NCBI GenBank assembly: GCA_945865885.1
Contig: CAMBEZ010000002.1
Location: 62,001 to 126,000 of the forward strand
Origin: Owenweeksia hongkongensis DSM 17368
GTDB taxonomy: Bacteria; Bacteroidota; Bacteroidia; Flavobacteriales; Schleiferiaceae
Reading direction: 5' to 3'
Length of the DNA stretch: 64,000 nt
Made by a program: the position numbers and the translations under genes. Positions 1 to 64,000 of the stretch are shown in pieces (the stretch's first letter is position 1; every line of letters starts with the position of its first letter). The notes under the pieces are model-generated. The model was not told where the DNA came from, made no database searches, and worked only from the letters and a program-made list of their open reading frames with translations.

Positions 1-1020
1 AAAATCGCGGTAAACATTAATTTTTTGCCCAGGATCCAGCGGATTGACCCAGTACCCCACCACCGTGGGTAAGGTCTGTTGCCCAGTAACCACCAAGTCC
101 AAATTGGAATACGTGGTAGACCACTGACCGTTAACGCTGAGGCGCGGCAAGTAGGAACCCTTAGCTGCCTTCACCGCATGAAAGGCACTCCGGACAGACA
201 ATTGCGCCACTTGAATCGACGGCTGTCGTTCGTTGGAGGCTTCGTAGAGTACAGCAATAGGCGAAGAAAGCAATACGGCCGTTCCTTTCGTTTCGTTGCT
301 GCCGGAAGGCACCACAAACTCGGCCGTAAGATCCACCGGTGCATTCATGGCCTGAAACAACGCCAACCGAGTCAGTTCCATCTGGTTCTGCGTGGTCACG
401 GCCCGTTGCACATCCCGGGCGTTCTGTGCTTGAATCTGGTAAACGTCCGCCGGTGTTCCGCTGCCCACGGCGCGAATTTTTTGTGCCCGATCCACCAAAC
501 GCACGGAGAGGCGTTCTTGCTCCTGCGCCACTTTGTGAGCTTCTTGCGCCAACAAAACCTGTAAATAGGCGAGCGAAACGTTCAACACTACCTCGTACTG
601 TCCGGAAACGTAACGCAGCGCACTTGCGGCCGCATCTACCTGCGCTCTGCGGTAGTTGTGGTAGGTTTGAAAACCGTCGAATACATTGAGCGAAGCCACC
701 AAACTCCCCGACGCACTGGACAAACCGGTTCGGCTGACGGTATTGGTTACGGGGTCCACCACCAAACCGCTGTTGGTGAAGTAACCCGAGCTGGCATTGA
801 CGGAGGGCAAAAATGCGGCACCTGCCGCGGTGGCATCAAACCGAGCGCCCTGCTCGTTGAGCTGAGCTTGCTGCAGCGTCAGGCTATTTTTCAGCGCAGC
901 ATTGATGCACTCTTCCAACGTCAGCAACTTGCTCCCGGCAGTCAACGCTGGAGCGTTTTGGCTCCAAAGGCAAGCAAAACTGCCCCAGGCAGTCAGCATC
1001 AGAAAAAGGGTACGTTTCAT
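1..1020 (-). CDS. TolC-family outer membrane efflux protein, N-terminal part (truncated by window edge)
   Basis: Reading the minus strand from the ATG at 1020 gives an open frame of 340 codons that runs off the left edge, so the C-terminus and stop are missing. The protein begins with a signal peptide (MKRTLFLMLTAWGSFACLWS) and continues with TLEECINAALKNSLTLQQAQ, the typical opening of TolC/OEP proteins. Long alanine/glutamine-rich helices with heptad-like spacing follow, interrupted by short beta segments. Such proteins are trimeric outer-membrane exit ducts for efflux pumps or type I secretion, and membrane-fusion and pump genes would be expected beyond the left edge. The family call rests on the N-terminal motif and helix composition. 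The substrate cannot be told. Confidence 0.85.
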   Translation of the reverse strand, partial: MKRTLFLMLTAWGSFACLWSQNAPALTAGSKLLTLEECINAALKNSLTLQQAQLNEQGARFDATAAGAAFLPSVNASSGYFTNSGLVVDPVTNTVSRTGLSSASGSLVASLNVFDGFQTYHNYRRAQVDAAASALRYVSGQYEVVLNVSLAYLQVLLAQEAHKVAQEQERLSVRLVDRAQKIRAVGSGTPADVYQIQAQNARDVQRAVTTQNQMELTRLALFQAMNAPVDLTAEFVVPSGSNETKGTAVLLSSPIAVLYEASNERQPSIQVAQLSVRSAFHAVKAAKGSYLPRLSVNGQWSTTYSNLDLVVTGQQTLPTVVGYWVNPLDPGQKINVYRDF

Positions 1021-1071
1021 CAAAATAACCGGATTTGTCGACGGAATGCCGGCAAAAATCGTGCTAAGTTT

Positions 1072-1317
1072 TTAAACCGCCCGCTTTTTTTTCGTGGACC
1101 GGTACCAAAAAAAGCCCACCGTGCCCATCATGATGTAGGGCATGGACATTAAATACACGATTCCGGCGTTCAAACCCTCTGCTTCCACGCCGCCCCCCTC
1201 GGCATTGGTTTCAACGGTTGCTTTGCACATAGCGCATTGGGCGTGTACCGCAACGGGCACCACCAACAACCCCAAAGCCAAAAGGGTCGCTCCAATCCAA
1301 GATCGAGTGTTTGTCAT
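1072..1317 (-). CDS. Small membrane protein with CxxC motif, oxidase-assembly operon
   Basis: 81 residues from the ATG at 1317, directly after the DUF420 stop. An in-frame start at 1353 would lie inside DUF420 and lacks a leader, so the internal ATG is preferred. The order is a signal peptide or first membrane helix ending AVHAQ, then a CAMCK motif, a short hydrophilic stretch, a second helix (LNAGIVYLMSMPYIMMGTVGFFWY) and a lysine-rich cytoplasmic tail. Similar small proteins sit beside SCO and DUF420 genes in other Bacteroidota. No function is established. The position after SCO and the exported CxxC pair suggest a role in copper or redox handling during oxidase assembly, which is inference. 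Confidence 0.7.
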   Translation of the reverse strand: MTNTRSWIGATLLALGLLVVPVAVHAQCAMCKATVETNAEGGGVEAEGLNAGIVYLMSMPYIMMGTVGFFWYRSTKKKRAV

Positions 1318-1318
1318 G

Positions 1319-1888
1319 TTAGGGTTGTGGATAATAGGGCGCCATAAATACATACACCAAAACCCCCGTTACGGCCACATACAACCAGATGGGGAAGGTC
1401 CAACGCACCAAGCGCTTGTGGGCTTGGACTTGGCCCGTCATGGCGCGGTAGATGCTCAGCATGGCAAGCGGAAGCACCGGAACCGAAAGTGCAATGTGGG
1501 TAATGAGGATGAAAAAATAGACGGGACGTACCCAGCCCTCACCGCCAAAAGGAGCGTTGGGATTGGACAGTCGGGCCAAAACATAACTGACCAAGAAGAG
1601 GGCGGACAAACCAAAGGCCGTTAAATTGGCCAACCGATGCCAAGCCACTTGCTTGGACTTGATCATGCCAAAACCAACCAAGAGCAACACCGCCGTGCAC
1701 CCGTTCAGGACGGCGTGAAAGAACGGCAAGGAGCGAAAATTGGTGTGGCCCCACTGAATCTTCCAGTCTTCCGGAAGCAAAAACAAGAGCGCTACTACCA
1801 CAGGAACCGCGATGGACAGGGAAACGATGGTGGGGATGGCCCAACGATCGGAGGAGGGCACGGGGCGCTGGGGAGCATTTTGCGGCAT
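1319..1888 (-). CDS. DUF420 (CtaM/YozB-like) membrane protein, cytochrome oxidase maturation
   Basis: 189 residues with about five hydrophobic helices. The family hallmark histidines are visible in FHAVLNG, WHRLAN, ITHIALS and HKRLVRWT. DUF420 proteins are polytopic membrane proteins, and in Staphylococcus aureus the family member CtaM is needed to mature heme-A oxidases. The gene sits 11 bp after the SCO stop in the oxidase maturation cluster, which fits the same job here. Length matches the family. The start ATG at 1888 gives a short cytoplasmic segment before the first helix. Confidence in the family is high; the exact biochemical step is not known. Confidence 0.88.
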   Translation of the reverse strand: MPQNAPQRPVPSSDRWAIPTIVSLSIAVPVVVALLFLLPEDWKIQWGHTNFRSLPFFHAVLNGCTAVLLLVGFGMIKSKQVAWHRLANLTAFGLSALFLVSYVLARLSNPNAPFGGEGWVRPVYFFILITHIALSVPVLPLAMLSIYRAMTGQVQAHKRLVRWTFPIWLYVAVTGVLVYVFMAPYYPQP

Positions 1889-1899
1889 GAGAAACGAAA

Positions 1900-2580
1900 T
1901 TAGCGACCCATTTTAACGGAACGATACTCTTTGGCCAAAACGCGCAAATCATCCACCAGTTCGTCGGCTTGGTGCGGGCTGGTCAAGTCGTAAACGCCCT
2001 TGATTTGCTCCGTATCTTCTTCCAACCGGCTCCGAATGTTGCCTTCCCAATCCAACAAAACCGCGGTCTGTGAATGGGTAAAACCGCCTTCCGCGCCGGC
2101 GTCGGGCTGCGCCACCAAATAATACAAATTGGCTAAGCGGTACGTCAAATCACGGTTGCCGGTTAAAAACCACCAGCTTTTGCTCTTTTCCACGCCAAAA
2201 CGCTCCGCATAATCCATCAGTACTTCGGGTCGATCCGTTTCTGGATCAACGGAGATGCTGACGAACTGAATGTCTTTGTACGCCATCAAACGATCGTGTA
2301 CCTGCTTAAGGTTCATGTTCATGGCAGGACAAACCGTTGGGCAGGACGTAAAGAAAAAACTAACCACCACAATCTTGCCGCGCAAACTGTCTTGCGTGAT
2401 GGTGCGGCCGCGCTGATCCAAAAAAGAAAAAGCGGTATCGGGTCCCGGACCCACTTTTTCCAAAGAGCGAAACTGAACCGTACCGCTGAGCAATACAGAA
2501 AGCAGATAAACGGTAACCGGCACCACCAAAAGCAGCGCCAAGATCCATTTCTTTCCGGCCGCTGAGGGGTATTGTGCCAT
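1900..2580 (-). CDS. SCO1/SenC family copper chaperone for cytochrome oxidase
   Basis: 226 residues: an N-terminal membrane anchor (about residues 11-32) followed by a thioredoxin-like domain. The copper-binding CxxxC is present as SCPTVCP (C80 and C84), and the third ligand is His169 in GFTHSQTA. SCO proteins deliver copper to the CuA site of oxidase subunit II and act on the outer face of the inner membrane. The gene starts one base after the subunit IV stop and is followed by DUF420, consistent with one maturation operon. All key residues are present and the length is typical. Confidence 0.93.
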   Translation of the reverse strand: MAQYPSAAGKKWILALLLVVPVTVYLLSVLLSGTVQFRSLEKVGPGPDTAFSFLDQRGRTITQDSLRGKIVVVSFFFTSCPTVCPAMNMNLKQVHDRLMAYKDIQFVSISVDPETDRPEVLMDYAERFGVEKSKSWWFLTGNRDLTYRLANLYYLVAQPDAGAEGGFTHSQTAVLLDWEGNIRSRLEEDTEQIKGVYDLTSPHQADELVDDLRVLAKEYRSVKMGR

Positions 2581-2581
2581 G

Positions 2582-2902
2582 TTACGCAGCGTAAATCTGA
2601 GCCCCTTCGGCGATGAGAATAAACAACAAGTAAGGTATCAAAATGAGCACCGGCAAGTAGATGGTCCACTGCAAGAAGGTCTCCTCAAACTTCAAGTGCA
2701 TGAAGTACATCACAATGTAGGCGGCCTTCACCAAGGTAAGTCCAATAAAAATGATGTTCAACAAGCTGGTTCCGGCAAATTGAACCATCAGGAACTCCGG
2801 TTTTACAATACCTAATACAACTTCAACAGCGGTAATCGCCAAAAGAAGCCAAAAAATCTTCCAGATCCATGCGGTTCCGGTGGGGTGTGCGTGTTCGCCC
2901 AT
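2582..2902 (-). CDS. Cytochrome c oxidase subunit IV (small subunit)
   Basis: 106 residues with three membrane helices and little else, the pattern of the prokaryotic subunit IV (COX4_pro/CyoD-like) family. The first helix begins IWKIFWLLLAITAVEVVLG, the second follows LNIIFIGLTLVKAAYIVMYFM and the third ends LLFILIAEGAQ. A HLKFE segment joins helices two and three. These small subunits pack against subunits I and III and stabilise the complex. The gene is 9 bp downstream of subunit III and 1 bp upstream of SCO, so it is co-transcribed. The family has low sequence conservation, so the call rests on topology, length and context. Confidence 0.88.
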   Translation of the reverse strand: MGEHAHPTGTAWIWKIFWLLLAITAVEVVLGIVKPEFLMVQFAGTSLLNIIFIGLTLVKAAYIVMYFMHLKFEETFLQWTIYLPVLILIPYLLFILIAEGAQIYAA

Positions 2903-2911
2903 GATGCAGAA

Positions 2912-3832
2912 TTATACGAGGTAGAAGAACGTGAATACAAATACCCAAACCAAGTCAACGAAGTGCCAGTAAAGACCAATCTTTTCAACCATTCCGTAGT
3001 GATCTCGGCGTTCGTAGGTGCCCAACAGCACGTTGTAAAACAAAATGAAGTTAAAAACCACACCAGAGAACACGTGAAATCCGTGGAAACCGGTGATGAA
3101 GAAGAAGAAATTCGCGAACAACTTGTGGCCGTACTCGTTCCGGTGCATGTTGGCGCCTTGAACAATTCCAGCCCCCTGGCCCAACAACGCCATCGCCTCA
3201 GCGTGCTCGTAAACGGTACCCGCCTTGCCGGGCTCGATCAATTTCCAATTTGGATTTGCCTTAAATGCGGCAAAAACGTCCGATTGATTGAATTCTTCGT
3301 CGTGGTTGCTGGCGTGTCCGGCTTCGCCGTGCACCATTTGCGAGAACGACAAAACGTGACCGTCGGAGTCGGCAACCTTTAAAATGCGCGTGTCGGCCAG
3401 TTCAATGGCTCCCTTGTCGCCCTGAATGAAGTGGTACCACTCCCATGCTTGAGATCCCAAGAAAATTGCACCACCTATAATGGTAGCCAACATCCACCAT
3501 GCCACGGCCCCTTGCTTCTTCTCGTGGCCGGCGTTCACCGCCAAAACCATGGTCACGGAAGACATGATCAAAATGAAGGTCATCAAGGCAACATACAGCA
3601 AGGGCTGATCGCCTTCTACGCCGGGAAAGTGCGTAAAAACAGCCTCAGCCACCGGCCAAGATTGCTCAAACTTGAAACGCATGAAACCGTAGGCAGTCAA
3701 GAATCCCGAAAACGTAAGGGCGTCGGAAATCAGGAAGAACCACATCATGAGTTTGCCATATTCGGCGCGCATAGGCTCGTTTCCTCCTCCCCAACGGGAA
3801 GTTGTTGCAGCGGGTGCGTGTTGTGCGGACAT
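2912..3832 (-). CDS. ctaE: Cytochrome c oxidase subunit III (long form)
   Basis: 306 residues of the heme-copper oxidase subunit III family. The first helices follow KLMMWFFLISDALTFSGFL, and the C-terminal half has the signature FHGFHVFSG and YWHFVDLVWVFVFTFFYLV. Between the helix ending WEWYHFIQ and the helix starting HKLFANFFFF lies a polar insertion of about 90 residues (roughly 130-220), which makes the protein longer than the usual 200-260 residues. Subunit III is not redox active; it stabilises the core and the proton uptake route. The gene follows a second, shorter subunit III gene, and a TAACTTTG box 24 bp upstream could give it its own promoter. Confidence 0.93.
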   Translation of the reverse strand: MSAQHAPAATTSRWGGGNEPMRAEYGKLMMWFFLISDALTFSGFLTAYGFMRFKFEQSWPVAEAVFTHFPGVEGDQPLLYVALMTFILIMSSVTMVLAVNAGHEKKQGAVAWWMLATIIGGAIFLGSQAWEWYHFIQGDKGAIELADTRILKVADSDGHVLSFSQMVHGEAGHASNHDEEFNQSDVFAAFKANPNWKLIEPGKAGTVYEHAEAMALLGQGAGIVQGANMHRNEYGHKLFANFFFFITGFHGFHVFSGVVFNFILFYNVLLGTYERRDHYGMVEKIGLYWHFVDLVWVFVFTFFYLV

Positions 3833-3856
3833 GAGTTATGGATTATTGTCGGAGCG

Positions 3857-3864
3857 CAAAGTTA
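3857..3864 (-). promoter_or_regulatory. -7 promoter box (TAACTTTG) for ctaE
   Basis: On the minus strand TAACTTTG matches the Bacteroidota -7 consensus TAnnTTTG exactly. It ends 24 bp before the ATG at 3832 and overlaps the stop region of the preceding subunit III gene. It could start a shorter transcript of ctaE and the maturation genes. Confidence 0.5.
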
Positions 3865-4443
3865 ACGAAGAAACGCCAAGAATAGAACGAGGTAAATCCA
3901 CAAACCGTCGAGAAAATGCCAAAAAAGTGCGGTGCGTTCCAGTCCCCCAAAACGCGACGAAGAGTAGGCTCCACGAAGCGATTGACGCCACGTGTAGGCC
4001 AAGACAAACACACCGGCTAAAGCGTGCATCCAGTGGAACCAAGCGATGACGTAAAGCCAGCTTCCTGCTTGGGTACTTTTTGCGCCGGTAAAGTAGTACC
4101 CTTGTGCCAGAACTTCTCGTCCCCCAAGAACCTGAGATACCAAGAACAACAAGCCAACCCCCACGGCTGCTAAAAGCAAGGAGTTTACCTGCTTCACGCG
4201 GTCTTCTTGTGCCGCACGCAATGCGCGATGCACCAGAAAACTGCCCAAGAGCACGAACGCCGTTGAGGCCCAAAACGCCCTGGGAAGGGGTACTTCTACC
4301 CACTGACCCTTGGCCACCAAGGCAGAACGCGCTACCACGTATCCGGAGGTTAAGCCCGCAAAGGCCATGGCCATAGAGACCATGCCAATCCACAACAAGG
4401 GTTTTGCCGCTTTAGCGACGGAAGAGGAAACCGACTGTTCCAT
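3862..4443 (-). CDS. Second cytochrome c oxidase subunit III-like protein (short form)
   Basis: 193 residues from the ATG at 4443, which overlaps the end of cyoE by 32 bp. A TTG six codons further upstream is possible but unnecessary. The protein has the subunit III fold reduced to about five helices: MAFAGLTSGYVVAR, WASTAFVLLGSFLVHRAL, a third helix, then AWFHWMHALAGVFVLAY and the C-terminal ALFWHFLDGLWIYLVLFLA that matches the end of the longer neighbour. Bacteroidota often carry two adjacent subunit III genes in this position. Whether both enter one oxidase complex cannot be told from sequence. Confidence 0.9.
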   Translation of the reverse strand: MEQSVSSSVAKAAKPLLWIGMVSMAMAFAGLTSGYVVARSALVAKGQWVEVPLPRAFWASTAFVLLGSFLVHRALRAAQEDRVKQVNSLLLAAVGVGLLFLVSQVLGGREVLAQGYYFTGAKSTQAGSWLYVIAWFHWMHALAGVFVLAYTWRQSLRGAYSSSRFGGLERTALFWHFLDGLWIYLVLFLAFLR

Positions 4444-5377
4444 GCAAGAAGAAATGATCAATTACATAAATGATTTGCACCAAGGTCAGGTAACCGATGG
4501 TGGTGAGCATGAGCTTGCGCGCTTGGGGGTCCGACGGTTCCCGGTGCATGCGCAGTGCGGCCAAAACCACCCAAACACCCGCTCCCAATACCAAAACAGC
4601 TCCAAGCCAAGATAGTTTTAACGCACCCGTCAAACCGGATGCGGGCAGCAACGAAATGGCCACCATAAAAGCGGCGTAAACAAAAGAACCGTACGTAGCG
4701 GACCGGTCCTTTTTTCGGGAAGGCAATAAGTAGTAACCGGCGCGCGCGTAGTCGTCGAAGCCCATCCAAGCGATGGCCCAAAAATGCGGGAATTGCCAAA
4801 CAAATTGCAACGCGAAGAGCACCCCGGGCTCAATACCAAATCGACCGGTAGCAGCCACCCACCCCAACATCGTGGGAATCGCGCCCGGAAAAGCACCTAC
4901 CAAAACCGCCCAAGGAGTGACGGCCTTCAACGGGGTATACACCAGCACGTACAACGCAATGCTCAACGCACCAAAGGCGCCCGTCAACGGGTTCAACCAA
5001 AACAAAGCCACCAACCCCAGCACGCCGGTGATCAACGCCACGGCCCAAGCATGGCCCAACTGCATTCTGCCGGCAGGCAACGGGCGGTTCTTCGTGCGGT
5101 GCATCAGCGCATCCCGATCGCGCTCCCAAATTTGATTGAACGCGTTGCTGGACCCCACCACGAGCATTCCGCCGGTAACCAACACCAAAAACTCCAGCAA
5201 CCGGGGCCAAAAACCCAAGGAGAGCTCTTGGACGGATACGCCCAATAAGAACCCCGCCACCGCCGAAAAAACAACCGAGGCTGCCAGGCGCAGCTTCATC
5301 AGTTGGCCCGCGTCGGACCAACGAAAAGGCCTAGGGGGCGAAGGAACAGAATGGGTAACGGAGGGTGCCTCAGACAT
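4412..5377 (-). CDS. cyoE: Protoheme IX farnesyltransferase (heme O synthase)
   Basis: 321 residues, a UbiA-family membrane prenyltransferase that farnesylates heme B to heme O for the oxidase. The first Asp-rich motif NAFNQIWERDRDALMHRTKNR is intact apart from normal variation, and the second appears as WMGFDDYARAGYYLLPS. About nine membrane helices are visible. The ATG at 5377 is chosen over a GTG seven codons upstream because it overlaps the cysQ stop by only 8 bp and a perfect -7 box (TATCTTTG) ends 5 nt before it. The gene heads the downstream oxidase cluster of subunit III, subunit IV, SCO and DUF420. A heme A synthase gene is not in the window. Confidence 0.95.
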   Translation of the reverse strand: MSEAPSVTHSVPSPPRPFRWSDAGQLMKLRLAASVVFSAVAGFLLGVSVQELSLGFWPRLLEFLVLVTGGMLVVGSSNAFNQIWERDRDALMHRTKNRPLPAGRMQLGHAWAVALITGVLGLVALFWLNPLTGAFGALSIALYVLVYTPLKAVTPWAVLVGAFPGAIPTMLGWVAATGRFGIEPGVLFALQFVWQFPHFWAIAWMGFDDYARAGYYLLPSRKKDRSATYGSFVYAAFMVAISLLPASGLTGALKLSWLGAVLVLGAGVWVVLAALRMHREPSDPQARKLMLTTIGYLTLVQIIYVIDHFFLHGTVGFLFRR

Positions 5378-6275
5378 CGCCGCAAAGATACGGCGCACCG
5401 CATACCAAGAACCACGGATTCAACAAATCCGGACGGTTGTAGCGCAACGGCTCTTCCCAAGAAAAGGTGCCGTCCACAGCGCGCTTGACCACCCGAACGG
5501 TGCATCCGGCAGCCTCTGCGAACGCCTGCCCTGCGGCCGTATCCCATTCCATGGTGGGTGCCAAGCGCGGGTAGGCCTCTGCCTTGCCCAAAGCTACCCA
5601 GCACAACTTTAGTGAACTGCCCATGCTCACGCGTTCCACCGGGCCAAACTTATCTTCCCAATGCGCCAGCAGCGCCTCGGTTTCCGGAGAATTGTGGGAC
5701 CGACTGGCCACCACCCGGAGGGGACTCCTGGAAAATAGTTCTGCGCTGGTTTCTGCACCTTTCACGCGAACAGCAGGCCGAGCACGAAGCTCGTTCCAGG
5801 TTAAGGCAGTTTCCGCGTGGAAGGCTCCGAGTGTGCTGTGTCCTACAAACACCCATCCGGGCACCGGAGCGAATACGATGCCGAATACCGGAATGCCCTG
5901 GTGAACCAGGGCCACGTTGACGGTGAACTCACCGTTGCGTTTGATGAACTCCTTGGTTCCGTCCAAGGGGTCCACCACCCAAAGTGCGGACCACTGCGAA
6001 CGCTCCGAATACGGAATGGAGCGGCCTTCTTCGGACAGAACCGGAAAGGGGGAAGCGCGCAGAGCAGCATCTAACACAAACTGAGCGGCGCGGTCTGCCG
6101 CGGTTAAGGGGGAGTCATCTGCCTTGTGTTCTACGGAAAAATCCGCCCGGCCGTACACCTCCAAAATGGCAGCTCCTGCAGCGTAAACGGCCTGCAGCAC
6201 GCGCTGAACCTCGGCGTCGGACAACAAAAAAGCCTCCACAGAGGAGGCTTCTTTGGCTAGGTGGTTGACGCTCAT
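5370..6275 (-). CDS. cysQ: 3'(2'),5'-bisphosphate nucleotidase, CysQ type
   Basis: 301 residues of the inositol monophosphatase/FIG superfamily. It hydrolyses 3'-phosphoadenosine 5'-phosphate (PAP) to AMP during sulfate activation. The metal-binding residues are seen in SEEGRS (E82/E83), VVDPLDGTKEF (D102, D105) and the late MEWDTAAGQ motif. ADDSPLTAAD near residue 52 is typical of CysQ as opposed to plain inositol phosphatases. The ATG at 6275 overlaps the TonB stop by 4 bp. Codons 9-16 of this frame coincide with a terminator-like hairpin (see 6226-6250), so either cysQ is expressed by read-through or translation starts later, for example at a TTG just after the T-run. Confidence 0.9.
   Translation of the reverse strand: MSVNHLAKEASSVEAFLLSDAEVQRVLQAVYAAGAAILEVYGRADFSVEHKADDSPLTAADRAAQFVLDAALRASPFPVLSEEGRSIPYSERSQWSALWVVDPLDGTKEFIKRNGEFTVNVALVHQGIPVFGIVFAPVPGWVFVGHSTLGAFHAETALTWNELRARPAVRVKGAETSAELFSRSPLRVVASRSHNSPETEALLAHWEDKFGPVERVSMGSSLKLCWVALGKAEAYPRLAPTMEWDTAAGQAFAEAAGCTVRVVKRAVDGTFSWEEPLRYNRPDLLNPWFLVCGAPYLCGDV
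5383..5390 (-). promoter_or_regulatory. -7 promoter box (TATCTTTG), 5 nt before the cyoE ATG
   Basis: TATCTTTG on the minus strand fits TAnnTTTG perfectly and lies inside the last codons of cysQ. With only 5 nt to the ATG, the transcript would begin at or within a base or two of the start codon, so the cyoE mRNA is probably leaderless. Confidence 0.6.
6226..6250 (-). terminator. Rho-independent terminator-like hairpin inside the start of cysQ
   Basis: On the minus strand the arms AAGCCTCC and GGAGGCTT (8 bp, perfect) flank a 5-nt loop and run straight into TTTTTT. It lies about 21 nt after the TonB stop, the usual distance for a terminator, but within codons 9-16 of cysQ. Both roles are possible at once. 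Confidence 0.65.
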
Positions 6276-6973
6276 TGCAGGGTGAAATTCACCGGCAAGG
6301 AGTAGCGCATGCGCACCGAACGACCCGACACTTTAGCCGGAATCATGTTCGGGAATTTCTTGACTACGCGCACAGCCTCAGCGTCTAAGGACTTATCAAC
6401 ACCGCGTTCAATGGCGACGTCTGCAATGGATCCATCTTTCTCAATGATGAACGAAATCCAAACTTTACCGGCGATTCCCATGTCACGGGCCAATGTGGGG
6501 TACGAGGTTTCTTTGGCAACAAACTGGCGCACCTTCAACTGAAAACATTCAAACTTAGCGTCTTCGTTGGATTCACGCTCGCAGCCCGGGAATACCGGCC
6601 GATTCTCAACACTTACAAAGTCAAAAACTTCTGTGTTTTCACCAACCTCCTCAATCATTTCAACCACCTCGTCTTGATTGGTTTCGGTAGATTCCAAAGT
6701 GGTCTCCGGGATGTCCACGTCGTTGTTCACGATGGTAATTACTTCCGGCGGCGCGGGGGGCGGTGGGGGGGGCGGAGGTGTATTCTTTTGGGTCAAGGGA
6801 ATGACCTCGTCCTCAAGAGTGACGTTCAAGTCACCCAAAGTGCCCGCCGTGGCCTCGTAGCTTTTCCACTCAAAAGCAGCAACCGTCAGCGTCAGAGCGA
6901 TGACGGCACCAATCTGCATGAATAGACCGCGGCGACGCTCGAGATCTACTTCGGGGTTTTTGCGGTTTTTCAT
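6272..6973 (-). CDS. TonB family energy-transducing protein
   Basis: 233 residues. A short cytoplasmic N-terminus is followed by one membrane helix (about 17-36), a proline-rich spacer with a run of eight prolines near residue 70, an acidic stretch and a C-terminal TonB domain (about 140-233). The domain has VWISFIIEKDGSIADVAI and the ending RYSLPVNFTLQ. TonB proteins pass proton-motive force from ExbB/ExbD to outer-membrane receptors. No exbBD or receptor gene is in the window, so its partner is unknown. It starts 12 bp after the VanZ-like gene. A terminator-like hairpin follows its stop. Confidence 0.92.
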   Translation of the reverse strand: MKNRKNPEVDLERRRGLFMQIGAVIALTLTVAAFEWKSYEATAGTLGDLNVTLEDEVIPLTQKNTPPPPPPPPAPPEVITIVNNDVDIPETTLESTETNQDEVVEMIEEVGENTEVFDFVSVENRPVFPGCERESNEDAKFECFQLKVRQFVAKETSYPTLARDMGIAGKVWISFIIEKDGSIADVAIERGVDKSLDAEAVRVVKKFPNMIPAKVSGRSVRMRYSLPVNFTLQ

Positions 6974-6985
6974 ACCGATTTGTTA

Positions 6986-7354
6986 TTACGGGTTAAAGAT
7001 ACGCCTGGTAAGGAACGATGCAAGAACCGTGCCCAAAAAAATTCCTGCAGCGTTGGCCAAGACGTCCATCCAGTCAAAAAAACGACCTGCTATCAGCGGT
7101 TGAAGTACTTCCAAAGCCGTACCCACGGCAAACGCGGCGAACAATCGCCTCCAGGACCAAACGTTGGATTGCGCGCGCCCAATGGCGAGCGCAAACGCCA
7201 AACCGGCGTAGGCTCCGGCGTGCAGAAACAGGTCCGTAACCGACAAAAAAATTTGGGGCAAATCTTCGCGCGTCTGGAGCGAAAAAAAAGATACCACGGC
7301 CGCCCAGAGGGCGGCCGTGGTATTTCCTAAGTACTTCCAATAAAATTTAGGCAC
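6986..7354 (-). CDS. VanZ-like family membrane protein
   Basis: About 122 residues with four helices. The first runs through [16 protein letters not shown], then the family pattern [18 protein letters not shown], then [18 protein letters not shown] and [19 protein letters not shown], which is the conserved VanZ C-terminal motif. No ATG is available before the first helix. The GTG at 7354, overlapping the gcvH stop by 8 bp, is the most economical start, and a TTG at 7378 is an alternative. The codons for the first helix form a strong terminator hairpin (7282-7323). VanZ-like proteins are widespread and mostly of unknown role; the name comes from teicoplanin resistance, which should not be assumed here. 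Confidence 0.8.
7282..7323 (-). terminator. Perfect 15-bp hairpin plus T8 (gcvH terminator) inside the vanZ-like ORF
   Basis: On the minus strand ATACCACGGCCGCCC pairs with GGGCGGCCGTGGTAT across a 3-nt loop and is followed by C and eight Ts. It starts 23 nt after the gcvH stop. This is a textbook intrinsic terminator, yet the same bases encode residues of about 11-25 of the VanZ-like protein. Confidence 0.8.
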
Positions 7355-7727
7355 CCACCAAGGCCTTGTACGCCTCAACGTCCATCAAGCCAGTGCGGTC
7401 AGAGGCGTCGTTCAAGCGAACCTTCACCATCCATCCTAAACCGTAGGGATCACTGTTCACTTTTTCCGGTGCCGCGTCTAATTCCGGGTTCACTTCCAAG
7501 ATCTCGCCCGCCAAGGGGAGGTACAAATCGGAAACAGTCTTCACGGCCTCCACGGAACCAAAAACGGCTTCAGCCGCTAAGGAATCGCCTTCGGAAGGGA
7601 TGTCAACAAAAACGATATCGCCTAATTCAGACTGGGCAAAGTCCGTGACGCCCACCGTGGCGGTATCGCCTTCGATGCGGATCCATTCGTGGTCTTTGGT
7701 GTAGAGGAGTTCACTCGGAAAGTTCAT
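7347..7727 (-). CDS. gcvH: Glycine cleavage system H protein
   Basis: 126 residues, the full length for the family. The lipoyl-lysine is K63 in [14 protein letters not shown], and [11 protein letters not shown] plus the C-terminal [10 protein letters not shown] motif are in place. GcvH carries the aminomethyl group between the P, T and L proteins of glycine cleavage in the cytosol. The other gcv genes are not in the window, which is usual in this phylum. The ATG at 7727 is preceded by a clear TACCTTTG promoter box 17 bp upstream and the stop is followed by a strong terminator, so the gene may be a single-gene unit. Confidence 0.97.
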
Positions 7728-7744
7728 GGCGGTAGTATTTGCTG

Positions 7745-7752
7745 CAAAGGTA
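7745..7752 (-). promoter_or_regulatory. -7 promoter box (TACCTTTG) for gcvH
   Basis: TACCTTTG on the minus strand, 17 bp before the ATG. It is followed by GCAGCAA, the same stretch that follows the mrp box at 46771-46778. Confidence 0.6.
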
Positions 7753-7867
7753 AAGCGAACACCAATTAGTTGGGGTGTACCGTTTCACGAAAATTTGTGA
7801 TTCCTGGTGACTGGGGGTGGTTAAAAAATGCCGTCAATTGAACCTACAGGGGACAACCCTTTGGAAA

Positions 7868-10800
7868 TCAACCGCCCAGATTCAACTTGAAGGCAAAGCC
7901 CGCCTGCACCTGAGCGGTTGGAAAGGCATTGCCGGTTTTGAACCGACTGGCAGACTGATCGTAGTAGGCTTGCGCGGTGAGGCGTCGGGACAACCGGTAA
8001 TCGGCCGTGAACTTGATGGTGGTTCTGCGCTGGCCTGCTGTGGGCTGCACAAAATCCTCCAAAATTTTCCGGATGACGGTCTGGTTGTCGTTGAATCTCA
8101 CGTCCAACTTGAGCTCCAAATTGCTTTTGACCTGGGTGCGTCCGCCGGCTTGATCCACAACGGTAAACTTAACGTCTGGAATGATGTACCCCACTCCGAG
8201 CGTGAGGTCGCGGGACTTGGTTTCGTTGAACTGGTTGTTGGCCAGGCTCAATGCAATTTGCCGACTGCGGTTGATGTCCATCTTGAAGGTGGCATTGCTC
8301 TTGGTGCGCACCTGTACCCCCACCAACGGACTGAAGTTCTCGCTCATGGAAATTTGCCCAATTTGCAATTCCGGCAGGACGTCGTTGTTGTCGTTGCGGG
8401 GGAATGGATTGAGGGGGTTGTCTTCCAGCTTCTGGGCCCGCAGCATGTTCGTCTGAATTCCGGTGGCGGTTAGGTTACCCGTGTAGCCGTGGCTCAGGGC
8501 GACGGACGTAAAATTGCGCTTCACCCATTCGATGTTCTGGAGACCGGTGTAGTTGACCTTCCAGTTGGGACGCGGCAAACCACTTGTTATGGCTCCTAGG
8601 GACGCGGTGGCCGCAGGATCTCCGCCGTAGGCACTCAAGAAGCTGCGCACCAGAACATCTTGTTGAATGACGCTGAATCCGTCGTATCCGTAGCGCGAAG
8701 AATCGGGATCGGAAATGTAGGTGGGCAAGTAACCGGGGTTGTCCAACGCATGCTGGGCGGCCAGTCGGTCGGAGAAAACAAGACGGTTGGCGCGGAACAA
8801 ATCGTACACGACGGACTTGAATTCCGGTTCCGGGCTGTTTTCAAAAGCGGAGTTGAAGGCCCACCAAGACATCGTGAAGTTCTGCAGTTGCTGCGGACTG
8901 AAGTGGCGGAAACCTTGGCCAAAGGCAGTGTCCGGTCCGCGGCCGGTGCTGTAGCGGTAGGTACTGCTGTACTGATCGCCAAAGGTACGCTGGGCGGTGA
9001 GGTCGATGCGGAATTCCGGCAGGGGCTCCACCTGGGCCCGAACGTTGATGTTCTCGGTTAACGTGCGCTGAAGTCGGTTGGGCTGGTTGCGGTTCTTGAC
9101 CATCCAGTTGTTGCTGGCAGCGCGCTCTTCTATTGGGAATTGCCACCCCAGTAGGTAGTCCCAGCCGGGTGCCCAGTTTTGCGTCACGTTGCCCCCAAAC
9201 AAGACCGGAGCCAGATTGAACCCGGGGAGCGATGAGCCCGTGTTGCGCGTGTAGGAAAGGTTGGCCGTCTTGGCCATGGTTAGGAACCCAACTCCCGTTT
9301 TCAGGACGTAAAAGAGGGGTCCCTTTTTGGTTTCTTTTGGCTGTTCCTCGGTGGGTTTGGGTGAAGCGGGCATGCCGCGTCCGCCCAGCGCCGCATTGCC
9401 TCTGTTGGTCGACGTCGTGTACTTTTTTAGGAACGGAAACTTGTTGTAGAACGTATTGAAATTCAAGTTTCCCGTCAGCGCCCATTTCCCGGAATTCTGA
9501 AGCATAAATCCGTAGTCCAACGAATCAATTTTTTTGATGGAGGCCAAGAGGGAATTGGTTTGCCAATCGTATTCCGCGGTGTAGCGTGCTTGGAGCTGAA
9601 TGAACTCCAAATAAGGAATTTTGTTGATGGGCAACTGCCAGCCAATATTGGCCGTGTGGTGGTAGTTCGTGGGGCGTCCGCCCGAACGCAAATTATCCAA
9701 CAAAAACAACTGAACCGTATCCACTTGCATGGGCCCCGGGCGCTCGTCGAACCGCAGACGCATGCGGGCGTTGTAGTCAAATTTGATGGCTTGGCTCAAA
9801 TCCCACACCAAATCGTAGGTGCGTTCCATCGTGAAGTTCTTGTTGTAGGTGACCGGAAGTTTGAATTGCGGGTTGTCCACGTTGCGCATTTGCAGAAGCT
9901 GCAAGGTGCGCTGAACGTCTGTGCGCGCGCTGAAACGAGAAGGGGTTAGGTTGAGGTTGATGTCCCGAATCAGTGCAAGATTTTTGTTCGTTATTTTTTT
10001 GAACGGTCGAAGGTTGAAGGGCTTGGCCTGGTAGACGTACGCAAGCGCCCCACGGTAATCCTGGCGGTTGTCGAACTGAATGTTGGCGTCCCGACGGAGT
10101 ACCTCGTTGAAGGAATAGGTGGCATTCCAGTTGGATAGGTCCAAAGGTGTTGGATTCTTCTTCATGGCGGCCTGGGAGCGGTCCACGCGAACGTTGGTCA
10201 ATGCTACACTTCTGCGCTGCGTGAGGTCTTGGACCAAGGTGCGCAAAGAATCTCGCGAAGCAGCGTCGGGCAAGTTTTTGACCGCATCATCTACTTTAAT
10301 ATCCGGATTCAAAGGATTATACTGGGGAGTTTTGAACTCCTGAGCCATGCTCACGAACAGCGGCAATTTCAAACGTTGAGAACCCAATACTTTGCCCACC
10401 TCCAGGTTTCCTTGAACGTCGTACGAGGCCGATGCAAATCGATTGCGCTCCGTTGGGCCTTGATCGATCGCTCCAAATCCTACGCCGCTGTACAGGCCGG
10501 TGGCCACCACCTGGCCCAGATCCGCCAACTTCACACTGGCCCGAGCGGTAGCCGCCTCACCCCCTTGGTTTTCAAAATCCGCCATGCGGAATTCGTTGAT
10601 CCACACCTCGGCGCACTTATCGTAGCCGTCGTCGGACCCGCCCGACTCCCTCTTTTTGGCGTTGCGAACCCCAATCAAGACGGTGCGCACCAGTCCCAAG
10701 TTGGGAACGCCCACCACCCGGAAGGTGGCGCCTGCCGAGTCCTTTACGTAGGGATTGGTCAGCAACCAGCTGGGGTCAATTTGCATCAAGCGATCGCGCT

Positions 10801-13800
10801 CCAACTTCAATTGCGTCAGGGCTTCCAAGGGCAAATCCACGTGGTTGGCATCCGGCCAAATGGCATCTGGATCCCGGATGCCCCAAGGCGTTACCTTGAG
10901 CGGCAGTTCGTACTCGTAGTAGTTTTGGGAATAGTCGTTGCCCAAACGAATAAAAATGGAGAGGTCGTCGTCCCGCAATTGGCTTTCGGCACCGGCCGCT
11001 TCGGCGTGGACGAACAGACGCAAACGCTTGTACCAACGCATGTCCACGGACATGTTCTTGAATACTGCGCGTGCATCGCCGTCCCGAAGGCCGCAAATGC
11101 GCATGCTGATGGCCTGTTCGTTCTGCGGCACTGGGGCCGTGCTGGCCAATAAGATTTGGCGGTCGATTCCCGGGGGCAATACGTACGGAATGGGCGTTTT
11201 TCCGCCGTTCTCCTCCAAATTCACCGCATTCACGGCAAAGGTGGTTCCCGAACCTTGATCCGTGGGGACTTCTTCGCGCAGACCGTCTAGGGAGAACGGA
11301 TACCGACGCCATTCGCCGCGCACCAAATCCAGACGGGCAAAGCGCAAGACCACCGATGAGTCCCAGCCTTTGAGGACCATGCGCAAGAAGCGAATCGAAC
11401 GAAAGTCGGAAATACCGCCCACGCGTGCTTCCGGCTCAAATACCGGTATCTTGAACTGAATCCAACGAACCGGCTTGCGGGTTTGGTCCGGAAGTTCGTC
11501 GGTGGTGGTTTCGAAGATATCTGCAATGTTGTTTTTCCCGACGGCAATGTCCTCCGGGCGCAGCGATACTTTGTATTGAAAGTACGCCTCCGACTTGTTC
11601 ATGGTTTGGTCCCGGTTGATGTCTTCCTTGTCCGGCATGTTGGTGGCCGACGCCGGTACCCCATTGACGGTTTCGGTATTGGAGTTCCCTTGGGGGCTGT
11701 TGAATTTCTTGTAGCGATCCAAAATATTGGCGCCCTCGTTGTCCAAATCGTCGCCGCGGAAGTAGCGGAAATTGTCCCCAGCCGGGTCCGCAAGGGCCTG
11801 CTGTACCACCGTGGAGGTGCTTCCGTACAAAGCCGTCAGGCGCTCAACATAGGAATTGGCCAAATCCGTTCGCCAACGCAATTCGTCCGCATCGGACAAA
11901 CCGTCCAGTCCAAGATCTTGAAAGGTACGCGCAATGGGGTCCGTGCCAAACGCCTCGGTAATGGGCTGATAACGAGAAGTATATCCCCAGGCCGATGAAT
12001 CCAAATCGTCGCGCAATCCAAGTGGAGACAAACCGTTTTCAAACGACTGACGGCCGTCCTTGAGAATGTCTTCGCTCAGGTTGCCCAAATGAAAGTACAG
12101 ATCGCCCCCCGTGGCGGTGGGGTCGCCGTAGAAGGGGTCCATCACCCAAAACTGGATGAACTCAATGTTCTGCTCTTCAAAGTTGTTGATTTGCAAAGAC
12201 CGCATCAATCCGCCCCAGCGGGATTTGGGATCGTTCAAACGCCCCTGAGCGTCCAGCCCCTTGGACAAGCCGGGAAAACCTTCCACATCGTAGTTGTAGG
12301 GCCCGCGTTCGCCTGGGAAGAACGAAACGTCAAACATGGCGATGTTGCGCGCCATGCCCGGCTGAACGGGTAGATTGGGAAACACCTCGTTGATGGGAAT
12401 CATTCGCTGCCGGTGATCGGACAGAATGGAAGGGTCTTGGCGGATGTTCTGAGGCGTTGCGGCCGTGTTGGCAAAAAAAGTTGGATCAATGATGTACCAA
12501 GACGTGCGCGCTCGGTTGGATCCGTAGGTCACCGAGTTGTTGTAGGAGGCTTCTGGAAACAAGCGGGATTGACCATCCGGAACACTCGCAAGGGTCCAGG
12601 TGTTGTTGCCGCGCAAATCAATCAGCGTTTGGGCGCCCTCAAAGTCGTCGATGTAGGTGGTTGCGGATCCGGTCAGCTTGATGCTCCGCGGCGTGCCCGG
12701 CAACAACTGCGCTACCTCTCCTTGAAATTGAAGCGAACTGGATTCCTTGGTGGAAATCAACGGCAACTTGTCCAACAACTTGGTCAACTGCGGTAGATTC
12801 TTTTGGAACTGGGTGTTGAGCCCCCAAATGGTGTTGTTGATGGGTTCTTCCCCTGCGTTTACTTTTTGAGTGAGTGAACGCTCCCTCATGTTCAGCAAAG
12901 CACCGCCTACCGTTAAGTTGGGACTGAACTTGTGCTCAAAGGTCGTTCCTACGAAGGTCTTCGTTTGAAAATTGAATAGGGTGTTGTTTTCAAAACTCAC
13001 GCGAATGGGCACACCGCTGGACAGCAGCGCCTCGTTCAAGATCCGCACCTGACCCAGTGCATAATCTACCGTAAAATCCTGGTTCTCCGTTAATTTAGTC
13101 CCTCCTGCCGTCACGGAAATAGACCCGCGCGGAATATTGAATGCATTGAGCTGGATGACGGAACCGCCCGCACTCTTGTACCGGCCTTTGATGACAAATT
13201 TATTCAGCTGGGTTTCCGCTTGCGCCCGAAAACGCGTGGAGTCGTACAGCTGCTGGAACACATAACGCTTTTTCTCTGCCGGAGTTGTTAACTTGGCGGC
13301 CAGAGCACTGCCAAAAGGCTCCAGAACCGGGAAAATAATGCGACCCGTTTGCGCATGCACCGTAATTCCCTCCACGTAGTCAAAAATGCCGTCGGGAAAA
13401 GGGTCACCGTTGTTGTTCACCTTGTCCGTGCCCAATGCTTGCACCAGCAATTCATTTTTGATGCTGGACTGCGGCAAAAACGGAATGGGCAGTCCGGTGG
13501 CATCGTTGCGGTACAAGATGTCCAAGCGGAAATCCTCTTGAGCCAGCTGGAACGCGTTCAGGCTGTAGACGTTCTTCATCATCAAATCCCAGAGTGGCAT
13601 TTGCACGTTGAGCACCGGACCCTTGAGCAGCTTGAGAAGGAGTGTTTTGGGTGGGTTGATGCCGTCGTTGGAAAATTCGCCCACCTGATAAATGCGACCG
13701 TTTGCCGTGTACTGGTAGGCTACGGCCAGTACTTCGTCTTGGTTGAGCGAGGTATTCAGCGTTAAATAACCCAGCTGCGGATGAAAGCGGTATTCGTTTG

Positions 13801-15076
13801 GTGCTAATTTTCGGGCGTTGGTCAACTCCGAAAATTCCTGATTGGCGTCCAGGTTCAGGCCCGTCAGGGCACTTGATGCTTGCGAGATGTCCCGAACCCC
13901 GGGCACTTCAGCTACCAATTGCTCTGGATTCAAGCGGTTGGTTCGGTTGGAAGGGTAGGCGTCCAGTGCCTGGCCGGGAAAGAGCACCAAGCCGGGACGC
14001 CCAGCGGCGGTGTTGCGGAAGGCGCGGCTTTCGGTTTCCCCCAAGTCCATGAAGGCCACAATGTTTCGGGTTTCTTCGGTCATGGACCGACGGTTGGTCA
14101 CCCAAACCTCCAACCGGGTAATTTGCACCGAACTGTTGATGACCGGCAAGGTGGCCAACGCATTTTCGTACTGATCGCGGAAATAATGACCCAAAAAGAA
14201 GTGCCGATTGGCCTCGTACTGATCCGCTTCAATTTCAAATTGTTGCGCTGTTGCACCCCCCTGAATGTTGATGCTTTGGCTCTGGCTGCGCTGCTCGGAA
14301 AGCAAGGTGGTTACCGTGGTTTTGCCAAACTGGAACTGGCCTTTCACCCCAAACAAAGACTGCGCACCGGTGATCAAGCTGGAGGTCATGGGCAAACTAA
14401 CGTTTCCCAGTTCCAAAGACTTAACAATGTCGTCTTCCTGTCCGCGAAAATCCAGCTTCGTTTTATTCTCAAAAGCAAACGTCGCCTCCGTATCGTAGTT
14501 CATCTGCAAATTCAGACGATCGCCCACTTTGCCCGTGGCGTTTACCTGCATGCGTTGATCAAAATCCAAGGCCCACGTGCGCTGATTGCGCAAAGGAATC
14601 ATGGGGTTCTCTATTTTTTGGTACCGCACCCCAAACCGCAATTCAGCGGTTCCCTGGGGCCGAACCTCCACGGCATTGCTGCCGAAGATGTTTTTGAATG
14701 CCTCGTTGGACACAAACATGTCCGGAATCAAGCTGGAACCCTCCCGACCTTCGCCGCCGGCTCTACCGCTCTGGGCCAATCGATCTTGCCAAGATTGCGT
14801 TTGCTGCAAATTGAACATGCGTTCGCGGTACTGCGACGCGGTGAAAAACTCCGGAATTCCCAACGGGACGTCGCCCATGAACCGCTGTACCTTGTACAAT
14901 CCGGTGGCAGGGTCAAAGGTCGTTTCTGTACGAAATCCGTTGGACTGAACTTGGCCGGGATAGTTCCATGGGTTGGGCCCGCTGCTGCTGTCTGCCTGTG
15001 CCCAAGCCCCAATAGGAAGCAGCACAACCGCCAAAAGCGTTGTCCACAAACGCATCAAAGCTACCGGCAATTGCAT
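7868..15076 (-). CDS. sprA: SprA, T9SS outer-membrane translocon / gliding protein
   Basis: 2402 residues from the ATG at 15076, which shares its A with the TGA of ruvA (TGATG). The open frame continues about 180 codons upstream inside ruvA, but that part has no signal peptide and is antisense-free overlap, so it is rejected. The mature protein follows a signal peptide ending PIGAWAQ. Size, the NPWNYPGQ start, the repeated beta-barrel strands and the ending in FAFKLNLGG match SprA (SOV in Porphyromonas), the giant single-chain barrel through which T9SS cargo crosses the outer membrane. It is followed by gcvH on the same strand after 140 bp. Its likely cargo (genes at 15797, 17924 and 18706) lies next door. 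Confidence 0.95.
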   Translation of the reverse strand: MQLPVALMRLWTTLLAVVLLPIGAWAQADSSSGPNPWNYPGQVQSNGFRTETTFDPATGLYKVQRFMGDVPLGIPEFFTASQYRERMFNLQQTQSWQDRLAQSGRAGGEGREGSSLIPDMFVSNEAFKNIFGSNAVEVRPQGTAELRFGVRYQKIENPMIPLRNQRTWALDFDQRMQVNATGKVGDRLNLQMNYDTEATFAFENKTKLDFRGQEDDIVKSLELGNVSLPMTSSLITGAQSLFGVKGQFQFGKTTVTTLLSEQRSQSQSINIQGGATAQQFEIEADQYEANRHFFLGHYFRDQYENALATLPVINSSVQITRLEVWVTNRRSMTEETRNIVAFMDLGETESRAFRNTAAGRPGLVLFPGQALDAYPSNRTNRLNPEQLVAEVPGVRDISQASSALTGLNLDANQEFSELTNARKLAPNEYRFHPQLGYLTLNTSLNQDEVLAVAYQYTANGRIYQVGEFSNDGINPPKTLLLKLLKGPVLNVQMPLWDLMMKNVYSLNAFQLAQEDFRLDILYRNDATGLPIPFLPQSSIKNELLVQALGTDKVNNNGDPFPDGIFDYVEGITVHAQTGRIIFPVLEPFGSALAAKLTTPAEKKRYVFQQLYDSTRFRAQAETQLNKFVIKGRYKSAGGSVIQLNAFNIPRGSISVTAGGTKLTENQDFTVDYALGQVRILNEALLSSGVPIRVSFENNTLFNFQTKTFVGTTFEHKFSPNLTVGGALLNMRERSLTQKVNAGEEPINNTIWGLNTQFQKNLPQLTKLLDKLPLISTKESSSLQFQGEVAQLLPGTPRSIKLTGSATTYIDDFEGAQTLIDLRGNNTWTLASVPDGQSRLFPEASYNNSVTYGSNRARTSWYIIDPTFFANTAATPQNIRQDPSILSDHRQRMIPINEVFPNLPVQPGMARNIAMFDVSFFPGERGPYNYDVEGFPGLSKGLDAQGRLNDPKSRWGGLMRSLQINNFEEQNIEFIQFWVMDPFYGDPTATGGDLYFHLGNLSEDILKDGRQSFENGLSPLGLRDDLDSSAWGYTSRYQPITEAFGTDPIARTFQDLGLDGLSDADELRWRTDLANSYVERLTALYGSTSTVVQQALADPAGDNFRYFRGDDLDNEGANILDRYKKFNSPQGNSNTETVNGVPASATNMPDKEDINRDQTMNKSEAYFQYKVSLRPEDIAVGKNNIADIFETTTDELPDQTRKPVRWIQFKIPVFEPEARVGGISDFRSIRFLRMVLKGWDSSVVLRFARLDLVRGEWRRYPFSLDGLREEVPTDQGSGTTFAVNAVNLEENGGKTPIPYVLPPGIDRQILLASTAPVPQNEQAISMRICGLRDGDARAVFKNMSVDMRWYKRLRLFVHAEAAGAESQLRDDDLSIFIRLGNDYSQNYYEYELPLKVTPWGIRDPDAIWPDANHVDLPLEALTQLKLERDRLMQIDPSWLLTNPYVKDSAGATFRVVGVPNLGLVRTVLIGVRNAKKRESGGSDDGYDKCAEVWINEFRMADFENQGGEAATARASVKLADLGQVVATGLYSGVGFGAIDQGPTERNRFASASYDVQGNLEVGKVLGSQRLKLPLFVSMAQEFKTPQYNPLNPDIKVDDAVKNLPDAASRDSLRTLVQDLTQRRSVALTNVRVDRSQAAMKKNPTPLDLSNWNATYSFNEVLRRDANIQFDNRQDYRGALAYVYQAKPFNLRPFKKITNKNLALIRDINLNLTPSRFSARTDVQRTLQLLQMRNVDNPQFKLPVTYNKNFTMERTYDLVWDLSQAIKFDYNARMRLRFDERPGPMQVDTVQLFLLDNLRSGGRPTNYHHTANIGWQLPINKIPYLEFIQLQARYTAEYDWQTNSLLASIKKIDSLDYGFMLQNSGKWALTGNLNFNTFYNKFPFLKKYTTSTNRGNAALGGRGMPASPKPTEEQPKETKKGPLFYVLKTGVGFLTMAKTANLSYTRNTGSSLPGFNLAPVLFGGNVTQNWAPGWDYLLGWQFPIEERAASNNWMVKNRNQPNRLQRTLTENINVRAQVEPLPEFRIDLTAQRTFGDQYSSTYRYSTGRGPDTAFGQGFRHFSPQQLQNFTMSWWAFNSAFENSPEPEFKSVVYDLFRANRLVFSDRLAAQHALDNPGYLPTYISDPDSSRYGYDGFSVIQQDVLVRSFLSAYGGDPAATASLGAITSGLPRPNWKVNYTGLQNIEWVKRNFTSVALSHGYTGNLTATGIQTNMLRAQKLEDNPLNPFPRNDNNDVLPELQIGQISMSENFSPLVGVQVRTKSNATFKMDINRSRQIALSLANNQFNETKSRDLTLGVGYIIPDVKFTVVDQAGGRTQVKSNLELKLDVRFNDNQTVIRKILEDFVQPTAGQRRTTIKFTADYRLSRRLTAQAYYDQSASRFKTGNAFPTAQVQAGFAFKLNLGG

Positions 15077-15678
15077 CACAGCGCCACCAATGCCGTTTTG
15101 ATCCATGCTTCCACACCTGCCTCCGGCTGTGCCGCAACCGCTGCAGCCACCGCTTTCTCCACGGCGACCCGCGAAAAACCGAGCACTTCCAGAGCGGCTA
15201 TGGCCTCTGCCCTGCCGCTGCCGGGCCCCTCTGCCGTTCCGCCCACACCTGTTGCGCCGGACCACCGACTCATTTTGTCCCGAAGGTCCACCACCAAGCG
15301 CTGGGCACTCTTCGTTCCGATTCCTTTGACGGCCTGGAGGCGTCCGGAATTGCCTGAAGCGATGGTCTCCACCACTTCCGCGGGGGTCATGGAAGAGAGT
15401 ATCATGCGGGCTGTGCCCGATCCTATGCCGGAAACGCTGAGCAAAAGCAAAAACACATCGCGCTCTTCCGGAGTGGAGAAACCGTACAAAATTTGAGCAT
15501 CCTCGCGGTAAACCGCATGAGCGTAAAGGAACACCTCGCACGAGCCGTCCGTTGGCAGCGTGGCCAGAGAACCGTACGTGGTCAACGAGATGTGGAGGAA
15601 GTAGCCCACTCCCGCGCAATCCACCACCGCATGGGTGGGGGCCTTAGCAACCAAAAAACCGCGAAAATGATGGTACAT
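15076..15678 (-). CDS. ruvA: Holliday junction branch migration protein RuvA
   Basis: 200 residues from the ATG at 15678; the TTG six codons upstream is less likely because MYHHFRGFLV is the normal RuvA opening. Three domains are visible: an N-terminal OB fold (about 1-65), the paired helix-hairpin-helix region with LLSVSGIGSGTARMIL and AVKGIGTKSAQRLVVDL (about 70-130), and a C-terminal helical domain (EALEVLGFSRVAVEKAV-like) that contacts RuvB. RuvA tetramers bind four-way junctions and load the RuvB motor. ruvB lies 9 kb away, next to queG, and not beside ruvA. The stop overlaps the sprA start, so sprA is translationally coupled to it. Confidence 0.96.
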   Translation of the reverse strand: MYHHFRGFLVAKAPTHAVVDCAGVGYFLHISLTTYGSLATLPTDGSCEVFLYAHAVYREDAQILYGFSTPEERDVFLLLLSVSGIGSGTARMILSSMTPAEVVETIASGNSGRLQAVKGIGTKSAQRLVVDLRDKMSRWSGATGVGGTAEGPGSGRAEAIAALEVLGFSRVAVEKAVAAAVAAQPEAGVEAWIKTALVAL

Positions 15679-15731
15679 ACTGGACGGGTAACGCAAGTGG
15701 GCCGAACTTATTGCATTTCAGAACGGAGCCG

Positions 15732-15739
15732 CAAAAATA
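15732..15739 (-). promoter_or_regulatory. -7 promoter box (TATTTTTG) for ruvA-sprA
   Basis: TATTTTTG on the minus strand matches TAnnTTTG. It lies about 53 bp upstream of the ruvA ATG and back to back with the promoter of the divergent T9SS cargo gene. Confidence 0.5.
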
Positions 15740-15743
15740 GCGG

Positions 15744-15769
15744 TTTTGTATGGAAAAATATGTACTTTG
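15744..15769 (+). promoter_or_regulatory. Promoter of the T9SS cargo gene at 15797
   Basis: TTTTG at 15744-15748 and TACTTTG at 15763-15769 resemble the -33 and -7 elements, although the -7 box is one base shorter than the consensus. The ATG follows 27 bp later. Confidence 0.45.
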
Positions 15770-15796
15770 TACCCCTTGAATTCAATCCTCTACCCC

Positions 15797-17827
15797 ATGA
15801 AAAAAACCCTATTCGCTTTGGGCACTGCGGCCCTTGCCCTTTTGGCTACGCCTGCTGCAGCCCAGTACTACTACCTACCAGGATCCACAACCGGTAACCC
15901 GGGCGGACTAAACGCAGATGCCGAATACCCAGTTGGCGGCGGCTTGGCCACCAGTTGGACCACTATTTCTGCAGCCCCCGCGGCTTCACCAGCTTGGTCT
16001 ACGGTTCAAACCTTGCCGTTTGCTTTCAACTTCAACGGCAGCCCCGTTACGCAGTACAAGGTGAGCACCTCCGGTGTTTTGACCTTTGATGCGAACGCCG
16101 CTACGGCACCGAGTTACACCAAAGCCGCGTTGCCCAACGCCGGAATTCCAGACAATTCCGTATGCATCTGGGGACTGGCCTCTAACGGCGCCAACGATTT
16201 TATTGTTAACAAGACTTTTGGTACGGCACCTAACCGCCAACATTGGGTCATGTTCTCGTCGTTCGGCATCCCCAACAACACCTGCTGGACCTACTGGGCC
16301 ATGGTTTTGGAAGAGTCTACCAATAAGATTTATGTGGTAGACCAACGCAACTCCTGCACCGGCGCAACCTTTGCCATCGGCATCCAGGTCAACAGCACCA
16401 CCGCCTACAGCGTGAACGGATCGCCCAACGTAGCCGCCCAAGCCGGCACCGACGCCACGGCTGGAGACAATAAATACTACGAGTTCATTGCCGGAACCCA
16501 ACCCAGCAACAACCTGATTGCGAACAGCTTGAACGTTGCTGACTACCTGGTTTTGAACCAAGCTCCCTTTACGGTTGCCGCATCGTACTTGAACGGCGGC
16601 GCGAATGCCGTTACCAGCGCAACGGTCAACTACAAAGTAAACAACGGCGCTACCGTGTCGAGTGCAGCTTCCGGTGTGAACCTAGCACCTGCAGCAACGG
16701 GCACCCTGACCCACCCCACCGCGTGGACTCCGTCGGCTACCGGCACGTACACCCTGAAGTTTTGGACGTCCAACCCCAACGGACAAACGGATCCTGCACC
16801 GCAGAACGACACCGTGACCAAGCAAGTAGTGGTGGTGAGCAACATTGCCGCTCGCCGTCCGCTCATTGAAGTATTCAGCTCGTCTACCTGCGGTCCTTGT
16901 GCCCCGGCCAATGCTACCTTCAAAACGTTGATGGACGCTCAGCCTGCCGGTGACTACAACTACATCAAGTACCAAATGAGCTGGCCGGGAACGGGTGATC
17001 CCTACTTTACCGCAGAAGCCGCTGCCAAGCGCACCTTGTACGGCGTGAACTCTGTACCAAACGCACAAATCGACGGCGGTTGGAACGGACACGCGGGTCA
17101 AATCACCCAGAACATCCTCAACGGATTTAAGTCCAAGCCATCGTTCATGAACCTTTCCGGTTACTACACCATTGATGCGGCCGCACAAAAGGTAGACATG
17201 AACATCGACATCACTCCGTTGGTGACCACCTCGAAGTCCCTTTCCTTGCAAGTGGCTATTTACGAGAAGTCCACCACGCAAAACGTCAAATCCAACGGCG
17301 AGACTGTGTTTTACACCGTCATGAAGAAACTGGTTCCCGACGCAAACGGCACCGCCTTGACCAACTTGACCGAAAACGTGTTGCAGAGCAAACCCCTTTC
17401 GTACACCTTCAACGGTGCGTACACCCTTCCCGCAAACGCGTCGGCACCGGTTAACCACGCTACGGCACACACCGTAGAAGACTTTACGGATTTAGGTGTA
17501 ATGGTGTGGATTCAAGACATGACCACCAAAGAGATCTACCAGTCTGCGAACCTGACTGCCAGCGGCGTAGGTTTGGGCGAAGAAACGACCCATGCGGTTC
17601 GCGTTACCCCCAACCCCGCCAACCAAACTGCTGTAGTTTCCTTTGGTGAGCACACCAGCGGCAGTGTTCGCGTGGTGAACGCACTGGGTCAAACGGTGTA
17701 TGCTGCTGCGTTGAACGGCGAGAACACACTCGCCCTGCCGGTAGCAGCTTGGACCAACGGTCTGTACGTGGTGGAATTCACCAACGGCGCAGAACGCACC
17801 ACCCAACGCTTCCAAGTAGCGCACTGA
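15797..17827 (+). CDS. T9SS-exported Omp28/thioredoxin-fold protein with C-terminal sorting domain
   Basis: 676 residues from MKKTLFAL; the frame extends 17 codons upstream but those are not signal-like. Order: signal peptide (1-20, ending ATPAAAQ), a beta-sandwich region to about 240, a CARDB-like beta domain (about 255-355), an Omp28/thioredoxin-like domain (about 360-585) with a CGPC pair at C365/C368 and YGVNSVPNAQIDG, then a type A T9SS sorting domain (about 600-676: VTPNPANQ, VRVVNALGQTVY, GLYVVEF). The sorting domain predicts export through SprA to the surface or medium. CGPC suggests thiol-disulfide chemistry, which is unproved because Omp28-like proteins have no firm function. The convergent gene at 17924 shares its terminator. 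Confidence 0.85.
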   Translation: MKKTLFALGTAALALLATPAAAQYYYLPGSTTGNPGGLNADAEYPVGGGLATSWTTISAAPAASPAWSTVQTLPFAFNFNGSPVTQYKVSTSGVLTFDANAATAPSYTKAALPNAGIPDNSVCIWGLASNGANDFIVNKTFGTAPNRQHWVMFSSFGIPNNTCWTYWAMVLEESTNKIYVVDQRNSCTGATFAIGIQVNSTTAYSVNGSPNVAAQAGTDATAGDNKYYEFIAGTQPSNNLIANSLNVADYLVLNQAPFTVAASYLNGGANAVTSATVNYKVNNGATVSSAASGVNLAPAATGTLTHPTAWTPSATGTYTLKFWTSNPNGQTDPAPQNDTVTKQVVVVSNIAARRPLIEVFSSSTCGPCAPANATFKTLMDAQPAGDYNYIKYQMSWPGTGDPYFTAEAAAKRTLYGVNSVPNAQIDGGWNGHAGQITQNILNGFKSKPSFMNLSGYYTIDAAAQKVDMNIDITPLVTTSKSLSLQVAIYEKSTTQNVKSNGETVFYTVMKKLVPDANGTALTNLTENVLQSKPLSYTFNGAYTLPANASAPVNHATAHTVEDFTDLGVMVWIQDMTTKEIYQSANLTASGVGLGEETTHAVRVTPNPANQTAVVSFGEHTSGSVRVVNALGQTVYAAALNGENTLALPVAAWTNGLYVVEFTNGAERTTQRFQVAH

Positions 17828-17854
17828 TTCGCTTTTTAAGCGTTCGCGTCCAAT

Positions 17855-17897
17855 AAAAAAAGGGGCGGTCTCTCACGAGACCGCCCCTTTCCTTTTT
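17855..17897. terminator. Bidirectional intrinsic terminator between convergent genes
   Basis: GGGGCGGTCTC and GAGACCGCCCC form an 11-bp perfect stem with a TCAC loop. A-rich sequence lies on the left and TTTCCTTTTT on the right, so it can act in both directions between the genes ending at 17827 (+) and 17924 (-). Confidence 0.9.
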
Positions 17898-17923
17898 CCG
17901 CGCAGCGCGCGTGAACAATGTTC

Positions 17924-18616
17924 TTAACGAACCACGACCTTCTCGGTACACAAAACGGCGCTGGACGAAGCAAAACGAACCGTGTACCAGCCGCTTCCGG
18001 GAAGTGCAACTCCGTTCAAAAGCGCTTGAACGCCGGTGTAACGGGCGGTTTCACGACCCAATACATCATACACCAAAACTTCGGTAACGTCCTCCATCCA
18101 CGGGGCGGTTTCCGCGCGCAACTGACCGTTGGCGTCGGCCCATACCGTGGCACCGGTAATCGCTTCGTCCAACGAAAAAGTGGTGGACAACTCCCAAGCA
18201 ACCCCTACGCGCAACGTATCGTTGGCATCGGCTGCGTTCTTAAAGGTGTACCAAATGGTGTCCACGCCCGTCAGCCCGGCTGCCTTCAAATAAATGTAGC
18301 AGCTGAAATCGTTGGCAACACCGCCGGCGGGTATCGTCACCGTACCCATGGAGTTGCTGGACCAGGTGGGGTAGCACAGATCCCAGCAGAAGTAATTGGA
18401 ATCCACCACCGCCGAAGAACCTACTTTGGCCCGACGAGCGTAGTAATCCTTGGAGCTGGAGCTCGTGTTTCTCAAGTTGATGTGCCCGGTCAACTGGCCG
18501 GACGAGTAGCTGTTGCCGCGTACCACCGAATCCATAGAGGCCACCTGCAAGGAAGATTGGGCCGAAGCGATTCCGAACGAAGCGACCACTAAGGCCGCGC
18601 TGATCATGGATTTCAT
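17924..18616 (-). CDS. Secreted beta-sandwich protein with T9SS type A sorting domain
   Basis: 230 residues from the ATG at 18616. The frame is open 15 codons further up, but MKSMISAALVVASFGIASAQ is a good signal peptide. A CARDB-like beta domain follows (about 25-150) with serine-rich strands and three cysteines in SNYFCWDLCYPTW and DFSCYIY. The C-terminus (about 160-230) has VLVYDVLGRETARY and GWYTVRF, the pattern of a type A sorting domain. It is the only minus-strand gene in the block of exported proteins and lies between the two larger cargo genes. No enzymatic motif is visible. It may be a small surface or adhesion protein. Confidence 0.75.
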   Translation of the reverse strand: MKSMISAALVVASFGIASAQSSLQVASMDSVVRGNSYSSGQLTGHINLRNTSSSSKDYYARRAKVGSSAVVDSNYFCWDLCYPTWSSNSMGTVTIPAGGVANDFSCYIYLKAAGLTGVDTIWYTFKNAADANDTLRVGVAWELSTTFSLDEAITGATVWADANGQLRAETAPWMEDVTEVLVYDVLGRETARYTGVQALLNGVALPGSGWYTVRFASSSAVLCTEKVVVR

Positions 18617-18646
18617 GAGTGTGTTGTTTTTGACGGTGTGAAGGAC

Positions 18647-18654
18647 CAAAGGTA
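18647..18654 (-). promoter_or_regulatory. -7 promoter box (TACCTTTG) for the gene ending at 17924
   Basis: TACCTTTG on the minus strand, 30 bp before the ATG at 18616, a perfect match to TAnnTTTG. Confidence 0.5.
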
Positions 18655-18674
18655 CGCGCAACCAAAAAATAATG

Positions 18675-18682
18675 TACCTTGG
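18675..18682 (+). promoter_or_regulatory. Possible -7 box (TACCTTGG) for the cargo gene at 18706
   Basis: TACCTTGG matches seven of eight positions of TAnnTTTG and lies 23 bp before the ATG. No convincing -33 element was seen, so this is tentative. Confidence 0.3.
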
Positions 18683-18705
18683 ACCTCCATTTCTTCTTAA
18701 TCCCT

Positions 18706-20655
18706 ATGAAAAAAACCCTTACCCTTGCGGCCCTGGCGGTAGCCGGATCTGCCGCTTTTGGTCAAGCACAACGCTTGGTCCTGTTTGAAGAATTCACGCA
18801 AGCTTCTTGCGGGCCGTGTGCCAGCCAGAATCCCGCGTTCAATACACTGTTGGATGCCAACGCTACCAAAGCGGTGTCCATCAAGTACCAAACCAGCTGG
18901 CCCGGGTTCGATCCCATGAACCTGCAAAACCCCACGGATGTAGCAACCCGTGTTAGCTTTTACGGGGTAAACGGTGTGCCCTGGACGTCCATGGACGGTG
19001 TAGCCCCTACGGGTTCTGCTTACGCCGGTGCACCTGCGAACGTTACGGCTACTTCCATCAGCACGCGTTACGCTGTTGCCTCGGACTACTCCGTAACGGT
19101 AGCACACCAGTTTTCAGCCAACAACGACTCTGTTGAGTTTGTTGTTTACGTAACCAATGCTACGCAGAACTCCATTTCCAATGCCAACTTGAAGTTGCAT
19201 TTGGGCTTGGTGGAAAAAGCCATCGAATTCCCAACGGCTCCCGGCAGCAACGGCGAGACCGACTTTTTCATGGTCATGCGCAAGATGATCCCGGACGCCA
19301 GCGGAACGGCTTTGCCCGCAACGATGGCTTCAGGTACTCCTTTTGTTTACACGGCCAAGGTTAAAGTTCCTGCTTATGTGTACAAGTTGGCTGAAGTAGC
19401 CATGGTCGCTTGGGTACAGGACATGACCACCAAAGACGTGAAGAACGCTGGCTACAGCGCTCCACAACCGTTGAACGGTCCCGTATTTGACGCCGGCATT
19501 TTGTCCGTAGCACAACACAGCGGCGGCCTGTGCAACACTGCCTACACGCCTTCTGCCACCATCACCAACGCGGGCACCAGCGCCATCACTTCAGCGGCGG
19601 TGCAGTACGCATTGAACGGCGGCACGCCCGTGGTTCAAAACTGGACCGGTAACCTGGCGGCAGGTGCATCCGTTGCGGTGAACTTCCCTGCTTTGACCTT
19701 GGCCGGCGGCGCGAACATCATCGTTTACTCGGTAGGTGCTCCGAACGGAAAGGCAGATGCCAACACCATGAACAACACTGCGCCTTCCTTGCGTATTTCC
19801 ACTATTAGCGCTACGCCTTTGGCTACCCCGTACAACGAAGGCGTTGAGGCTGCAACTACAACGGCCTTGCCTGCTTCTTCCGGTTTGATCCAAGGCGGTA
19901 GCTCTACTCGCTTGTTCGTCATCAGCAAAGCAGGTGCCGGCACCACCCAAAACTTGGGCGGATTTGCGCAGTCAGACAAATCCTTGATGGTGGATTTCTA
20001 TTTAATCCAAGCAGGTGGAACGGTATCGGTTACTACCCAGAAATTGAACTTGGCCGGTTTGACCAGTCCCAAATTGTTCTTCCAGCACGCACACGCTCAA
20101 TACGACGGAACGGAGCCTGATCAATTGAAGGTTTCTGTTTCTACCGATTGCGGATCTACGTGGACCGAAATCTTTAACAAGACCGGTAACCAATTGGCTA
20201 CGCGCACTCCGGTGGGCAACAACACCCGTTTCTTCCCAACGGCTACAGAATGGAAACAAAACGCCATTTCTTTGGCTTCCTACGCCGGCAACGCTGGATT
20301 AGTGGTGAAGTTTGAAGGGGTATCTGGTTACGGAAACAGCCTGTTCTTGGACAACATTTGGGTGGCCAACAATGCTTTGAGCTCAGAGGAATTGCAAGGC
20401 GGCGCTTTGAGCGTATTCCCGAACCCCGCTTCGGACGCAGCACGCATTGCCTTGAACTTGGTAGACAACAGCCAAGTATCTGTAAGCTTGACCAATTTGA
20501 ACGGTCAGGTGGTTGCTGAATTGCCTGCCCGCGCTTTGGAAGCAGGTTCGCACGAACTGATGTTGCCCGTAGCTGGCTTGCCCAACGGTGTGTACACCGC
20601 TCGTGTGGTTACGAACAACGCCGTACAAACCGTTCGTTTGACGGTAGCTCACTAA
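18706..20655 (+). CDS. T9SS-exported protein: N-terminal Omp28/thioredoxin domain, CARDB-like and jelly-roll domains, sorting domain
   Basis: 649 residues from MKKTLTLAAL. After the signal peptide (ending AAFGQ) comes an Omp28/thioredoxin-like domain (about 20-235) with CGPC at C35/C38, SFYGVNGVPWTSMDG and AWVQDMTTKD. A CARDB-like domain (about 240-345), a jelly-roll segment resembling MAM or choice-of-anchor domains (about 370-560, with KLFFQHAHAQYD and SLFLDNIWV) and a type A sorting domain (about 572-649: VFPNPASDAA, VSLTNLNGQVV, NGVYTARV) follow. The thioredoxin part aligns by eye with that of the gene at 15797 (GPCA, KYQ.SWPG, YGVN.VP), but here it is first instead of last. A terminator follows the stop. 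Confidence 0.85.
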   Translation: MKKTLTLAALAVAGSAAFGQAQRLVLFEEFTQASCGPCASQNPAFNTLLDANATKAVSIKYQTSWPGFDPMNLQNPTDVATRVSFYGVNGVPWTSMDGVAPTGSAYAGAPANVTATSISTRYAVASDYSVTVAHQFSANNDSVEFVVYVTNATQNSISNANLKLHLGLVEKAIEFPTAPGSNGETDFFMVMRKMIPDASGTALPATMASGTPFVYTAKVKVPAYVYKLAEVAMVAWVQDMTTKDVKNAGYSAPQPLNGPVFDAGILSVAQHSGGLCNTAYTPSATITNAGTSAITSAAVQYALNGGTPVVQNWTGNLAAGASVAVNFPALTLAGGANIIVYSVGAPNGKADANTMNNTAPSLRISTISATPLATPYNEGVEAATTTALPASSGLIQGGSSTRLFVISKAGAGTTQNLGGFAQSDKSLMVDFYLIQAGGTVSVTTQKLNLAGLTSPKLFFQHAHAQYDGTEPDQLKVSVSTDCGSTWTEIFNKTGNQLATRTPVGNNTRFFPTATEWKQNAISLASYAGNAGLVVKFEGVSGYGNSLFLDNIWVANNALSSEELQGGALSVFPNPASDAARIALNLVDNSQVSVSLTNLNGQVVAELPARALEAGSHELMLPVAGLPNGVYTARVVTNNAVQTVRLTVAH

Positions 20656-20685
20656 GTCATCTTTGCAGCGGAGCGCTGCGCTCAA

Positions 20686-20717
20686 GGGGCTATTCCGCAA
20701 GGAATGGCCCCTTTTTT
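20686..20717 (+). terminator. Intrinsic terminator after the T9SS cargo gene
   Basis: GGGGCTATTCC pairs with GGAATGGCCCC (11 bp, one G-U pair) around GCAA and is followed by TTTTTT. The T-run directly precedes the -7 box of the next gene. Confidence 0.85.
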
Positions 20718-20719
20718 GT

Positions 20720-20727
20720 TATCTTCG
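20720..20727 (+). promoter_or_regulatory. -7 promoter box (TATCTTCG) for the TlpA-like gene
   Basis: TATCTTCG, a common variant of TAnnTTTG, lies 18 bp before the ATG at 20746. It is placed right after the terminator of the upstream gene, marking a new transcription unit. Confidence 0.5.
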
Positions 20728-20745
20728 TATACTCACTCACATACC

Positions 20746-21267
20746 ATGCGCATTTTTGTAACGGCAATGGCCCTTGGCCTTGCTACTTCGGCCTTCGCAC
20801 AGGGGTTGCCCCACGCACAAATCCAAACCTTGGAATACAAAACCATCGACGCCGCGTCGGTGACCAACGATGGCAAGCCGATGGTGGTGAGCTTTTGGGC
20901 TACGTGGTGCAAACCGTGCATCAGCGAATTGAATGCCTTGAACGATTACTACGAGGATTTGCAGAAGACCACCGGCGTTAAGGTGGTGGCGGTTTCCATC
21001 GACGATGCCCGTACTTCTGCCAAGGTGGGACCTTTTGTGGCCGGCCAAGAATGGGAATACACGGTGCTGTTGGATCCCAACAGCGTACTGCGTCGCGCCA
21101 TGGGCGTGAACAACGTACCGCACACGTTTTTGTTGAACGGCAAAGGGGAAATTGTGTACCAGGCCAATAAATATGTTCCTGGCGAGGAAAAACACTTGAT
21201 GGAGGCTATTCGCGCAGCAGCCGCAGGGTCTTCGGAAACGGCTCCGGCAGGAACATCGAACCACTGA
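20746..21267 (+). CDS. TlpA-like periplasmic thioredoxin
   Basis: 173 residues from MRIFVTAMAL; fourteen upstream codons in frame lie across the promoter and are rejected. A signal peptide ends ATSAFAQ and a thioredoxin fold covers the rest. The active site is FWATWCKPC (C55/C58), the cis-proline loop is NNVPHTFLL, and VVAVSIDDART is typical of the TlpA/ResA branch. Such proteins reduce or exchange disulfides in the periplasm. The next gene (DUF6029) starts 2 bp after the stop and the Omp28 lipoprotein 3 bp after that, so all three form one operon. The direct target is not known. Confidence 0.9.
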   Translation: MRIFVTAMALGLATSAFAQGLPHAQIQTLEYKTIDAASVTNDGKPMVVSFWATWCKPCISELNALNDYYEDLQKTTGVKVVAVSIDDARTSAKVGPFVAGQEWEYTVLLDPNSVLRRAMGVNNVPHTFLLNGKGEIVYQANKYVPGEEKHLMEAIRAAAAGSSETAPAGTSNH

Positions 21268-21269
21268 GC

Positions 21270-22949
21270 ATGAATCGTTTTGCAGCAATCGGTACCGCAG
21301 CACTGGCGGTGCTGAGTTTTGGCCTTTTGGCCCAACCCTTGGGAACCGTCGGACAACCGGGGGAATTGCACGCCATTTTTCAATTCGACGGTCAGGCGTA
21401 TGTTCGGGACAGTATTTTGGACCCCACCGGACAGTACTACCCCGAAGACAAATTTCGGGGACAAGGATTCGCCACGTTTACGTACACCCAGGGCGGCCTG
21501 CGCGCCGGGATGCGGTACGAAAACTACCAAAACCCCATCTTGGGTTATCCGCAAGGCTTCAAAGGCCAGGGCATTCCCTACCGTTTTGTGCAGTTTGAAC
21601 AAGATGGGTTTGACATCACGGTGGGCAACTTTTACGAGCAGTTTGGCAGCGGCATGATTTTGCGGGCGTACGAAGAACGAGGTTTGGGATTGGACAACGC
21701 CCTGGACGGAGTTCGTATTGCCACGCGCTGGAAAAACGGCCTGCAAATCAAAGGCGTATTGGGCAAACAGCGTCGGTACTTTTCGTTGGGCGAAGGAATT
21801 GTACGGGGCCTGGACGCGGAATACAACCTGCCGTGGAAGGCCGGTGCCGCGGTTTTGGGCGGAAGTTTTGTGAGCAAGTACCAACCGGCCAACGATCCGG
21901 AATTGAATTTGCCCGCAAACGTTGCCGCCGGAGCTTTACGATTCAACTTGGCCAAGGGCAAGTGGAGTTTAAACAGCGAATACGTGTACAAGGCCAACGA
22001 CCCCTCGTTTGACAACGCCTACATCTACCGGCCCGGGCAAGCCTTGCGGTCCACGCTGACCTACCGAACCAAAGGTTTTTCGGTGCAAGCCTCCGCCAAG
22101 CGCATCGACAACATGAGCTTCCGGAGCGACCGCAGCGCGCAGCAGTTTGACGTTTTTGTCAACTTCTTGCCGCCCACGTCCAAGCTGCACACCTACGCCT
22201 TGCCGGCGCTCTTTCCCTATGCCACGCAAATCAACGGAGAACAAGGAGGAGAAATCGACGTGGTGAAAGCCTTTTCAAAAGGCAGTTGGTTGGGCGGTAA
22301 AACCGGCCTGACGGTTGCTTTGAACGCCTCGTGGGCGGAATCGCTGCAAAAAAGCCCGGTTGCATCGGGCGTTCCCATTGGCGCCATCGGCACGGATGGA
22401 TACCGGTCCAACTGGCTCGAACGCGGAGAAATCCCCTATTTCCGGGATGTGAATGTGGAGTTTCGCAAGAAGTTCTCCAAAAAGTCCAAGGGCATGCTGA
22501 CCCTCTACGACCTCCGATACAACAAAACCGTTTTGAACGACGGTGTTCCGGATGCGGTTCTGTTGGCCAACCCCGGACAAGATTCGCTGCTGACGGTGCG
22601 CGCCGCAGTTGCGGAATTCCAACACACCCTGCCCAACGGCCAAACCCTGCGCTACGAGGGCCAGTGGAACACTGCCAACGGTTTCCGCGGAGATGCAGTC
22701 ATGGGCTTGGTGGAGTGGACCGTCTCCGATCGTTGGACCGTTGCGGTGCAAGAAATCTACAACTACGGACACCCCTCCGTGGGTCGTCGGATCCACTACC
22801 CTATTTTGTCGCTGATCCACTTCTCCGGAAACACCCGAATCCAAATCAACTACGGCCGCCAACAACAAGGAATTTTTTGCGTGGGGGGCATTTGCCGCGT
22901 GGTTCCACCTTCCAACGGATTGGCCGTTTCATTTACCACAAGCTTTTAA
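21270..22949 (+). CDS. DUF6029 family outer-membrane beta-barrel protein
   Basis: 559 residues. After a signal peptide (ending FGLLAQ) the whole chain is a run of amphipathic beta strands with aromatic ends, such as FATFTYTQGGLRAGMRYENY and VTVGNFYEQFGSGMILRAYE-like segments. The protein ends in AVSFTTSF, with a terminal aromatic as in outer-membrane barrels. The segment IDNALDGVRIATRWKNG-like (about 145) and RDVNVEFRKKFSKK belong to what I recognise as DUF6029, a Bacteroidota family without known function. It sits between a TlpA thioredoxin and an Omp28 lipoprotein in a tight operon, which suggests a shared envelope role. The family call is from memory of the motif pattern. Confidence 0.78.
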   Translation: MNRFAAIGTAALAVLSFGLLAQPLGTVGQPGELHAIFQFDGQAYVRDSILDPTGQYYPEDKFRGQGFATFTYTQGGLRAGMRYENYQNPILGYPQGFKGQGIPYRFVQFEQDGFDITVGNFYEQFGSGMILRAYEERGLGLDNALDGVRIATRWKNGLQIKGVLGKQRRYFSLGEGIVRGLDAEYNLPWKAGAAVLGGSFVSKYQPANDPELNLPANVAAGALRFNLAKGKWSLNSEYVYKANDPSFDNAYIYRPGQALRSTLTYRTKGFSVQASAKRIDNMSFRSDRSAQQFDVFVNFLPPTSKLHTYALPALFPYATQINGEQGGEIDVVKAFSKGSWLGGKTGLTVALNASWAESLQKSPVASGVPIGAIGTDGYRSNWLERGEIPYFRDVNVEFRKKFSKKSKGMLTLYDLRYNKTVLNDGVPDAVLLANPGQDSLLTVRAAVAEFQHTLPNGQTLRYEGQWNTANGFRGDAVMGLVEWTVSDRWTVAVQEIYNYGHPSVGRRIHYPILSLIHFSGNTRIQINYGRQQQGIFCVGGICRVVPPSNGLAVSFTTSF

Positions 22950-22952
22950 CCG

Positions 22953-23813
22953 ATGCGCAACAAACTACCTACCTGGGCCGCTGCGTGCTTGCTGGCCGTT
23001 TTGGGAATTTCCGGTTGCGACACCGTGGATCAACCGTTTAAAAACGCCATCAATGTGGACTGGGCGTCGGTGGTGTACAGGGATACCGTTCGCCAGACGG
23101 AAAGCACGGTCTACATTGAAGATTTTACGGGCCACACGTGCAAAAATTGCCCTAAAGCCACTAAGGTTCTCGTCAAATTGGACTCGTTGTACGGAGATCG
23201 CGTGGTTCCCTTGGCCATTCACGCGCGCAGTAGCGGTTTTTCCAACGTAGACACCTCCTACCCCACCGATTTCAGCACCCCCGAATCTGAGTCGCTTTGG
23301 AACTACTTTGGTCCGCCCATTGGCCTGCCCAACGGCATGGTGCAGCGCGCAGACTACCCCACCAACCAGTGGAAGTCCTACACCACGTGGCAAACACGTG
23401 CCGTGGATTTTCTGGCGGAAGCTCCTCAGGCGCTCTTTGAAGTGATCCCCGGTTGGAATGCCGACGGTCGTCAAGCCGTGCTTCAGTACCGCCTAACGGC
23501 GGCATCGGCCCGAACCAACCCCGTTCACGTGGCGTTTTACTTGACCGAAAGCGGGATCGTTTCCCCCCAGCTGATGCCGGACAACACCCGAAACCGAACC
23601 TACGCGCACAACCACGTTTTGCGTGCGGCCCCCAAGGGCATTTTGGGGCTTTCTGCCCTGCCGGCAAACAGTGTTGCGGGCGGAACATTTAGTGGCTGGG
23701 TGGCCTACGAACTCCCGGGTGGATGGAACGCCAACCGCGTGGATTGGATTGCTGTGGCGTACGACGCCGTTACCTACGAGGTGCTGCAGGCCGTTGCCGT
23801 ACCGGCCCTGTAA
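22953..23813 (+). CDS. Omp28-related outer-membrane lipoprotein with CxxC
   Basis: 286 residues. The signal peptide ends in the lipobox ISGC with C22 as the acylation site. The mature part is one Omp28-like thioredoxin-fold domain: YIEDFTGHTCKNCPKA carries C63/C66 in the position of a thioredoxin active site, followed by VPLAIHARS, GLPNGMVQR in the cis-proline region and VAFYLTESGI. Omp28 was named for a surface lipoprotein of Porphyromonas, and members of the family occur with T9SS cargo. It is the last gene of the TlpA-DUF6029-Omp28 operon and converges with queG, 20 bp away. Confidence 0.88.
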   Translation: MRNKLPTWAAACLLAVLGISGCDTVDQPFKNAINVDWASVVYRDTVRQTESTVYIEDFTGHTCKNCPKATKVLVKLDSLYGDRVVPLAIHARSSGFSNVDTSYPTDFSTPESESLWNYFGPPIGLPNGMVQRADYPTNQWKSYTTWQTRAVDFLAEAPQALFEVIPGWNADGRQAVLQYRLTAASARTNPVHVAFYLTESGIVSPQLMPDNTRNRTYAHNHVLRAAPKGILGLSALPANSVAGGTFSGWVAYELPGGWNANRVDWIAVAYDAVTYEVLQAVAVPAL

Positions 23814-23833
23814 CACCTGCTTTTTGTACCGTA

Positions 23834-24814
23834 CTACTTGGCCCGGTCGTCTTTCGGCCGGTCCTTTGTGCGGTCGTCTTGCGGCACGCGCTGGCGCGCG
23901 GTTGTTTGGTTCTCGTGCCATTTAGCGTACCCCGCGCGCATCAGTGGACTCTTGCCAAACACTCGGGTAAAGACCTCGTCGTCCATACGACGCCAATCCA
24001 ACTCCGTCCATTGGGTCCAATTCCCTTCCGGAGCAAATCGCGTTTCTTTGTGGGGAACGGAATGTCGATTCCACGGACACACCTCTTGGCAAATGTCGCA
24101 GCCAAAAGTCCAGCCGTTGAGGTCCGGAACCAAGGACTCGGGCACCGCCGCATGCAATTCAATGGTGGCGTGGGAAATACACTTGTTGCTGTCCAAAACA
24201 CCCGGCTGTAGCAAGGCTTGGGTGGGGCACGCATCCAAACAACGGGTGCAGGTGCCGCAGTGGTCCGTTACGGGCGGGTCCGGCGGCAATTCCATATCCA
24301 AGATCCACTCCGCCAAAAAGAAATAAGACCCTACCCCTTTGGCCAGCAACAAACTGTTCTTGCCGACCCAACCCAAACCGCTGCGACGCGCCCAGGCCCG
24401 CTCCAAAACGGGTGCGGAATCCACGTAACACCGACCTGCAACGGCTCCCACGTCGGACTGCCAAGCGTCCATTAATTCGAACAATCGGTCTTTGACCACG
24501 CGATGGTAATCCTCTCCATAGGCGTACCGGGCAATTTTGGGGACGTCTTCGTGGAGGACTTGTTCCTGAGTTGGGAAGTAGTTGTAACGAAGCGACACAA
24601 CGGTTTTGGCGCCGGGTAGGAGTTTTCGGGGATCCAAGCGCTTGTCAAAGTGATTTGCCATGTAGGCCATGGATCCTTGGTAACCGCGTGCCAACCAGGT
24701 CTCCAACCCTACGGCCTCTTCTTCCAAAAAATCGGCCCTAGCTACGCGGCAATCACCAAATCCCAGCCGCTCAGCGTGGCGCGCCAACGACGCTTTCGCC
24801 TGAGCGGGGTTCAT
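23834..24814 (-). CDS. queG: Epoxyqueuosine reductase QueG
   Basis: 326 residues. QueG reduces epoxyqueuosine to queuosine at tRNA position 34 and carries a cobalamin and two [4Fe-4S] clusters. The ligands are C186, C189, C192 and C196 ([12 protein letters not shown]), with C212, C239, C242 and C246 ([10 protein letters not shown]). The proposed proton donor is the Asp in [11 protein letters not shown] (residue 132). The C-terminal tail is rich in Lys, Arg and Asp and contains a DDR-KDR-DDR repeat made by short GC-rich direct repeats. The ATG overlaps the ruvB stop by 4 bp. queA, the preceding step of the pathway, is at 50555-51610. Confidence 0.95.
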
Positions 24815-25848
24815 GCGTTCGCGCCGGAATCAAACAGGCCGTGCTGCGGTGCTTTTCTACCCAAATGTGCGTAGGCCTTGTCCATGGCCACCCGGCCGCG
24901 CGGGGTGCGCGCTAAATAGCCCTCTTGGATCAAGTACGGCTCGTACACTTCCTCCAAGGTGTCTGCTTGTTCGCCAACGGCCGTACCCAAAGTAGACAAC
25001 CCCACAGGGCCTCCGCGAAACTTGTCGATGAGGGCCAACAGCAACTTGTTGTCCATATCGTCCAAGCCGTGCTCGTCTACATCCAGGGCATCCATGCCCA
25101 AACGAGCAATGGACAGGTCTATGGTGCCGTCGCCTTTCACCTGAGCAAAATCCCGGATACGACGCAACAGAGCGTTCGCAATGCGCGGGGTGCCCCGGCT
25201 CCGTCGGGCAATTTCAATGGCGGCATTGGGCTGAATGACAACCCCCAGAATGCCGGCAGACCGTTCCACGATGGTAGACAGCCGCTCCGCGGTGTAGTAC
25301 TCCAACCGCGAGGCAATGCCGAACCGCGCCCGCAAGGGCGCGGTGAGCATTCCAGACCGCGTGGTAGCGCCCACCAACGTAAAAGGTTGCAATCCAATCT
25401 GCACGCTTCGCGCGTGTGGACCGGACTCGATCAAAATGTCGATCTTAAAATCCTCCATGGCCGAATACAGGTATTCCTCCACCACCGGACTCAACCGGTG
25501 TATTTCGTCGATGAACAAAACGTCGTTTGCCTCCAAGGAGGTCAACAATCCGGCCAAATCGCCGGGCTTGTCCAACACAGGGCCGGACGTCATTTTGATC
25601 CCGACGTTCAATTCGTTGGCCACAATGTGGGCCAATGTGGTTTTGCCCAATCCGGGAGGGCCGTGCAGCAAGACGTGGTCCAAGGACTCACCCCGACCTT
25701 TTGCAGCTTGAACGAAAATCCGAAGATTCTCCAAGATCTTCTCTTGGCCGGCAAAATCCGCGAACTGAGCCGGCCGCAGCCGTTGCTCTACTTCGCGTTC
25801 CTCAGGCTCCAAGGCGCCCTCGGCCGAATCATCCACAAATCGTCCCAT
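24811..25848 (-). CDS. ruvB: Holliday junction branch migration helicase RuvB
   Basis: 345 residues. The AAA+ ATPase has Walker [18 protein letters not shown] (about residue 66), Walker B FIDEIHRL, sensor 1 GATTRSGML and the family start [13 protein letters not shown] winged-helix DNA-binding domain closes the protein ([16 protein letters not shown]). RuvB hexamers drive branch migration with RuvA. A perfect TACCTTTG box ends 5 nt before the ATG, so the mRNA is probably leaderless. The pair ruvB-queG is transcribed away from ctaD after a strong terminator, as is common in this phylum. Confidence 0.97.
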
Positions 25849-25853
25849 AAAAA

Positions 25854-25861
25854 CAAAGGTA
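25854..25861 (-). promoter_or_regulatory. -7 promoter box (TACCTTTG), 5 nt before the ruvB ATG
   Basis: TACCTTTG on the minus strand is separated from the ATG only by TTTTT, so transcription should start at or next to the start codon. Confidence 0.65.
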
Positions 25862-25910
25862 GCATTTCGACCCGCTTCCGCCCGAACTTCAAAGGCGCCG
25901 GTTGGTCAAT

Positions 25911-25944
25911 AAAAAAGCGCCGCCGCGGTAAACCGCGGCGGCGC
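25911..25944 (-). terminator. Intrinsic terminator of the act-cta operon
   Basis: GCGCCGCCGCGG and CCGCGGCGGCGC form a 12-bp perfect GC stem with a 4-nt loop. On the minus strand it is followed by TTTTTT. It lies 20 bp after the ctaD stop. Confidence 0.92.
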
Positions 25945-25963
25945 CTCTTAATTCAATCCAAAA

Positions 25964-27763
25964 TCAATGACCCGTTTCTTCCTCGCCGTCTTGAATCGGC
26001 AAGGACTGCGGAGCAAAATCCTCCGACAAGCCGGGCTTGCTGTAATCGTACGCCCAACGGTGAACTTCTGGGATCTCTCCGGGCCAGTTGCCGTGGATGT
26101 GTTCTACCGGGGTAGTCCATTCCAAGGTATTGGACTTCCAAGGATTTTGAGAAGCCTTGGGGCCGCGGAACATGCTGTAAAAGAAGTTGAACAAGAATAG
26201 CAACTGCGCAATGCCGCCCAAAATGGCAAACATCGTGATCAACACGTTGATGTCTTGGAGGTTGTCGAACATTCCAAATTCTGCGTTGGTGTAGTAACGG
26301 CGTGGTACTGCCGCCAAGCCCAGGAAGTGCATGGGGAAGAAGACACCGTACGCAGACACAAAAGTGATCCAGAAGTGCGCGTAGCCCAACTTCTTGTTCA
26401 TCATGCGGCCGTACATTTTGGGGAACCAGTGGTATACCCCGGCAAACAAACCGAAGATGGCCGACAAGCCCATGACGATGTGGAAGTGCGCCACAACGAA
26501 GTACGTGTCGTGTACGTTGATGTCCAACGCGGAGTCGCCCAAAATGATGCCCGTCAAACCACCGCTCACGAAGGTGCTCACCAAGCCGATGGAGAACAAC
26601 ATGGCCGGAGTCAATTGGAGATTGCCTTTCCACAAGGTGGTCATGTAGTTGAACGCCTTAACGGCCGACGGAATCGCAATCAACAAGGTAGTGAACGTAA
26701 ATACCGAACCCAGGAACGGATTCATGCCGGTCACGAACATGTGGTGCCCCCAAACGATGAAGGACAGGAACGCAATGGCCAAAATAGAGGTCACCATGGC
26801 ACGGTAGCCAAAGATGGGCTTGCGCGAGTTGGTGGCGATCACCTCTGAGGTAATGCCCAATGCCGGCAACAAAATGATGTATACCTCCGGGTGACCCAAG
26901 AACCAGAACAAGTGTTCGTAGAGTACTGGGCTGCCGCCTTGGTAGTGAAGCGCTTCGCCGGCCATGTAAATGTCCGACAAGTAAAAGCTGGTGCCCAGCA
27001 TGCGGTCAAACATCAAGAGCAGTACCGCACTCACCAAGACCGGAAAGGACAACACGCCCAAAATGGCGGTGACCAAAAACGCCCAAATGGTCAACGGCAA
27101 GCGCGTCATGGACATGCCTTTGGTGCGCAAGTTCAGCACGGTCACGATGTAGTTCAGCGAACCCAACAAAGAGGACACGATGAACAACGTCATGGAAATT
27201 AACCACAGGGTCATGCCCGCTCCGGAGCCCGGCATGGCCTGCGGCAAAGCGCTCAACGGCGGGTAGATGGTCCAACCTCCAGAGGCCGGGCCGGTTTCAA
27301 CAAACAACGAAGCAATCATGATGACACTGGACGCAAAGAAGAACCAGTACGACAACATGTTCAAAAAGCCCGACGCCATGTCGCGCGCACCAATTTGCAA
27401 CGGAATGAGTAGGTTGGAAAACGTACCGCTCAGGCCCGCCGTCAAAACGAAGAATACCATGATGGTGCCGTGGATGGTCACCAAGGCCAAATACATGTTG
27501 GGGTCCATGACGCCATCGGGCGCCCACTTGCCCAGGAAGTATTCCAGAATGGCGAATTTTTTCTCCGGCCATGCCAGTTGTAGGCGGAAAAGCATGGACA
27601 TAAATACCCCCACGATTCCCATGAACATTCCCGTTACCAGGAACTGCTTGGAAATCATTTTGTGGTCCGTGCTGAACACGTAGGTGTTCCAGAAGTTCGG
27701 AGCCGGATGGTCGTGGTGCTCGTGGTCGTGAGCGTGGTCGTGTGCGTGTGCTTCTGCAGCCAT
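25964..27763 (-). CDS. ctaD: Cytochrome c oxidase subunit I
   Basis: 599 residues from MAAEAHAHD; an in-frame TTG four codons upstream is less likely. The N-terminus is His-rich (HAHDHAHDHEHHDH, residues 5-18), a feature seen in related Bacteroidota. Twelve membrane helices follow, with LFWFLGHPEVYIILLPALG containing the CuB histidine and the cross-linked tyrosine, the CuB pair in WGHHMFVTG, and the heme ligands in HFHIVMG. This is the catalytic subunit that reduces oxygen at the heme a3/CuB centre. It is the last gene of the act-cta operon, 21 bp after ctaC, and is followed by a strong terminator. Subunits III and IV are encoded 22 kb away. Confidence 0.97.
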   Translation of the reverse strand: MAAEAHAHDHAHDHEHHDHPAPNFWNTYVFSTDHKMISKQFLVTGMFMGIVGVFMSMLFRLQLAWPEKKFAILEYFLGKWAPDGVMDPNMYLALVTIHGTIMVFFVLTAGLSGTFSNLLIPLQIGARDMASGFLNMLSYWFFFASSVIMIASLFVETGPASGGWTIYPPLSALPQAMPGSGAGMTLWLISMTLFIVSSLLGSLNYIVTVLNLRTKGMSMTRLPLTIWAFLVTAILGVLSFPVLVSAVLLLMFDRMLGTSFYLSDIYMAGEALHYQGGSPVLYEHLFWFLGHPEVYIILLPALGITSEVIATNSRKPIFGYRAMVTSILAIAFLSFIVWGHHMFVTGMNPFLGSVFTFTTLLIAIPSAVKAFNYMTTLWKGNLQLTPAMLFSIGLVSTFVSGGLTGIILGDSALDINVHDTYFVVAHFHIVMGLSAIFGLFAGVYHWFPKMYGRMMNKKLGYAHFWITFVSAYGVFFPMHFLGLAAVPRRYYTNAEFGMFDNLQDINVLITMFAILGGIAQLLFLFNFFYSMFRGPKASQNPWKSNTLEWTTPVEHIHGNWPGEIPEVHRWAYDYSKPGLSEDFAPQSLPIQDGEEETGH

Positions 27764-27784
27764 AAGTCGGTTCAATTGCTACGA

Positions 27785-28810
27785 TTACAGGGTCTCAGCG
27801 ACCGTTTTCTGTTCTTTAATCCAAGCGGCGTATTCTTCCTCAGACACCACCACAATAGGCATTTGCATGTTGTAGTGTGCTGCGCCACAGATCTTGTTGC
27901 ACAAAATCAAGTAGTCGAATACATACGGCTCTTTGCCGGCCTTGGCACGCACCGCGTTGATGCGTTCCACTTTAGCTACCATGTCCGCATCCTTGCGCAT
28001 GTCTGCGGTAGTCACCGTTGGGGTGAATTGGAATTGGGTGGGCACTCCAGGTACGCAGTTCATTTGCGCGCGGAAATGCGGCATGTAGGCCGAGTGAATA
28101 ACGTCCTGCGAACGAAACTTAAACAGCACCGGACGGCCTACGGGAAGGTACATTTCCGGCGTGACTTGATCGTCGGCAGACTTAGCATCCAAGGTATCCA
28201 CCCCCAAGGCGTTGGTGCCGGCTATTAAGCGCACGTTGGCATTGCCCAAATCGTTGTCCTTGCCGGCGTAACGAGCCGTCCACTTGAACTGTTGTGCGTA
28301 GAGTTCCACCACAATGGGCTCGTTCTCCTTGGAGGGGTTCATGATGGTGCTCCAGGTGCTCAAACCGTACAGAATCAACACGGCCAAGATAACTGCTGGA
28401 ACTACGGTCCAAACAAGCTCCAATTTGTTGTTGTGCTCAAAATACGAAGCCTTGCGCCCAGCCGTACCGCGGTACCGGTATGCGAAGTAAAACAACACCG
28501 GCTGCACAATCAAGAACATCACAATGATGATGCCCATGGAAATGTCCCACAGATTGTCGTACTGAGGTCCGTGTTCCGACGCCGGCAACCCCAAGGTGTC
28601 TGGCATCCAGGCATACATCATGGCAAAGAAGGACGCGATGAAGGCAATGCCAAACACGAGCATCCAAAAACCTTGACGGTCGTTGTCCTCCGGAGTGGGC
28701 AAGGCGGTGTCCTCTTCGCGAATGACCGAAGAAAGTTCGTAAATCCGTACAATCTGGATGACGGCCAAGACGGCCAAAACCAGTACTGCTGCTATTAAAA
28801 TTCCGTTCAT
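27785..28810 (-). CDS. ctaC: Cytochrome c oxidase subunit II
   Basis: 341 residues. A first N-terminal helix (about 3-22), a second near residue 52 and a third around 95-120 precede the periplasmic cupredoxin domain. The CuA ligands are CNKICGAAHYNM (C304, C308, H312, M315), with the earlier histidine in AYMPHFRAQM. The extra N-terminal helices and linker make it longer than the classical subunit II; no C-terminal cytochrome c domain is present, so electrons must come from ActA, ActE or a separate carrier. It lies 12 bp downstream of actF. Confidence 0.95.
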   Translation of the reverse strand: MNGILIAAVLVLAVLAVIQIVRIYELSSVIREEDTALPTPEDNDRQGFWMLVFGIAFIASFFAMMYAWMPDTLGLPASEHGPQYDNLWDISMGIIIVMFLIVQPVLFYFAYRYRGTAGRKASYFEHNNKLELVWTVVPAVILAVLILYGLSTWSTIMNPSKENEPIVVELYAQQFKWTARYAGKDNDLGNANVRLIAGTNALGVDTLDAKSADDQVTPEMYLPVGRPVLFKFRSQDVIHSAYMPHFRAQMNCVPGVPTQFQFTPTVTTADMRKDADMVAKVERINAVRAKAGKEPYVFDYLILCNKICGAAHYNMQMPIVVVSEEEYAAWIKEQKTVAETL

Positions 28811-28822
28811 GAGATACCGCGC

Positions 28823-30295
28823 TTATTGATGGAACAGTTCACTTTCTTTCAACATGGGGTGGTTGTGCTGCTTCAGTGGAGCCGCTCCCAAATTCCGTCC
28901 TACCACCAAGATGAACAAGCCGGAGAAGAACAAGAAGCCCCCGATTTCAGCTGCGCCAAAACCGTAGCCCATGCCCACCGAACCCGGCATGATCATGATG
29001 TAGTGGTCCATCCAGTGACCCACCAAGACAAAAAACGATGCCAAAGAAATGAATCCCAGGATGCGCTTTGCGTCCCGACTGACCAACAGCAAGAATGGGA
29101 CCAAGAAATTCAAAACAACCATGGTGATCAAGTAGGGTTTGTACTCCCCAAAACGCGCCATGTAGTAGGTTACTTCTTCTGGAATGTTGGCGTACCAAAT
29201 CAACATGTACTGGGAGAACCACAAGTAGGTCCAGAAAATGCTGAATGCGAACATGAACTTGCCCAAGTCGTGCTGGTGGTTGGCGTTGATCCAAGGAAGG
29301 TGTCCGCCCAAACGCAGGTAAATGACGATTAAATTCAATGCCACGATCGACGTCACGAACATGCCCGCGAAGGTGTACCAGCCAAACAACGTGGAGTACC
29401 AGTGAGCATCAATGGACATGATAATGTCCCAAGCGCTTGTGGAGGAAGTGACGGCATAGAGAACCAAGAAAACGGCAGAAAGAGAACGCTGTTTTTTCCA
29501 CAAGTTCTGACCCTTGGGAAGGGCGTCTTCCGCCAAACTGTTCTTGCGCAACAAGTAAGCACCGCCAAACCAAATTACGATGTAGGCCACCAAGCGAGCA
29601 ATAAAGAACGGTCCGTTCAAGTAACCGGACTTGCCCGCAATGATTTCGTCGTAATTGGGGCTGTTGACATCCATAATGCCTTCGTGCATCCAGTGCCAAA
29701 TCCCGTGCACGTGGTTTAATCCGGCGATGGCAATGACTAAAATTACCAACAAAGGCACAATAACCCAAAGCGAAACGGCTTCAAAAACGCGGGTCAAACC
29801 GGCAGACCAACCCACTTGCGCTACATACTGGATGGCCAAAAAGAACGTGGCTCCAATGCCCAAGGACAAAAAGAAGATGGAGTTCACCAACAAGGCAGAC
29901 CAGGGACGATTTCCGCTTTGGTCCACGTGGTGGGCGTCGTGCATTTCTGCGTCACCGTGCGCTGTGTGGGCGTCGCCGTGTGCCGCTACTGCTTCGTGGG
30001 ACTCGGAAGGGCCGTGGTGATCTGTAGGAGCACCGGCTGCGTGCACGGCCGTGTCTGCAGGTACCTCTTCTGCGTGCGCACCAGCTGTGTCCGCGTGAGC
30101 GTCAACCGCATGGTCACCGTGTGCGTCAGCAACTGCGGCGTGGTCGTTGTGGTGATCTGCAACAGCAGCAGTACCGTGCGCATCGTGGCCGGCTTCAGCA
30201 ACCGGATCTTGGGTAAAACCTATGGCCAAACCCACGGCTCCCGCGAGAACCAACGCGTAGGCCAGGAATTTAACATTGCGGGGAAGAACAAACAT
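28823..30295 (-). CDS. actF: ActF, alternative complex III quinol-oxidising membrane subunit
   Basis: 490 residues. After one N-terminal helix (about 10-28) there is a His/Ala/Asp-rich segment at about 35-128 with 19 histidines, then the NrfD-like ten-helix core beginning RPWSALLVNSIFFLSLGIG. Motifs FAWDIIMSIDAHWYSTLFG-like and WFSQYMLIWYANIPEE are typical of ActF (quinol:cytochrome c oxidoreductase quinone-binding subunit 2). ActC and ActF form the membrane core of alternative complex III. Its position after actE and before ctaC is the standard order. The His-rich insert may bind metal, which is inference. Confidence 0.93.
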   Translation of the reverse strand: MFVLPRNVKFLAYALVLAGAVGLAIGFTQDPVAEAGHDAHGTAAVADHHNDHAAVADAHGDHAVDAHADTAGAHAEEVPADTAVHAAGAPTDHHGPSESHEAVAAHGDAHTAHGDAEMHDAHHVDQSGNRPWSALLVNSIFFLSLGIGATFFLAIQYVAQVGWSAGLTRVFEAVSLWVIVPLLVILVIAIAGLNHVHGIWHWMHEGIMDVNSPNYDEIIAGKSGYLNGPFFIARLVAYIVIWFGGAYLLRKNSLAEDALPKGQNLWKKQRSLSAVFLVLYAVTSSTSAWDIIMSIDAHWYSTLFGWYTFAGMFVTSIVALNLIVIYLRLGGHLPWINANHQHDLGKFMFAFSIFWTYLWFSQYMLIWYANIPEEVTYYMARFGEYKPYLITMVVLNFLVPFLLLVSRDAKRILGFISLASFFVLVGHWMDHYIMIMPGSVGMGYGFGAAEIGGFLFFSGLFILVVGRNLGAAPLKQHNHPMLKESELFHQ

Positions 30296-30318
30296 ACTTC
30301 TTGCTTTATTCTATTAAA

Positions 30319-30936
30319 TTACAGTGCAGCCGTTGCCGTGGTATCCGCAGCAGGAGCCGCAGCGCCACCTCCGTTTTGCTCGGCGCGCAACTGGAATACG
30401 TACTTGATGATTTTCCAACGCTCGTCGTAGGACAACTGAGACGCATGCGATCCCATGTTGTTCTTGCCGTGCATGATCACGTGGTACGCGGATCCTGGAG
30501 TGATGTCTGGAAGACGGTCGGAACCGTAACCGGGAACACCCAAGATCTTTTCGCGCTGCATCAGGATGCCGTTGCCGTCCCCTTTTTCGCCGTGGCAGTG
30601 CGAACAGAATTGTCCGTAGAGCACTTTTCCGTCCTCAGCATTCAATTCGGCAAAGTAAGCGGGAACTTCAGCATTGCGCTTGGACAATTCGTAGGCTTCG
30701 TTGGTATTGGGCAAACCGTACGGCACTTCACCGCGCGATACCGTTCCGGCTACCGGCTTGCGGGCAGACAAACCATCGGCAAACTGCGTTGCGGGTTGGT
30801 ACGCCTCCAAAGAAGGGGAACGGTACATGTCGTCCATGTACACGTAGCCCGGAGTAGTCTTGTCCCAGTTGCACGCTGCGGTCAATGCGATCATAGAGAC
30901 AGCAGCAAGAGTTGCGGAAATGCGGTTTAGAGTCAT
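30319..30936 (-). CDS. actE: ActE, monoheme cytochrome c lipoprotein of alternative complex III
   Basis: 205 residues. The signal peptide ends in the lipobox LTAAC with C22 as the lipidated cysteine. One heme c site is present, CSHCH at 111-115, with the axial methionine probably in QREKILGVPGYGSDRL or a following Met. A C-terminal Ala/Thr tail closes the chain. ActE passes electrons within alternative complex III towards the oxidase on the periplasmic face. It starts 11 bp after actD and is followed by actF. Confidence 0.92.
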   Translation of the reverse strand: MTLNRISATLAAVSMIALTAACNWDKTTPGYVYMDDMYRSPSLEAYQPATQFADGLSARKPVAGTVSRGEVPYGLPNTNEAYELSKRNAEVPAYFAELNAEDGKVLYGQFCSHCHGEKGDGNGILMQREKILGVPGYGSDRLPDITPGSAYHVIMHGKNNMGSHASQLSYDERWKIIKYVFQLRAEQNGGGAAAPAADTTATAAL

Positions 30937-30947
30937 CCGTTCAGCAA

Positions 30948-31466
30948 TTAGGCGTGGGTGATTTCAATGGCTCCGGTCTTCTTCAACAGGTCCACAACGT
31001 GATTGCCGTCTTCAACTTCAATCATGAATTTGTCGTCTGTGGTGCGCGGATCTGGATTCTGTGGGGCACGACCGGGGTACAAACCGTTCAATACGAAAAA
31101 CGTCCAAACCATCAAGTGGGCCGTAAAAAATACCGTTAATTCAAACAAAACCGGCACAAAAGCGGGCATGTTCCAGCCCCAAGTGGCGTTGGGTTTGCCG
31201 CCAATGTTCATGGGCCAATCCACAATCATTTGGAAATACGTGATCGTCACAATCGTGGTCAAGCCCAACAAACCGTACATAAAGGCGGCCATGGCGATGC
31301 GAGTATCCTTCAAACCCATGGCCTTGTCCAAGCCGTGGATGGGGAAAGGCGAATAAACCTCCTTCACCGCTACGCCTTGCGCGCGGAGCTCTTTTACGGC
31401 ACCCAAAACAACATCGTCGTCGTCGTACAGGGCGCGTACCAAGGGTTTTGAATCAGTGGTGTGCAT
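30948..31466 (-). CDS. actD: ActD, DUF3341 subunit of alternative complex III
   Basis: 172 residues. A soluble N-terminal part (about 1-55, ALYDDDDVVLGAVKEL and VYSPFPIHGLDKAMG) is followed by two membrane helices (about 60-85 and 100-130) and a C-terminal soluble tail. This matches DUF3341, the ActD family. ActD holds no cofactor and is thought to stabilise the ActC/ActF core. The start overlaps the actC stop region by 14 bp, showing tight coupling. Confidence 0.92.
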   Translation of the reverse strand: MHTTDSKPLVRALYDDDDVVLGAVKELRAQGVAVKEVYSPFPIHGLDKAMGLKDTRIAMAAFMYGLLGLTTIVTITYFQMIVDWPMNIGGKPNATWGWNMPAFVPVLFELTVFFTAHLMVWTFFVLNGLYPGRAPQNPDPRTTDDKFMIEVEDGNHVVDLLKKTGAIEITHA

Positions 31467-32847
31467 GGTCGTCTTCCGTGTGGTGTTTCTTTTGGCTCTC
31501 TCCAGAAGACTTCAAGATGGTCTTCAATTCGGCTTGAGCAATTACGGGGAATGTGCGGGCGTAGAGCAGGAACAAAACGAAGAAGAATCCGATGGTTCCC
31601 ATGTAGAAGGCAATGTCGATGGACGAAGGCGAGAACATGGCCCATGAGGACGGTAAGTAATCGCGGTGCAAGGAGGTCACGATGATGACAAAGCGCTCAA
31701 ACCACATACCGATGTTCACCACAATGGAAATGATGAAGGTGAAGACCAGGTTGGTGCGCAATTTCTTGGACCACATGAACTGGGGAGAGAACACGTTGCA
31801 CGTCATCATGGACCAGTAGGCCCACCAATAAGGACCGGTGGCGCGGTTGAGGAATGCATACTGCTCGTACTCCACTCCGGAGTAGTAGGCAATGAACAAT
31901 TCCGTGATGTAGGCCACACCCACAATGGATCCCGTCACCATGATGATGATGTTCATCATCTCAATGTGCTGGATGGTGATGTAGTCTTCCATCTTGAAGA
32001 GCTTCCGCACGATGATCAATAGGGTTTGCACCATGGCAAAACCGGAGAAGATGGCGCCCGCAACGAAGTACGGAGGGAAGATGGTGGTGTGCCAACCCGG
32101 GATGACGGAGGTGGCGAAGTCCATGGATACAATGGTGTGTACGGACAATACCAATGGAGTGGCCAAGCCCGCCAACACTAGGGAAACCTCTTCAAAGCGC
32201 TGCCAATGCTTGGCCTTACCGCCCCAACCGAAGGACAAAATGCGGTAGATGTGCTTTTGAATGGGGTTGATGGCGCGGTCGCGAATCATGGCGAAGTCCG
32301 GAATCAAACCGACGTACCAGAAAACGGTGGATACGCTCAAATAGGTGGAAAGCGCGAATACGTCCCACAGCAACGGGGAGTTGAAGTTCACCCACAAGGA
32401 ACCGAATTGGTTGGGGATGGGCAACACGAAGTACGCAACCCAAACACGACCCATGTGGATCACAGGGAACAATCCCGCTTGAATGACGGAGAAGATGGTC
32501 ATGGCCTCCGCAGAACGGTTGATGGACATGCGCCACTTTTGACGGAACAACAGAAGCACCGCGGAAATCAAGGTTCCCGCATGGCCAATGCCTACCCACC
32601 ATACGAAGTTGGTGATGTCCCAAGCCCAGCCAACAGTCTTGTTCAGGCCCCAGGATCCGATACCGTTGGCAATGGTCCAGAGTATGGCGCCCACGCCCCA
32701 GAGGAACATGGCCAAGGCAATACTAAAAGCAATCCACCAGGCCTTGGGCGCAGTAGACTCAACGGGGCGAACAACGTCCAACGTGATGTCGTGGTACGTC
32801 TTATTTCCTAGAACAAGGGGTTCGCGAACGGGCGATTCGTAGTGCAT
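31453..32847 (-). CDS. actC: ActC, NrfD/PsrC-like membrane subunit of alternative complex III
   Basis: 464 residues with ten predicted helices of the NrfD/PsrC fold, starting AWWIAFSIALAMFLWGVGAI. Conserved features include WWVGIGHAGTLISAVLLLFRQ, the loop FNSPLLWDVFALSTYLSVS and HTIVSMDFATSVIPGWHTT, which are typical of ActC and line the quinol site. The C-terminus is His-rich (HHTEDDHAHH). The gene starts 14 bp after actB and overlaps actD. It couples quinol oxidation to electron transfer into the ActB iron-sulfur clusters. Confidence 0.95.
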   Translation of the reverse strand: MHYESPVREPLVLGNKTYHDITLDVVRPVESTAPKAWWIAFSIALAMFLWGVGAILWTIANGIGSWGLNKTVGWAWDITNFVWWVGIGHAGTLISAVLLLFRQKWRMSINRSAEAMTIFSVIQAGLFPVIHMGRVWVAYFVLPIPNQFGSLWVNFNSPLLWDVFALSTYLSVSTVFWYVGLIPDFAMIRDRAINPIQKHIYRILSFGWGGKAKHWQRFEEVSLVLAGLATPLVLSVHTIVSMDFATSVIPGWHTTIFPPYFVAGAIFSGFAMVQTLLIIVRKLFKMEDYITIQHIEMMNIIIMVTGSIVGVAYITELFIAYYSGVEYEQYAFLNRATGPYWWAYWSMMTCNVFSPQFMWSKKLRTNLVFTFIISIVVNIGMWFERFVIIVTSLHRDYLPSSWAMFSPSSIDIAFYMGTIGFFFVLFLLYARTFPVIAQAELKTILKSSGESQKKHHTEDDHAHH

Positions 32848-32861
32848 GTGCGATCGCAGGA

Positions 32862-35800
32862 TTAAGCTGGGTTTCTAACTTTCGATTGGTAGAAGACAGA
32901 AGGTTGTGTTCCAACTTCTTCCAACAAGTGGTAGGCACGCGCGTCTTGTTTGACCGCCGCCACGGCGCTCTTCGCGTTGTTGACGTCGCCAAACGATAGC
33001 GCTCCAGTGGAGCATGCCTGGGCACAAGCGGTTGTAAAGGCGCCTTCCTCCATGGGTTCGCCTTTCTTCTTGGCTTCTAACTTGGCGTACTGGATGCGCT
33101 GGATGCAGAAGGAGCACTTCTCCATGACACCGCGCGAACGCACGGTTACGTCCGGGTTCAACACCATGCGGCCCAAATCGTCTTGCGACGGATTCACGCT
33201 GCTGAACTTGTCGTTCTTCATGTAGTTGAACCAGTTGAAACGACGAACCTTGTACGGGCAGTTGTTCGCGCAATAACGCGTACCAATGCACCGGTTGTAG
33301 GTCATGTGGTTCAATCCCTCTTGCGAGTGGGTGGTTGCAGCTACCGGACAAACCGTTTCACACGGTGCGTGGTTGCAGTGCTGGCACATCACCGGCTGGA
33401 ACACTACTTCCGGACTGGCGGAAGGAACTTCCATGGCGGCGTACTTCGCCATCACGCCTACTCCATCGGCTTCTGCAGACTCGTGCGAAGTGTCCGATGA
33501 GTAGTAGCGGTCAATGCGCAACCAGTGCATGTCGCGGAAACGGCGAACTTCGTCTTTACCGACGACCGGTACGTTGTTTTCAATGTGGCAAGCCACGACG
33601 CAGGCGCCGCAACCAATGCACGAGTTCAAGTCGATGCTCATGTTCCACATGTGCATGGTCTTGTGGTCGTGGTCCGGCCACAAATTGGCTTCGTTGGCGT
33701 TTACAGTACCCTGCAGGGTATGGAATTCGGCCTTCTCATTCCAAGACTTACCGGTAGAATCCGCCAAGAACGTAGCCAAGGTGGTTTCGTTCACAATTTT
33801 GCGGCCCATCATGGTGTTGCCCAGCTGAACCGAAGCAAATTCGTGTTCGTCTTCGGCCAACGTAACTTTTGCAACGGCGTACGCCGAGCCGCTCTTCATC
33901 AAGGAGTAGGCATTGACGCCCACGTTGTCGGCAACCTTGCCCACTTTGGTGCGTCCGTAGCCCAAGGCAAGGCCCAAGGTTCCAGCGGCCTGGCCGGGCT
34001 GAATCCAAGCAGGAACGCGCTCCAAGGTAGTTCCGTTGACGGTAAGGGTCAGGTAGGAGCCGTTGATGGCTCCGTTGCTTTCGGAGGTGTTCTCTACGCC
34101 TAATTTCAGGGCATCGGCTGCGGAAATGGTCACGTAGTTGTCCCACGTAACGCGCGAGATGGGATCCGGGAGTTCGTGCAACCACGGGTTGTTGGCTTGG
34201 AAACCAGCGCCAACCGCCTTTTGGTAAAACACCACTTCCCACTCCCCGGTTGCCGCTTTGGCGGCCTCCTCGGCAGCTACGGAAGCGCCGGCCAATGCTT
34301 TTGCTGCTGCACCGGAACCTGCGCCGGAAGCGCCGTCGGACAACTGCACACCGCCGTCGTGAAGAATTGCATTGACGGACAACCCGCGGGCTGCCACTGC
34401 GCTGCGGACTACGTCTTTGTACGAAGTGGCGTCACCCAACAAAGACATCAAAACTTCTTGAGCCGGCTTGCTGTCAAACAAAGGAGCAATGGTTGGCTGC
34501 GCAACCGCATAGTGACCGGCTACAGGAGTGTAGTCGTTCCAAGACTCCAAGTAATGAGGAACGGGAGCGGCATAGGTGCACAATGAAGCGGTTTCGTCCA
34601 AACGGTCCGTGAGGGCCAAGGAGAACGTTGCCTTTTTGATCAAATCAGCAAAACCAGGGGCCGCGTATGCGGGATTGGCACCCCAAACCACCAAAGCGCC
34701 CACGCGCCCGGCCTTCAAATCTGCCGCTAAGTTGCTCAAGGAACGATCGTTGCCTTGCGCCACGTAAACGGACTTACCGGCCTGCACCGTGGTGCCGATG
34801 TTGGACAATGCTGCGTTGATGGCGGCGGCCAAGTGCTCGTTGGGCCCGATGTTGCCACCGGAAAATACAACCGATGCACCCTTGTGGGCCACCAAATCTT
34901 TAGCCGCTTTGTCCAGAACTTTCTTGGCGTCGGCGCTCAGGGCACCCACGCGAACGGATGCGCCCGACACTTGGTTGTAGAGGTACGCCAAAGCAGCACC
35001 GTACTCGGACGCTTTTACCTTGACGCGCTGATCGGCATTGGAACCGGTCATCGACAAATTGGACTCAAACTGGTAGTGGCGGCTCATTCCAGCACCGGGC
35101 TTGCGGCCAACCGCATAATCCGAAGCCAGCTGCTGCGCCATACCCGCACCCAAGAAATCTTCTCCAATGGAGACGATGACTTTGGCAGATGCTAAATCGT
35201 AAAACGGAAGCGCACGGTTGCCGGTAAGGGCTTCCCAAACGTCTAATTTCTGGCTGACGCTGGCGGCATCCCACTGAACGTGGTTGAAGTTGGCATAGGC
35301 ACCGCGCATGCGCTCAATCACTCCTTTGGTGGAAGGACTGAAGACGGAAGAGGTCAGCAACGTGAAGGTTTTGCCTTCTGTTCTCGCTTTATCCACCGCT
35401 GTTTTCAATGCGGACTCCACTTTGCTCCAATTCGATGCTTCCTCGCCTTTGACGGGACTGCTCAAACGAGCAGAATCGTACAATGACAATACAGATGCTT
35501 GCGCACGTGCGGTGGTTCCAGAATTGAAAAATCCTTTATCGCCCGGCTCTACCTTAATGGGACGTCCTTCGCGCGTCTTGATCAAAACCGATGCAAAATC
35601 TTGGCCGTCCACGTAGGAGGTGGCGTAGTAATTGGGAATTCCGGGCGTGATTGCGTCCGGCTTTACCACGTACGGGATGCTTTCTACGATGGGGTTTTCG
35701 CAGGCGGCTAAAGTAGCAGCGGCCGTGGAAAATCCTACAAACTTGAGGAAGTCTCTACGCGAAGTGTTTGCAGATTCCAGTAAGGCACCGTCTCCCAAGA

Positions 35801-35909
35801 TCGCCTCTACCGGCAAATCTTCTGCGAACTCATTCTGCGCCAGTTTTTGTGCAACGGGCGTGTTGCCCAGTTCATCAAAACCTTTCCAATATTTCTTTTC
35901 GCTTGCCAT
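32862..35909 (-). CDS. actB: ActB, molybdopterin-oxidoreductase-like iron-sulfur subunit
   Basis: 1015 residues from MASEKKYWKG; the ATG seven codons upstream overlaps actA and is not used in relatives. A twin-arginine type signal is seen as SRRDFLKFVGFSTAAATLAAC (about residues 50-70). A large molybdopterin-oxidoreductase-like domain without clear cofactor ligands fills the middle. The C-terminal ferredoxin domain (about 745-1000) has cysteine groups CIGCGACVVAC, CQHCNHAPCETVC, YCANNCP and CSFC with ACAQAC, enough for three [4Fe-4S] and one [3Fe-4S] cluster. ActB receives electrons from the membrane core and passes them to ActA/ActE hemes. Confidence 0.95.
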   Translation of the reverse strand: MASEKKYWKGFDELGNTPVAQKLAQNEFAEDLPVEAILGDGALLESANTSRRDFLKFVGFSTAAATLAACENPIVESIPYVVKPDAITPGIPNYYATSYVDGQDFASVLIKTREGRPIKVEPGDKGFFNSGTTARAQASVLSLYDSARLSSPVKGEEASNWSKVESALKTAVDKARTEGKTFTLLTSSVFSPSTKGVIERMRGAYANFNHVQWDAASVSQKLDVWEALTGNRALPFYDLASAKVIVSIGEDFLGAGMAQQLASDYAVGRKPGAGMSRHYQFESNLSMTGSNADQRVKVKASEYGAALAYLYNQVSGASVRVGALSADAKKVLDKAAKDLVAHKGASVVFSGGNIGPNEHLAAAINAALSNIGTTVQAGKSVYVAQGNDRSLSNLAADLKAGRVGALVVWGANPAYAAPGFADLIKKATFSLALTDRLDETASLCTYAAPVPHYLESWNDYTPVAGHYAVAQPTIAPLFDSKPAQEVLMSLLGDATSYKDVVRSAVAARGLSVNAILHDGGVQLSDGASGAGSGAAAKALAGASVAAEEAAKAATGEWEVVFYQKAVGAGFQANNPWLHELPDPISRVTWDNYVTISAADALKLGVENTSESNGAINGSYLTLTVNGTTLERVPAWIQPGQAAGTLGLALGYGRTKVGKVADNVGVNAYSLMKSGSAYAVAKVTLAEDEHEFASVQLGNTMMGRKIVNETTLATFLADSTGKSWNEKAEFHTLQGTVNANEANLWPDHDHKTMHMWNMSIDLNSCIGCGACVVACHIENNVPVVGKDEVRRFRDMHWLRIDRYYSSDTSHESAEADGVGVMAKYAAMEVPSASPEVVFQPVMCQHCNHAPCETVCPVAATTHSQEGLNHMTYNRCIGTRYCANNCPYKVRRFNWFNYMKNDKFSSVNPSQDDLGRMVLNPDVTVRSRGVMEKCSFCIQRIQYAKLEAKKKGEPMEEGAFTTACAQACSTGALSFGDVNNAKSAVAAVKQDARAYHLLEEVGTQPSVFYQSKVRNPA

Positions 35910-35917
35910 AGTCTCTA

Positions 35918-37198
35918 TTAATAGTGGCATTTACCGCATTCCAAACCACCGATCTTGTCCACGGTGATCTTCTCGCCTTGGTACTTGGCCTTCAGTTTGT
36001 CGTGCATTTCTGCGTAGTAACCGTTGGACTCCGTTTTCACTTCCGTTTCGCGGTGGCAATTGATGCACCACCCCATGGTCAACTCGGAATACTGGTAGAC
36101 TTCATCCATGGTCTCCACCGGGCCGTGGCACGTCTGGCATTCAACACCACCCGCCGTAACGTGTTGTGCGTGGTTGAAATAGGCCAAGTCCGGTAAGTTG
36201 TGGATGCGAATCCACTTGATGGGCTTCTCTTCGTACCCTTCCGTATAGGTGCGCTTTTCTGCGTCCCAACCGATGGCCTCATAAATTTTTTCGATCTCCG
36301 GAGAACGCTCTCCACCGTACTTCAGTTGACCGGTGATGGAATCGGTAATCTCCGAACCGTCGATGTACATGTGGCAGTTCATGCACACGTTAGCGGAAGG
36401 GATTCCGCTGTGTTTGCTGTGACGCGCTGAGGAGTGGCAGTAGTTGCAGTCCACCTTGTTTTGACCGGCGTGTACTTTGTGCGAGAATGCAATTGGCTGG
36501 TGTGGTTGGTAGTTCTGCTCCACGCCAATACCCAAGAGGTAGCTGTACAATGCTTGCAAGAACCACAAAACCAAAACGACGGTGGCAAACGTCATGAAAC
36601 GCTTGTTGCGGATCAGAAGTTTGGTAAAGCCGTCCAAATCTTGGCGCAAGTTGGTGGACTGTTCGCCATTTACTTGCTTCAGGGTATTCCGGATGCGGAG
36701 CAACAGCACCACAAAAAGGGTCAGGAACGACGCCAGAATGATCAAAGTCACCAATGAATTGTCCTCCACCGGGGCTGCAGACGCCGCTGCACCGGCCGCG
36801 GGAACAGCACCAGCTGCGGGAGCATCTCCAGCGTCGGTGTACGCAATAATGCTGCGGATGTCGTCGTCGGATAGCGACGGGAAGTTGGTCATGACGGAAC
36901 CGCCGTACTCCGCAAAAATGGCGTTGGCTTCCGCGTCTCCGCTTGCCCGGAGGGCAGCGTTGTTGCGAATCCACTGGATCAACCACTGCTCCGAGCGTCG
37001 TTGAGACACCCCCGCCAGGGCGGGCCCCACCAATTTCTTGTCGAGTTTGTGGCAGGACGCGCAGTTCTGCTTGTACAGTTTTTTGCCGAGTTCGAGATCA
37101 GGTTCGGCTTGGGCCGAAAAACCTAACGACGTGAAAGCTAGTACTGTGAAGAGTAATAAGCCCGCAAATCGGCGGAGGGAAAAGGCGTTTTGCTTCAT
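35918..37198 (-). CDS. actA: ActA, multiheme cytochrome c subunit of alternative complex III
   Basis: 426 residues from MKQNAFSLRR, whose signal peptide ends SLGFSAQA; an ATG six codons upstream is possible. Six CxxCH motifs are visible: an N-terminal class I cytochrome domain (NCASCH, 46-50), then CNYCH, CMNCH, CQTCH, CINCH and CGKCH in the C-terminal multiheme region. A membrane helix lies between them (FMTFATVVLVLWFLQALYSYLLG). The N-terminal monoheme domain fused to the pentaheme part is found in many Bacteroidota. actA opens the operon actA-B-C-D-E-F-ctaC-ctaD. A TAATTTTG box lies upstream. Confidence 0.94.
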   Translation of the reverse strand: MKQNAFSLRRFAGLLLFTVLAFTSLGFSAQAEPDLELGKKLYKQNCASCHKLDKKLVGPALAGVSQRRSEQWLIQWIRNNAALRASGDAEANAIFAEYGGSVMTNFPSLSDDDIRSIIAYTDAGDAPAAGAVPAAGAAASAAPVEDNSLVTLIILASFLTLFVVLLLRIRNTLKQVNGEQSTNLRQDLDGFTKLLIRNKRFMTFATVVLVLWFLQALYSYLLGIGVEQNYQPHQPIAFSHKVHAGQNKVDCNYCHSSARHSKHSGIPSANVCMNCHMYIDGSEITDSITGQLKYGGERSPEIEKIYEAIGWDAEKRTYTEGYEEKPIKWIRIHNLPDLAYFNHAQHVTAGGVECQTCHGPVETMDEVYQYSELTMGWCINCHRETEVKTESNGYYAEMHDKLKAKYQGEKITVDKIGGLECGKCHY

Positions 37199-37233
37199 AA
37201 ATGTTGCCTGGGGCATCGTTCAACCAAACGGGG

Positions 37234-37241
37234 CAAAATTA
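37234..37241 (-). promoter_or_regulatory. -7 promoter box (TAATTTTG) for the act-cta operon
   Basis: TAATTTTG on the minus strand matches TAnnTTTG and lies 35 bp before the actA ATG. A -33 element is not obvious. Confidence 0.5.
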
Positions 37242-37342
37242 ATTCACAAACAGGCCTATTCCGCCCAGCAGCTGAGGCTTTTTCTAATTTATACACATTC
37301 TAAATAAGGACTGCTTGCAGATCCAACGGGATCAATTTATTC

Positions 37343-37350
37343 TATCTTCG
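37343..37350 (+). promoter_or_regulatory. -7 promoter box (TATCTTCG), 4 nt before the SPOR gene ATG
   Basis: TATCTTCG then TAGG then ATG. The spacing leaves no room for a leader, so the transcript should start at the start codon. Confidence 0.55.
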
Positions 37351-37354
37351 TAGG

Positions 37355-37768
37355 ATGCGCATTTTCTCTTTTGTACCGGTACTATTTCTTGGTTTCACGC
37401 TTGGTCTCAGCGCGGAAGTTGTTGCGCAAAATTTGGACAGCGCCTGGGCGAACTACGTGGCGCTGCCGGAGGTCCAAAAAGCGAGCAAACCGGGCCCTTC
37501 AGCCTACCGCATTCAATTGTTCAGCGGATCGCGCACCGATGCCCTTGCCTTGCGCAACCAAGCCCGAGCGTTGGTCCCAGACTCCAATGGCACGATGCAG
37601 TTTGATGCTCCGTACTTCAAGGTGTATGCCGGAGTGTATACCTACCGCATGCAAGCGGAGCGCCAACTTCCTGCTTGGCGCTTGCTATTTCCAGGAGCCT
37701 TTGTGGTGGAAACGCCTATTCGCCGGAGCAGCATCCCCAAGGAGCGCTTGCGGTCCAATCCCAAATAA
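37355..37768 (+). CDS. SPOR-domain protein, exported
   Basis: 137 residues. A signal peptide (MRIFSFVPVLFLGFTLGLSA, ending VVAQ) is followed by a short linker and a SPOR-like repeat: YRIQLFSGSRTDALALRN and FKVYAGVYTYRMQAERQLPAWRLLFPGAFVV give the two beta-alpha-beta halves. SPOR domains bind septal peptidoglycan that lacks stem peptides. The basic tail IPKERLRSNPK has no known role. The gene stands alone, divergent from the act operon and converging with trx at a shared hairpin. The SPOR call rests on the paired VQxGxF-like strands and is good but not certain. Confidence 0.78.
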   Translation: MRIFSFVPVLFLGFTLGLSAEVVAQNLDSAWANYVALPEVQKASKPGPSAYRIQLFSGSRTDALALRNQARALVPDSNGTMQFDAPYFKVYAGVYTYRMQAERQLPAWRLLFPGAFVVETPIRRSSIPKERLRSNPK

Positions 37769-37770
37769 AC

Positions 37771-37803
37771 AAAAAAGGGTCACCTGCATCCAGGCGACCC
37801 TTT
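37771..37803. terminator. Bidirectional terminator between the SPOR gene and trx
   Basis: GGGTCACCTG and CAGGCGACCC form a 10-bp stem with one mismatch and a 4-nt loop, flanked by AAAAAA on the left and TTT on the right. It lies between convergent genes. Confidence 0.75.
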
Positions 37804-37825
37804 AGAAACTCAGTGGCTCGTGCAA

Positions 37826-38137
37826 TCAAGCTGCATCCAGGTGCGGCTTCAGTATGCTCGCCAATTGCGCTGCGGACAGTGCGCCAGACTGGCGCCACGC
37901 GGGTTCTCCATCCTTGAATAAAATCAAGGTTGGAACCCCCTGTACCTGAAGAGCTCCAGCCAATTGCGGATTTTGGTCCACGTCGATCTTGATGACTTTT
38001 ACCCGGCCGGTAAATTCCTTTGCGAATACTTCCAACTGCGGGGCCAGCGCCTTGCACGGGCCGCACCAAGTGGCAAAAAAGTCCACCAAAACGGGCGTGG
38101 GTCCGGAAATGAGCTCCCCAAAAGATCCTGTGGCCAT
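37826..38137 (-). CDS. trxA: Thioredoxin
   Basis: 103 residues, the size of a classical cytosolic thioredoxin without signal peptide. The active site is DFFATWCGPCKALAP (C25/C28), the cis-proline loop is VQGVPTLILF and the C-terminal helix follows QLASILKPHL. It is transcribed after two rhodanese genes, 20 bp downstream, giving a small sulfur/thiol gene set. Function as a general disulfide reductase is expected. Confidence 0.93.
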   Translation of the reverse strand: MATGSFGELISGPTPVLVDFFATWCGPCKALAPQLEVFAKEFTGRVKVIKIDVDQNPQLAGALQVQGVPTLILFKDGEPAWRQSGALSAAQLASILKPHLDAA

Positions 38138-38157
38138 GTTGCGCGATGATTTTTAGG

Positions 38158-38634
38158 TTACTTGACGGTTTTCTTGCCTTGGGCTTCCCACGCCAGAATG
38201 CCTCCGGATAAATGGACGGACTTTTTGAAACCCAGCGCTTTAGCCTTGCTCAAAGCCTGACCGCTTCGCCCGCCGGAACGGCAGTACAAGTAAAGAGGCG
38301 CATTTTTGTCCAAGGAAGCCAAACGCTTTTCAAAGTCTGGGCTGTAAATATCCACGTTGACGGCGCCGGGCAGATGCCCTGCGGCAAATTCTGCGGGGGT
38401 GCGCACGTCCACCAACTGACCTTTTGTTTGCAGGGATTTCTCAAAAACAGCCGGTGACTGGTCTGCAGCAGACGAGCTCTGCGCACAAGCGGTTTGCCCC
38501 AACCCCAGCGTAACCAGTAGGGCCAAGGCCAACAAACGCGTCCACGGACCGGCGTTGTGTACTTGGTACCCCTTGCCTTTCAGGATCGACGCCGCTTGGG
38601 CGGAACCCATGAGCTTTTTGAAAATTCCAAACAC
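38158..38634 (-). CDS. Exported rhodanese-like protein with unusual N-terminal segment
   Basis: About 158 residues from a GTG at 38634; an ATG at 38610 and a TTG at 38643 are alternatives. The C-terminal part is a full rhodanese domain with LVDVRTPAEFAAGHLPGAVNVD and the active-site loop LYCRSGGRSGQ. In front of it is a signal-like helix (LLALALLVTLGLGQTACAQ). In front of that, about 30 residues read FGIFKKLMG then SAQAASILKGKGYQVHNAGPW, which look like the beginning and the end of another rhodanese joined after loss of its middle. The domain moves sulfane sulfur; here it would act in the periplasm. The true start is uncertain. Confidence 0.72.
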   Translation of the reverse strand: MFGIFKKLMGSAQAASILKGKGYQVHNAGPWTRLLALALLVTLGLGQTACAQSSSAADQSPAVFEKSLQTKGQLVDVRTPAEFAAGHLPGAVNVDIYSPDFEKRLASLDKNAPLYLYCRSGGRSGQALSKAKALGFKKSVHLSGGILAWEAQGKKTVK

Positions 38635-38643
38635 GGCCGCCAA

Positions 38644-38916
38644 TTAAATTTTGTGGATTTGAACGTCGGCCCAGCCTCCGCCGTTGTACAGGCCTTCAAT
38701 TCCGTGGGACTCCAGGAACATTTTGGCCTGACCGCTGCGGCCTCCGCTGGCACAGCACAGGATGATGGGGCGCGAGAGGGCGTTGATTTCTTCCACGCGG
38801 TCCGGTACGGTTTGCAACGGCATGTTGATGGAACCGGCGACGTGGCCCGTGGAGAACTCGCCTTCCGAACGTACGTCGATGATGGTGGCCTTGGGGTCGT
38901 TGATGAGTTCGTTCAT
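38644..38916 (-). CDS. Rhodanese-like domain protein, cytosolic
   Basis: 90 residues from MNELINDPKA; the frame extends upstream across the promoter and is trimmed. It is a single rhodanese domain: TIIDVRSEGEFSTGHVAGS, then the active-site loop CCASGGRSGQ with C54/C55, and the end GLYNGGGW. Single-domain rhodaneses transfer sulfane sulfur from thiosulfate or persulfides. A perfect TACTTTTG box lies 30 bp upstream. It is the first gene of the rhodanese-rhodanese-trx unit, and the next gene begins within a few bases of its stop. Confidence 0.88.
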   Translation of the reverse strand: MNELINDPKATIIDVRSEGEFSTGHVAGSINMPLQTVPDRVEEINALSRPIILCCASGGRSGQAKMFLESHGIEGLYNGGGWADVQIHKI

Positions 38917-38946
38917 TGTTGGAGCAGAATTGATTCGATTACGGTG

Positions 38947-38954
38947 CAAAAGTA
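38947..38954 (-). promoter_or_regulatory. -7 promoter box (TACTTTTG) of the rhodanese-trx unit
   Basis: TACTTTTG on the minus strand, 30 bp before the ATG at 38916, a perfect TAnnTTTG match. Confidence 0.55.
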
Positions 38955-39004
38955 CGCACGCGGTAGGCGTCGCGAAGTGACTGAAGTCACGGAACTCAGA
39001 ACAC

Positions 39005-41758
39005 TCAGCGGGAGGCCGGGCGATTGTTCTTTTCCAGTGCCGGTTGGCCGTTGGTCATCCACGCGGGAGCAGGACGCCCCAGGAGGTAGTGGTCAAAAAA
39101 TTGCTGCATGCGCAGGGTGAGGTCTACCCGATTGGGACGCTCCGTGAGGTTGTGGTCTTCGCCGTTGTACACCAGCATCCACACGGGCAGTTCGTTGCGG
39201 CGCAAGGCCATAAAGAGCTCAATACCCTGGGTGTACGGGACGGCACCGTCTTTGTCGTTGTGCATGATCAGCAACGGCGTGCGCACTTGGTTGGCAAAGA
39301 AGACGGGTGAGTTGTCCAGGTACCGTTGGCGGTCTTCCCACAAGGTTTTGCCCAACCGACTCTGGGTGCGTTCGTACTGGAACTGTCGGGACATTCCGGA
39401 GCCGTAGCGAATGCCACCGTAGGCACTGGTCATGTTGGACACCGGGGCACCGGCCATGGCACAAACGTACCGATTGGTTTGGGTGATGAGGTACGCCGTT
39501 TGGTAACCGCCCCAGCTCTGTCCCTGGAGTCCCATGCGTTTGGGGTCCAAACGTTTGTCTGCAGCAAGGGCCGCGTCTACTCCAGCGCTGATGCACGTTA
39601 GCGCACTGGGTCCGGGTTTGCCGATTTCGTAAGCAATATCCGGAATGAAAACGGCATAGCCTCGGCTGACGAAGTACGGAATATTGACCGTGGACGCGGA
39701 GGGAGCCGGTGCTCGGTACCGATGCATATCGTCCGAATTACGCTCGTAAAAATACACCACCAGCGGCAAAGAAGCCGCGACGGAAGCCGCCCCGCGCGGC
39801 GAAAAAAGCAAGCCCTCCAACTTCTGACCCAACGCGTGGTAGGTCACCAACCGAACTTCCGGCCAATGAAAAGCCTCTTGCTGCGGATTTAAAGAAGTAA
39901 TGGCTGCCGGTGCAGCTTTGGGTTTGGCCACATACCATACGTTGGCGGGTTCCTGCACGGACTCGCGCCGGAAAACCAACGCCGAACCGGTTTTGGCCGC
40001 AGCCGCTGCGGTGTAGCTGTGCGGGCCGTAAGCCAGCGTATCCCAGGTTTGGGTGCGGTAATTGAACCAGCCGTAGCCCGATGATTTGGTGGGTTCGTGG
40101 AACCAGGACACCAACCACGGAGTTTCCTCCAGGTAGCGCTGTTCCGGACGTTCCAACAAGACGCGCCAACGCGTTTCAGACGCTCGGCCTTTGCCGCTGG
40201 TGAGGCAATAGGGTTTGCGCTGGCCCGATGGATCGCAGGCCCAAAGATCGTAGGCGTCGTACACCACCATCAGGCTGTCTTTTCGCGTAAATCCCCCCAC
40301 CCCGTAGGCATTTGGAACCGTAGGCAGGTCGTGCTCTTCATCGTGCAACGGGGTGCGAATGCCGGCAGAGGCAACACGCGAGGTTGAATCCGCCAAGTTC
40401 CACGTGCGGTACTGCCGTTCGCGAGGATCCCAAGCGAACGCATAGCGGCCGGACGGACTGATGCGCGGCGTTTCCAACATCCCTTGCCCCAGCGGGACGG
40501 TGCGCCCGGATGCTAAATTGAAGGCTTGTGCGTTGCGCGGAACGGGGGTTTCGTATGCGCTTTGCCACTCGTAGGGGGTGTTGTCCACCCGAACGGCCCA
40601 ATCGGAAAATCCTTGTGCGTTGTAGCGCGCTTCCCGCCAATCGGGCGTTTCCACCGCCCGGAACCCGAAGTTCGCCAGGGAAAGTCGGCCTTGTAACGTG
40701 CGTTTCTCGTCTTCCTTTTTGTTGATCAGCTGCACCGTTTGAATTTGCGGATCGCGCCAACCCCAAACGTCTAAGGAGAATTTTTCTTCGTCCAAGAGCG
40801 TGTCCTTTTCCGCGGCCTTGGGAACGGGACGGTATCCCAACAGAAGCCAGCGATCGTTGTCTGAAAAGGTCAAAGTCTGGTGGGGAGACGGTTCGTGCAG
40901 CGGCGGCAAATTGGCGTAGCCGGACTCCAGCCAGACCATGGTCTTTCCCGCGGTATGTCCGCTCAATTTGTACCGACGTACCAACGCTTTTGCCGTGTCC
41001 GAAGTGTGTACCCAGGCCAGGTGAGTGCCTTTGGGATGCACCGCAAGCTGCGCTACTTCCTCCATGCCCTGGTCCAGGAGCGTCCAACCGGCGGGCGACC
41101 AACGCCAAACCTTGGCCGTGCCTTTTCCTTTGCCCAGCTTGGCCTGCCAAGCGAGCAACACCGCCGCATCGTCCGCCCAAACAAAGGACTTGGCTCGGGC
41201 CAAGGTATCCGTTTTTCCGCTGGATAAATTCCGGACATAGAGGGTGTTTCCCTCCGGTTTTTTGGGGTCCTTCTTCTTGCCTGGGGTATAGGGTGCCGCC
41301 GTCCAAGCCACAACACCTTGTGCATTTTTGGGCAGGGAGCAAGCGCTTGCACGCCCCAACGTATCGACTTTCCGCGTGGCTAAATCCACCAAGGCGTAGT
41401 GTGCCTTGGGCAGGTCCTCCGCTTTGACCTTGTCTTTCTTGAGTTGTCGAATTTTGGTCGCTGGCGCGGGAATGCGCACCAAGGCGCGCTGGCTCATTGC
41501 GTCAAAACGAACCCAATCTGCGCGGGTTAAGGACCACTTTTGACCGGTAGTGGCAGCGTAAAAGACCACGCGCGAATCCCCCACTTGCGGAGAAACCACG
41601 GCGGCCGCGTAGCGGCCGTCTGGAGAAAGTTCGGAAACGGTGATTCGCTCCCAACCGTCAAAATCCGACGGCTGCAGGACCTTCTGGCTCCAAGCGGGGA
41701 ACGCCCCAAGGACCAGGCCCAATAAAACGACAAAAACAACGACTCTACCCTTTCGCAT
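39005..41758 (-). CDS. S9 family serine peptidase (prolyl oligopeptidase/DPP-like), exported
   Basis: 917 residues. A signal peptide (ending GAFPAWSQ) is followed by a large beta-propeller-like N-terminal region (about 30-640) and an alpha/beta hydrolase domain (about 660-905). The catalytic triad is Ser748 in GQSWGGYQ, Asp837 in HNDKDGAVP and His869 in NGEDHNL, all in the right order. It should cleave peptides in the periplasm or at the surface. A SerAlaSer-rich loop at about 685 differs from close relatives I can recall. A TAACTTCG box, overlapping the yebC stop, ends 4 nt before the ATG, so the mRNA is probably leaderless. Confidence 0.9.
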   Translation of the reverse strand: MRKGRVVVFVVLLGLVLGAFPAWSQKVLQPSDFDGWERITVSELSPDGRYAAAVVSPQVGDSRVVFYAATTGQKWSLTRADWVRFDAMSQRALVRIPAPATKIRQLKKDKVKAEDLPKAHYALVDLATRKVDTLGRASACSLPKNAQGVVAWTAAPYTPGKKKDPKKPEGNTLYVRNLSSGKTDTLARAKSFVWADDAAVLLAWQAKLGKGKGTAKVWRWSPAGWTLLDQGMEEVAQLAVHPKGTHLAWVHTSDTAKALVRRYKLSGHTAGKTMVWLESGYANLPPLHEPSPHQTLTFSDNDRWLLLGYRPVPKAAEKDTLLDEEKFSLDVWGWRDPQIQTVQLINKKEDEKRTLQGRLSLANFGFRAVETPDWREARYNAQGFSDWAVRVDNTPYEWQSAYETPVPRNAQAFNLASGRTVPLGQGMLETPRISPSGRYAFAWDPRERQYRTWNLADSTSRVASAGIRTPLHDEEHDLPTVPNAYGVGGFTRKDSLMVVYDAYDLWACDPSGQRKPYCLTSGKGRASETRWRVLLERPEQRYLEETPWLVSWFHEPTKSSGYGWFNYRTQTWDTLAYGPHSYTAAAAAKTGSALVFRRESVQEPANVWYVAKPKAAPAAITSLNPQQEAFHWPEVRLVTYHALGQKLEGLLFSPRGAASVAASLPLVVYFYERNSDDMHRYRAPAPSASTVNIPYFVSRGYAVFIPDIAYEIGKPGPSALTCISAGVDAALAADKRLDPKRMGLQGQSWGGYQTAYLITQTNRYVCAMAGAPVSNMTSAYGGIRYGSGMSRQFQYERTQSRLGKTLWEDRQRYLDNSPVFFANQVRTPLLIMHNDKDGAVPYTQGIELFMALRRNELPVWMLVYNGEDHNLTERPNRVDLTLRMQQFFDHYLLGRPAPAWMTNGQPALEKNNRPASR

Positions 41759-41762
41759 GCAC

Positions 41763-41770
41763 CGAAGTTA
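41763..41770 (-). promoter_or_regulatory. -7 promoter box (TAACTTCG), 4 nt before the S9 peptidase ATG
   Basis: TAACTTCG on the minus strand overlaps the TAA stop of yebC and is separated from the ATG by GTGC only. Confidence 0.5.
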
Positions 41771-42499
41771 CGCAACCACCATCGTATGGTAAACGGCCTG
41801 AACGTCTTCGTCCTCTTCTAATTTTTCAATCAACTTTTCTACATCCGCGGCGGCAACAGCGTCCAACGTCTTGGTATCCATGGGAATGCGCTCAAAACCG
41901 GAGCTCAAAACCTCAATGCCGCGCTCTTCCAAGGCACGTTGAATGGAGCCAAACTCTTCAAAAGGTGCGAACAAAACGAAATGCTCCGTGCCCTTTTCTT
42001 CGTCTACCTCCGCAAAGACTTCTTCCACGCCGTAGTCGATCATTTCCAACTCAAAATCCTCCAAAGAAAGGCTCTTTTGATCGATTTTAAACTGGCATTT
42101 GCGCTCGAACAAAAACTCCACCGATCCGCTGGTGCCCAAGGATCCGTTGCACTTGTTGAAGTACGACCGAACGTTGCCCACGGTGCGGGTTCCGTTGTCC
42201 GTAGCCGTCTCCACCAGAACGGCGATTCCGTGGGGCGCGTAGCCTTCGTACACCATTTCCTTGTAGTCCGCCTGGTCTTTGGAGGTGGCGCGCTTGACGG
42301 CGCGTTCCACGTTGTCCTTGGGCATGTTCGCGTCGCGTGCGTTCTGCATCAACGCCTTCAAACGGCTGTTGGCCTCCGGACTGGGGCCCGCCGCCTTCAC
42401 GGCCATGATGATGTCTTTGGAAATTCGCGTGAAGGTTTTGGCCATGCTGGCCCAACGCTTCATCTTTCGGTTCTTTCGGTATTCAAACGCGCGTCCCAT
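41768..42499 (-). CDS. yebC: YebC/PmpR family DNA-binding or translation-related protein
   Basis: 243 residues, typical for the family. The opening MGRAFEYRKNRKMKRWASMAKTFTRI is the Bacteroidota form of the YebC start, followed by ANMPKDNVERAVKRA, YEGYAPHGIAVLVET and FNKCNGSLGTSGSVEFLF. The C-terminus ends in the DAQAVYHTMVV-like motif. YebC proteins were first described as transcription regulators, and more recent work links some of them to resolving ribosome stalling at proline runs. Its promoter box lies in the korB stop region. Confidence 0.94.
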   Translation of the reverse strand: MGRAFEYRKNRKMKRWASMAKTFTRISKDIIMAVKAAGPSPEANSRLKALMQNARDANMPKDNVERAVKRATSKDQADYKEMVYEGYAPHGIAVLVETATDNGTRTVGNVRSYFNKCNGSLGTSGSVEFLFERKCQFKIDQKSLSLEDFELEMIDYGVEEVFAEVDEEKGTEHFVLFAPFEEFGSIQRALEERGIEVLSSGFERIPMDTKTLDAVAAADVEKLIEKLEEDEDVQAVYHTMVVA

Positions 42500-42527
42500 G
42501 CTGGAGTCTTTATCGTATAGTCGGCGG

Positions 42528-42535
42528 CAAATTTA
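42528..42535 (-). promoter_or_regulatory. -7 promoter box (TAAATTTG) for yebC
   Basis: TAAATTTG on the minus strand overlaps the last bases of korB and lies 28 bp before the yebC ATG; a perfect TAnnTTTG match. Confidence 0.5.
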
Positions 42536-43510
42536 CAACACTTCCCACGTGCGTTGACCCGCGAACATTTCGTCCAAGCTGGACGCCGTCTCCGTGGGCG
42601 GCAGGGCGGCTACCGACTCTTCGTACACCGGACGCTGCACGGCGTACAGCACGCCAAACGGCCGAACTTCCCCGTGCATTTCCGCCAAGATTCCGGCCTT
42701 CACGCGGTCCGTTTCGTCGTGGATCCAGCAGTCGTTGGCGGACCATGTTCCTTCCGTCAAATCGACTGTACGCGGAACGAGTCCGTCCAATACCATCCCG
42801 TGGGATTGGTTGGGGCCAAAAAGCAGCGGCTGTCCGTGGACCACGGGCAAAAAATGCACTGCTTTATCCTCCTTGTTGCTGAAGGCATCGAAGGCGCCGT
42901 CGTGAAACACATTGCAGTTCTGGTAGATTTCCACAAAAGCGCTTCCTGCATGGCCGTGGGCGCGGTGCAGCGCCGTGCGCAGGTGTTCGGGGTCGCGGTC
43001 GATGCTTCGGGCCAGGAAGGTGGCGCCAGCGCCCAGCGCAAGGGCCGTAGGCACAAAGGGTTCGTCCACAGCTCCCGTGGGACTGGACTTGGTGCGTTGC
43101 CCCACTCCGCTGGTGGGACTGTACTGCCCCTTCGTCAATCCGTAAATTTCGTTGTTGAAGAGCAAAATGGGGGCCTTTACGTTGCGGCGCAGCAGGTGAA
43201 TCAAGTGATTCCCGCCAATGGACAACGCGTCGCCGTCGCCCGTCACCACCCAAACGTCCAAATCCGGACGGGTCATGCGCAATCCGGTCACCAGCGCCGG
43301 AGCCCGGCCGTGGATGCTGTGCACTCCGTAGGTATTTACGTAGTACGGCATGCGGCTGGAGCAACCGATGCCGCTGACCACCACCGTTCGGTCCGGATCT
43401 GCGTCCAGTTGGGCCAACACCGTTAAAAACTGTTTCAGGATGGAGTAATCCCCGCAGCCGGGGCACCACCGAACGTCCTGATCCGAAGCATAATCGTTCG
43501 CGGTGGCCAT
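42533..43510 (-). CDS. korB: 2-oxoacid:ferredoxin oxidoreductase, beta subunit
   Basis: 325 residues from MATANDYASD, one base after korA. It has the thiamine-diphosphate binding region VTGDGDALSIGGNHLIHLLRR, the cluster cysteines in RWCPGCGDYS and SGIGCSSRM, and a downstream cysteine near NCNVFHDGAFD. With the alpha-gamma subunit it oxidises 2-oxoglutarate or a related 2-oxoacid to the acyl-CoA and reduces ferredoxin. Substrate choice cannot be read with certainty; 2-oxoglutarate is usual for this arrangement in Bacteroidota. Confidence 0.93.
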   Translation of the reverse strand: MATANDYASDQDVRWCPGCGDYSILKQFLTVLAQLDADPDRTVVVSGIGCSSRMPYYVNTYGVHSIHGRAPALVTGLRMTRPDLDVWVVTGDGDALSIGGNHLIHLLRRNVKAPILLFNNEIYGLTKGQYSPTSGVGQRTKSSPTGAVDEPFVPTALALGAGATFLARSIDRDPEHLRTALHRAHGHAGSAFVEIYQNCNVFHDGAFDAFSNKEDKAVHFLPVVHGQPLLFGPNQSHGMVLDGLVPRTVDLTEGTWSANDCWIHDETDRVKAGILAEMHGEVRPFGVLYAVQRPVYEESVAALPPTETASSLDEMFAGQRTWEVL

Positions 43511-43511
43511 G

Positions 43512-45344
43512 TCAACGAATTTGAGCACTATTTTGGAAAACGGCCTCGCGCAACTCGTCGGTGGTAAACGGCAGGCCTTGAACTTTATTCACACCGCGCG
43601 CGTCCACTAAGGTTTCCGACCGAATCAACTGCAGCAGCTGGCCGCTGTTGAGTTCTGCCACCAATACCCGACCAAATGCGCGCAGCAAGGGACCCAAATC
43701 TTCGGGCAGAGGAAAAACGTGCCTTAGGTGCAGGTGCGCTACGGAGACGCCTTCGGACCGCAAAGATTCGGTGGCCGCCTTCAAACTGCCGTAGGTTCCG
43801 CCCCACCCCACCAACAAAATTTCGCCTTCGGTAGCTCCGCATTCGCAAGCCGACGGTTCGTAGTAGCGTCTGACGCGGTTCACTTTGTGCGCACGGGCAG
43901 CCACTTGGGCGGCGTGGTCTTGGGGTGCGTAGGAAATATTCCCGGAATCGGGCTCTTTTCCCAATCCCCCAATGCGGTGGGCCAGGCCCACCTGTCCGGG
44001 AACCGCCCAGGGGCGAACACCGTTGGCGTCTCGCCGGTAGGGAGCAAAGGGGTTGCCGTCTGCGGGAGGGCCGTCCGGGCGCGAGGTGGTAATTTCCGGT
44101 AAATCCGCCGCGGAAGGAAATTTCCAGGCTTCGGCACTGTTGGCCACAAATCCGTCCGACAACAACAAGACGGGGGTCATGCATTCCACCGCAATGCGTG
44201 CAGCCAAATAGGCTGTATCGAAGGCATCGGTAGCGGACCGGGCGGCCAAAACCGGCATGGGGGCTTCGCCGTGGCGGCCGTACAGGGCCTGCATCAGGTC
44301 CGATTGCTCGGTTTTGGTGGGCAAACCGGTGGACGGTCCGCCGCGCTGAATGTTGACGACCACCAAGGGAAGTTCCAACGCCACGGCCAATCCCATGGCC
44401 TCCGCTTTTAAGCTGATTCCCGGGCCGCTGGAGGCCGTGACGGCCAAGGAGCCGCCGTACGCGGCACCGATGGCCGCAACGGCCGCCGCAATTTCGTCCT
44501 CCGCCTGAAACACAATCCGATCGGCCCGACGGTGGCGAACCAATTCGTGCAAAATATCGCTCGCCGGCGTGATGGGGTAACCGCCAAAAAAGAAGGGCAA
44601 ATTGGCTTTTTCCGCAGCCGCCAAGAGGCCCAAGGCTAAGGCTTGGTTGCCCACCAAGGTGCGGTACTGCCCGGGCGCTGGCTTGGCCTTGGCCACCGGT
44701 GCGGCAGCAGACACTTCCAACGTTTCTCCCAAAGCGTGACCCACTTCAAAAACCAAAAGATTCGCCGCCAGAAGTGCCTCCGACTTGGCAAACTTGCGCC
44801 GGATAAACGATTTGAACTGTTCCTGCGGAAACTGATACATCCAGCTGAGCAAGCCCAAAACAAAGAAATTCTTGGTGCGGTCCCGTTCTTTGGTGCTCAA
44901 AGAAGATTCCACCAGCGCAGCACTCACTTGCTTGCGCACGTCCACCGCAACCGTCCGGTACTTGGCGCGCACGGCCTCCAACGGATCCTCGCCAGGAGCG
45001 TAGCCCGCCAGGGCCGCATTTCTGCCGTCAAAACCGCTGGAGTTGGCCAGAACCAATCCCTCCGGTTTTAGCGCATTTTGGTACTTCTTGTAAGCCGCCG
45101 CGTTCATCACCACCAACACGTCTGCCTGGTCCCCGGGCGTGTGCACGGAATCCCCGCCAAACTGGAGCTTAAATCCAGAAACTCCGCTGAGGGACCCTTG
45201 TGGGGCTCTGATTTCCGCGGGGAAGTCGCTGAAGGTGCGCACCGCATGTCCTTCGTGCGCTGCCTCCTGTGCGAAGGCATTGCCCATCAGCTGAATACCG
45301 TCGCCGGAATCCCCTGCAAAAAGTACGACCACCTCAGATTTCAT
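43512..45344 (-). CDS. korA: 2-oxoacid:ferredoxin oxidoreductase, fused gamma-alpha subunit
   Basis: 610 residues. The N-terminal third is the gamma domain (VVLFAGDSGDGIQLMGNAFA, about 1-195); the rest is the alpha domain, starting FFFGGYPITPASDILHEL (about 255) with GPGISLKAEAMGLAVALELPL and NIQRGGPSTGLPTKTEQSD. The C-terminal portion has HLRHVFPLPEDL and VLVAELNSGQL. Gamma-alpha fusion is standard in this phylum. It is followed at once by korB and preceded by nfu and mrp, so the operon mrp-nfu-korA-korB joins Fe-S cluster delivery with a cluster-containing enzyme. Confidence 0.95.
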   Translation of the reverse strand: MKSEVVVLFAGDSGDGIQLMGNAFAQEAAHEGHAVRTFSDFPAEIRAPQGSLSGVSGFKLQFGGDSVHTPGDQADVLVVMNAAAYKKYQNALKPEGLVLANSSGFDGRNAALAGYAPGEDPLEAVRAKYRTVAVDVRKQVSAALVESSLSTKERDRTKNFFVLGLLSWMYQFPQEQFKSFIRRKFAKSEALLAANLLVFEVGHALGETLEVSAAAPVAKAKPAPGQYRTLVGNQALALGLLAAAEKANLPFFFGGYPITPASDILHELVRHRRADRIVFQAEDEIAAAVAAIGAAYGGSLAVTASSGPGISLKAEAMGLAVALELPLVVVNIQRGGPSTGLPTKTEQSDLMQALYGRHGEAPMPVLAARSATDAFDTAYLAARIAVECMTPVLLLSDGFVANSAEAWKFPSAADLPEITTSRPDGPPADGNPFAPYRRDANGVRPWAVPGQVGLAHRIGGLGKEPDSGNISYAPQDHAAQVAARAHKVNRVRRYYEPSACECGATEGEILLVGWGGTYGSLKAATESLRSEGVSVAHLHLRHVFPLPEDLGPLLRAFGRVLVAELNSGQLLQLIRSETLVDARGVNKVQGLPFTTDELREAVFQNSAQIR

Positions 45345-45353
45345 GTCTCGATG

Positions 45354-45605
45354 CTACAAAGTTTTCTCGTCGATGTTCACCACAGACTGAATTTCCGGTG
45401 CGAATTTCTTAACGGTCATCTCCACCCCAGAGCGCAGGGTCATACGGTTGACGGTGCAGCCCTTGCAGGCCCCCACAAAACGGATGGAAACAACGCCGTT
45501 CTCAATGGACTCCAACGCCACATCGCCCCCATCGTTCACCAAAAAGGGACGAATTTCGTCCAGGGCCTGAAGGACGCGCTCCTGCAGCGAAAGCGTGGTT
45601 TCCAT
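45354..45605 (-). CDS. NifU C-terminal domain (Nfu) iron-sulfur scaffold
   Basis: 83 residues from METTLSLQER; a frame extension upstream overlaps mrp and is dropped. It consists of one Nfu domain with RPFLVNDGGDVALESI and the cluster-binding CKGC pair (C47/C50) in VGACKGCTVNRMTL. Nfu proteins carry and transfer [4Fe-4S] clusters in the cytosol. It lies 11 bp after mrp, another cluster carrier, and 9 bp before korA. Confidence 0.93.
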   Translation of the reverse strand: METTLSLQERVLQALDEIRPFLVNDGGDVALESIENGVVSIRFVGACKGCTVNRMTLRSGVEMTVKKFAPEIQSVVNIDEKTL

Positions 45606-45616
45606 GTGCTGCTTCA

Positions 45617-46753
45617 CTAATTTTTGCGAATGCTGGGCGAGCAACCGGCCATGGTGGTGATGCGCACGGCTTCCGTAGGCGGAAGATTTTCAACGCGGTG
45701 CGCCAGTGAATCGACGGTCTCCCGCGCGATGCGCATGAAGGCTTCGCGCGCCGGACCTTCGGTCTGCAGCACGGCCGGGCGGCCAACGTCGCCGGCCTCG
45801 CGGATGCTCTGCACCAACGGAATCTCCCCCAAAAACGGCACCTGAACCTCGTCGGCCAGACGCCGAACGCCGCCCTGCCCAAACAGATAGTACTTGTTGT
45901 TGGGCAGCTCCGCCGGCGTGAAGTACGCCATGTTCTCCACCAAGCCCAACACCGGAACGCCAATGGATTCCATCCGGAACATGCCGACCCCCTTGCGGGC
46001 GTCGGCCAAAGCCACCGCCTGCGGCGTGCTCACCACCACCGCGCCGGAAACCGGCACCGCCTGCACCACGCTCAAGTGGATGTCGCCCGTTCCCGGAGGC
46101 AAATCCAACAACAGGAAATCCAGTTCGCCCCAGTACGTATCCTTGATCATCTGGGTCAAGGCCTTGGTGGCCATGGGGCCGCGCCAAACCACCGCTTGAT
46201 CTGTACCCGCAAAAAATCCGATGCTCATCAGCTTCACGCCGTGCGTGAACACTGGTTCCATCATGCGCTTTCCATCTACCTCAATGCTGCCGGGCTTCTC
46301 GTTCACCGCATCCAGCATCAACGGTAGGGACGGACCGTAAATATCTGCGTCCACCACGCCCACGGAAAAACCCATTTCGGCCAGAGCCACCGCCAAATTG
46401 GCCGTCACAGTGCTCTTGCCCACGCCACCCTTGCCGGAGGCAACGGCCACAATGTGCTGTATACCGGGAATGGCCTCGCCGCGAATGCGCTGCGCTTCCG
46501 TCTCCGCCGGAGCTTCCACCGTCAAGTTCACCTTGATCTTGGCCTTGGGATGCACGTGCGTGTGGATGGCCGTGAGGATCTCCACTTCCAGCTTCTTTTT
46601 CAGGTGCAGCGCAGCGCGATCTGCAACGGCGTCCACCACTACTTCGTCCCCAAAAATCTGTAGGTTCCGGACGTGTCCGGCGTCCACTATATTCGATTGA
46701 CCGCTGGCCGTTTTCACGGTCTTCAGCGCGTCCAAAATGGCCTGTTTGTCCAT
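45617..46753 (-). CDS. apbC: Mrp/NBP35-type Fe-S carrier ATPase
   Basis: 378 residues from MDKQAILDAL. An N-terminal DUF59/MIP18-like domain (about 1-90) precedes the deviant P-loop ATPase domain: VASGKGGVGKSTVTANLA at about 105-120, VDADIYGPSLP, and LLDLPPGTGDIHLSVVQ. ApbC/Mrp proteins bind and transfer [4Fe-4S] clusters to target enzymes. A perfect TACCTTTG box lies 17 bp upstream. It leads the operon with nfu and korAB. Confidence 0.94.
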   Translation of the reverse strand: MDKQAILDALKTVKTASGQSNIVDAGHVRNLQIFGDEVVVDAVADRAALHLKKKLEVEILTAIHTHVHPKAKIKVNLTVEAPAETEAQRIRGEAIPGIQHIVAVASGKGGVGKSTVTANLAVALAEMGFSVGVVDADIYGPSLPLMLDAVNEKPGSIEVDGKRMMEPVFTHGVKLMSIGFFAGTDQAVVWRGPMATKALTQMIKDTYWGELDFLLLDLPPGTGDIHLSVVQAVPVSGAVVVSTPQAVALADARKGVGMFRMESIGVPVLGLVENMAYFTPAELPNNKYYLFGQGGVRRLADEVQVPFLGEIPLVQSIREAGDVGRPAVLQTEGPAREAFMRIARETVDSLAHRVENLPPTEAVRITTMAGCSPSIRKN

Positions 46754-46770
46754 GGGTCGTCTAGTTGCTG

Positions 46771-46778
46771 CAAAGGTA
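46771..46778 (-). promoter_or_regulatory. -7 promoter box (TACCTTTG) for mrp-nfu-korAB
   Basis: TACCTTTG on the minus strand, 17 bp before the ATG. The box and the next six bases are identical to those of gcvH. Confidence 0.6.
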
Positions 46779-46837
46779 CATCGCAAAGGCGCCCGATGGG
46801 CTAACCCGCCCCCCCGGTAGGAAACAGCCGGAATGCC

Positions 46838-47872
46838 CTACTTATTTGCCAACTGGCCGCACGCCGCGTCAATATCCTTGCCGCGAGACCGACGAACCTT
46901 GGCCACAATACCTGCCGCGGCCAGCGCCGTTTGGTAGGCCTCCAGAGCCGCGGGATCTGCTTGCAGAAAACGGGGGTCGCCAATGGCATTGTATTCAATC
47001 AAGTTCACCTTGCAGGGCACTTTTTTGCACACCTTCACCAGCGCGGCAATGTCTTCCGGACCGTCGTTGATGCCCTTCCACACCACGTATTCAAACGTGA
47101 TCCGTCGTTTCGTAAGACGGTACCAATGCTGCACGGCCGCCACCACCTCTTCAACGGGAGACACCTCGTTGATGGGCATCATGGAGGAACGCACTTCGTT
47201 CCGGGCGCTGTGCAAACTGACCGCAAGGTTGAATTTCACCCCTTCGTCCGCCATTTTCACAATCATTTTGGGCAACCCGACGGTGCTCAACGTGATGCGC
47301 TTGGGAGACAAGCCCAAACCGTCCGGCGCCGTGATGCGCTCAATGGCCGACAGCACATTGGGGTAGTTCAGCAGGGGTTCGCCCATCCCCATGAAGACGA
47401 TGTTGGTCAGGGGTCGGCCAAATTCCTCCAGCCCTTGGCGGTGGATGGTCACCACCTGATCAAAGATTTCGTGCGGTTCCAAGTTGCGCATGCGCTTGAG
47501 CTTGGCCGTGGCGCAAAACGCACAGTTCAAACTGCACCCCACCTGGCTGCTGACGCAGGCCGTAATGCGTTTTTCGGTGGGAATCAACACACTTTCCACC
47601 ACCAATCCGTCGTGCAGCTGCACCGCGTTTTTGAGGGTGCCGTCCGCACTGCGTTGAACGGTGGCCAAAGACTGCTGCGGAAAGGAAAAATCCACTTCCA
47701 ACCGTGCGCGCAAGGCCTTGGGGAGGTTGGACATGGCCTCAAAGCTGGACGCCTGCTTGGTCCAGAGCCAGTCGTACACTTGGTCGCCGCGAAACACCGC
47801 TTCGCCCGCTTCCTTCATCCACGTCCGCAGGTCTTCCCGGGACAAGGAACGTATGTCTTTGCCAGCGGTCAT
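46838..47872 (-). CDS. rlmN: Dual-specificity RNA methyltransferase RlmN
   Basis: 344 residues from the ATG at 47872, which overlaps the TGA of the upstream gene (TGATG). The open frame continues about 98 codons upstream inside that gene and is rejected. The radical-SAM motif is C113-x3-C117-x2-C120 (GCSLNCAFC), followed by FMGMGEPLLNYPNV and SLHSARNEVRSSMMPINE. The methyl-carrying cysteine is C338 near the C-terminus (DAACGQLANK). RlmN methylates A2503 of 23S rRNA and A37 of some tRNAs. Length and motifs are typical. Confidence 0.95.
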   Translation of the reverse strand: MTAGKDIRSLSREDLRTWMKEAGEAVFRGDQVYDWLWTKQASSFEAMSNLPKALRARLEVDFSFPQQSLATVQRSADGTLKNAVQLHDGLVVESVLIPTEKRITACVSSQVGCSLNCAFCATAKLKRMRNLEPHEIFDQVVTIHRQGLEEFGRPLTNIVFMGMGEPLLNYPNVLSAIERITAPDGLGLSPKRITLSTVGLPKMIVKMADEGVKFNLAVSLHSARNEVRSSMMPINEVSPVEEVVAAVQHWYRLTKRRITFEYVVWKGINDGPEDIAALVKVCKKVPCKVNLIEYNAIGDPRFLQADPAALEAYQTALAAAGIVAKVRRSRGKDIDAACGQLANK

Positions 47873-49521
47873 CAACGGTTGGATTCTTTTGATTCCGAAC
47901 CGCTGGACGGAGCCGCCGCTGCGCCCGGCAGCATTCGGCTGTTGAATTCGCCAAAGACCACGCGGTTGCCCTGGAAGGAAAAGAGCACGGCATCCCCTTG
48001 GGTTCCGTTGAAGCTCCGCGAATAACGCGGCATGGGACGGAAGCGTCCTTTGCGATTGATCTGGAGGACGTGGTAGTGCAGTTCCCCGGCGGCGGTCAAT
48101 TCCGCAGCAACCAATTGCCCCGCAAAGGCGTTGGTCATGATGCGCATGGGGCGGTTGGTGGCCCATCGGGCCTCGTTCTTGCGGGCGTCGTTGTAGACCA
48201 ACACCAAGTCCGAATCCCGCACGGTCCAGACCAACCCTGAGTACCGACCGTTATCGTTGCGCGTCACCTGTTGCTTGGGCACCAGCGCCATGTACTCCAC
48301 TTTGCCGTCTGGGGAGATGCTCAACACCACCACGTCCAGGTAGGAGTAGATGTAGTCTGTGCGCACCACCTGACCGCGGGAGTTGGTGATTTGCTGAACG
48401 GTGAAGTAGAATACCTCCGCCACCACGTACGAGCCGCCGTCGGCTCTGCGGATGAAATCCCGAAATTGAAAATCTGCTTGAACCGGCCGTTTGCCCCGAC
48501 CGCGCAAACCAATGGACATGCCGCGCTTCAACTCCTCGCTGAACGGTTCCAACGAGGTGGTGATGGGCTCCAAGGTTTCCGGATTCAACGTAAAGTAGAA
48601 CGCTCCCGTGGTGGTGCCGTAGCGCCGGTCCGAATAGAACCCGCAAACGTCCAGAACATTGGGATTTCGGTCTGTTTGCAAGCCCACGCCGCTCACCACA
48701 AAGACGTCTTTCAACCCCAAGTCAACCTCCTCTGCCTCTACCCGCTTTCCTTGGAACCGGTACAGCAAGTAATCCCGATTGGCGCCGCCAAAGGTCCAGC
48801 GTTCGCCCTCGCGCACGTCCGGGTTCTTGTACCCCACCAAGTAAAAATCACCCGAATTGGTGAGGGCCTTGCCCGTCACGGTGAAAAAAGCATTGCGGCG
48901 TTGCAGCCCAAAACGGGTGCGCCATTGTTCTTCCAAATCGCGGTTGTACACCACCACCTGCACCTCTGCTTCGCGGTTCACAATCTGCTTGGCGGGCTCC
49001 GAATAAACCCCAAACAGGTTGGAGTCCCGGCTCCACACCACGTCCACGTTGGCTTCCGCCAAAGCGCGGGAATCCAACTTGTCCAACGGAACCACTGCAC
49101 CTGGGTCGCCCGTGGAATCCACTTTGACCAACAACAGCGTGCGTGCCCGATCTTCAGCCGAATACGCCTGATAAAACAAGTAAAATTCACCCCGCACCAC
49201 GTGAACCGTGGTCAACCGAGCCATTCGGCCTTCGTAGCGAAAGCCCTCCACTTCCGTCTGCCATTCCTGCAATCCGGTGCCGCGTCGGTACTTCGCCACC
49301 AAAACGCGATCCGGCTTGGCCAAAATCGCGCGCGTTCCCACCGTATAGTAGTGACCGCGGTCCGTGCCCACAATGCCTTGCACGCGCAACTGATTCAAGC
49401 GGTAGGCCGGTCCCCACTGGACGTACGACGGTGCCGAAGCGGATTTATTTTGGCCCGATAATTGAAGCGACAACAAAACCAGGAAGGCCGCTAAGCAGCG
49501 GTGCAATACATTTGTTTTCAT
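47872..49521 (-). CDS. Exported protein of unknown function, coupled to rlmN
   Basis: 549 residues from MKTNVLHRCL. A signal peptide ends SLQLSGQ. The rest is rich in beta strands with repeated patterns of the kind YYTVGTRAILAKPDRV, FYLVGYKNPDVR and DLVLVYNDARKNE, suggesting a beta-propeller-like fold. No catalytic motif or membrane helix is seen. Similar proteins exist in Flavobacteriia but I know no function. It ends in a Ser/Glu-rich tail. Its stop overlaps the rlmN start, and a TACCTTCG box lies 17 bp upstream, so it is the promoter-proximal gene of the pair. Confidence 0.75.
   Translation of the reverse strand: MKTNVLHRCLAAFLVLLSLQLSGQNKSASAPSYVQWGPAYRLNQLRVQGIVGTDRGHYYTVGTRAILAKPDRVLVAKYRRGTGLQEWQTEVEGFRYEGRMARLTTVHVVRGEFYLFYQAYSAEDRARTLLLVKVDSTGDPGAVVPLDKLDSRALAEANVDVVWSRDSNLFGVYSEPAKQIVNREAEVQVVVYNRDLEEQWRTRFGLQRRNAFFTVTGKALTNSGDFYLVGYKNPDVREGERWTFGGANRDYLLYRFQGKRVEAEEVDLGLKDVFVVSGVGLQTDRNPNVLDVCGFYSDRRYGTTTGAFYFTLNPETLEPITTSLEPFSEELKRGMSIGLRGRGKRPVQADFQFRDFIRRADGGSYVVAEVFYFTVQQITNSRGQVVRTDYIYSYLDVVVLSISPDGKVEYMALVPKQQVTRNDNGRYSGLVWTVRDSDLVLVYNDARKNEARWATNRPMRIMTNAFAGQLVAAELTAAGELHYHVLQINRKGRFRPMPRYSRSFNGTQGDAVLFSFQGNRVVFGEFNSRMLPGAAAAPSSGSESKESNR
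49507..49514 (+). promoter_or_regulatory. -7 box (TACATTTG) for the plus-strand gene at 49546
   Basis: TACATTTG is a perfect TAnnTTTG match on the plus strand, 31 bp before the ATG, and lies inside the first codons of the divergent minus-strand gene. Confidence 0.45.
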
Positions 49522-49538
49522 GGTGCTAAATTCAAGAA

Positions 49539-49546
49539 CGAAGGTA
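49539..49546 (-). promoter_or_regulatory. -7 box (TACCTTCG) for the minus-strand gene at 49521
   Basis: TACCTTCG on the minus strand, 17 bp before the ATG at 49521. Its last base is the A of the plus-strand ATG at 49546, so the two transcription starts overlap. Confidence 0.45.
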
Positions 49547-50352
49547 TGAAAGGAAGTGGGTTGGTCTGGGCTTGTTTTGCAGCCGCTGTGTTGAGTGCGT
49601 ACGAAGCCAATGGCCAAGTGATTCAAATGCAAAAACGGACGATTTCCCCGGCCGGACGGACGCCACAAACCGCGCAGCCCGAAACCCGAACCGCCGAACC
49701 CACCGAACCCAATCGGAAGTTGACCTATTTGGAAAAACTGGCGCAATCGCCCCAGCGCGACCGGTACCGATCCGGGCTAAAGATCCATCCAAGTGCTTGG
49801 GGCGTAGGCGCATACCCCCTATCGTACGAATACCGTGCCGGAAAAAAGTGGAGTTGGGAAGTGGGGCTTCAGGCCACTCATCGAAACTTTTGGCGGGAGA
49901 GCATTTGGCCGGCACACCCGGGCATCTCCTCATTGTCTGCTGAATACACGTGGAAATTAGGCGGCTTGGTGCAGGGAAAGTACTTTTTTCAAAAGCCGGC
50001 CTTCCAAAACGGTTGGTACCTGGGCGGACAAGCCCAGTATCGGCCGTACGCGGACAAAGTTCAATTTACGGAAACCAATACCGGCGGCGGCACGACGCTC
50101 CAAACCATCCGTCCGTTCCGAAACTACTTGGACGCGGGTTTGTTGGTGGGCTACCAGGTGCGGGCCGCAGAACGATGGGTCATGGACTTCTCCTTGGGTG
50201 CCGGCGTTCGCCGCACCTACCGAGCCGAAGGTCAGGAGCAGTTTAATGCGTTCAACGAGACCGTTGCGGTCTTGAATACTCCCGAGTGGTCTGCTTTACC
50301 GTATTTGCAAACGGGGGTGAAAATTGGGCTTTTGCTGCCGAAAAAACGCTGA
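49546..50352 (+). CDS. Exported beta-rich (outer-membrane-like) protein of unknown function
   Basis: 268 residues from MKGSGLVWAC; an earlier in-frame ATG lies inside the promoter region. After a signal peptide ending EANGQ there is a low-complexity linker rich in Thr, Pro and Glu (about 28-60) and then a beta-barrel-like region with alternating strands such as AYPLSYEYRAGKKWSWEVGLQ and WVMDFSLGAGVRRTY, and the ending TGVKIGLLLP. The pattern resembles outer-membrane proteins that report as DUF3575-like, but I do not claim the family. Directly after the TGA, the same frame continues past a second stop into a 21-bp repeat array (see 50383-50487). Confidence 0.72.
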   Translation: MKGSGLVWACFAAAVLSAYEANGQVIQMQKRTISPAGRTPQTAQPETRTAEPTEPNRKLTYLEKLAQSPQRDRYRSGLKIHPSAWGVGAYPLSYEYRAGKKWSWEVGLQATHRNFWRESIWPAHPGISSLSAEYTWKLGGLVQGKYFFQKPAFQNGWYLGGQAQYRPYADKVQFTETNTGGGTTLQTIRPFRNYLDAGLLVGYQVRAAERWVMDFSLGAGVRRTYRAEGQEQFNAFNETVAVLNTPEWSALPYLQTGVKIGLLLPKKR

Positions 50353-50382
50353 AAATAGGCTGAAAATGCCCTAAAACCGGTC

Positions 50383-50487
50383 GAGAAAGCAAACACAACA
50401 GCCGAGAAAGTAGTAATTAAGACCGACAAAGCAAGCACGTCGGCTGAGAAGGCAAACACCTCGGCTGAGAAGGCAAACACATCGGCC
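50383..50487 (+). repeat. Tandem array of five 21-bp units
   Basis: Five 21-bp units run head to tail (50383, 50404, 50425, 50446, 50467), followed by a partial sixth. The last two differ at two positions, while the second is the most diverged. In the plus-strand frame of the upstream gene the units read as the heptapeptide E-K-A-N-T-S-A. Two stop codons (TGA, TAG) separate the array from that gene. Confidence 0.85.
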
Positions 50488-50494
50488 GAAATAC

Positions 50495-50536
50495 AAACAC
50501 CCCGGTCGCCTCTGCGAGGCGACCGGGGTGTTTTTT
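50495..50536. terminator. Strong bidirectional terminator between convergent genes
   Basis: An 18-bp perfect stem around the loop TGC, with core arms CCCCGGTCGCCTC and GAGGCGACCGGGG, flanked by AAA and TTTTTT. It serves both the gene ending at 50352 (+) and queA (-), whose stop is at 50555. Confidence 0.92.
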
Positions 50537-50554
50537 GGCTGCGCTTTTCGTGAA

Positions 50555-51610
50555 CTAGATAAACAGAACGGCGTCACCGTAGCAAAGGAAACGGTAGCCT
50601 TCTTTCACGGCGGTATTGTAAACTTCCATCGTCAATTCGTGGCCCGCAAAAGCGCTGGTCAGCATCAGTAATGTGGACTGCGGCTCGTGAAAATTGGTCA
50701 AGAGGCTGTCCGCAACCTTGAACTCGTACGGCGGAAAAATAAACTTGTTGGTCCAACTGGAGGTAGCCTTGATGCCCCTTTCCGTGGTTGTAGAACTTTC
50801 CATGGCCCGTATGACGGTGGTGCCCACGGCGCAAATGCGCTTGCGGTTGGCTTTGGCCTTATTGACGGCGTCCGCAGTCTCTTGATAAATCCAAAACTGT
50901 TCCGAATCCATCTTGTGCTTGGACAGGTCCTCTACTTCTACGTTGCGGAAGGTGCCCAAACCAACGTGCATGGTCATTTTGGCTAGGTCTACGCCTTTGA
51001 TTTCCAGGCGCTTGAGCATGTTTTTGCTGAAGTGCAAAGAGGCGACGGGGGCGGCAACGGCCCCTTCTACTTCTGCAAAAATGCTTTGGTAGCGATCCTC
51101 GTCTTCAGGCTCCAACGGACGCTCAATGTACTTGGGGATGGGGGTTTCGCCCATTTCGCGCAATTTGATGCGGAACTCCTCGTAGGAACCGTCGTACAAG
51201 AAACGCAAGGTGCGGCCGCGGGAGGTGGTGTTGTCAATCACTTCCGCCACTAGGGAATCGTCGTCGCCAAAATACAGTTTGTTCCCAATGCGAATTTTGC
51301 GCGCTGGATCCACCAAAACGTCCCACAATCTGCTTTCGGAATTCAACTCACGAAGCAAGAAAACCTCAATGAGGGCACCGGTTTTTTCCTTATTGCCCCA
51401 CATGCGGGCCGGAAAAACTTTGGTGTTGTTCAAGACCAGGCAGTCGCCTTCGCTGAAGTAGTCCACGAGATCGCTGAAGAGGCGGTGCTCAATTTTCCCG
51501 GTGTCTTTGTGGACCACCATCAGGCGAGCGTCGTCTCGGAAGGATGCGGGGTGTTGCGCAATTAGCTCTTGCGGCAAATCGTAGTGGAAATGGGACAGCT
51601 TCATTTTCAT
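50555..51610 (-). CDS. queA: tRNA preQ1(34) S-adenosylmethionine ribosyltransferase-isomerase QueA
   Basis: 351 residues from [21 protein letters not shown], the usual QueA opening; an upstream frame extension of 50 codons is rejected. Motifs [47 protein letters not shown] and [16 protein letters not shown] are all present. QueA adds the ribosyl group of S-adenosylmethionine to preQ1 in tRNA and makes epoxyqueuosine, the substrate of QueG (23834-24814). A TACCTTCG box ends 4 nt before the ATG, so the mRNA is probably leaderless. Confidence 0.96.
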
Positions 51611-51614
51611 GCCG

Positions 51615-51622
51615 CGAAGGTA
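51615..51622 (-). promoter_or_regulatory. -7 promoter box (TACCTTCG), 4 nt before the queA ATG
   Basis: TACCTTCG on the minus strand followed by CGGC and the ATG. A TTG at 51644-51646, 21 bp further up, may be the -33 element. Confidence 0.6.
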
Positions 51623-51734
51623 CCATATTGAAGGGGGGCTTGTCAAGCGATTGCCCGCATTTCCCAAAATGAATTGAGTTCGACGCCCAAAACAACGGGC
51701 TTTTTCGTTTGCTACGTGGGTAGATTTGGAGGTG

Positions 51735-52526
51735 CTACTCCGCCGTCCGCGCGGCTTCACGCTGGCTGAGCACGTCCAATAGGTTGGGCAAGGACCAAGC
51801 GTCCGATTCCATCCAAGGACCTACGTGGGTGCGCCGCAGTGCGGCGAGGTAGGCCCCGCACCCCCAATCATGACCCAAGTCGTGCGCCAGGGAACGAATG
51901 TACGTGCCTTTGCCGCATACAATGGAGAGCTCAACGCTTCCCAGCGCTGAATCAAAGGAGTCAATTTCCAGAGACTCCACCACCACCGGGCGGGTGGGGA
52001 TTTCCACCTCCTGGCCTTTCCGGGCCAATTTGTAGAGGGTCTGTCCCCCAATTTTTAGGGCCGAATAAAGGGGCGGACGTTGGTGAATGGTGCCGCGGAA
52101 GTTGGGCAGTGCCGCTTCCAAAGCAGCAGTAGATGAAGGAAAAACAGCTCCGGAAAATGCCTCTTCGGGCGTTTCTGCATCGTAGGAGGGTGTGGTGAAG
52201 CCCAGCTTCAAACGCGCCCGATACCCCTTGCTGCCGGCCATTTCGGACTCAATGCGCTTGGTGGCCTTGCCCACACACACCACCAAAACGCCGGTGGCCA
52301 AAGGGTCCAAAGTACCTGCGTGCCCAATCTTAACGCTCTTCAGCCCGTAAGCGCGGCGCAAAGCATACTTGAGCTTGTTGACCACGTCGAACGAGGTCCA
52401 TTCCAAGGGCTTGTCTACGGCAAAGATCCAGCCTGCCTGAAGTTCTTCTTCCGTGCTGGGGATTTCTTGGAGTCTCGGATGCGCAGCGGCCGAAGCGTCC
52501 TCGGGATTCGGGGGACCTGGAAACAC
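51735..52526 (-). CDS. truB: tRNA pseudouridine(55) synthase TruB
   Basis: About 263 residues from a GTG at 52526. No ATG exists before the catalytic region, so the start is uncertain; a TTG at 52610 overlapping uppP is another option. The domain begins [19 protein letters not shown], the catalytic Asp is D74 in [14 protein letters not shown], and the substrate loops [20 protein letters not shown] and [12 protein letters not shown] are in place. TruB converts U55 of tRNA to pseudouridine. The N-terminal 25-30 residues ([15 protein letters not shown]) are not conserved. It lies 28 bp after uppP in the ftsX-DUF3098-uppP-truB operon. Confidence 0.9.
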
Positions 52527-52554
52527 GGTGGTGAAAAAAATGCGGAAACTGGAA

Positions 52555-53355
52555 TCAGAACAAAGCAGTTCCCAAGGCCAACAAACCGACGGCAAAACAG
52601 TAGATGGCAAATCCAGACAATTTCGCTTTCTTCACAAAAGAAATCATGGCTTGGCACGCCCACAGTCCGGTAAAAAAGGCCGCAACAAAACCAATGAGCA
52701 AGGGAATAAGGGCACCCGAGTTGCCGGACGATCCCATTTCCACCAGGCTTTTGGTGTCTACCAGCATTTTACCCAAGATCAAGGGGACCACCATCAAAAA
52801 GCTGAAACGAGCTGCTTTTTCGCGGTCTATGCCCAAGAGGACGGCGGTGGCAATGGTTGCCCCGGAGCGCGAAATACCGGGTAAAATGGCAATGGCCTGG
52901 GCAATGCCCACCAAGGCAGCGTCCGAATAACCCACATTCTTGTGGGTCTTTTTGGCCGTATTGGCCCACAGCAGGAGCACACCCGTCAGGAGGAGCATGG
53001 CACCAACAAAAGCAATTTGGCCGTTAAAGAGGGCTTCCAACTGCTCCAAAAAGACCAAGCCCACGATAGCGGCTGGAACCATGGAAAGGATGATTTTGCC
53101 GGCAAATTGTAGGTCGTCGGCATCCCGACGAACCAGGCCGGTCAAAATTTTGCCAATGTCTTTGCGGAAGACCACCACGGTGCTTAACGCCGTTGCGGCG
53201 TGCACCACTACGGTGAACAGTAAACTTTCAGCTGCCTCGGCGTCGTACCCCAAAAGGGCCTTGCCCAGTTCCAAATGCCCGGAGGAGCTTACGGGCAAAA
53301 ACTCCGTCAGCCCCTGGACAATACCCAAAAGCAAGGCTTGAATCAGTGCTTCCAT
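52555..53355 (-). CDS. uppP: Undecaprenyl-diphosphatase UppP (BacA)
   Basis: 266 residues, eight membrane helices. The two active-site repeats are present: GLTEFLPVSSSGHLELG near the N-terminus and LPGISRSGATIATAVLLG in the middle. UppP dephosphorylates undecaprenyl diphosphate so the lipid carrier can be reused for peptidoglycan and other envelope polymers. It starts 2 bp after the DUF3098 gene. Length and motifs match the family. Confidence 0.96.
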   Translation of the reverse strand: MEALIQALLLGIVQGLTEFLPVSSSGHLELGKALLGYDAEAAESLLFTVVVHAATALSTVVVFRKDIGKILTGLVRRDADDLQFAGKIILSMVPAAIVGLVFLEQLEALFNGQIAFVGAMLLLTGVLLLWANTAKKTHKNVGYSDAALVGIAQAIAILPGISRSGATIATAVLLGIDREKAARFSFLMVVPLILGKMLVDTKSLVEMGSSGNSGALIPLLIGFVAAFFTGLWACQAMISFVKKAKLSGFAIYCFAVGLLALGTALF

Positions 53356-53357
53356 CC

Positions 53358-53588
53358 TCAGTTCTGTGCTGCAGGACGACGCAACAAAGCCACCAGGGCA
53401 ACGCCCAATCCAGCCAAAACCAAACCGGGAGCCGCCACCAAACGCTGGGCGTTGAACATTTCGGGATTGTACACGTTGGGGTCGTCGGATCCGCCGCCTT
53501 GCATCAGGAAGTAGCCTACCAAGATCAAAACAATGCTACCCACCAAAAGCAGGTAGGAGGTGCGGTCGAACAAAAATGTGGATTTCAT
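53358..53588 (-). CDS. DUF3098 small membrane protein
   Basis: 76 residues with two helices (about 10-28 and 52-70) joined by MQGGGSDDPNVYNPEMFN, the signature of DUF3098, a Bacteroidota family. Members are nearly always found between ftsX and uppP, as here. The ATG overlaps the ftsX stop by 4 bp. Function is unknown; the neighbourhood suggests cell division or envelope assembly. Confidence 0.92.
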   Translation of the reverse strand: MKSTFLFDRTSYLLLVGSIVLILVGYFLMQGGGSDDPNVYNPEMFNAQRLVAAPGLVLAGLGVALVALLRRPAAQN

Positions 53589-54472
53589 TGGGCATAAAGT
53601 TTATCGGTGTGCAAACGCAAGTACTTGTGTACGGCTAGGAAGGTGCTGCTCAAGGCAATGATCAAACCGAGGAGAAGCAATCCAAAACTGACCGCGGCCC
53701 AAGTGACCCAGGTGAGGAAGGGAGTGGTTTCCGGCGCCCAGGCAGACAGCCCCTGATAGAGGCCGGCCAAGAGCAAGGAAGCTAAGGCTCCACCCAAGGC
53801 GCCCAGTTGGAGGCCCTGCAGCAGGAACGGACGGTGAATAAAGGTTTTGGTGGCGCCCACCAGCTGCATGGTGCGGATGACAAACCGCTTGGCGTAGATG
53901 CTCAAGCGAATGCTGTTGTGGATGAGGGTCACCGAAATCAGCAGCAAGGCTGCCGCAATTCCCAAGAGGAAGAGCGTTATTTTTTCGACGTTTTGGTGGA
54001 CGGCACCCATCAGGTCGCGGTCGTAGACCAAATCTTCCACGGCTGCTTCCTTGCGTAGGCGTTTTTCAAGCGCGTCCAACTGATCCGGGGACAAATACTC
54101 CGCGTGCAGCTTCAAATCCAAGGCGTCGGAAAGGGGATTCATGCCCAAAAAGTCCACGAACTCTTCGCCCAAGTCTTTTTGAAACTCTTCTGCTGCCTGA
54201 TCCCGAGAAACGAAGACCACGCTCCGTACTTCCGGTTGATTGGACCACTTTTGCTGCAGCGCCCGAACCGTTTGCGCATCCGTGTTCGGGACCAAAAAGG
54301 CGGTGAACGTGAAATTTTCTTGCAGCTCCCGTCCGAGTTCGCGCGCTTGCAGCAACAACGAAGCCATGACGCCCACCACAAAAAGGACCAGCGCCATGCT
54401 GACGGTAACGGACACAAAGGCCGTACGGACGCGCTGGCGGTGAAATTGTTCTTCGGGTGCTGGATGAGCCAT
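53585..54472 (-). CDS. ftsX: Cell division protein FtsX
   Basis: 295 residues. One N-terminal helix (about 20-42) is followed by the periplasmic domain (about 45-170, FLVPNTDAQTVRALQQKWSN) and a C-terminal FtsX permease domain with three helices (about 175-290, including SIYAKRFVIRTMQLVGATKTFIHRPFLLQG). FtsX with FtsE forms an ABC-type complex that activates septal peptidoglycan hydrolases. ftsE is not in the window. It leads the operon ftsX-DUF3098-uppP-truB. A TAGATTTG box ends 4 nt before the ATG and is back to back with the leuS promoter. Confidence 0.93.
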   Translation of the reverse strand: MAHPAPEEQFHRQRVRTAFVSVTVSMALVLFVVGVMASLLLQARELGRELQENFTFTAFLVPNTDAQTVRALQQKWSNQPEVRSVVFVSRDQAAEEFQKDLGEEFVDFLGMNPLSDALDLKLHAEYLSPDQLDALEKRLRKEAAVEDLVYDRDLMGAVHQNVEKITLFLLGIAAALLLISVTLIHNSIRLSIYAKRFVIRTMQLVGATKTFIHRPFLLQGLQLGALGGALASLLLAGLYQGLSAWAPETTPFLTWVTWAAVSFGLLLLGLIIALSSTFLAVHKYLRLHTDKLYAQ

Positions 54473-54476
54473 GGAA

Positions 54477-54484
54477 CAAATCTA
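54477..54484 (-). promoter_or_regulatory. -7 promoter box (TAGATTTG), 4 nt before the ftsX ATG
   Basis: TAGATTTG on the minus strand followed by TTCC and the ATG, so the ftsX mRNA is expected to be leaderless. Confidence 0.6.
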
Positions 54485-54504
54485 CAAAAAAGGCACGGAG
54501 GCGC

Positions 54505-54512
54505 TACTTTTG
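54505..54512 (+). promoter_or_regulatory. -7 promoter box (TACTTTTG), 4 nt before the leuS ATG
   Basis: TACTTTTG followed by CGGC and the ATG at 54517. Only 20 bp separate this box from the divergent ftsX box. Confidence 0.65.
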
Positions 54513-54516
54513 CGGC

Positions 54517-57282
54517 ATGGAATACGTACCCGGGATCATTGAAAAGAAGTGGCAGTCCTATTGGCGTGATAATCAGACGTATGCGGCGTCAGACGATCGC
54601 GCGCTTCCCAAGTACTACGTGCTGGACATGTTCCCCTACCCTTCCGGTGCCGGATTGCACGTGGGCCATCCGCTGGGGTACATCGCGTCCGACTGCGTGG
54701 CGCGGTTCAAAAGACACCAAGGATACAACGTGTTGCACCCCATGGGATACGACGCCTTTGGCCTGCCCGCGGAACAGTACGCCATCCAAACGGGGCAGCA
54801 TCCGTCGATCACCACGGAAACGAACATTGCGCGCTACCGGCAACAGCTGGACCGGATTGGATTCAGCTTTGATTGGAGCCGCGAGGTGCGCACGTGCGAA
54901 CCGGATTACTACCGCTGGACGCAGAGGATTTTTGCGCAGTTCTTTGGTAGCTGGTACAACCGCGCAGCGGACCGTGCAGAACCGATTGAATCCCTGGTTG
55001 CGCACTTGTCCGCGCACGGCACGATTGGCTTGAACGCCGCCCAAACGGTAGCACTGGAACTCACTGCAGCCGAATGGAACGCCAAGAATGGTGCGGCCCG
55101 GGAGGCGCTGTTGCAGAATTACCGCCTGGCCTACCGTTCCGAGAGTTGGGTGAATTGGTGCCCCGCATTGGGTACCGTTTTGGCCAACGACGAAATCAAG
55201 GACGGCTATTCCGAACGCGGCGGTCACCCGGTGGTGCAGAAGCAAATGATGCAGTGGAGCATGCGCATTTCCGCCTACGCGCAGCGCCTATTGGACGATT
55301 TGGACCCACTGGACTGGAGCGACTCCATCAAGGAAAGCCAACGGCATTGGATTGGACGCAGCGAGGGCGCTTGGGTGCATTTTGACTTGGCGCAGCCCGT
55401 ACCGGACCGCACGCAATTGACGGTATTCACCACCCGCCCGGACACCCTTTTTGGCGCTACCTACCTGGCGGTGGCCCCTGAATTGGAGGGCTTGGAGGGG
55501 TTGGTGACGGCCGAGCAAGCCGACGCGGTAGCGGCGGTGCGCGAGGCCGCGGGCCGAAAAACCGAACGGGACCGCATGGCCGACGTCAAGACCATCAACG
55601 GGGCTTTCACGGGCTCATACGCCTTGCACCCCCTGACCGGAGCCCCCTTGCCCATCTGGGTGGCGGACTACGTTTTGGCGGGGTACGGAACCGGAGCCGT
55701 CATGGCGGTACCGGCACACGATTCCCGGGACCATCGTTTTGCCAAACACTTTGGCTTGCCCATCGTGGAGGTGATTGCCGGTGGAAACGTGGAGGTGGAA
55801 GCCTTCGAATCGTACGAAGGCATCGCCGTCAACAGCGATTTTTTGAACGGTCGGTCCGTTTCAGAGGCCAAGTCCGCTTGCATTGCGGAGCTTGCTGCCC
55901 GCGGCAAAGGCGAACAACGCATCCAATTCCGCCTGCGCGACGCCATTTTTGGCCGCCAGCGGTACTGGGGCGAGCCCATTCCCGTTTCGTATGCCGACGG
56001 GGTGCCGCAGGTGCTGCCGGAAGACGCATTGCCCTTGGTGCTGCCGGAGGTAGACAAGTACTTGCCCACAGAAAGCGGCGAGCCGCCGCTGGCACGTGCC
56101 GCGCATTGGGCCGATGCTGCCGGAAACGAACTGGAAACCACCACCATGCCGGGTTGGGCCGGCTCCTCCTGGTACTTCCTGCGCTACATGGATCCGCACA
56201 ACCGATCCGAATTTGTGGGCCAGGACGCCGCAAAGTACTGGGGCCAAGTGGATCTGTACGTGGGCGGAAGCGAACACGCCACCGGGCACCTGTTGTACGC
56301 ACGTTTTTGGAATCAATTCTTGTTTGATCGGGGATGGGTTGGCCACCGCGAACCCTTCAAAAAATTAGTGAATCAAGGCATGATTCAGGGCGTGTCGGCC
56401 TTGCTGCACCGACTCCCGGGAACCAACACCTTTGTGAGCGCCGGAGCCGTGGGCAAACGAACCACCAGCCGCATCCACGTGGACGTCTCCTTGATCAACG
56501 AGAAAAATGAGCTGGACCAAGTTGCTTTTCGCGCTTGGCTCCCCGAATTTGCCCACGCGGAGTTTGAAACCGAAAACGGTGCCGTGGTGGTGGAGCGCGA
56601 GGTGGAAAAAATGTCCAAATCCAAGCACAACGTGGTGAATCCGGACGCCGTTGCGGATCAGGTTGGCGCCGACGGTTTGCGGCTGTACGAAATGTTTTTG
56701 GGCCCCCTGGAGCAATCCAAGCCGTGGGACACGCAGGGCATTGCTGGGGTGAGTAATTTCTTGCGCAAAACCTGGCGTTTGTTCACCGCGCAACCGTTGT
56801 CTGAGGAGCCTGCACCGTTGGAGGCGTTGAAAATTGCCCACAAACTCGTTCACAAAGTGGCGTCGGACATGGAAAATTTGTCCTTCAATACCAGCGTTTC
56901 GGCCTTGATGATTGCCGTCAACGAGTTGAGCGCGCTACCCACCCGGCACCGCGAGCCACTGGAAATGCTGGCCATTGCCGTGTCTCCACTGGCACCGCAT
57001 TTGGCGGAAGAATTGTGGGCTCACTTGGGGCATGCGCCTTCCGTTACCCGCGCTCCTTGGCCGCAGGTGGATCCTGCCCTTTTGATGGACGACTTCGTGG
57101 TTTACCCCGTGCAGTTCAACGGTAAAACGCGCTTTTCCGTGGAGGTTCCGCGGTCCGCAACCTCGGCAGAGGTGGAAGCGTTGGTGCGCAGCCACGAGCA
57201 AACGCTGAAGTACGTGGGAGAGCAATCCATCCGCAAGGTCATTGTGGTGCCCGGACGGATTGTGAACCTGGTAGTGGCTTAA
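54517..57282 (+). CDS. leuS: Leucyl-tRNA synthetase
   Basis: 921 residues from MEYVPGIIEKKWQSYW; the open frame is longer by 20 codons, but those run through the promoter. Class I synthetase: HIGH motif as HVGH (48-51), KMSKS as EKMSKSKHNVV (about 698), and an inserted CP1 editing domain (about 220-420) with TTRPDTLFGATYLAVAPE and GTGAVMAVPAHDSRDH. A C-terminal extension after the anticodon domain ends NLVVA. It charges tRNA-Leu in the cytosol. The gene runs divergently from ftsX and converges with the M23 peptidase 22 bp downstream. Confidence 0.97.
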   Translation: MEYVPGIIEKKWQSYWRDNQTYAASDDRALPKYYVLDMFPYPSGAGLHVGHPLGYIASDCVARFKRHQGYNVLHPMGYDAFGLPAEQYAIQTGQHPSITTETNIARYRQQLDRIGFSFDWSREVRTCEPDYYRWTQRIFAQFFGSWYNRAADRAEPIESLVAHLSAHGTIGLNAAQTVALELTAAEWNAKNGAAREALLQNYRLAYRSESWVNWCPALGTVLANDEIKDGYSERGGHPVVQKQMMQWSMRISAYAQRLLDDLDPLDWSDSIKESQRHWIGRSEGAWVHFDLAQPVPDRTQLTVFTTRPDTLFGATYLAVAPELEGLEGLVTAEQADAVAAVREAAGRKTERDRMADVKTINGAFTGSYALHPLTGAPLPIWVADYVLAGYGTGAVMAVPAHDSRDHRFAKHFGLPIVEVIAGGNVEVEAFESYEGIAVNSDFLNGRSVSEAKSACIAELAARGKGEQRIQFRLRDAIFGRQRYWGEPIPVSYADGVPQVLPEDALPLVLPEVDKYLPTESGEPPLARAAHWADAAGNELETTTMPGWAGSSWYFLRYMDPHNRSEFVGQDAAKYWGQVDLYVGGSEHATGHLLYARFWNQFLFDRGWVGHREPFKKLVNQGMIQGVSALLHRLPGTNTFVSAGAVGKRTTSRIHVDVSLINEKNELDQVAFRAWLPEFAHAEFETENGAVVVEREVEKMSKSKHNVVNPDAVADQVGADGLRLYEMFLGPLEQSKPWDTQGIAGVSNFLRKTWRLFTAQPLSEEPAPLEALKIAHKLVHKVASDMENLSFNTSVSALMIAVNELSALPTRHREPLEMLAIAVSPLAPHLAEELWAHLGHAPSVTRAPWPQVDPALLMDDFVVYPVQFNGKTRFSVEVPRSATSAEVEALVRSHEQTLKYVGEQSIRKVIVVPGRIVNLVVA

Positions 57283-57304
57283 ACCCGACGGTTCGCCGAC
57301 GGGG

Positions 57305-58585
57305 TCAATCCCGGCGCTGTTCCGGATAGGTCAGAGCGTCCAACCGCTTCAACAACGGTTGGCTGGTGCGTTCAAAAGCGCCGCGGTACCGATCCGGAAT
57401 GGGTTCGCTGTTGGGCAATTTCAGCGCCAGCGGGTTGACTTGGCGGCCGTTGACCCAAAAGCGGTAGCAAACGTGCGGCCCGGAGGCCAAACCGGTGCTG
57501 CCCACGTAACCAATCACTTGGCCTTGGGACACGCGTGCGCCGGGGCGGATGCCAGATGCAATCCGGCTCATGTGCAGGTACTGTGTGCTGTAGGTGCCGT
57601 TGTGCCGCACTTTGACGAACTTTCCATTTCCAGAATTATACCCCGCTTTGTCCACCACACCGTGGGCAGTAGTTTGGATGGGTGTTCCCGTTGGTGCTGC
57701 GTAGTCCGTTCCCAAGTGGGCTTTCCATCGGCGCTGGACCGGGTGAAAACGGTTCATGGTGTATTTGGACGTGATGCGAAAAAAGTCCAACGGAGCTTTC
57801 AAAAACATCTTTTTCAGGCCCTTGCCGTCCCGGTCAAAGTAGCCCGAAAAACCGGTGGCGGTGTCGTTGAAATAGAGGGCATAGATGGGCTTTCCTCCTT
57901 GTTCAAAAACCGCGGCCAAAACCCGTCCAGCTCCAACGGAAACCGTGTCGTCCACAAACTTCTCTTCAAAAACCACCTTGAAACGATCTCCCGGCTGCAC
58001 CCGGAAGAAGTCGATGGTGTAGGCATAGACTTCCGCCAATTTCACCGCCACGGCCGCAGAAACATCCTGCTCCTGCAACGTTCCAAAAAGGGAACCTTCA
58101 ATCACGGCCGCCACCTGACGCTCCCGGGTAACCACCGGGCGTTCTACGGACTTGACGTACAGTGAGTCCCCGCACGAAAACAAGACGTACCGGGTGGGAG
58201 ACTCCTCGTAAATCAAGTAAAGCAGTGATTTTTCCGCATCGCGCTTGCGAACTGCAATGTAGGTTTCGTCCGCACGCCAGGTGGACGGACGGAAAGCAGA
58301 GCCCGCACGGGCGATGAGGGCATCCGCTCGTGGGTAGGACATGCCCATTGCGTGCAACAATTCCCCCAAGGTTTCTCCGGAGCGAACCGTGTCCCGGTCC
58401 ACGTGAAATTGGTGGCTGCCAAATCCAAACAGGTACAGCGGTGCTGGAGTGCGCAACGCTGCCCGCTCTGGGCTTAAAGCAACCGGACGGGTGGAAACCA
58501 CGGCCCAAAAAACACCGATGACGGCTACCGCAAAAAAGGCCCAAACCGCACCGCGGCGGTAAATTTTGCGTTCGGATTTGTTCAT
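57305..58585 (-). CDS. M23 family metallopeptidase (peptidoglycan endopeptidase)
   Basis: 426 residues from MNKSERKIYRR; about 100 extra codons upstream lie in the TDO-like gene and are rejected. One N-terminal helix (about 12-32) anchors the protein. A long mixed region precedes the LytM/M23 domain (about 275-400) with HLGTDYAAPTGTPI (H-x3-D), YSTQYLHMSRIA (HxH-like region) and GLASGPHVCYRFW (second H). These supply the zinc ligands. It cleaves peptidoglycan cross-links or processes stem peptides. The ATG overlaps the upstream TGA by 4 bp, so it is the last gene of the four-gene two-component operon. Confidence 0.9.
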   Translation of the reverse strand: MNKSERKIYRRGAVWAFFAVAVIGVFWAVVSTRPVALSPERAALRTPAPLYLFGFGSHQFHVDRDTVRSGETLGELLHAMGMSYPRADALIARAGSAFRPSTWRADETYIAVRKRDAEKSLLYLIYEESPTRYVLFSCGDSLYVKSVERPVVTRERQVAAVIEGSLFGTLQEQDVSAAVAVKLAEVYAYTIDFFRVQPGDRFKVVFEEKFVDDTVSVGAGRVLAAVFEQGGKPIYALYFNDTATGFSGYFDRDGKGLKKMFLKAPLDFFRITSKYTMNRFHPVQRRWKAHLGTDYAAPTGTPIQTTAHGVVDKAGYNSGNGKFVKVRHNGTYSTQYLHMSRIASGIRPGARVSQGQVIGYVGSTGLASGPHVCYRFWVNGRQVNPLALKLPNSEPIPDRYRGAFERTSQPLLKRLDALTYPEQRRD

Positions 58586-59559
58586 GCCTGAGGGTCTAAG
58601 GAAGCCAGTTGTTGATCCACCCATTTTTTGCCCCATTCTTCCTGCTCCTGTTCGGACCACATTTCGGGGAAGAAAATTCGCTTTTGGAACCGCGGAGGCA
58701 GGTAACGCTGCCAATTGGTGCCGCCCGTTGCCGGAGCGTCCGACGGTTTTTTGGCCAAGTACTTCACCGCGGTTCGGTAGTGCTGCAGCGGCCAGTCCAC
58801 GTTGATTTGGTGGTCCAATCCGCGCAAAGCCTGGACCAATTCGGGGTTTTGACGGTCCTCGTCGGACAGGTTCTGAACCAAATCCCACAAGGTATTGCCG
58901 CGCCAGCGCAACGCTGTCGTACGGAAGGTTTCGCCGTACTTGGCTTCAAACTGGCGCAAAGTGAGCGTTTTCTCGCCCGTTTCTTCCAAAGTAGCGCCTT
59001 GGCGCCAGTACACATGGTCCAAGAGCACCTGGGGGTCTGCACCTTGTTCCATCAGCGCGGCGCGATGCTCCAACTGCACCAAATGCTCCAACCGGGTGGA
59101 CGCAAATTCCAGAAAACGGTACTGGGCAGACTGAAAACCAGACGCGGGAATGAGGGCCAGTCGGAATTTCAAAAACTGCTCACGCTCCATTCCGTCCGCC
59201 ATGACGCCAAAACTGGTGGCCAGGGCATGAAAATACCGGTTGACGCGGTTGACGCGGCGAACCAGTTCCTCGAGGGTTGCGGGTACCGCGGCGTCCACCA
59301 GCGGTTCCAACTCGTGACGGGACAACTTGAAGTACAGTTCCGTGATTTGGTGGTACATGATGAAAATGGGCTCGTCCGGATACGCCGTGCGCGGTTTCTG
59401 CAACGTGAGCAGCGTGTCCAACTGGACGTAGTCCCAATACGTAATGTACTCCGTCCTATGCAGCCCTTCCAGGAAAGAGGCCAAATCCTGACCGTCCGCA
59501 GCGTACTTGGCCGCCAAAGACGCCAGTTGTTCTTGAACTTCAGGGCTTAAGGTACTCAT
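58582..59559 (-). CDS. Tryptophan 2,3-dioxygenase family heme protein
   Basis: 325 residues of the TDO family. FIMYHQITELYFKLSRHEL holds the distal histidine, KFRLALIPASGFQSAQYR matches the substrate loop, and the proximal heme ligand is likely H260 in PLQHYRTAV, followed by PATGGTNWQRYL, equivalent to the GTGGSSG loop. The Tyr of the substrate pocket is Phe here (QFLKFR). The enzyme would open the indole ring of tryptophan to N-formylkynurenine, yet the Bacteroidota branch is not biochemically proved. No kynurenine pathway genes are nearby. The gene overlaps the histidine kinase before it and the M23 gene after it by 4 bp each. Confidence 0.85.
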   Translation of the reverse strand: MSTLSPEVQEQLASLAAKYAADGQDLASFLEGLHRTEYITYWDYVQLDTLLTLQKPRTAYPDEPIFIMYHQITELYFKLSRHELEPLVDAAVPATLEELVRRVNRVNRYFHALATSFGVMADGMEREQFLKFRLALIPASGFQSAQYRFLEFASTRLEHLVQLEHRAALMEQGADPQVLLDHVYWRQGATLEETGEKTLTLRQFEAKYGETFRTTALRWRGNTLWDLVQNLSDEDRQNPELVQALRGLDHQINVDWPLQHYRTAVKYLAKKPSDAPATGGTNWQRYLPPRFQKRIFFPEMWSEQEQEEWGKKWVDQQLASLDPQA

Positions 59560-60560
59560 GAGGTTGCTGCTTTTTCCAGAGTAAAAGAAAAGGTGGACCC
59601 CACTCCGCGGGTGGAAGTGGCGTGAATTTGCTGCTTGTGGGCTTCCATGATGTGCTTCGCAATGGACAATCCCAGGCCCGTGCCGCCCACGTCTCGGGAG
59701 CGGCTCTTGTCCACCCGATAAAAACGCTCAAATATGCGCGGGAGGTCGGATTCGTCGATGCCAATGCCGTTGTCCGAGACCTTGATCAAAAAACGATCTT
59801 CCAAATCCAAAATATCCACGGTGACGAGGCCTTTCTGCGGTTGGGAGTACTTGATGCCGTTGGAAATCAGGTTGTGGAGCACTTGCTCTATTTTTCGGGA
59901 GTCGCCCAGGGCTTTGTAAATGCGCTCTTTGTCTTTTTTCAAGACCAATTCAACGCCTGCGTCGCGTGCCGACGGCTCCAATTCCTCCAAAACTTCTTTC
60001 AAAGCACGGACCACGTCGAAGGTACCCATCTCCAAGGCAACGGCACCGGATTCCAACCGAGACAATAAATCCATTTCCTGGATGAGGGCGGTCATGCGGT
60101 CCACACTTTTGGCGGCTTTTTCCAAAAACTTTCGGTTGACTTTTGCGTCTTCCAAACCGCCGTCCAGCAGCGTAAATAAATAGCCTTGGATGTTGAAAAC
60201 AGGAGTTTTGAGCTCGTGAGAGAGATTTCCCATGAATTCGCGCCGAAAACCTTCCCGGTCCAACAACCCTTGAATTTGTTGATCTCGGTTTCGGGCCCAA
60301 GACTCCACGTCTTGCTCGACGTCATCCAAACTCACGCGTGAAGTTGCCGCGGTCCCTGGATCTTTTAAAATGGCGTAAATGGCCTTCAGACGTCGGTACA
60401 AAAACTGGTGCACCATTCCGTAAACGAGAATCGCCAAGGCGACGCCAAAGGCTAATGATTTCCAAAGCCGCTCCAAATCGTCCGGAAGCAGCCACCAAAG
60501 ACCCGCTCCGGCCAACAGACCGGCGAGAAAAGCAATTTGTTCGGGACGCTCAAAACGCAT
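59556..60560 (-). CDS. Sensor histidine kinase, PhoR-like
   Basis: 334 residues. Two N-terminal helices (about 8-25 and 34-52) with almost no periplasmic loop are followed by a linker and the kinase core. H-box FMGNLSHELKTP puts the phosphorylated His at 115; N-box HNLISNGIKYS, G1 DNGIGIDESD, F-box FERFYRVDKSRSRD and G2 GGTGLGLSIAKHI follow. This arrangement is that of the PhoR branch, and a periplasmic sensor domain is missing. The kinase starts 9 bp after its response regulator. Regulation by phosphate is suggested by the repeats upstream of the divergent operon (61318-61336) and is inference. Confidence 0.9.
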   Translation of the reverse strand: MRFERPEQIAFLAGLLAGAGLWWLLPDDLERLWKSLAFGVALAILVYGMVHQFLYRRLKAIYAILKDPGTAATSRVSLDDVEQDVESWARNRDQQIQGLLDREGFRREFMGNLSHELKTPVFNIQGYLFTLLDGGLEDAKVNRKFLEKAAKSVDRMTALIQEMDLLSRLESGAVALEMGTFDVVRALKEVLEELEPSARDAGVELVLKKDKERIYKALGDSRKIEQVLHNLISNGIKYSQPQKGLVTVDILDLEDRFLIKVSDNGIGIDESDLPRIFERFYRVDKSRSRDVGGTGLGLSIAKHIMEAHKQQIHATSTRGVGSTFSFTLEKAATS

Positions 60561-60569
60561 CCCGCTAAG

Positions 60570-61247
60570 TTAGCCCTCGAATTTGTACCCTACGCCCTTG
60601 ATGGTGCCAATTTTCTCATCCCCTATTTTCTCACGCAGCTTGCGGATGTGCACGTCAATGGTACGGCCTCCTACCACCACATCCGTTCCCCAAACGGAGT
60701 CCAAAATGGCCTCGCGGGTAAACACTTTCCCAGGTTTGGAGGCCAGCAAAAGGAGTAGCTCAAATTCTTTGCGCGGCATGTCCAACGGATTGTTGTCCAC
60801 AAAAACTTTGTACTGTTCCGTGTCAATGGTCAAATTGTTCCGCACGATGGGCCCTTTACCTACAATGCCTCCACGCCGGCGAAGCAAGGCGTGAATGCGG
60901 CTCACCAGAATTTTGGGTTTGATGGGCTTTGCAATGTAATCGTCCGCACCAGCGTCCAAGCCCGCCACTTGAATGGAATCTTCGTTGCGCGCCGTCAGGA
61001 AAACAATCAAGCAATTTTGCGTTTCCGGCAATTTGCGCAGCGCCTCGCACGTCTCCATGCCGTCCATCTCCGGCATCATCAGATCCAACACCACCACATC
61101 GGGCTTGAATTTTTTCGCCAACTCCACAGCCAAACGCCCGTTGGAGGCCGTTTGAATTTGAAAACCTTCGTTCTCTAGGTTGTACGAAAGAAAGTCCAGA
61201 ATCGACGGTTCGTCGTCAACCAGAAGGATGCGTGCGGATTGGGCCAT
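60570..61247 (-). CDS. OmpR/PhoB family response regulator
   Basis: 225 residues. The receiver domain (1-120) has the acidic pair D11/D12, the phosphorylation site D55 in VVLDLMMPEMDG, the Thr in FLTARNED and the Lys in YIAKPIKP. A winged-helix OmpR/PhoB DNA-binding domain follows (about 130-225: RKEFELLLLLASKPGKVFTREAILDSVWG, TIDVHIRKLREKIG, IKGVGYKFE). It is expected to bind direct repeats with 10-11 bp spacing. A TACCTTTG box lies 26 bp before its ATG. It heads the operon with the kinase, the TDO-family gene and the M23 peptidase. Confidence 0.94.
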   Translation of the reverse strand: MAQSARILLVDDEPSILDFLSYNLENEGFQIQTASNGRLAVELAKKFKPDVVVLDLMMPEMDGMETCEALRKLPETQNCLIVFLTARNEDSIQVAGLDAGADDYIAKPIKPKILVSRIHALLRRRGGIVGKGPIVRNNLTIDTEQYKVFVDNNPLDMPRKEFELLLLLASKPGKVFTREAILDSVWGTDVVVGGRTIDVHIRKLREKIGDEKIGTIKGVGYKFEG

Positions 61248-61273
61248 GGCACAGGTACCGTATTGGTGGAACT

Positions 61274-61281
61274 CAAAGGTA
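61274..61281 (-). promoter_or_regulatory. -7 promoter box (TACCTTTG) for the response regulator operon
   Basis: TACCTTTG on the minus strand, 26 bp before the ATG at 61247. A TTG at 61297-61299 is placed 15 bp further upstream and may act as the -33 element. Confidence 0.55.
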
Positions 61282-61305
61282 GGACTATCCCATTTCCAAG
61301 CACCC

Positions 61306-61321
61306 TAAGTTGCGCAACTTA
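61306..61321. promoter_or_regulatory. 16-bp perfect palindrome in the divergent region
   Basis: TAAGTTGCGCAACTTA is fully self-complementary and lies between the two divergent promoters. Its right arm overlaps the first TTAACC repeat. It could be a dimeric operator, but no regulator is assigned. Confidence 0.5.
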
Positions 61322-61336
61322 ACCTACAATTAACCT
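61318..61336 (+). promoter_or_regulatory. Pho-box-like direct repeat before the secreted endonuclease/phosphatase operon
   Basis: CTTAACCT, three bases, then ATTAACCT: two 8-bp direct repeats with an 11-bp period, which is what OmpR/PhoB-type regulators bind. They end four bases before the -33 element TTTG (61341-61344), a position expected for an activator. The sequence resembles the cyanobacterial Pho box, which uses the same spacing. Confidence 0.5.
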
Positions 61337-61340
61337 GGCG

Positions 61341-61368
61341 TTTGGCAGAGCACTTTGTCGTAATTTTG
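61341..61368 (+). promoter_or_regulatory. Promoter (TTTG ... TAATTTTG) of the endonuclease/phosphatase operon
   Basis: TTTG at 61341-61344 and TAATTTTG at 61361-61368 fit the -33 and -7 elements of Bacteroidota with a 16-bp gap. The ATG follows 7 bp after the -7 box, so the leader is at most a few bases. Confidence 0.65.
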
Positions 61369-61375
61369 TCAGCTT

Positions 61376-62671
61376 ATGCGTTTAAAAACGATTCTTTGGG
61401 TTTGTCTGTTGGGTTGGAGCGGCAGTGCCTGGGCACAAGCACCGGCTCGCCTGACGCTCATGACCTACAACATCCTGAATTACAGAAACTTCACAAGCTA
61501 CTGTACGTCTTCCAACAACAACCCGGTGGCCAAGGAAGCTGCGTTGCGGGAGGTTGTTCAGTACCTGCAACCGGACCTCCTGGTGTGCAATGAAGTAGGC
61601 GGTGCTACCCCCTCCGCCCACGAGAAAATTTTGACGGACGTATTGAACACCAACGGAGTGAACCGTTGGGCGTCCACCTCCTACACCAACAACGGTTTCT
61701 CAACCCTGGTGAACGGGATCTACTACGACAAAAACAAACTGGGGGTCAAACGGGAACAAATCGTCACCAAGACCTTGACCAACACGGACATCGTTCGCGT
61801 GCTGGACGTGGTTCAATTCTACTACAAGGATTCGCTGCTGGATTGGAACCCAGACACCACCTTCTTCACCGTGGTGGGCGCGCACTTGAAAGCGGGTTCC
61901 GCAACAACAGATTTGTCCGACCGCACCGCGGCTACCGCTGCCCTGATGCAGTTCCTCACCCAACGCGTGCCAGACCCGAACGTATTAATGGGCGGCGATT
62001 TCAATATTTACAAAAGCCAAGAAGCAGCGTTTCAGAATTTGATCAACCACACCGTGGCGTCCGAACGGTTTTACGACCCCATTGGGCAATTGGGCACGTG
62101 GACCAACAACGCCAACTACGCACCGTACCACAGCCAAAGCACCCGCAACGCCAACACCAACGGCGGCTGTTTCTCCGGCGGAGGGCTGGACGACCGGCTG
62201 GACCACTGGTTGCTTTCTGCGAACGTCAAAAACGGCACGGACAAAGTAGCCTACGTGCCGGGCTCGTTCCGGGTGGTGGGCAACGACGGCATGCACTTCA
62301 ACCAAGGCATTGACGAGGGCACTAATTTCAGCGTTCCCGCAAACATTCGCTCGGCTTTGTACGCAATCTCAGACCACTTGCCGGTGCTGGTGGAATTGGA
62401 GGTGCAGCGCTTGGGCATTGGTTTGGACGAAACCGCCGCGGCGCAGCGCTACTGGCAGCAAACGCGGGACGCCAACGGAGTTACGTCTTTGTACTGGCGG
62501 GGACCCCTGCCCACGCAGGTGGATGCCTACGACGCCTACGGGCGCTGGGTCCACACCCAACGCGTCGAACAAAACAACCAGCCATTGGAGCGACCTTCGG
62601 CTGCGTCCGGTTTAATCTTCTTGCGCTCCGGGAATGGATCCTCGTCCGCAACCTATACTTGGGCACCCTGA
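61376..62671 (+). CDS. Secreted endonuclease/exonuclease/phosphatase (EEP) fold protein
   Basis: 431 residues. A signal peptide (ending SGSAWAQ) is followed by an EEP/DNase I-like domain (about 25-345) whose catalytic residues are all visible: Asn in MTYNILNY, Glu in VCNEVGG, His in VGAHLKAG, Asp/Asn in MGGDFNIYK and Asp/His in ISDHLPVLVE. The final part (about 350-431: VDAYDAYGRWV, GLIFLRSG, ATYTWAP) resembles a degenerate T9SS type A sorting domain, so export by SprA is plausible. Such enzymes hydrolyse nucleic acids or phosphoesters and could help release phosphate. A Pho-box-like repeat and a good promoter lie just upstream. Confidence 0.85.
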   Translation: MRLKTILWVCLLGWSGSAWAQAPARLTLMTYNILNYRNFTSYCTSSNNNPVAKEAALREVVQYLQPDLLVCNEVGGATPSAHEKILTDVLNTNGVNRWASTSYTNNGFSTLVNGIYYDKNKLGVKREQIVTKTLTNTDIVRVLDVVQFYYKDSLLDWNPDTTFFTVVGAHLKAGSATTDLSDRTAATAALMQFLTQRVPDPNVLMGGDFNIYKSQEAAFQNLINHTVASERFYDPIGQLGTWTNNANYAPYHSQSTRNANTNGGCFSGGGLDDRLDHWLLSANVKNGTDKVAYVPGSFRVVGNDGMHFNQGIDEGTNFSVPANIRSALYAISDHLPVLVELEVQRLGIGLDETAAAQRYWQQTRDANGVTSLYWRGPLPTQVDAYDAYGRWVHTQRVEQNNQPLERPSAASGLIFLRSGNGSSSATYTWAP

Positions 62672-64000
62672 TGAAGCAAAATCAAACTGTTCCGCATGCG
62701 ATCGCACTGCTGGCCCTGCTTGTGGTTTTGTGGCTGGGTGCGGTGGCTCCGGCTGGAGCGCAGAGTTTTGACGAGAAGGTAACCCGTGCCTCCAACGTCC
62801 GATTGAACGTGACCAACGTGGGTACGTTTGGCAATGCCTTCCGCGGCTACCGCGACGGTTCTGGGCTGCCCTCTTGCGAATACCCCGCCGGATCCGGCAC
62901 GGAACACCTTTTTGAGTCCGGTATTTGGATTGGCGGCAAGGAAAACGGCGGCCCCGTGCGGGTTTCCACCTCTGCCTACGACGCCCCGCAAGGCTACGCC
63001 CCCGGCCGGGGAGGATTTGAATTTACCGCCCCCGTGGGCTCCTACCTACAAGAACGCAGCTCCCTCACAGACAACCCCAACTACGCGGTGGATGCGGTTT
63101 CCCACCAGGACTTTGTGTCCCAATTTACGGACGCTAACCTCTTGGTTCCCGGCACCAACATCCCCATTTCCAACCACCTCAACCCCATGAACGTGGAGGT
63201 GCGCATGGAAACCTACAACTGGAACTATCGGTTTTCGGACTTCTTCGTGTTGGTCAACTTGGTCTTCAAAAACGTGGGCGCCAGCACCTACGAAGACACC
63301 TACATCGCGTTGTGGAACAACAGCGTGGTGCGCAACATCAACGTCACTCCTGCGGGTGCCGGTGGCGCGGTTTTTTACTCCCAGGGCGGCAACGGTTTCA
63401 TCGACTCCCTCTCCATGAACTACCGGTTTGACGCGTCCGGCGACCCCGGCTTCACGGACTCCTACATTGGCCAGAAATTCTTGGGCGCAGAAGACAAGAA
63501 CGGCTTCCGGCATCCGTCCTTGAATCCCAATTTCAAGACGAACTACAACGCGTGGGTTTTCAACAATTCTGGGCAGTCGCTGTACTTTTTCCCGACCACG
63601 GAAAACCAGCGCTATGCCAAGATGAGTCAAGGCCTGAACCAAGACCCTTGCTGGACAGATCCTTCCGGCGTTCCTTGCCAATCCGCATCCGGTGTCAACA
63701 TTCAAGCCCAATTGAACCAAGCTGGAAACCGCTCGGATTTGCTAAGTGTTGGCCCGTTTGCATCCTTTGCCCCAGGCGATGAACTGCGGGTGGCCTTTGC
63801 CTACGTGCTGGGAGCGAAAAAGGACGACGGCCTGCCCAATGCAGCCAACACCGCAGAACAGAAATCCATCTTCCTCTCCAACGCCAGCTGGGCGCAGACG
63901 GCTTTCAATGGAGAGGACGTCAATTTTAATGGCCTTTTGGACGCGGGCGAAGACAAGGACGGCAACGGCAAAATCACGCGGTTCATCCTTCCTACCCCAC
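62671..64000 (+). CDS. Large exported protein, N-terminal part (truncated by window edge)
   Basis: The ATG at 62671 shares its A with the TGA of the preceding gene (TGATG), so the two are coupled. At least 443 codons are open to the right edge. A signal peptide (MKQNQTVPHAIALLALLVVL, ending PAGAQ) is followed by beta-rich sequence with many Asn, Gly, Ser and aromatic residues. Near the end of the visible part, DVNFNGLLDAGEDKDGNGK has Asp/Asn spacing like a calcium-binding loop. I do not recognise the family. Similar long exported proteins in this phylum often end in a T9SS sorting domain, which cannot be checked here. Confidence 0.75.
   Translation, partial: MKQNQTVPHAIALLALLVVLWLGAVAPAGAQSFDEKVTRASNVRLNVTNVGTFGNAFRGYRDGSGLPSCEYPAGSGTEHLFESGIWIGGKENGGPVRVSTSAYDAPQGYAPGRGGFEFTAPVGSYLQERSSLTDNPNYAVDAVSHQDFVSQFTDANLLVPGTNIPISNHLNPMNVEVRMETYNWNYRFSDFFVLVNLVFKNVGASTYEDTYIALWNNSVVRNINVTPAGAGGAVFYSQGGNGFIDSLSMNYRFDASGDPGFTDSYIGQKFLGAEDKNGFRHPSLNPNFKTNYNAWVFNNSGQSLYFFPTTENQRYAKMSQGLNQDPCWTDPSGVPCQSASGVNIQAQLNQAGNRSDLLSVGPFASFAPGDELRVAFAYVLGAKKDDGLPNAANTAEQKSIFLSNASWAQTAFNGEDVNFNGLLDAGEDKDGNGKITRFILPTP

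Follow-up and report, generated by a model that had tools for sequence, protein, structure and literature searches.

Near the end of the window (the whole 64,000-nucleotide stretch that was analysed), a 128-bp gap separates the gene of a response regulator, read on the minus strand, from that of a secreted protein of EEP (DNase I-like) fold, read on the plus strand, and within this gap lies the tandem repeat CTTAACCT-ACA-ATTAACCT (Table 1). An initial annotation had claimed a repeat with an 11-bp period at this place and two-component genes leaving the same gap on the opposite strand, and both claims were borne out, with regulator and kinase on one strand and the EEP gene on the other. No sensor domain was recognised by Pfam in the kinase. 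Downstream of the EEP gene, its stop codon overlaps the ATG (62671) of a gene for a large exported protein in a TGATG junction; the large exported protein directly follows the EEP gene in 44 of 80 loci, indicating that the two-gene operon is conserved. Two further genes lie in the neighbourhood. A tryptophan 2,3-dioxygenase-like gene (58582-59559), downstream of the kinase, scores above the Pfam cut-off and far below the NCBIfam equivalog cut-off, and the third gene after the EEP gene, just past the window (L406:3603-5822), encodes a T9SS protein of 740 aa that matches ExeM/NucH weakly.

Table 1. Features of the divergent gap and of the genes on either side of it.
Feature	Position	Strand	Remarks
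PhoR-like histidine kinase	59556..60560	-	HisKA and HATPase domains only
PhoB-type response regulator	60570..61247	-	Receiver and winged helix; orthologous to the regulator that is linked to pst in the order
Regulator promoter -7 element, TACCTTTG	61274..61281	-	42 bp from the nearer half-site
Probable Pho box, CTTAACCT-ACA-ATTAACCT	61318..61336	+	Core TTAAC-N6-TTAAC, facing the EEP gene; half-sites 61318-61325 and 61329-61336, ACA linker 61326-61328, period 11 bp
Proposed EEP -33 element, TTTG	61341..61344	+	16 bp from the -7 element; unconfirmed
EEP promoter -7 element, TAATTTTG	61361..61368	+	31 bp after the second TTAA; TAnnTTTG consensus
Secreted EEP-fold (DNase I-like) protein	61376..62671	+	Family-invariant active-site residues
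Large exported protein	62671..64000	+	Second operon gene; 720 aa in the full contig, leaves the window

The regulator (Pfam Response_reg, 105.5 bits; Trans_reg_C, 81 bits) and the adjacent kinase, with its HisKA and HATPase_c domains, form a pair of the OmpR/PhoB type. The best NCBIfam match of the regulator is PhoB (TIGR02154), at 214.9 bits against an equivalog cut-off of 296.2 bits; since the pst-linked orthologues of the order also score only 211–218 bits, this cut-off does not discriminate here. The closest named contigs are Schleiferiaceae/Cryomorphaceae MAGs, the nearest being RE-27jun17-9 (98% identity of the regulator), and about one copy per genome is present in 52 of 60 relatives. 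Linkage to phosphate genes was found in these relatives, not inside the window: the regulator adjoins a divergent pstS in G046, lies near pstS in G043 and G050, and has NptA no more than 10 kb away in 13 genomes. By this synteny, with pst as its neighbour in relatives, the window regulator is a PhoB orthologue. At another locus (L125, G033:C16:7500-16500), a Pit-type transporter is flanked by two PhoB-like regulator copies.

The EEP fold was assigned from structure prediction. Both the fold and the catalytic N/E/H/D-N/D-H residues of the EEP superfamily were found: the predicted structure (pLDDT 78) matches Nocturnin, TDP2 and DNase I with E ~1e-12, and N32, E73, H170, D208, N210, D333 and H334 are invariant across the family. 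At the level of sequence, PF03372 scores 16.8 bits with the window protein, below its cut-off, and reaches 5e-9 in one relative; a PDB sequence search with the EEP protein gave zero matches. A signal peptide is apparent. We infer that the enzyme would act as a nuclease or phosphodiesterase.

The extended pair TTAACCT-N4-TTAACCT occurs once in exact form in the window, where the other five matches all carry three mismatches (about 2.8 expected by chance). It is also single in the whole 1.8-Mb genome, with zero further matches at one mismatch. In the sister species the gap reads CTTAACTT-ACA-ATTAACGT; the CCT ends are altered, whereas the TTAAC cores and their spacing are kept, indicating that the true unit is TTAAC-N6-TTAAC. 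The feature had been drawn as far as 61344, which is the end of the proposed TTTG, so that the repeat does stop 4 bp short of the -33 position as claimed; that spacing stands, and the -33 element itself is unconfirmed.

We compared 60 related genomes, using shuffled upstream regions as the control. TTAA pairs at spacing 11 precede the regulator in 32 of 52 genomes, versus 2.8 in the shuffles, and most other spacings stay close to background, apart from extra peaks at 20, 31 and 42. The nearer half-site lies 30–31 or 41–42 bp from the regulator -7 box in most genomes, a pattern that looks like an autoregulatory operator. Upstream of regulator genes (e.g., L058, L100, L101 and L103), additional TTAA copies at 20, 31 and 42 bp accompany the 11-bp pair, and such copies suggest that arrays of two dimers may form at the regulator promoter. 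Treating the regulator-class sites as plain direct sites was rejected, as 16 of the 21 score higher when reversed.

EEP homologues exist in most genomes of the family, mostly away from the regulator. Even so placed, they carry the spacing-11 pair upstream in 15 of 26 cases (0.8 in shuffles), and a slightly wider half-site definition yields a site together with a -7 box in phase for 20 of the 26, from 14 genera. The second half-site is then 15, 25–27 or 36–38 bp from the EEP -7 box, and 17 bp in one case. Pit-type phosphate transporters behave similarly, with the pair upstream of 17 of 22 (0.8 in shuffles) and mostly 25–27 bp to the -7 box. When EEP and Pit upstream regions are pooled, spacing 11 is present in 38 of 48, versus at most 7 for each other spacing from 6 to 21. 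Among 250 control ORF upstream regions from the same loci, six were in phase, namely three EEP genes missed by the filter, two genes of the large exported protein and one unrelated gene. These boxes before EEP genes remote from the regulator support the earlier reading that the two-component pair controls the EEP operon. Bacteroidales EEP genes had zero in-phase sites, and the link between EEP and box is therefore confined to Schleiferiaceae and near relatives.

It had also been predicted that the same repeat would stand before other phosphate genes, and this was mostly confirmed, as the host Pit gene and the pstS, NptA and porin genes of relatives show the same phasing. In the host genome, Pit has a spacing-11 TTAA pair at -51 with a -7 box 26 bp past the second half-site, and the other two genomes of the genus keep the site. 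NptA upstream regions contain the pair in 8 of 29 cases, versus 1.4 in shuffles. In pst-bearing relatives from the order, nearly all TTAA-11-TTAA sites in the 36.5 kb of four loci lie in gaps belonging to regulator, pst, NptA, porin or permease genes, and their distances to the -7 box are 37 bp for pstS, 26 bp for NptA (a Na/Pi cotransporter) and 26/37 and 27 bp for porins. In G043, which has the same layout as the window, a single site lies 41 bp from the -7 box of the regulator and 27 bp from that of a divergent porin; one box common to two divergent promoters thus does occur. A common tandem box therefore precedes several phosphate genes at a promoter-compatible distance, as in a Pho regulon.

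The host genome (94% complete) yielded no pstS, phoU or NptA, and a PstSCAB-PhoU sensing module was not found in it; PstS was found in 0 of 36 further genomes of the family (0 of 37 with the host). The Pit-type transporter of the host (L186:298-2487, G000:C2, outside the window) has ~730 aa and matches PHO4 in two stretches. It also has a long C-terminal part without assignment, and the transporter is a candidate for passing the signal to PhoR in place of PhoU.

The window site was scored with a 25-bp weight matrix for which 35 target sites from other genera were used, and the scan covered the window and ~300 kb of host-genome loci, some of them overlapping. Read toward EEP, the site reached 19.1 bits with this matrix and 18.9 bits once the own genus was added to the training set, the latter equal to the mean of left-out targets (18.9). 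The next best position in the window reached 7.3 bits, and the same site read toward the regulator scored -1.9 bits. A simulated 1.8-Mb background contained zero matches of at least 18 bits. Plain pattern counts in the host, tried as a measure of enrichment, gave no excess (54 pairs at spacing 11, 49 at spacing 12), and we therefore relied on conserved position and phasing as the test. The promoter-side subset in the host comprised 17 spacing-11 pairs versus 5 in the control.

Further host sites precede ppk, pafA and genes for a cupredoxin/LTD T9SS protein, a MORN protein and GAPDH. As family-wide members, ppk and pafA were rejected, their sites occurring in the own genus only. The long motif TTAACNNNNNNTTAACATTA, searched in exact form in the 60 genomes, gave 15 matches, several at regulator, pst and permease genes and others at MORN and unrelated genes. 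Two high-scoring Pho-box-like pairs precede a small secreted MORN-repeat protein (G000:C19, L128:1465-1520, outside the window), and similar MORN proteins are found downstream of exact sites in the relatives L158, L159 and L161. The T9SS protein of 1295 aa (G000:C2:135829, L407:170-4057, outside the window) has cupredoxin, lamin-tail and ExeM-like parts, and its -7 box lies 16 bp from a TTAAC pair; it is possibly another low-phosphate secreted nuclease.

No promoter was found by a sigma-70 promoter scan, a blank that is expected in Bacteroidota. Promoters were called with TAnnTTTG as the -7 consensus (PMC9723704). Measured on this basis, the 42 bp between the window site and the regulator -7 box fall inside the regulator class, whereas the 31 bp to the EEP -7 box lie between the 25–27 and 36–38 bp of the family, about half a turn off. 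Distances of 29–30 bp, counted by eye on gap sequences, were found at RR-adjacent EEP genes of another genus. As these EEP distances are off phase, the box may serve mainly the regulator in such lineages. Either a half-turn shift is tolerated in the shared layout, or the EEP promoter is activated weakly or not at all from the window site.

Taken as sequence evidence, these data indicate that the neighbouring phosphate-type regulator very probably docks at the window repeat, and that this is probably a Flavobacteriales-type Pho box common to the regulator and the EEP operon, serving both divergent promoters. We hold with good confidence the explanation as a whole, namely a Pho box through which the adjacent PhoB-type regulator would control its own gene and the EEP operon. 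The likely signal is low phosphate, and given that the same box precedes EEP and phosphate-uptake genes, the nuclease is probably made under phosphate scarcity. In the mechanism that we propose, the phosphorylated regulator would bind both half-sites as a tandem dimer, control its own promoter from the distance also seen at other regulator promoters, and activate the divergent EEP operon. Under low phosphate, nucleic acid or phosphodiesters outside the cell would be cleaved by the secreted enzyme, and the phosphate so freed would enter through the Pit transporter.

It is unlikely, in our view, that the regulator is a PhoB homologue with a changed job, such as the sensing of envelope or redox stress, for which phosphate genes are only a part of the targets. 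The loss of pst and phoU from the host, the absence of PstS from the other family genomes searched, the kinase without a recognised sensor domain and the host matches before MORN, GAPDH and cupredoxin/LTD genes would all fit such a change, as would the Riemerella PhoP, which has an ArcA-like motif and is tied to the Bat operon (PMC9603813). However, Pit retains the site throughout the family, the grammar at pst, NptA and porin genes of relatives is identical, and phoB of Flavobacterium johnsoniae is induced by low phosphate (PMC8115612).

We give little credence to the site being an autoregulatory operator only, with an EEP gene that is merely adjacent in the own genus and not controlled. Genomes that have EEP at another place still keep the site at the regulator, and it is the regulator distance, not the EEP one, that is in phase. 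Against this stand the orientation of the site (about 19 bits toward EEP versus -1.9 toward the regulator), the in-phase sites that EEP genes elsewhere in the family own, and the sharing of one site in G043. That the repeat arose by mere chance in this AT-rich gap is hardly credible: TTAA pairs are frequent and their host total at spacing 11 does not rise above the spacing-12 control, but the genome holds the exact pair only once, background matches at this score are close to zero, the core is kept in the sister species and the same genes carry the site in many genera.

Returning to the favoured explanation, a Pho box shared by regulator and EEP operon, we propose more tentatively, at somewhat less than even confidence, that it reflects a Pho regulon without the Pst-PhoU sensor, whose grammar of 15/26/37 bp would be kept throughout Schleiferiaceae, with EEP and the large exported protein as a core target and a kinase that would read phosphate otherwise, perhaps via Pit. 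In the literature covered, which is incomplete, we found no paper defining a Flavobacteriales Pho box (TTAAC) tied to phosphate genes. Expression studies have already revealed low-phosphate control in Bacteroidota. The outcome here is a testable motif with promoter distances, in which the secreted EEP nuclease operon is named as a core member, and it raises the question of how PhoR senses phosphate without Pst and PhoU in small aquatic genomes.

In Escherichia coli, the PhoB-PhoR-Pst system is autoregulated and senses phosphate through Pst and PhoU. Its Pho box has been described (PMC1906773). The window resembles this system in its PhoB-type regulator, in 11-bp tandem half-sites near a promoter and in the autoregulation proposed here, and differs from it in the sequence of the half-sites and in a host genome without Pst and PhoU.

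Riemerella belongs to the same order as the window organism. For PhoP of R. anatipestifer, DAP-seq gave a motif with the core TTTAACA, resembling that of E. coli ArcA, and EMSA showed autoregulation; PhoPR is reported to be up in phosphate starvation, and its targets are mostly non-phosphate genes (PMC9603813). The TTAAC core and the autoregulation, proposed for the window regulator, are alike by description, whereas the mostly non-phosphate targets are not. In F. johnsoniae under low phosphate, phoB, the secreted nucleases EndA1 and EndA2 and a polyphosphate-kinase-like gene are induced, PafA being constitutive and not low-phosphate-induced; no binding motif was found in the portion of that text covered by the search (PMC8115612). 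Its nucleases are of the Endonuclease I type, whereas the window enzyme is EEP.

The cyanobacterial SphR Pho box consists of CTTAACCT repeats with 3-bp linkers (PMC1906773), and likeness to it was part of the initial claim for the window repeat. The likeness holds for the TTAAC core and the 11-bp period and is partly accidental over the full 8-mer. At least three copies are present there, whereas the window has two (8/8 and 7/8 identity), the flanking C..CT of the window varies between sister species, and the window promoter has a Bacteroidota -7 box. The two boxes are alike in period, core and, as proposed for the window type, control of phosphate genes, and the Synechocystis phoA-nucH operon, in which nucH is named as a nuclease, itself carries a Pho box (PMC1906773).
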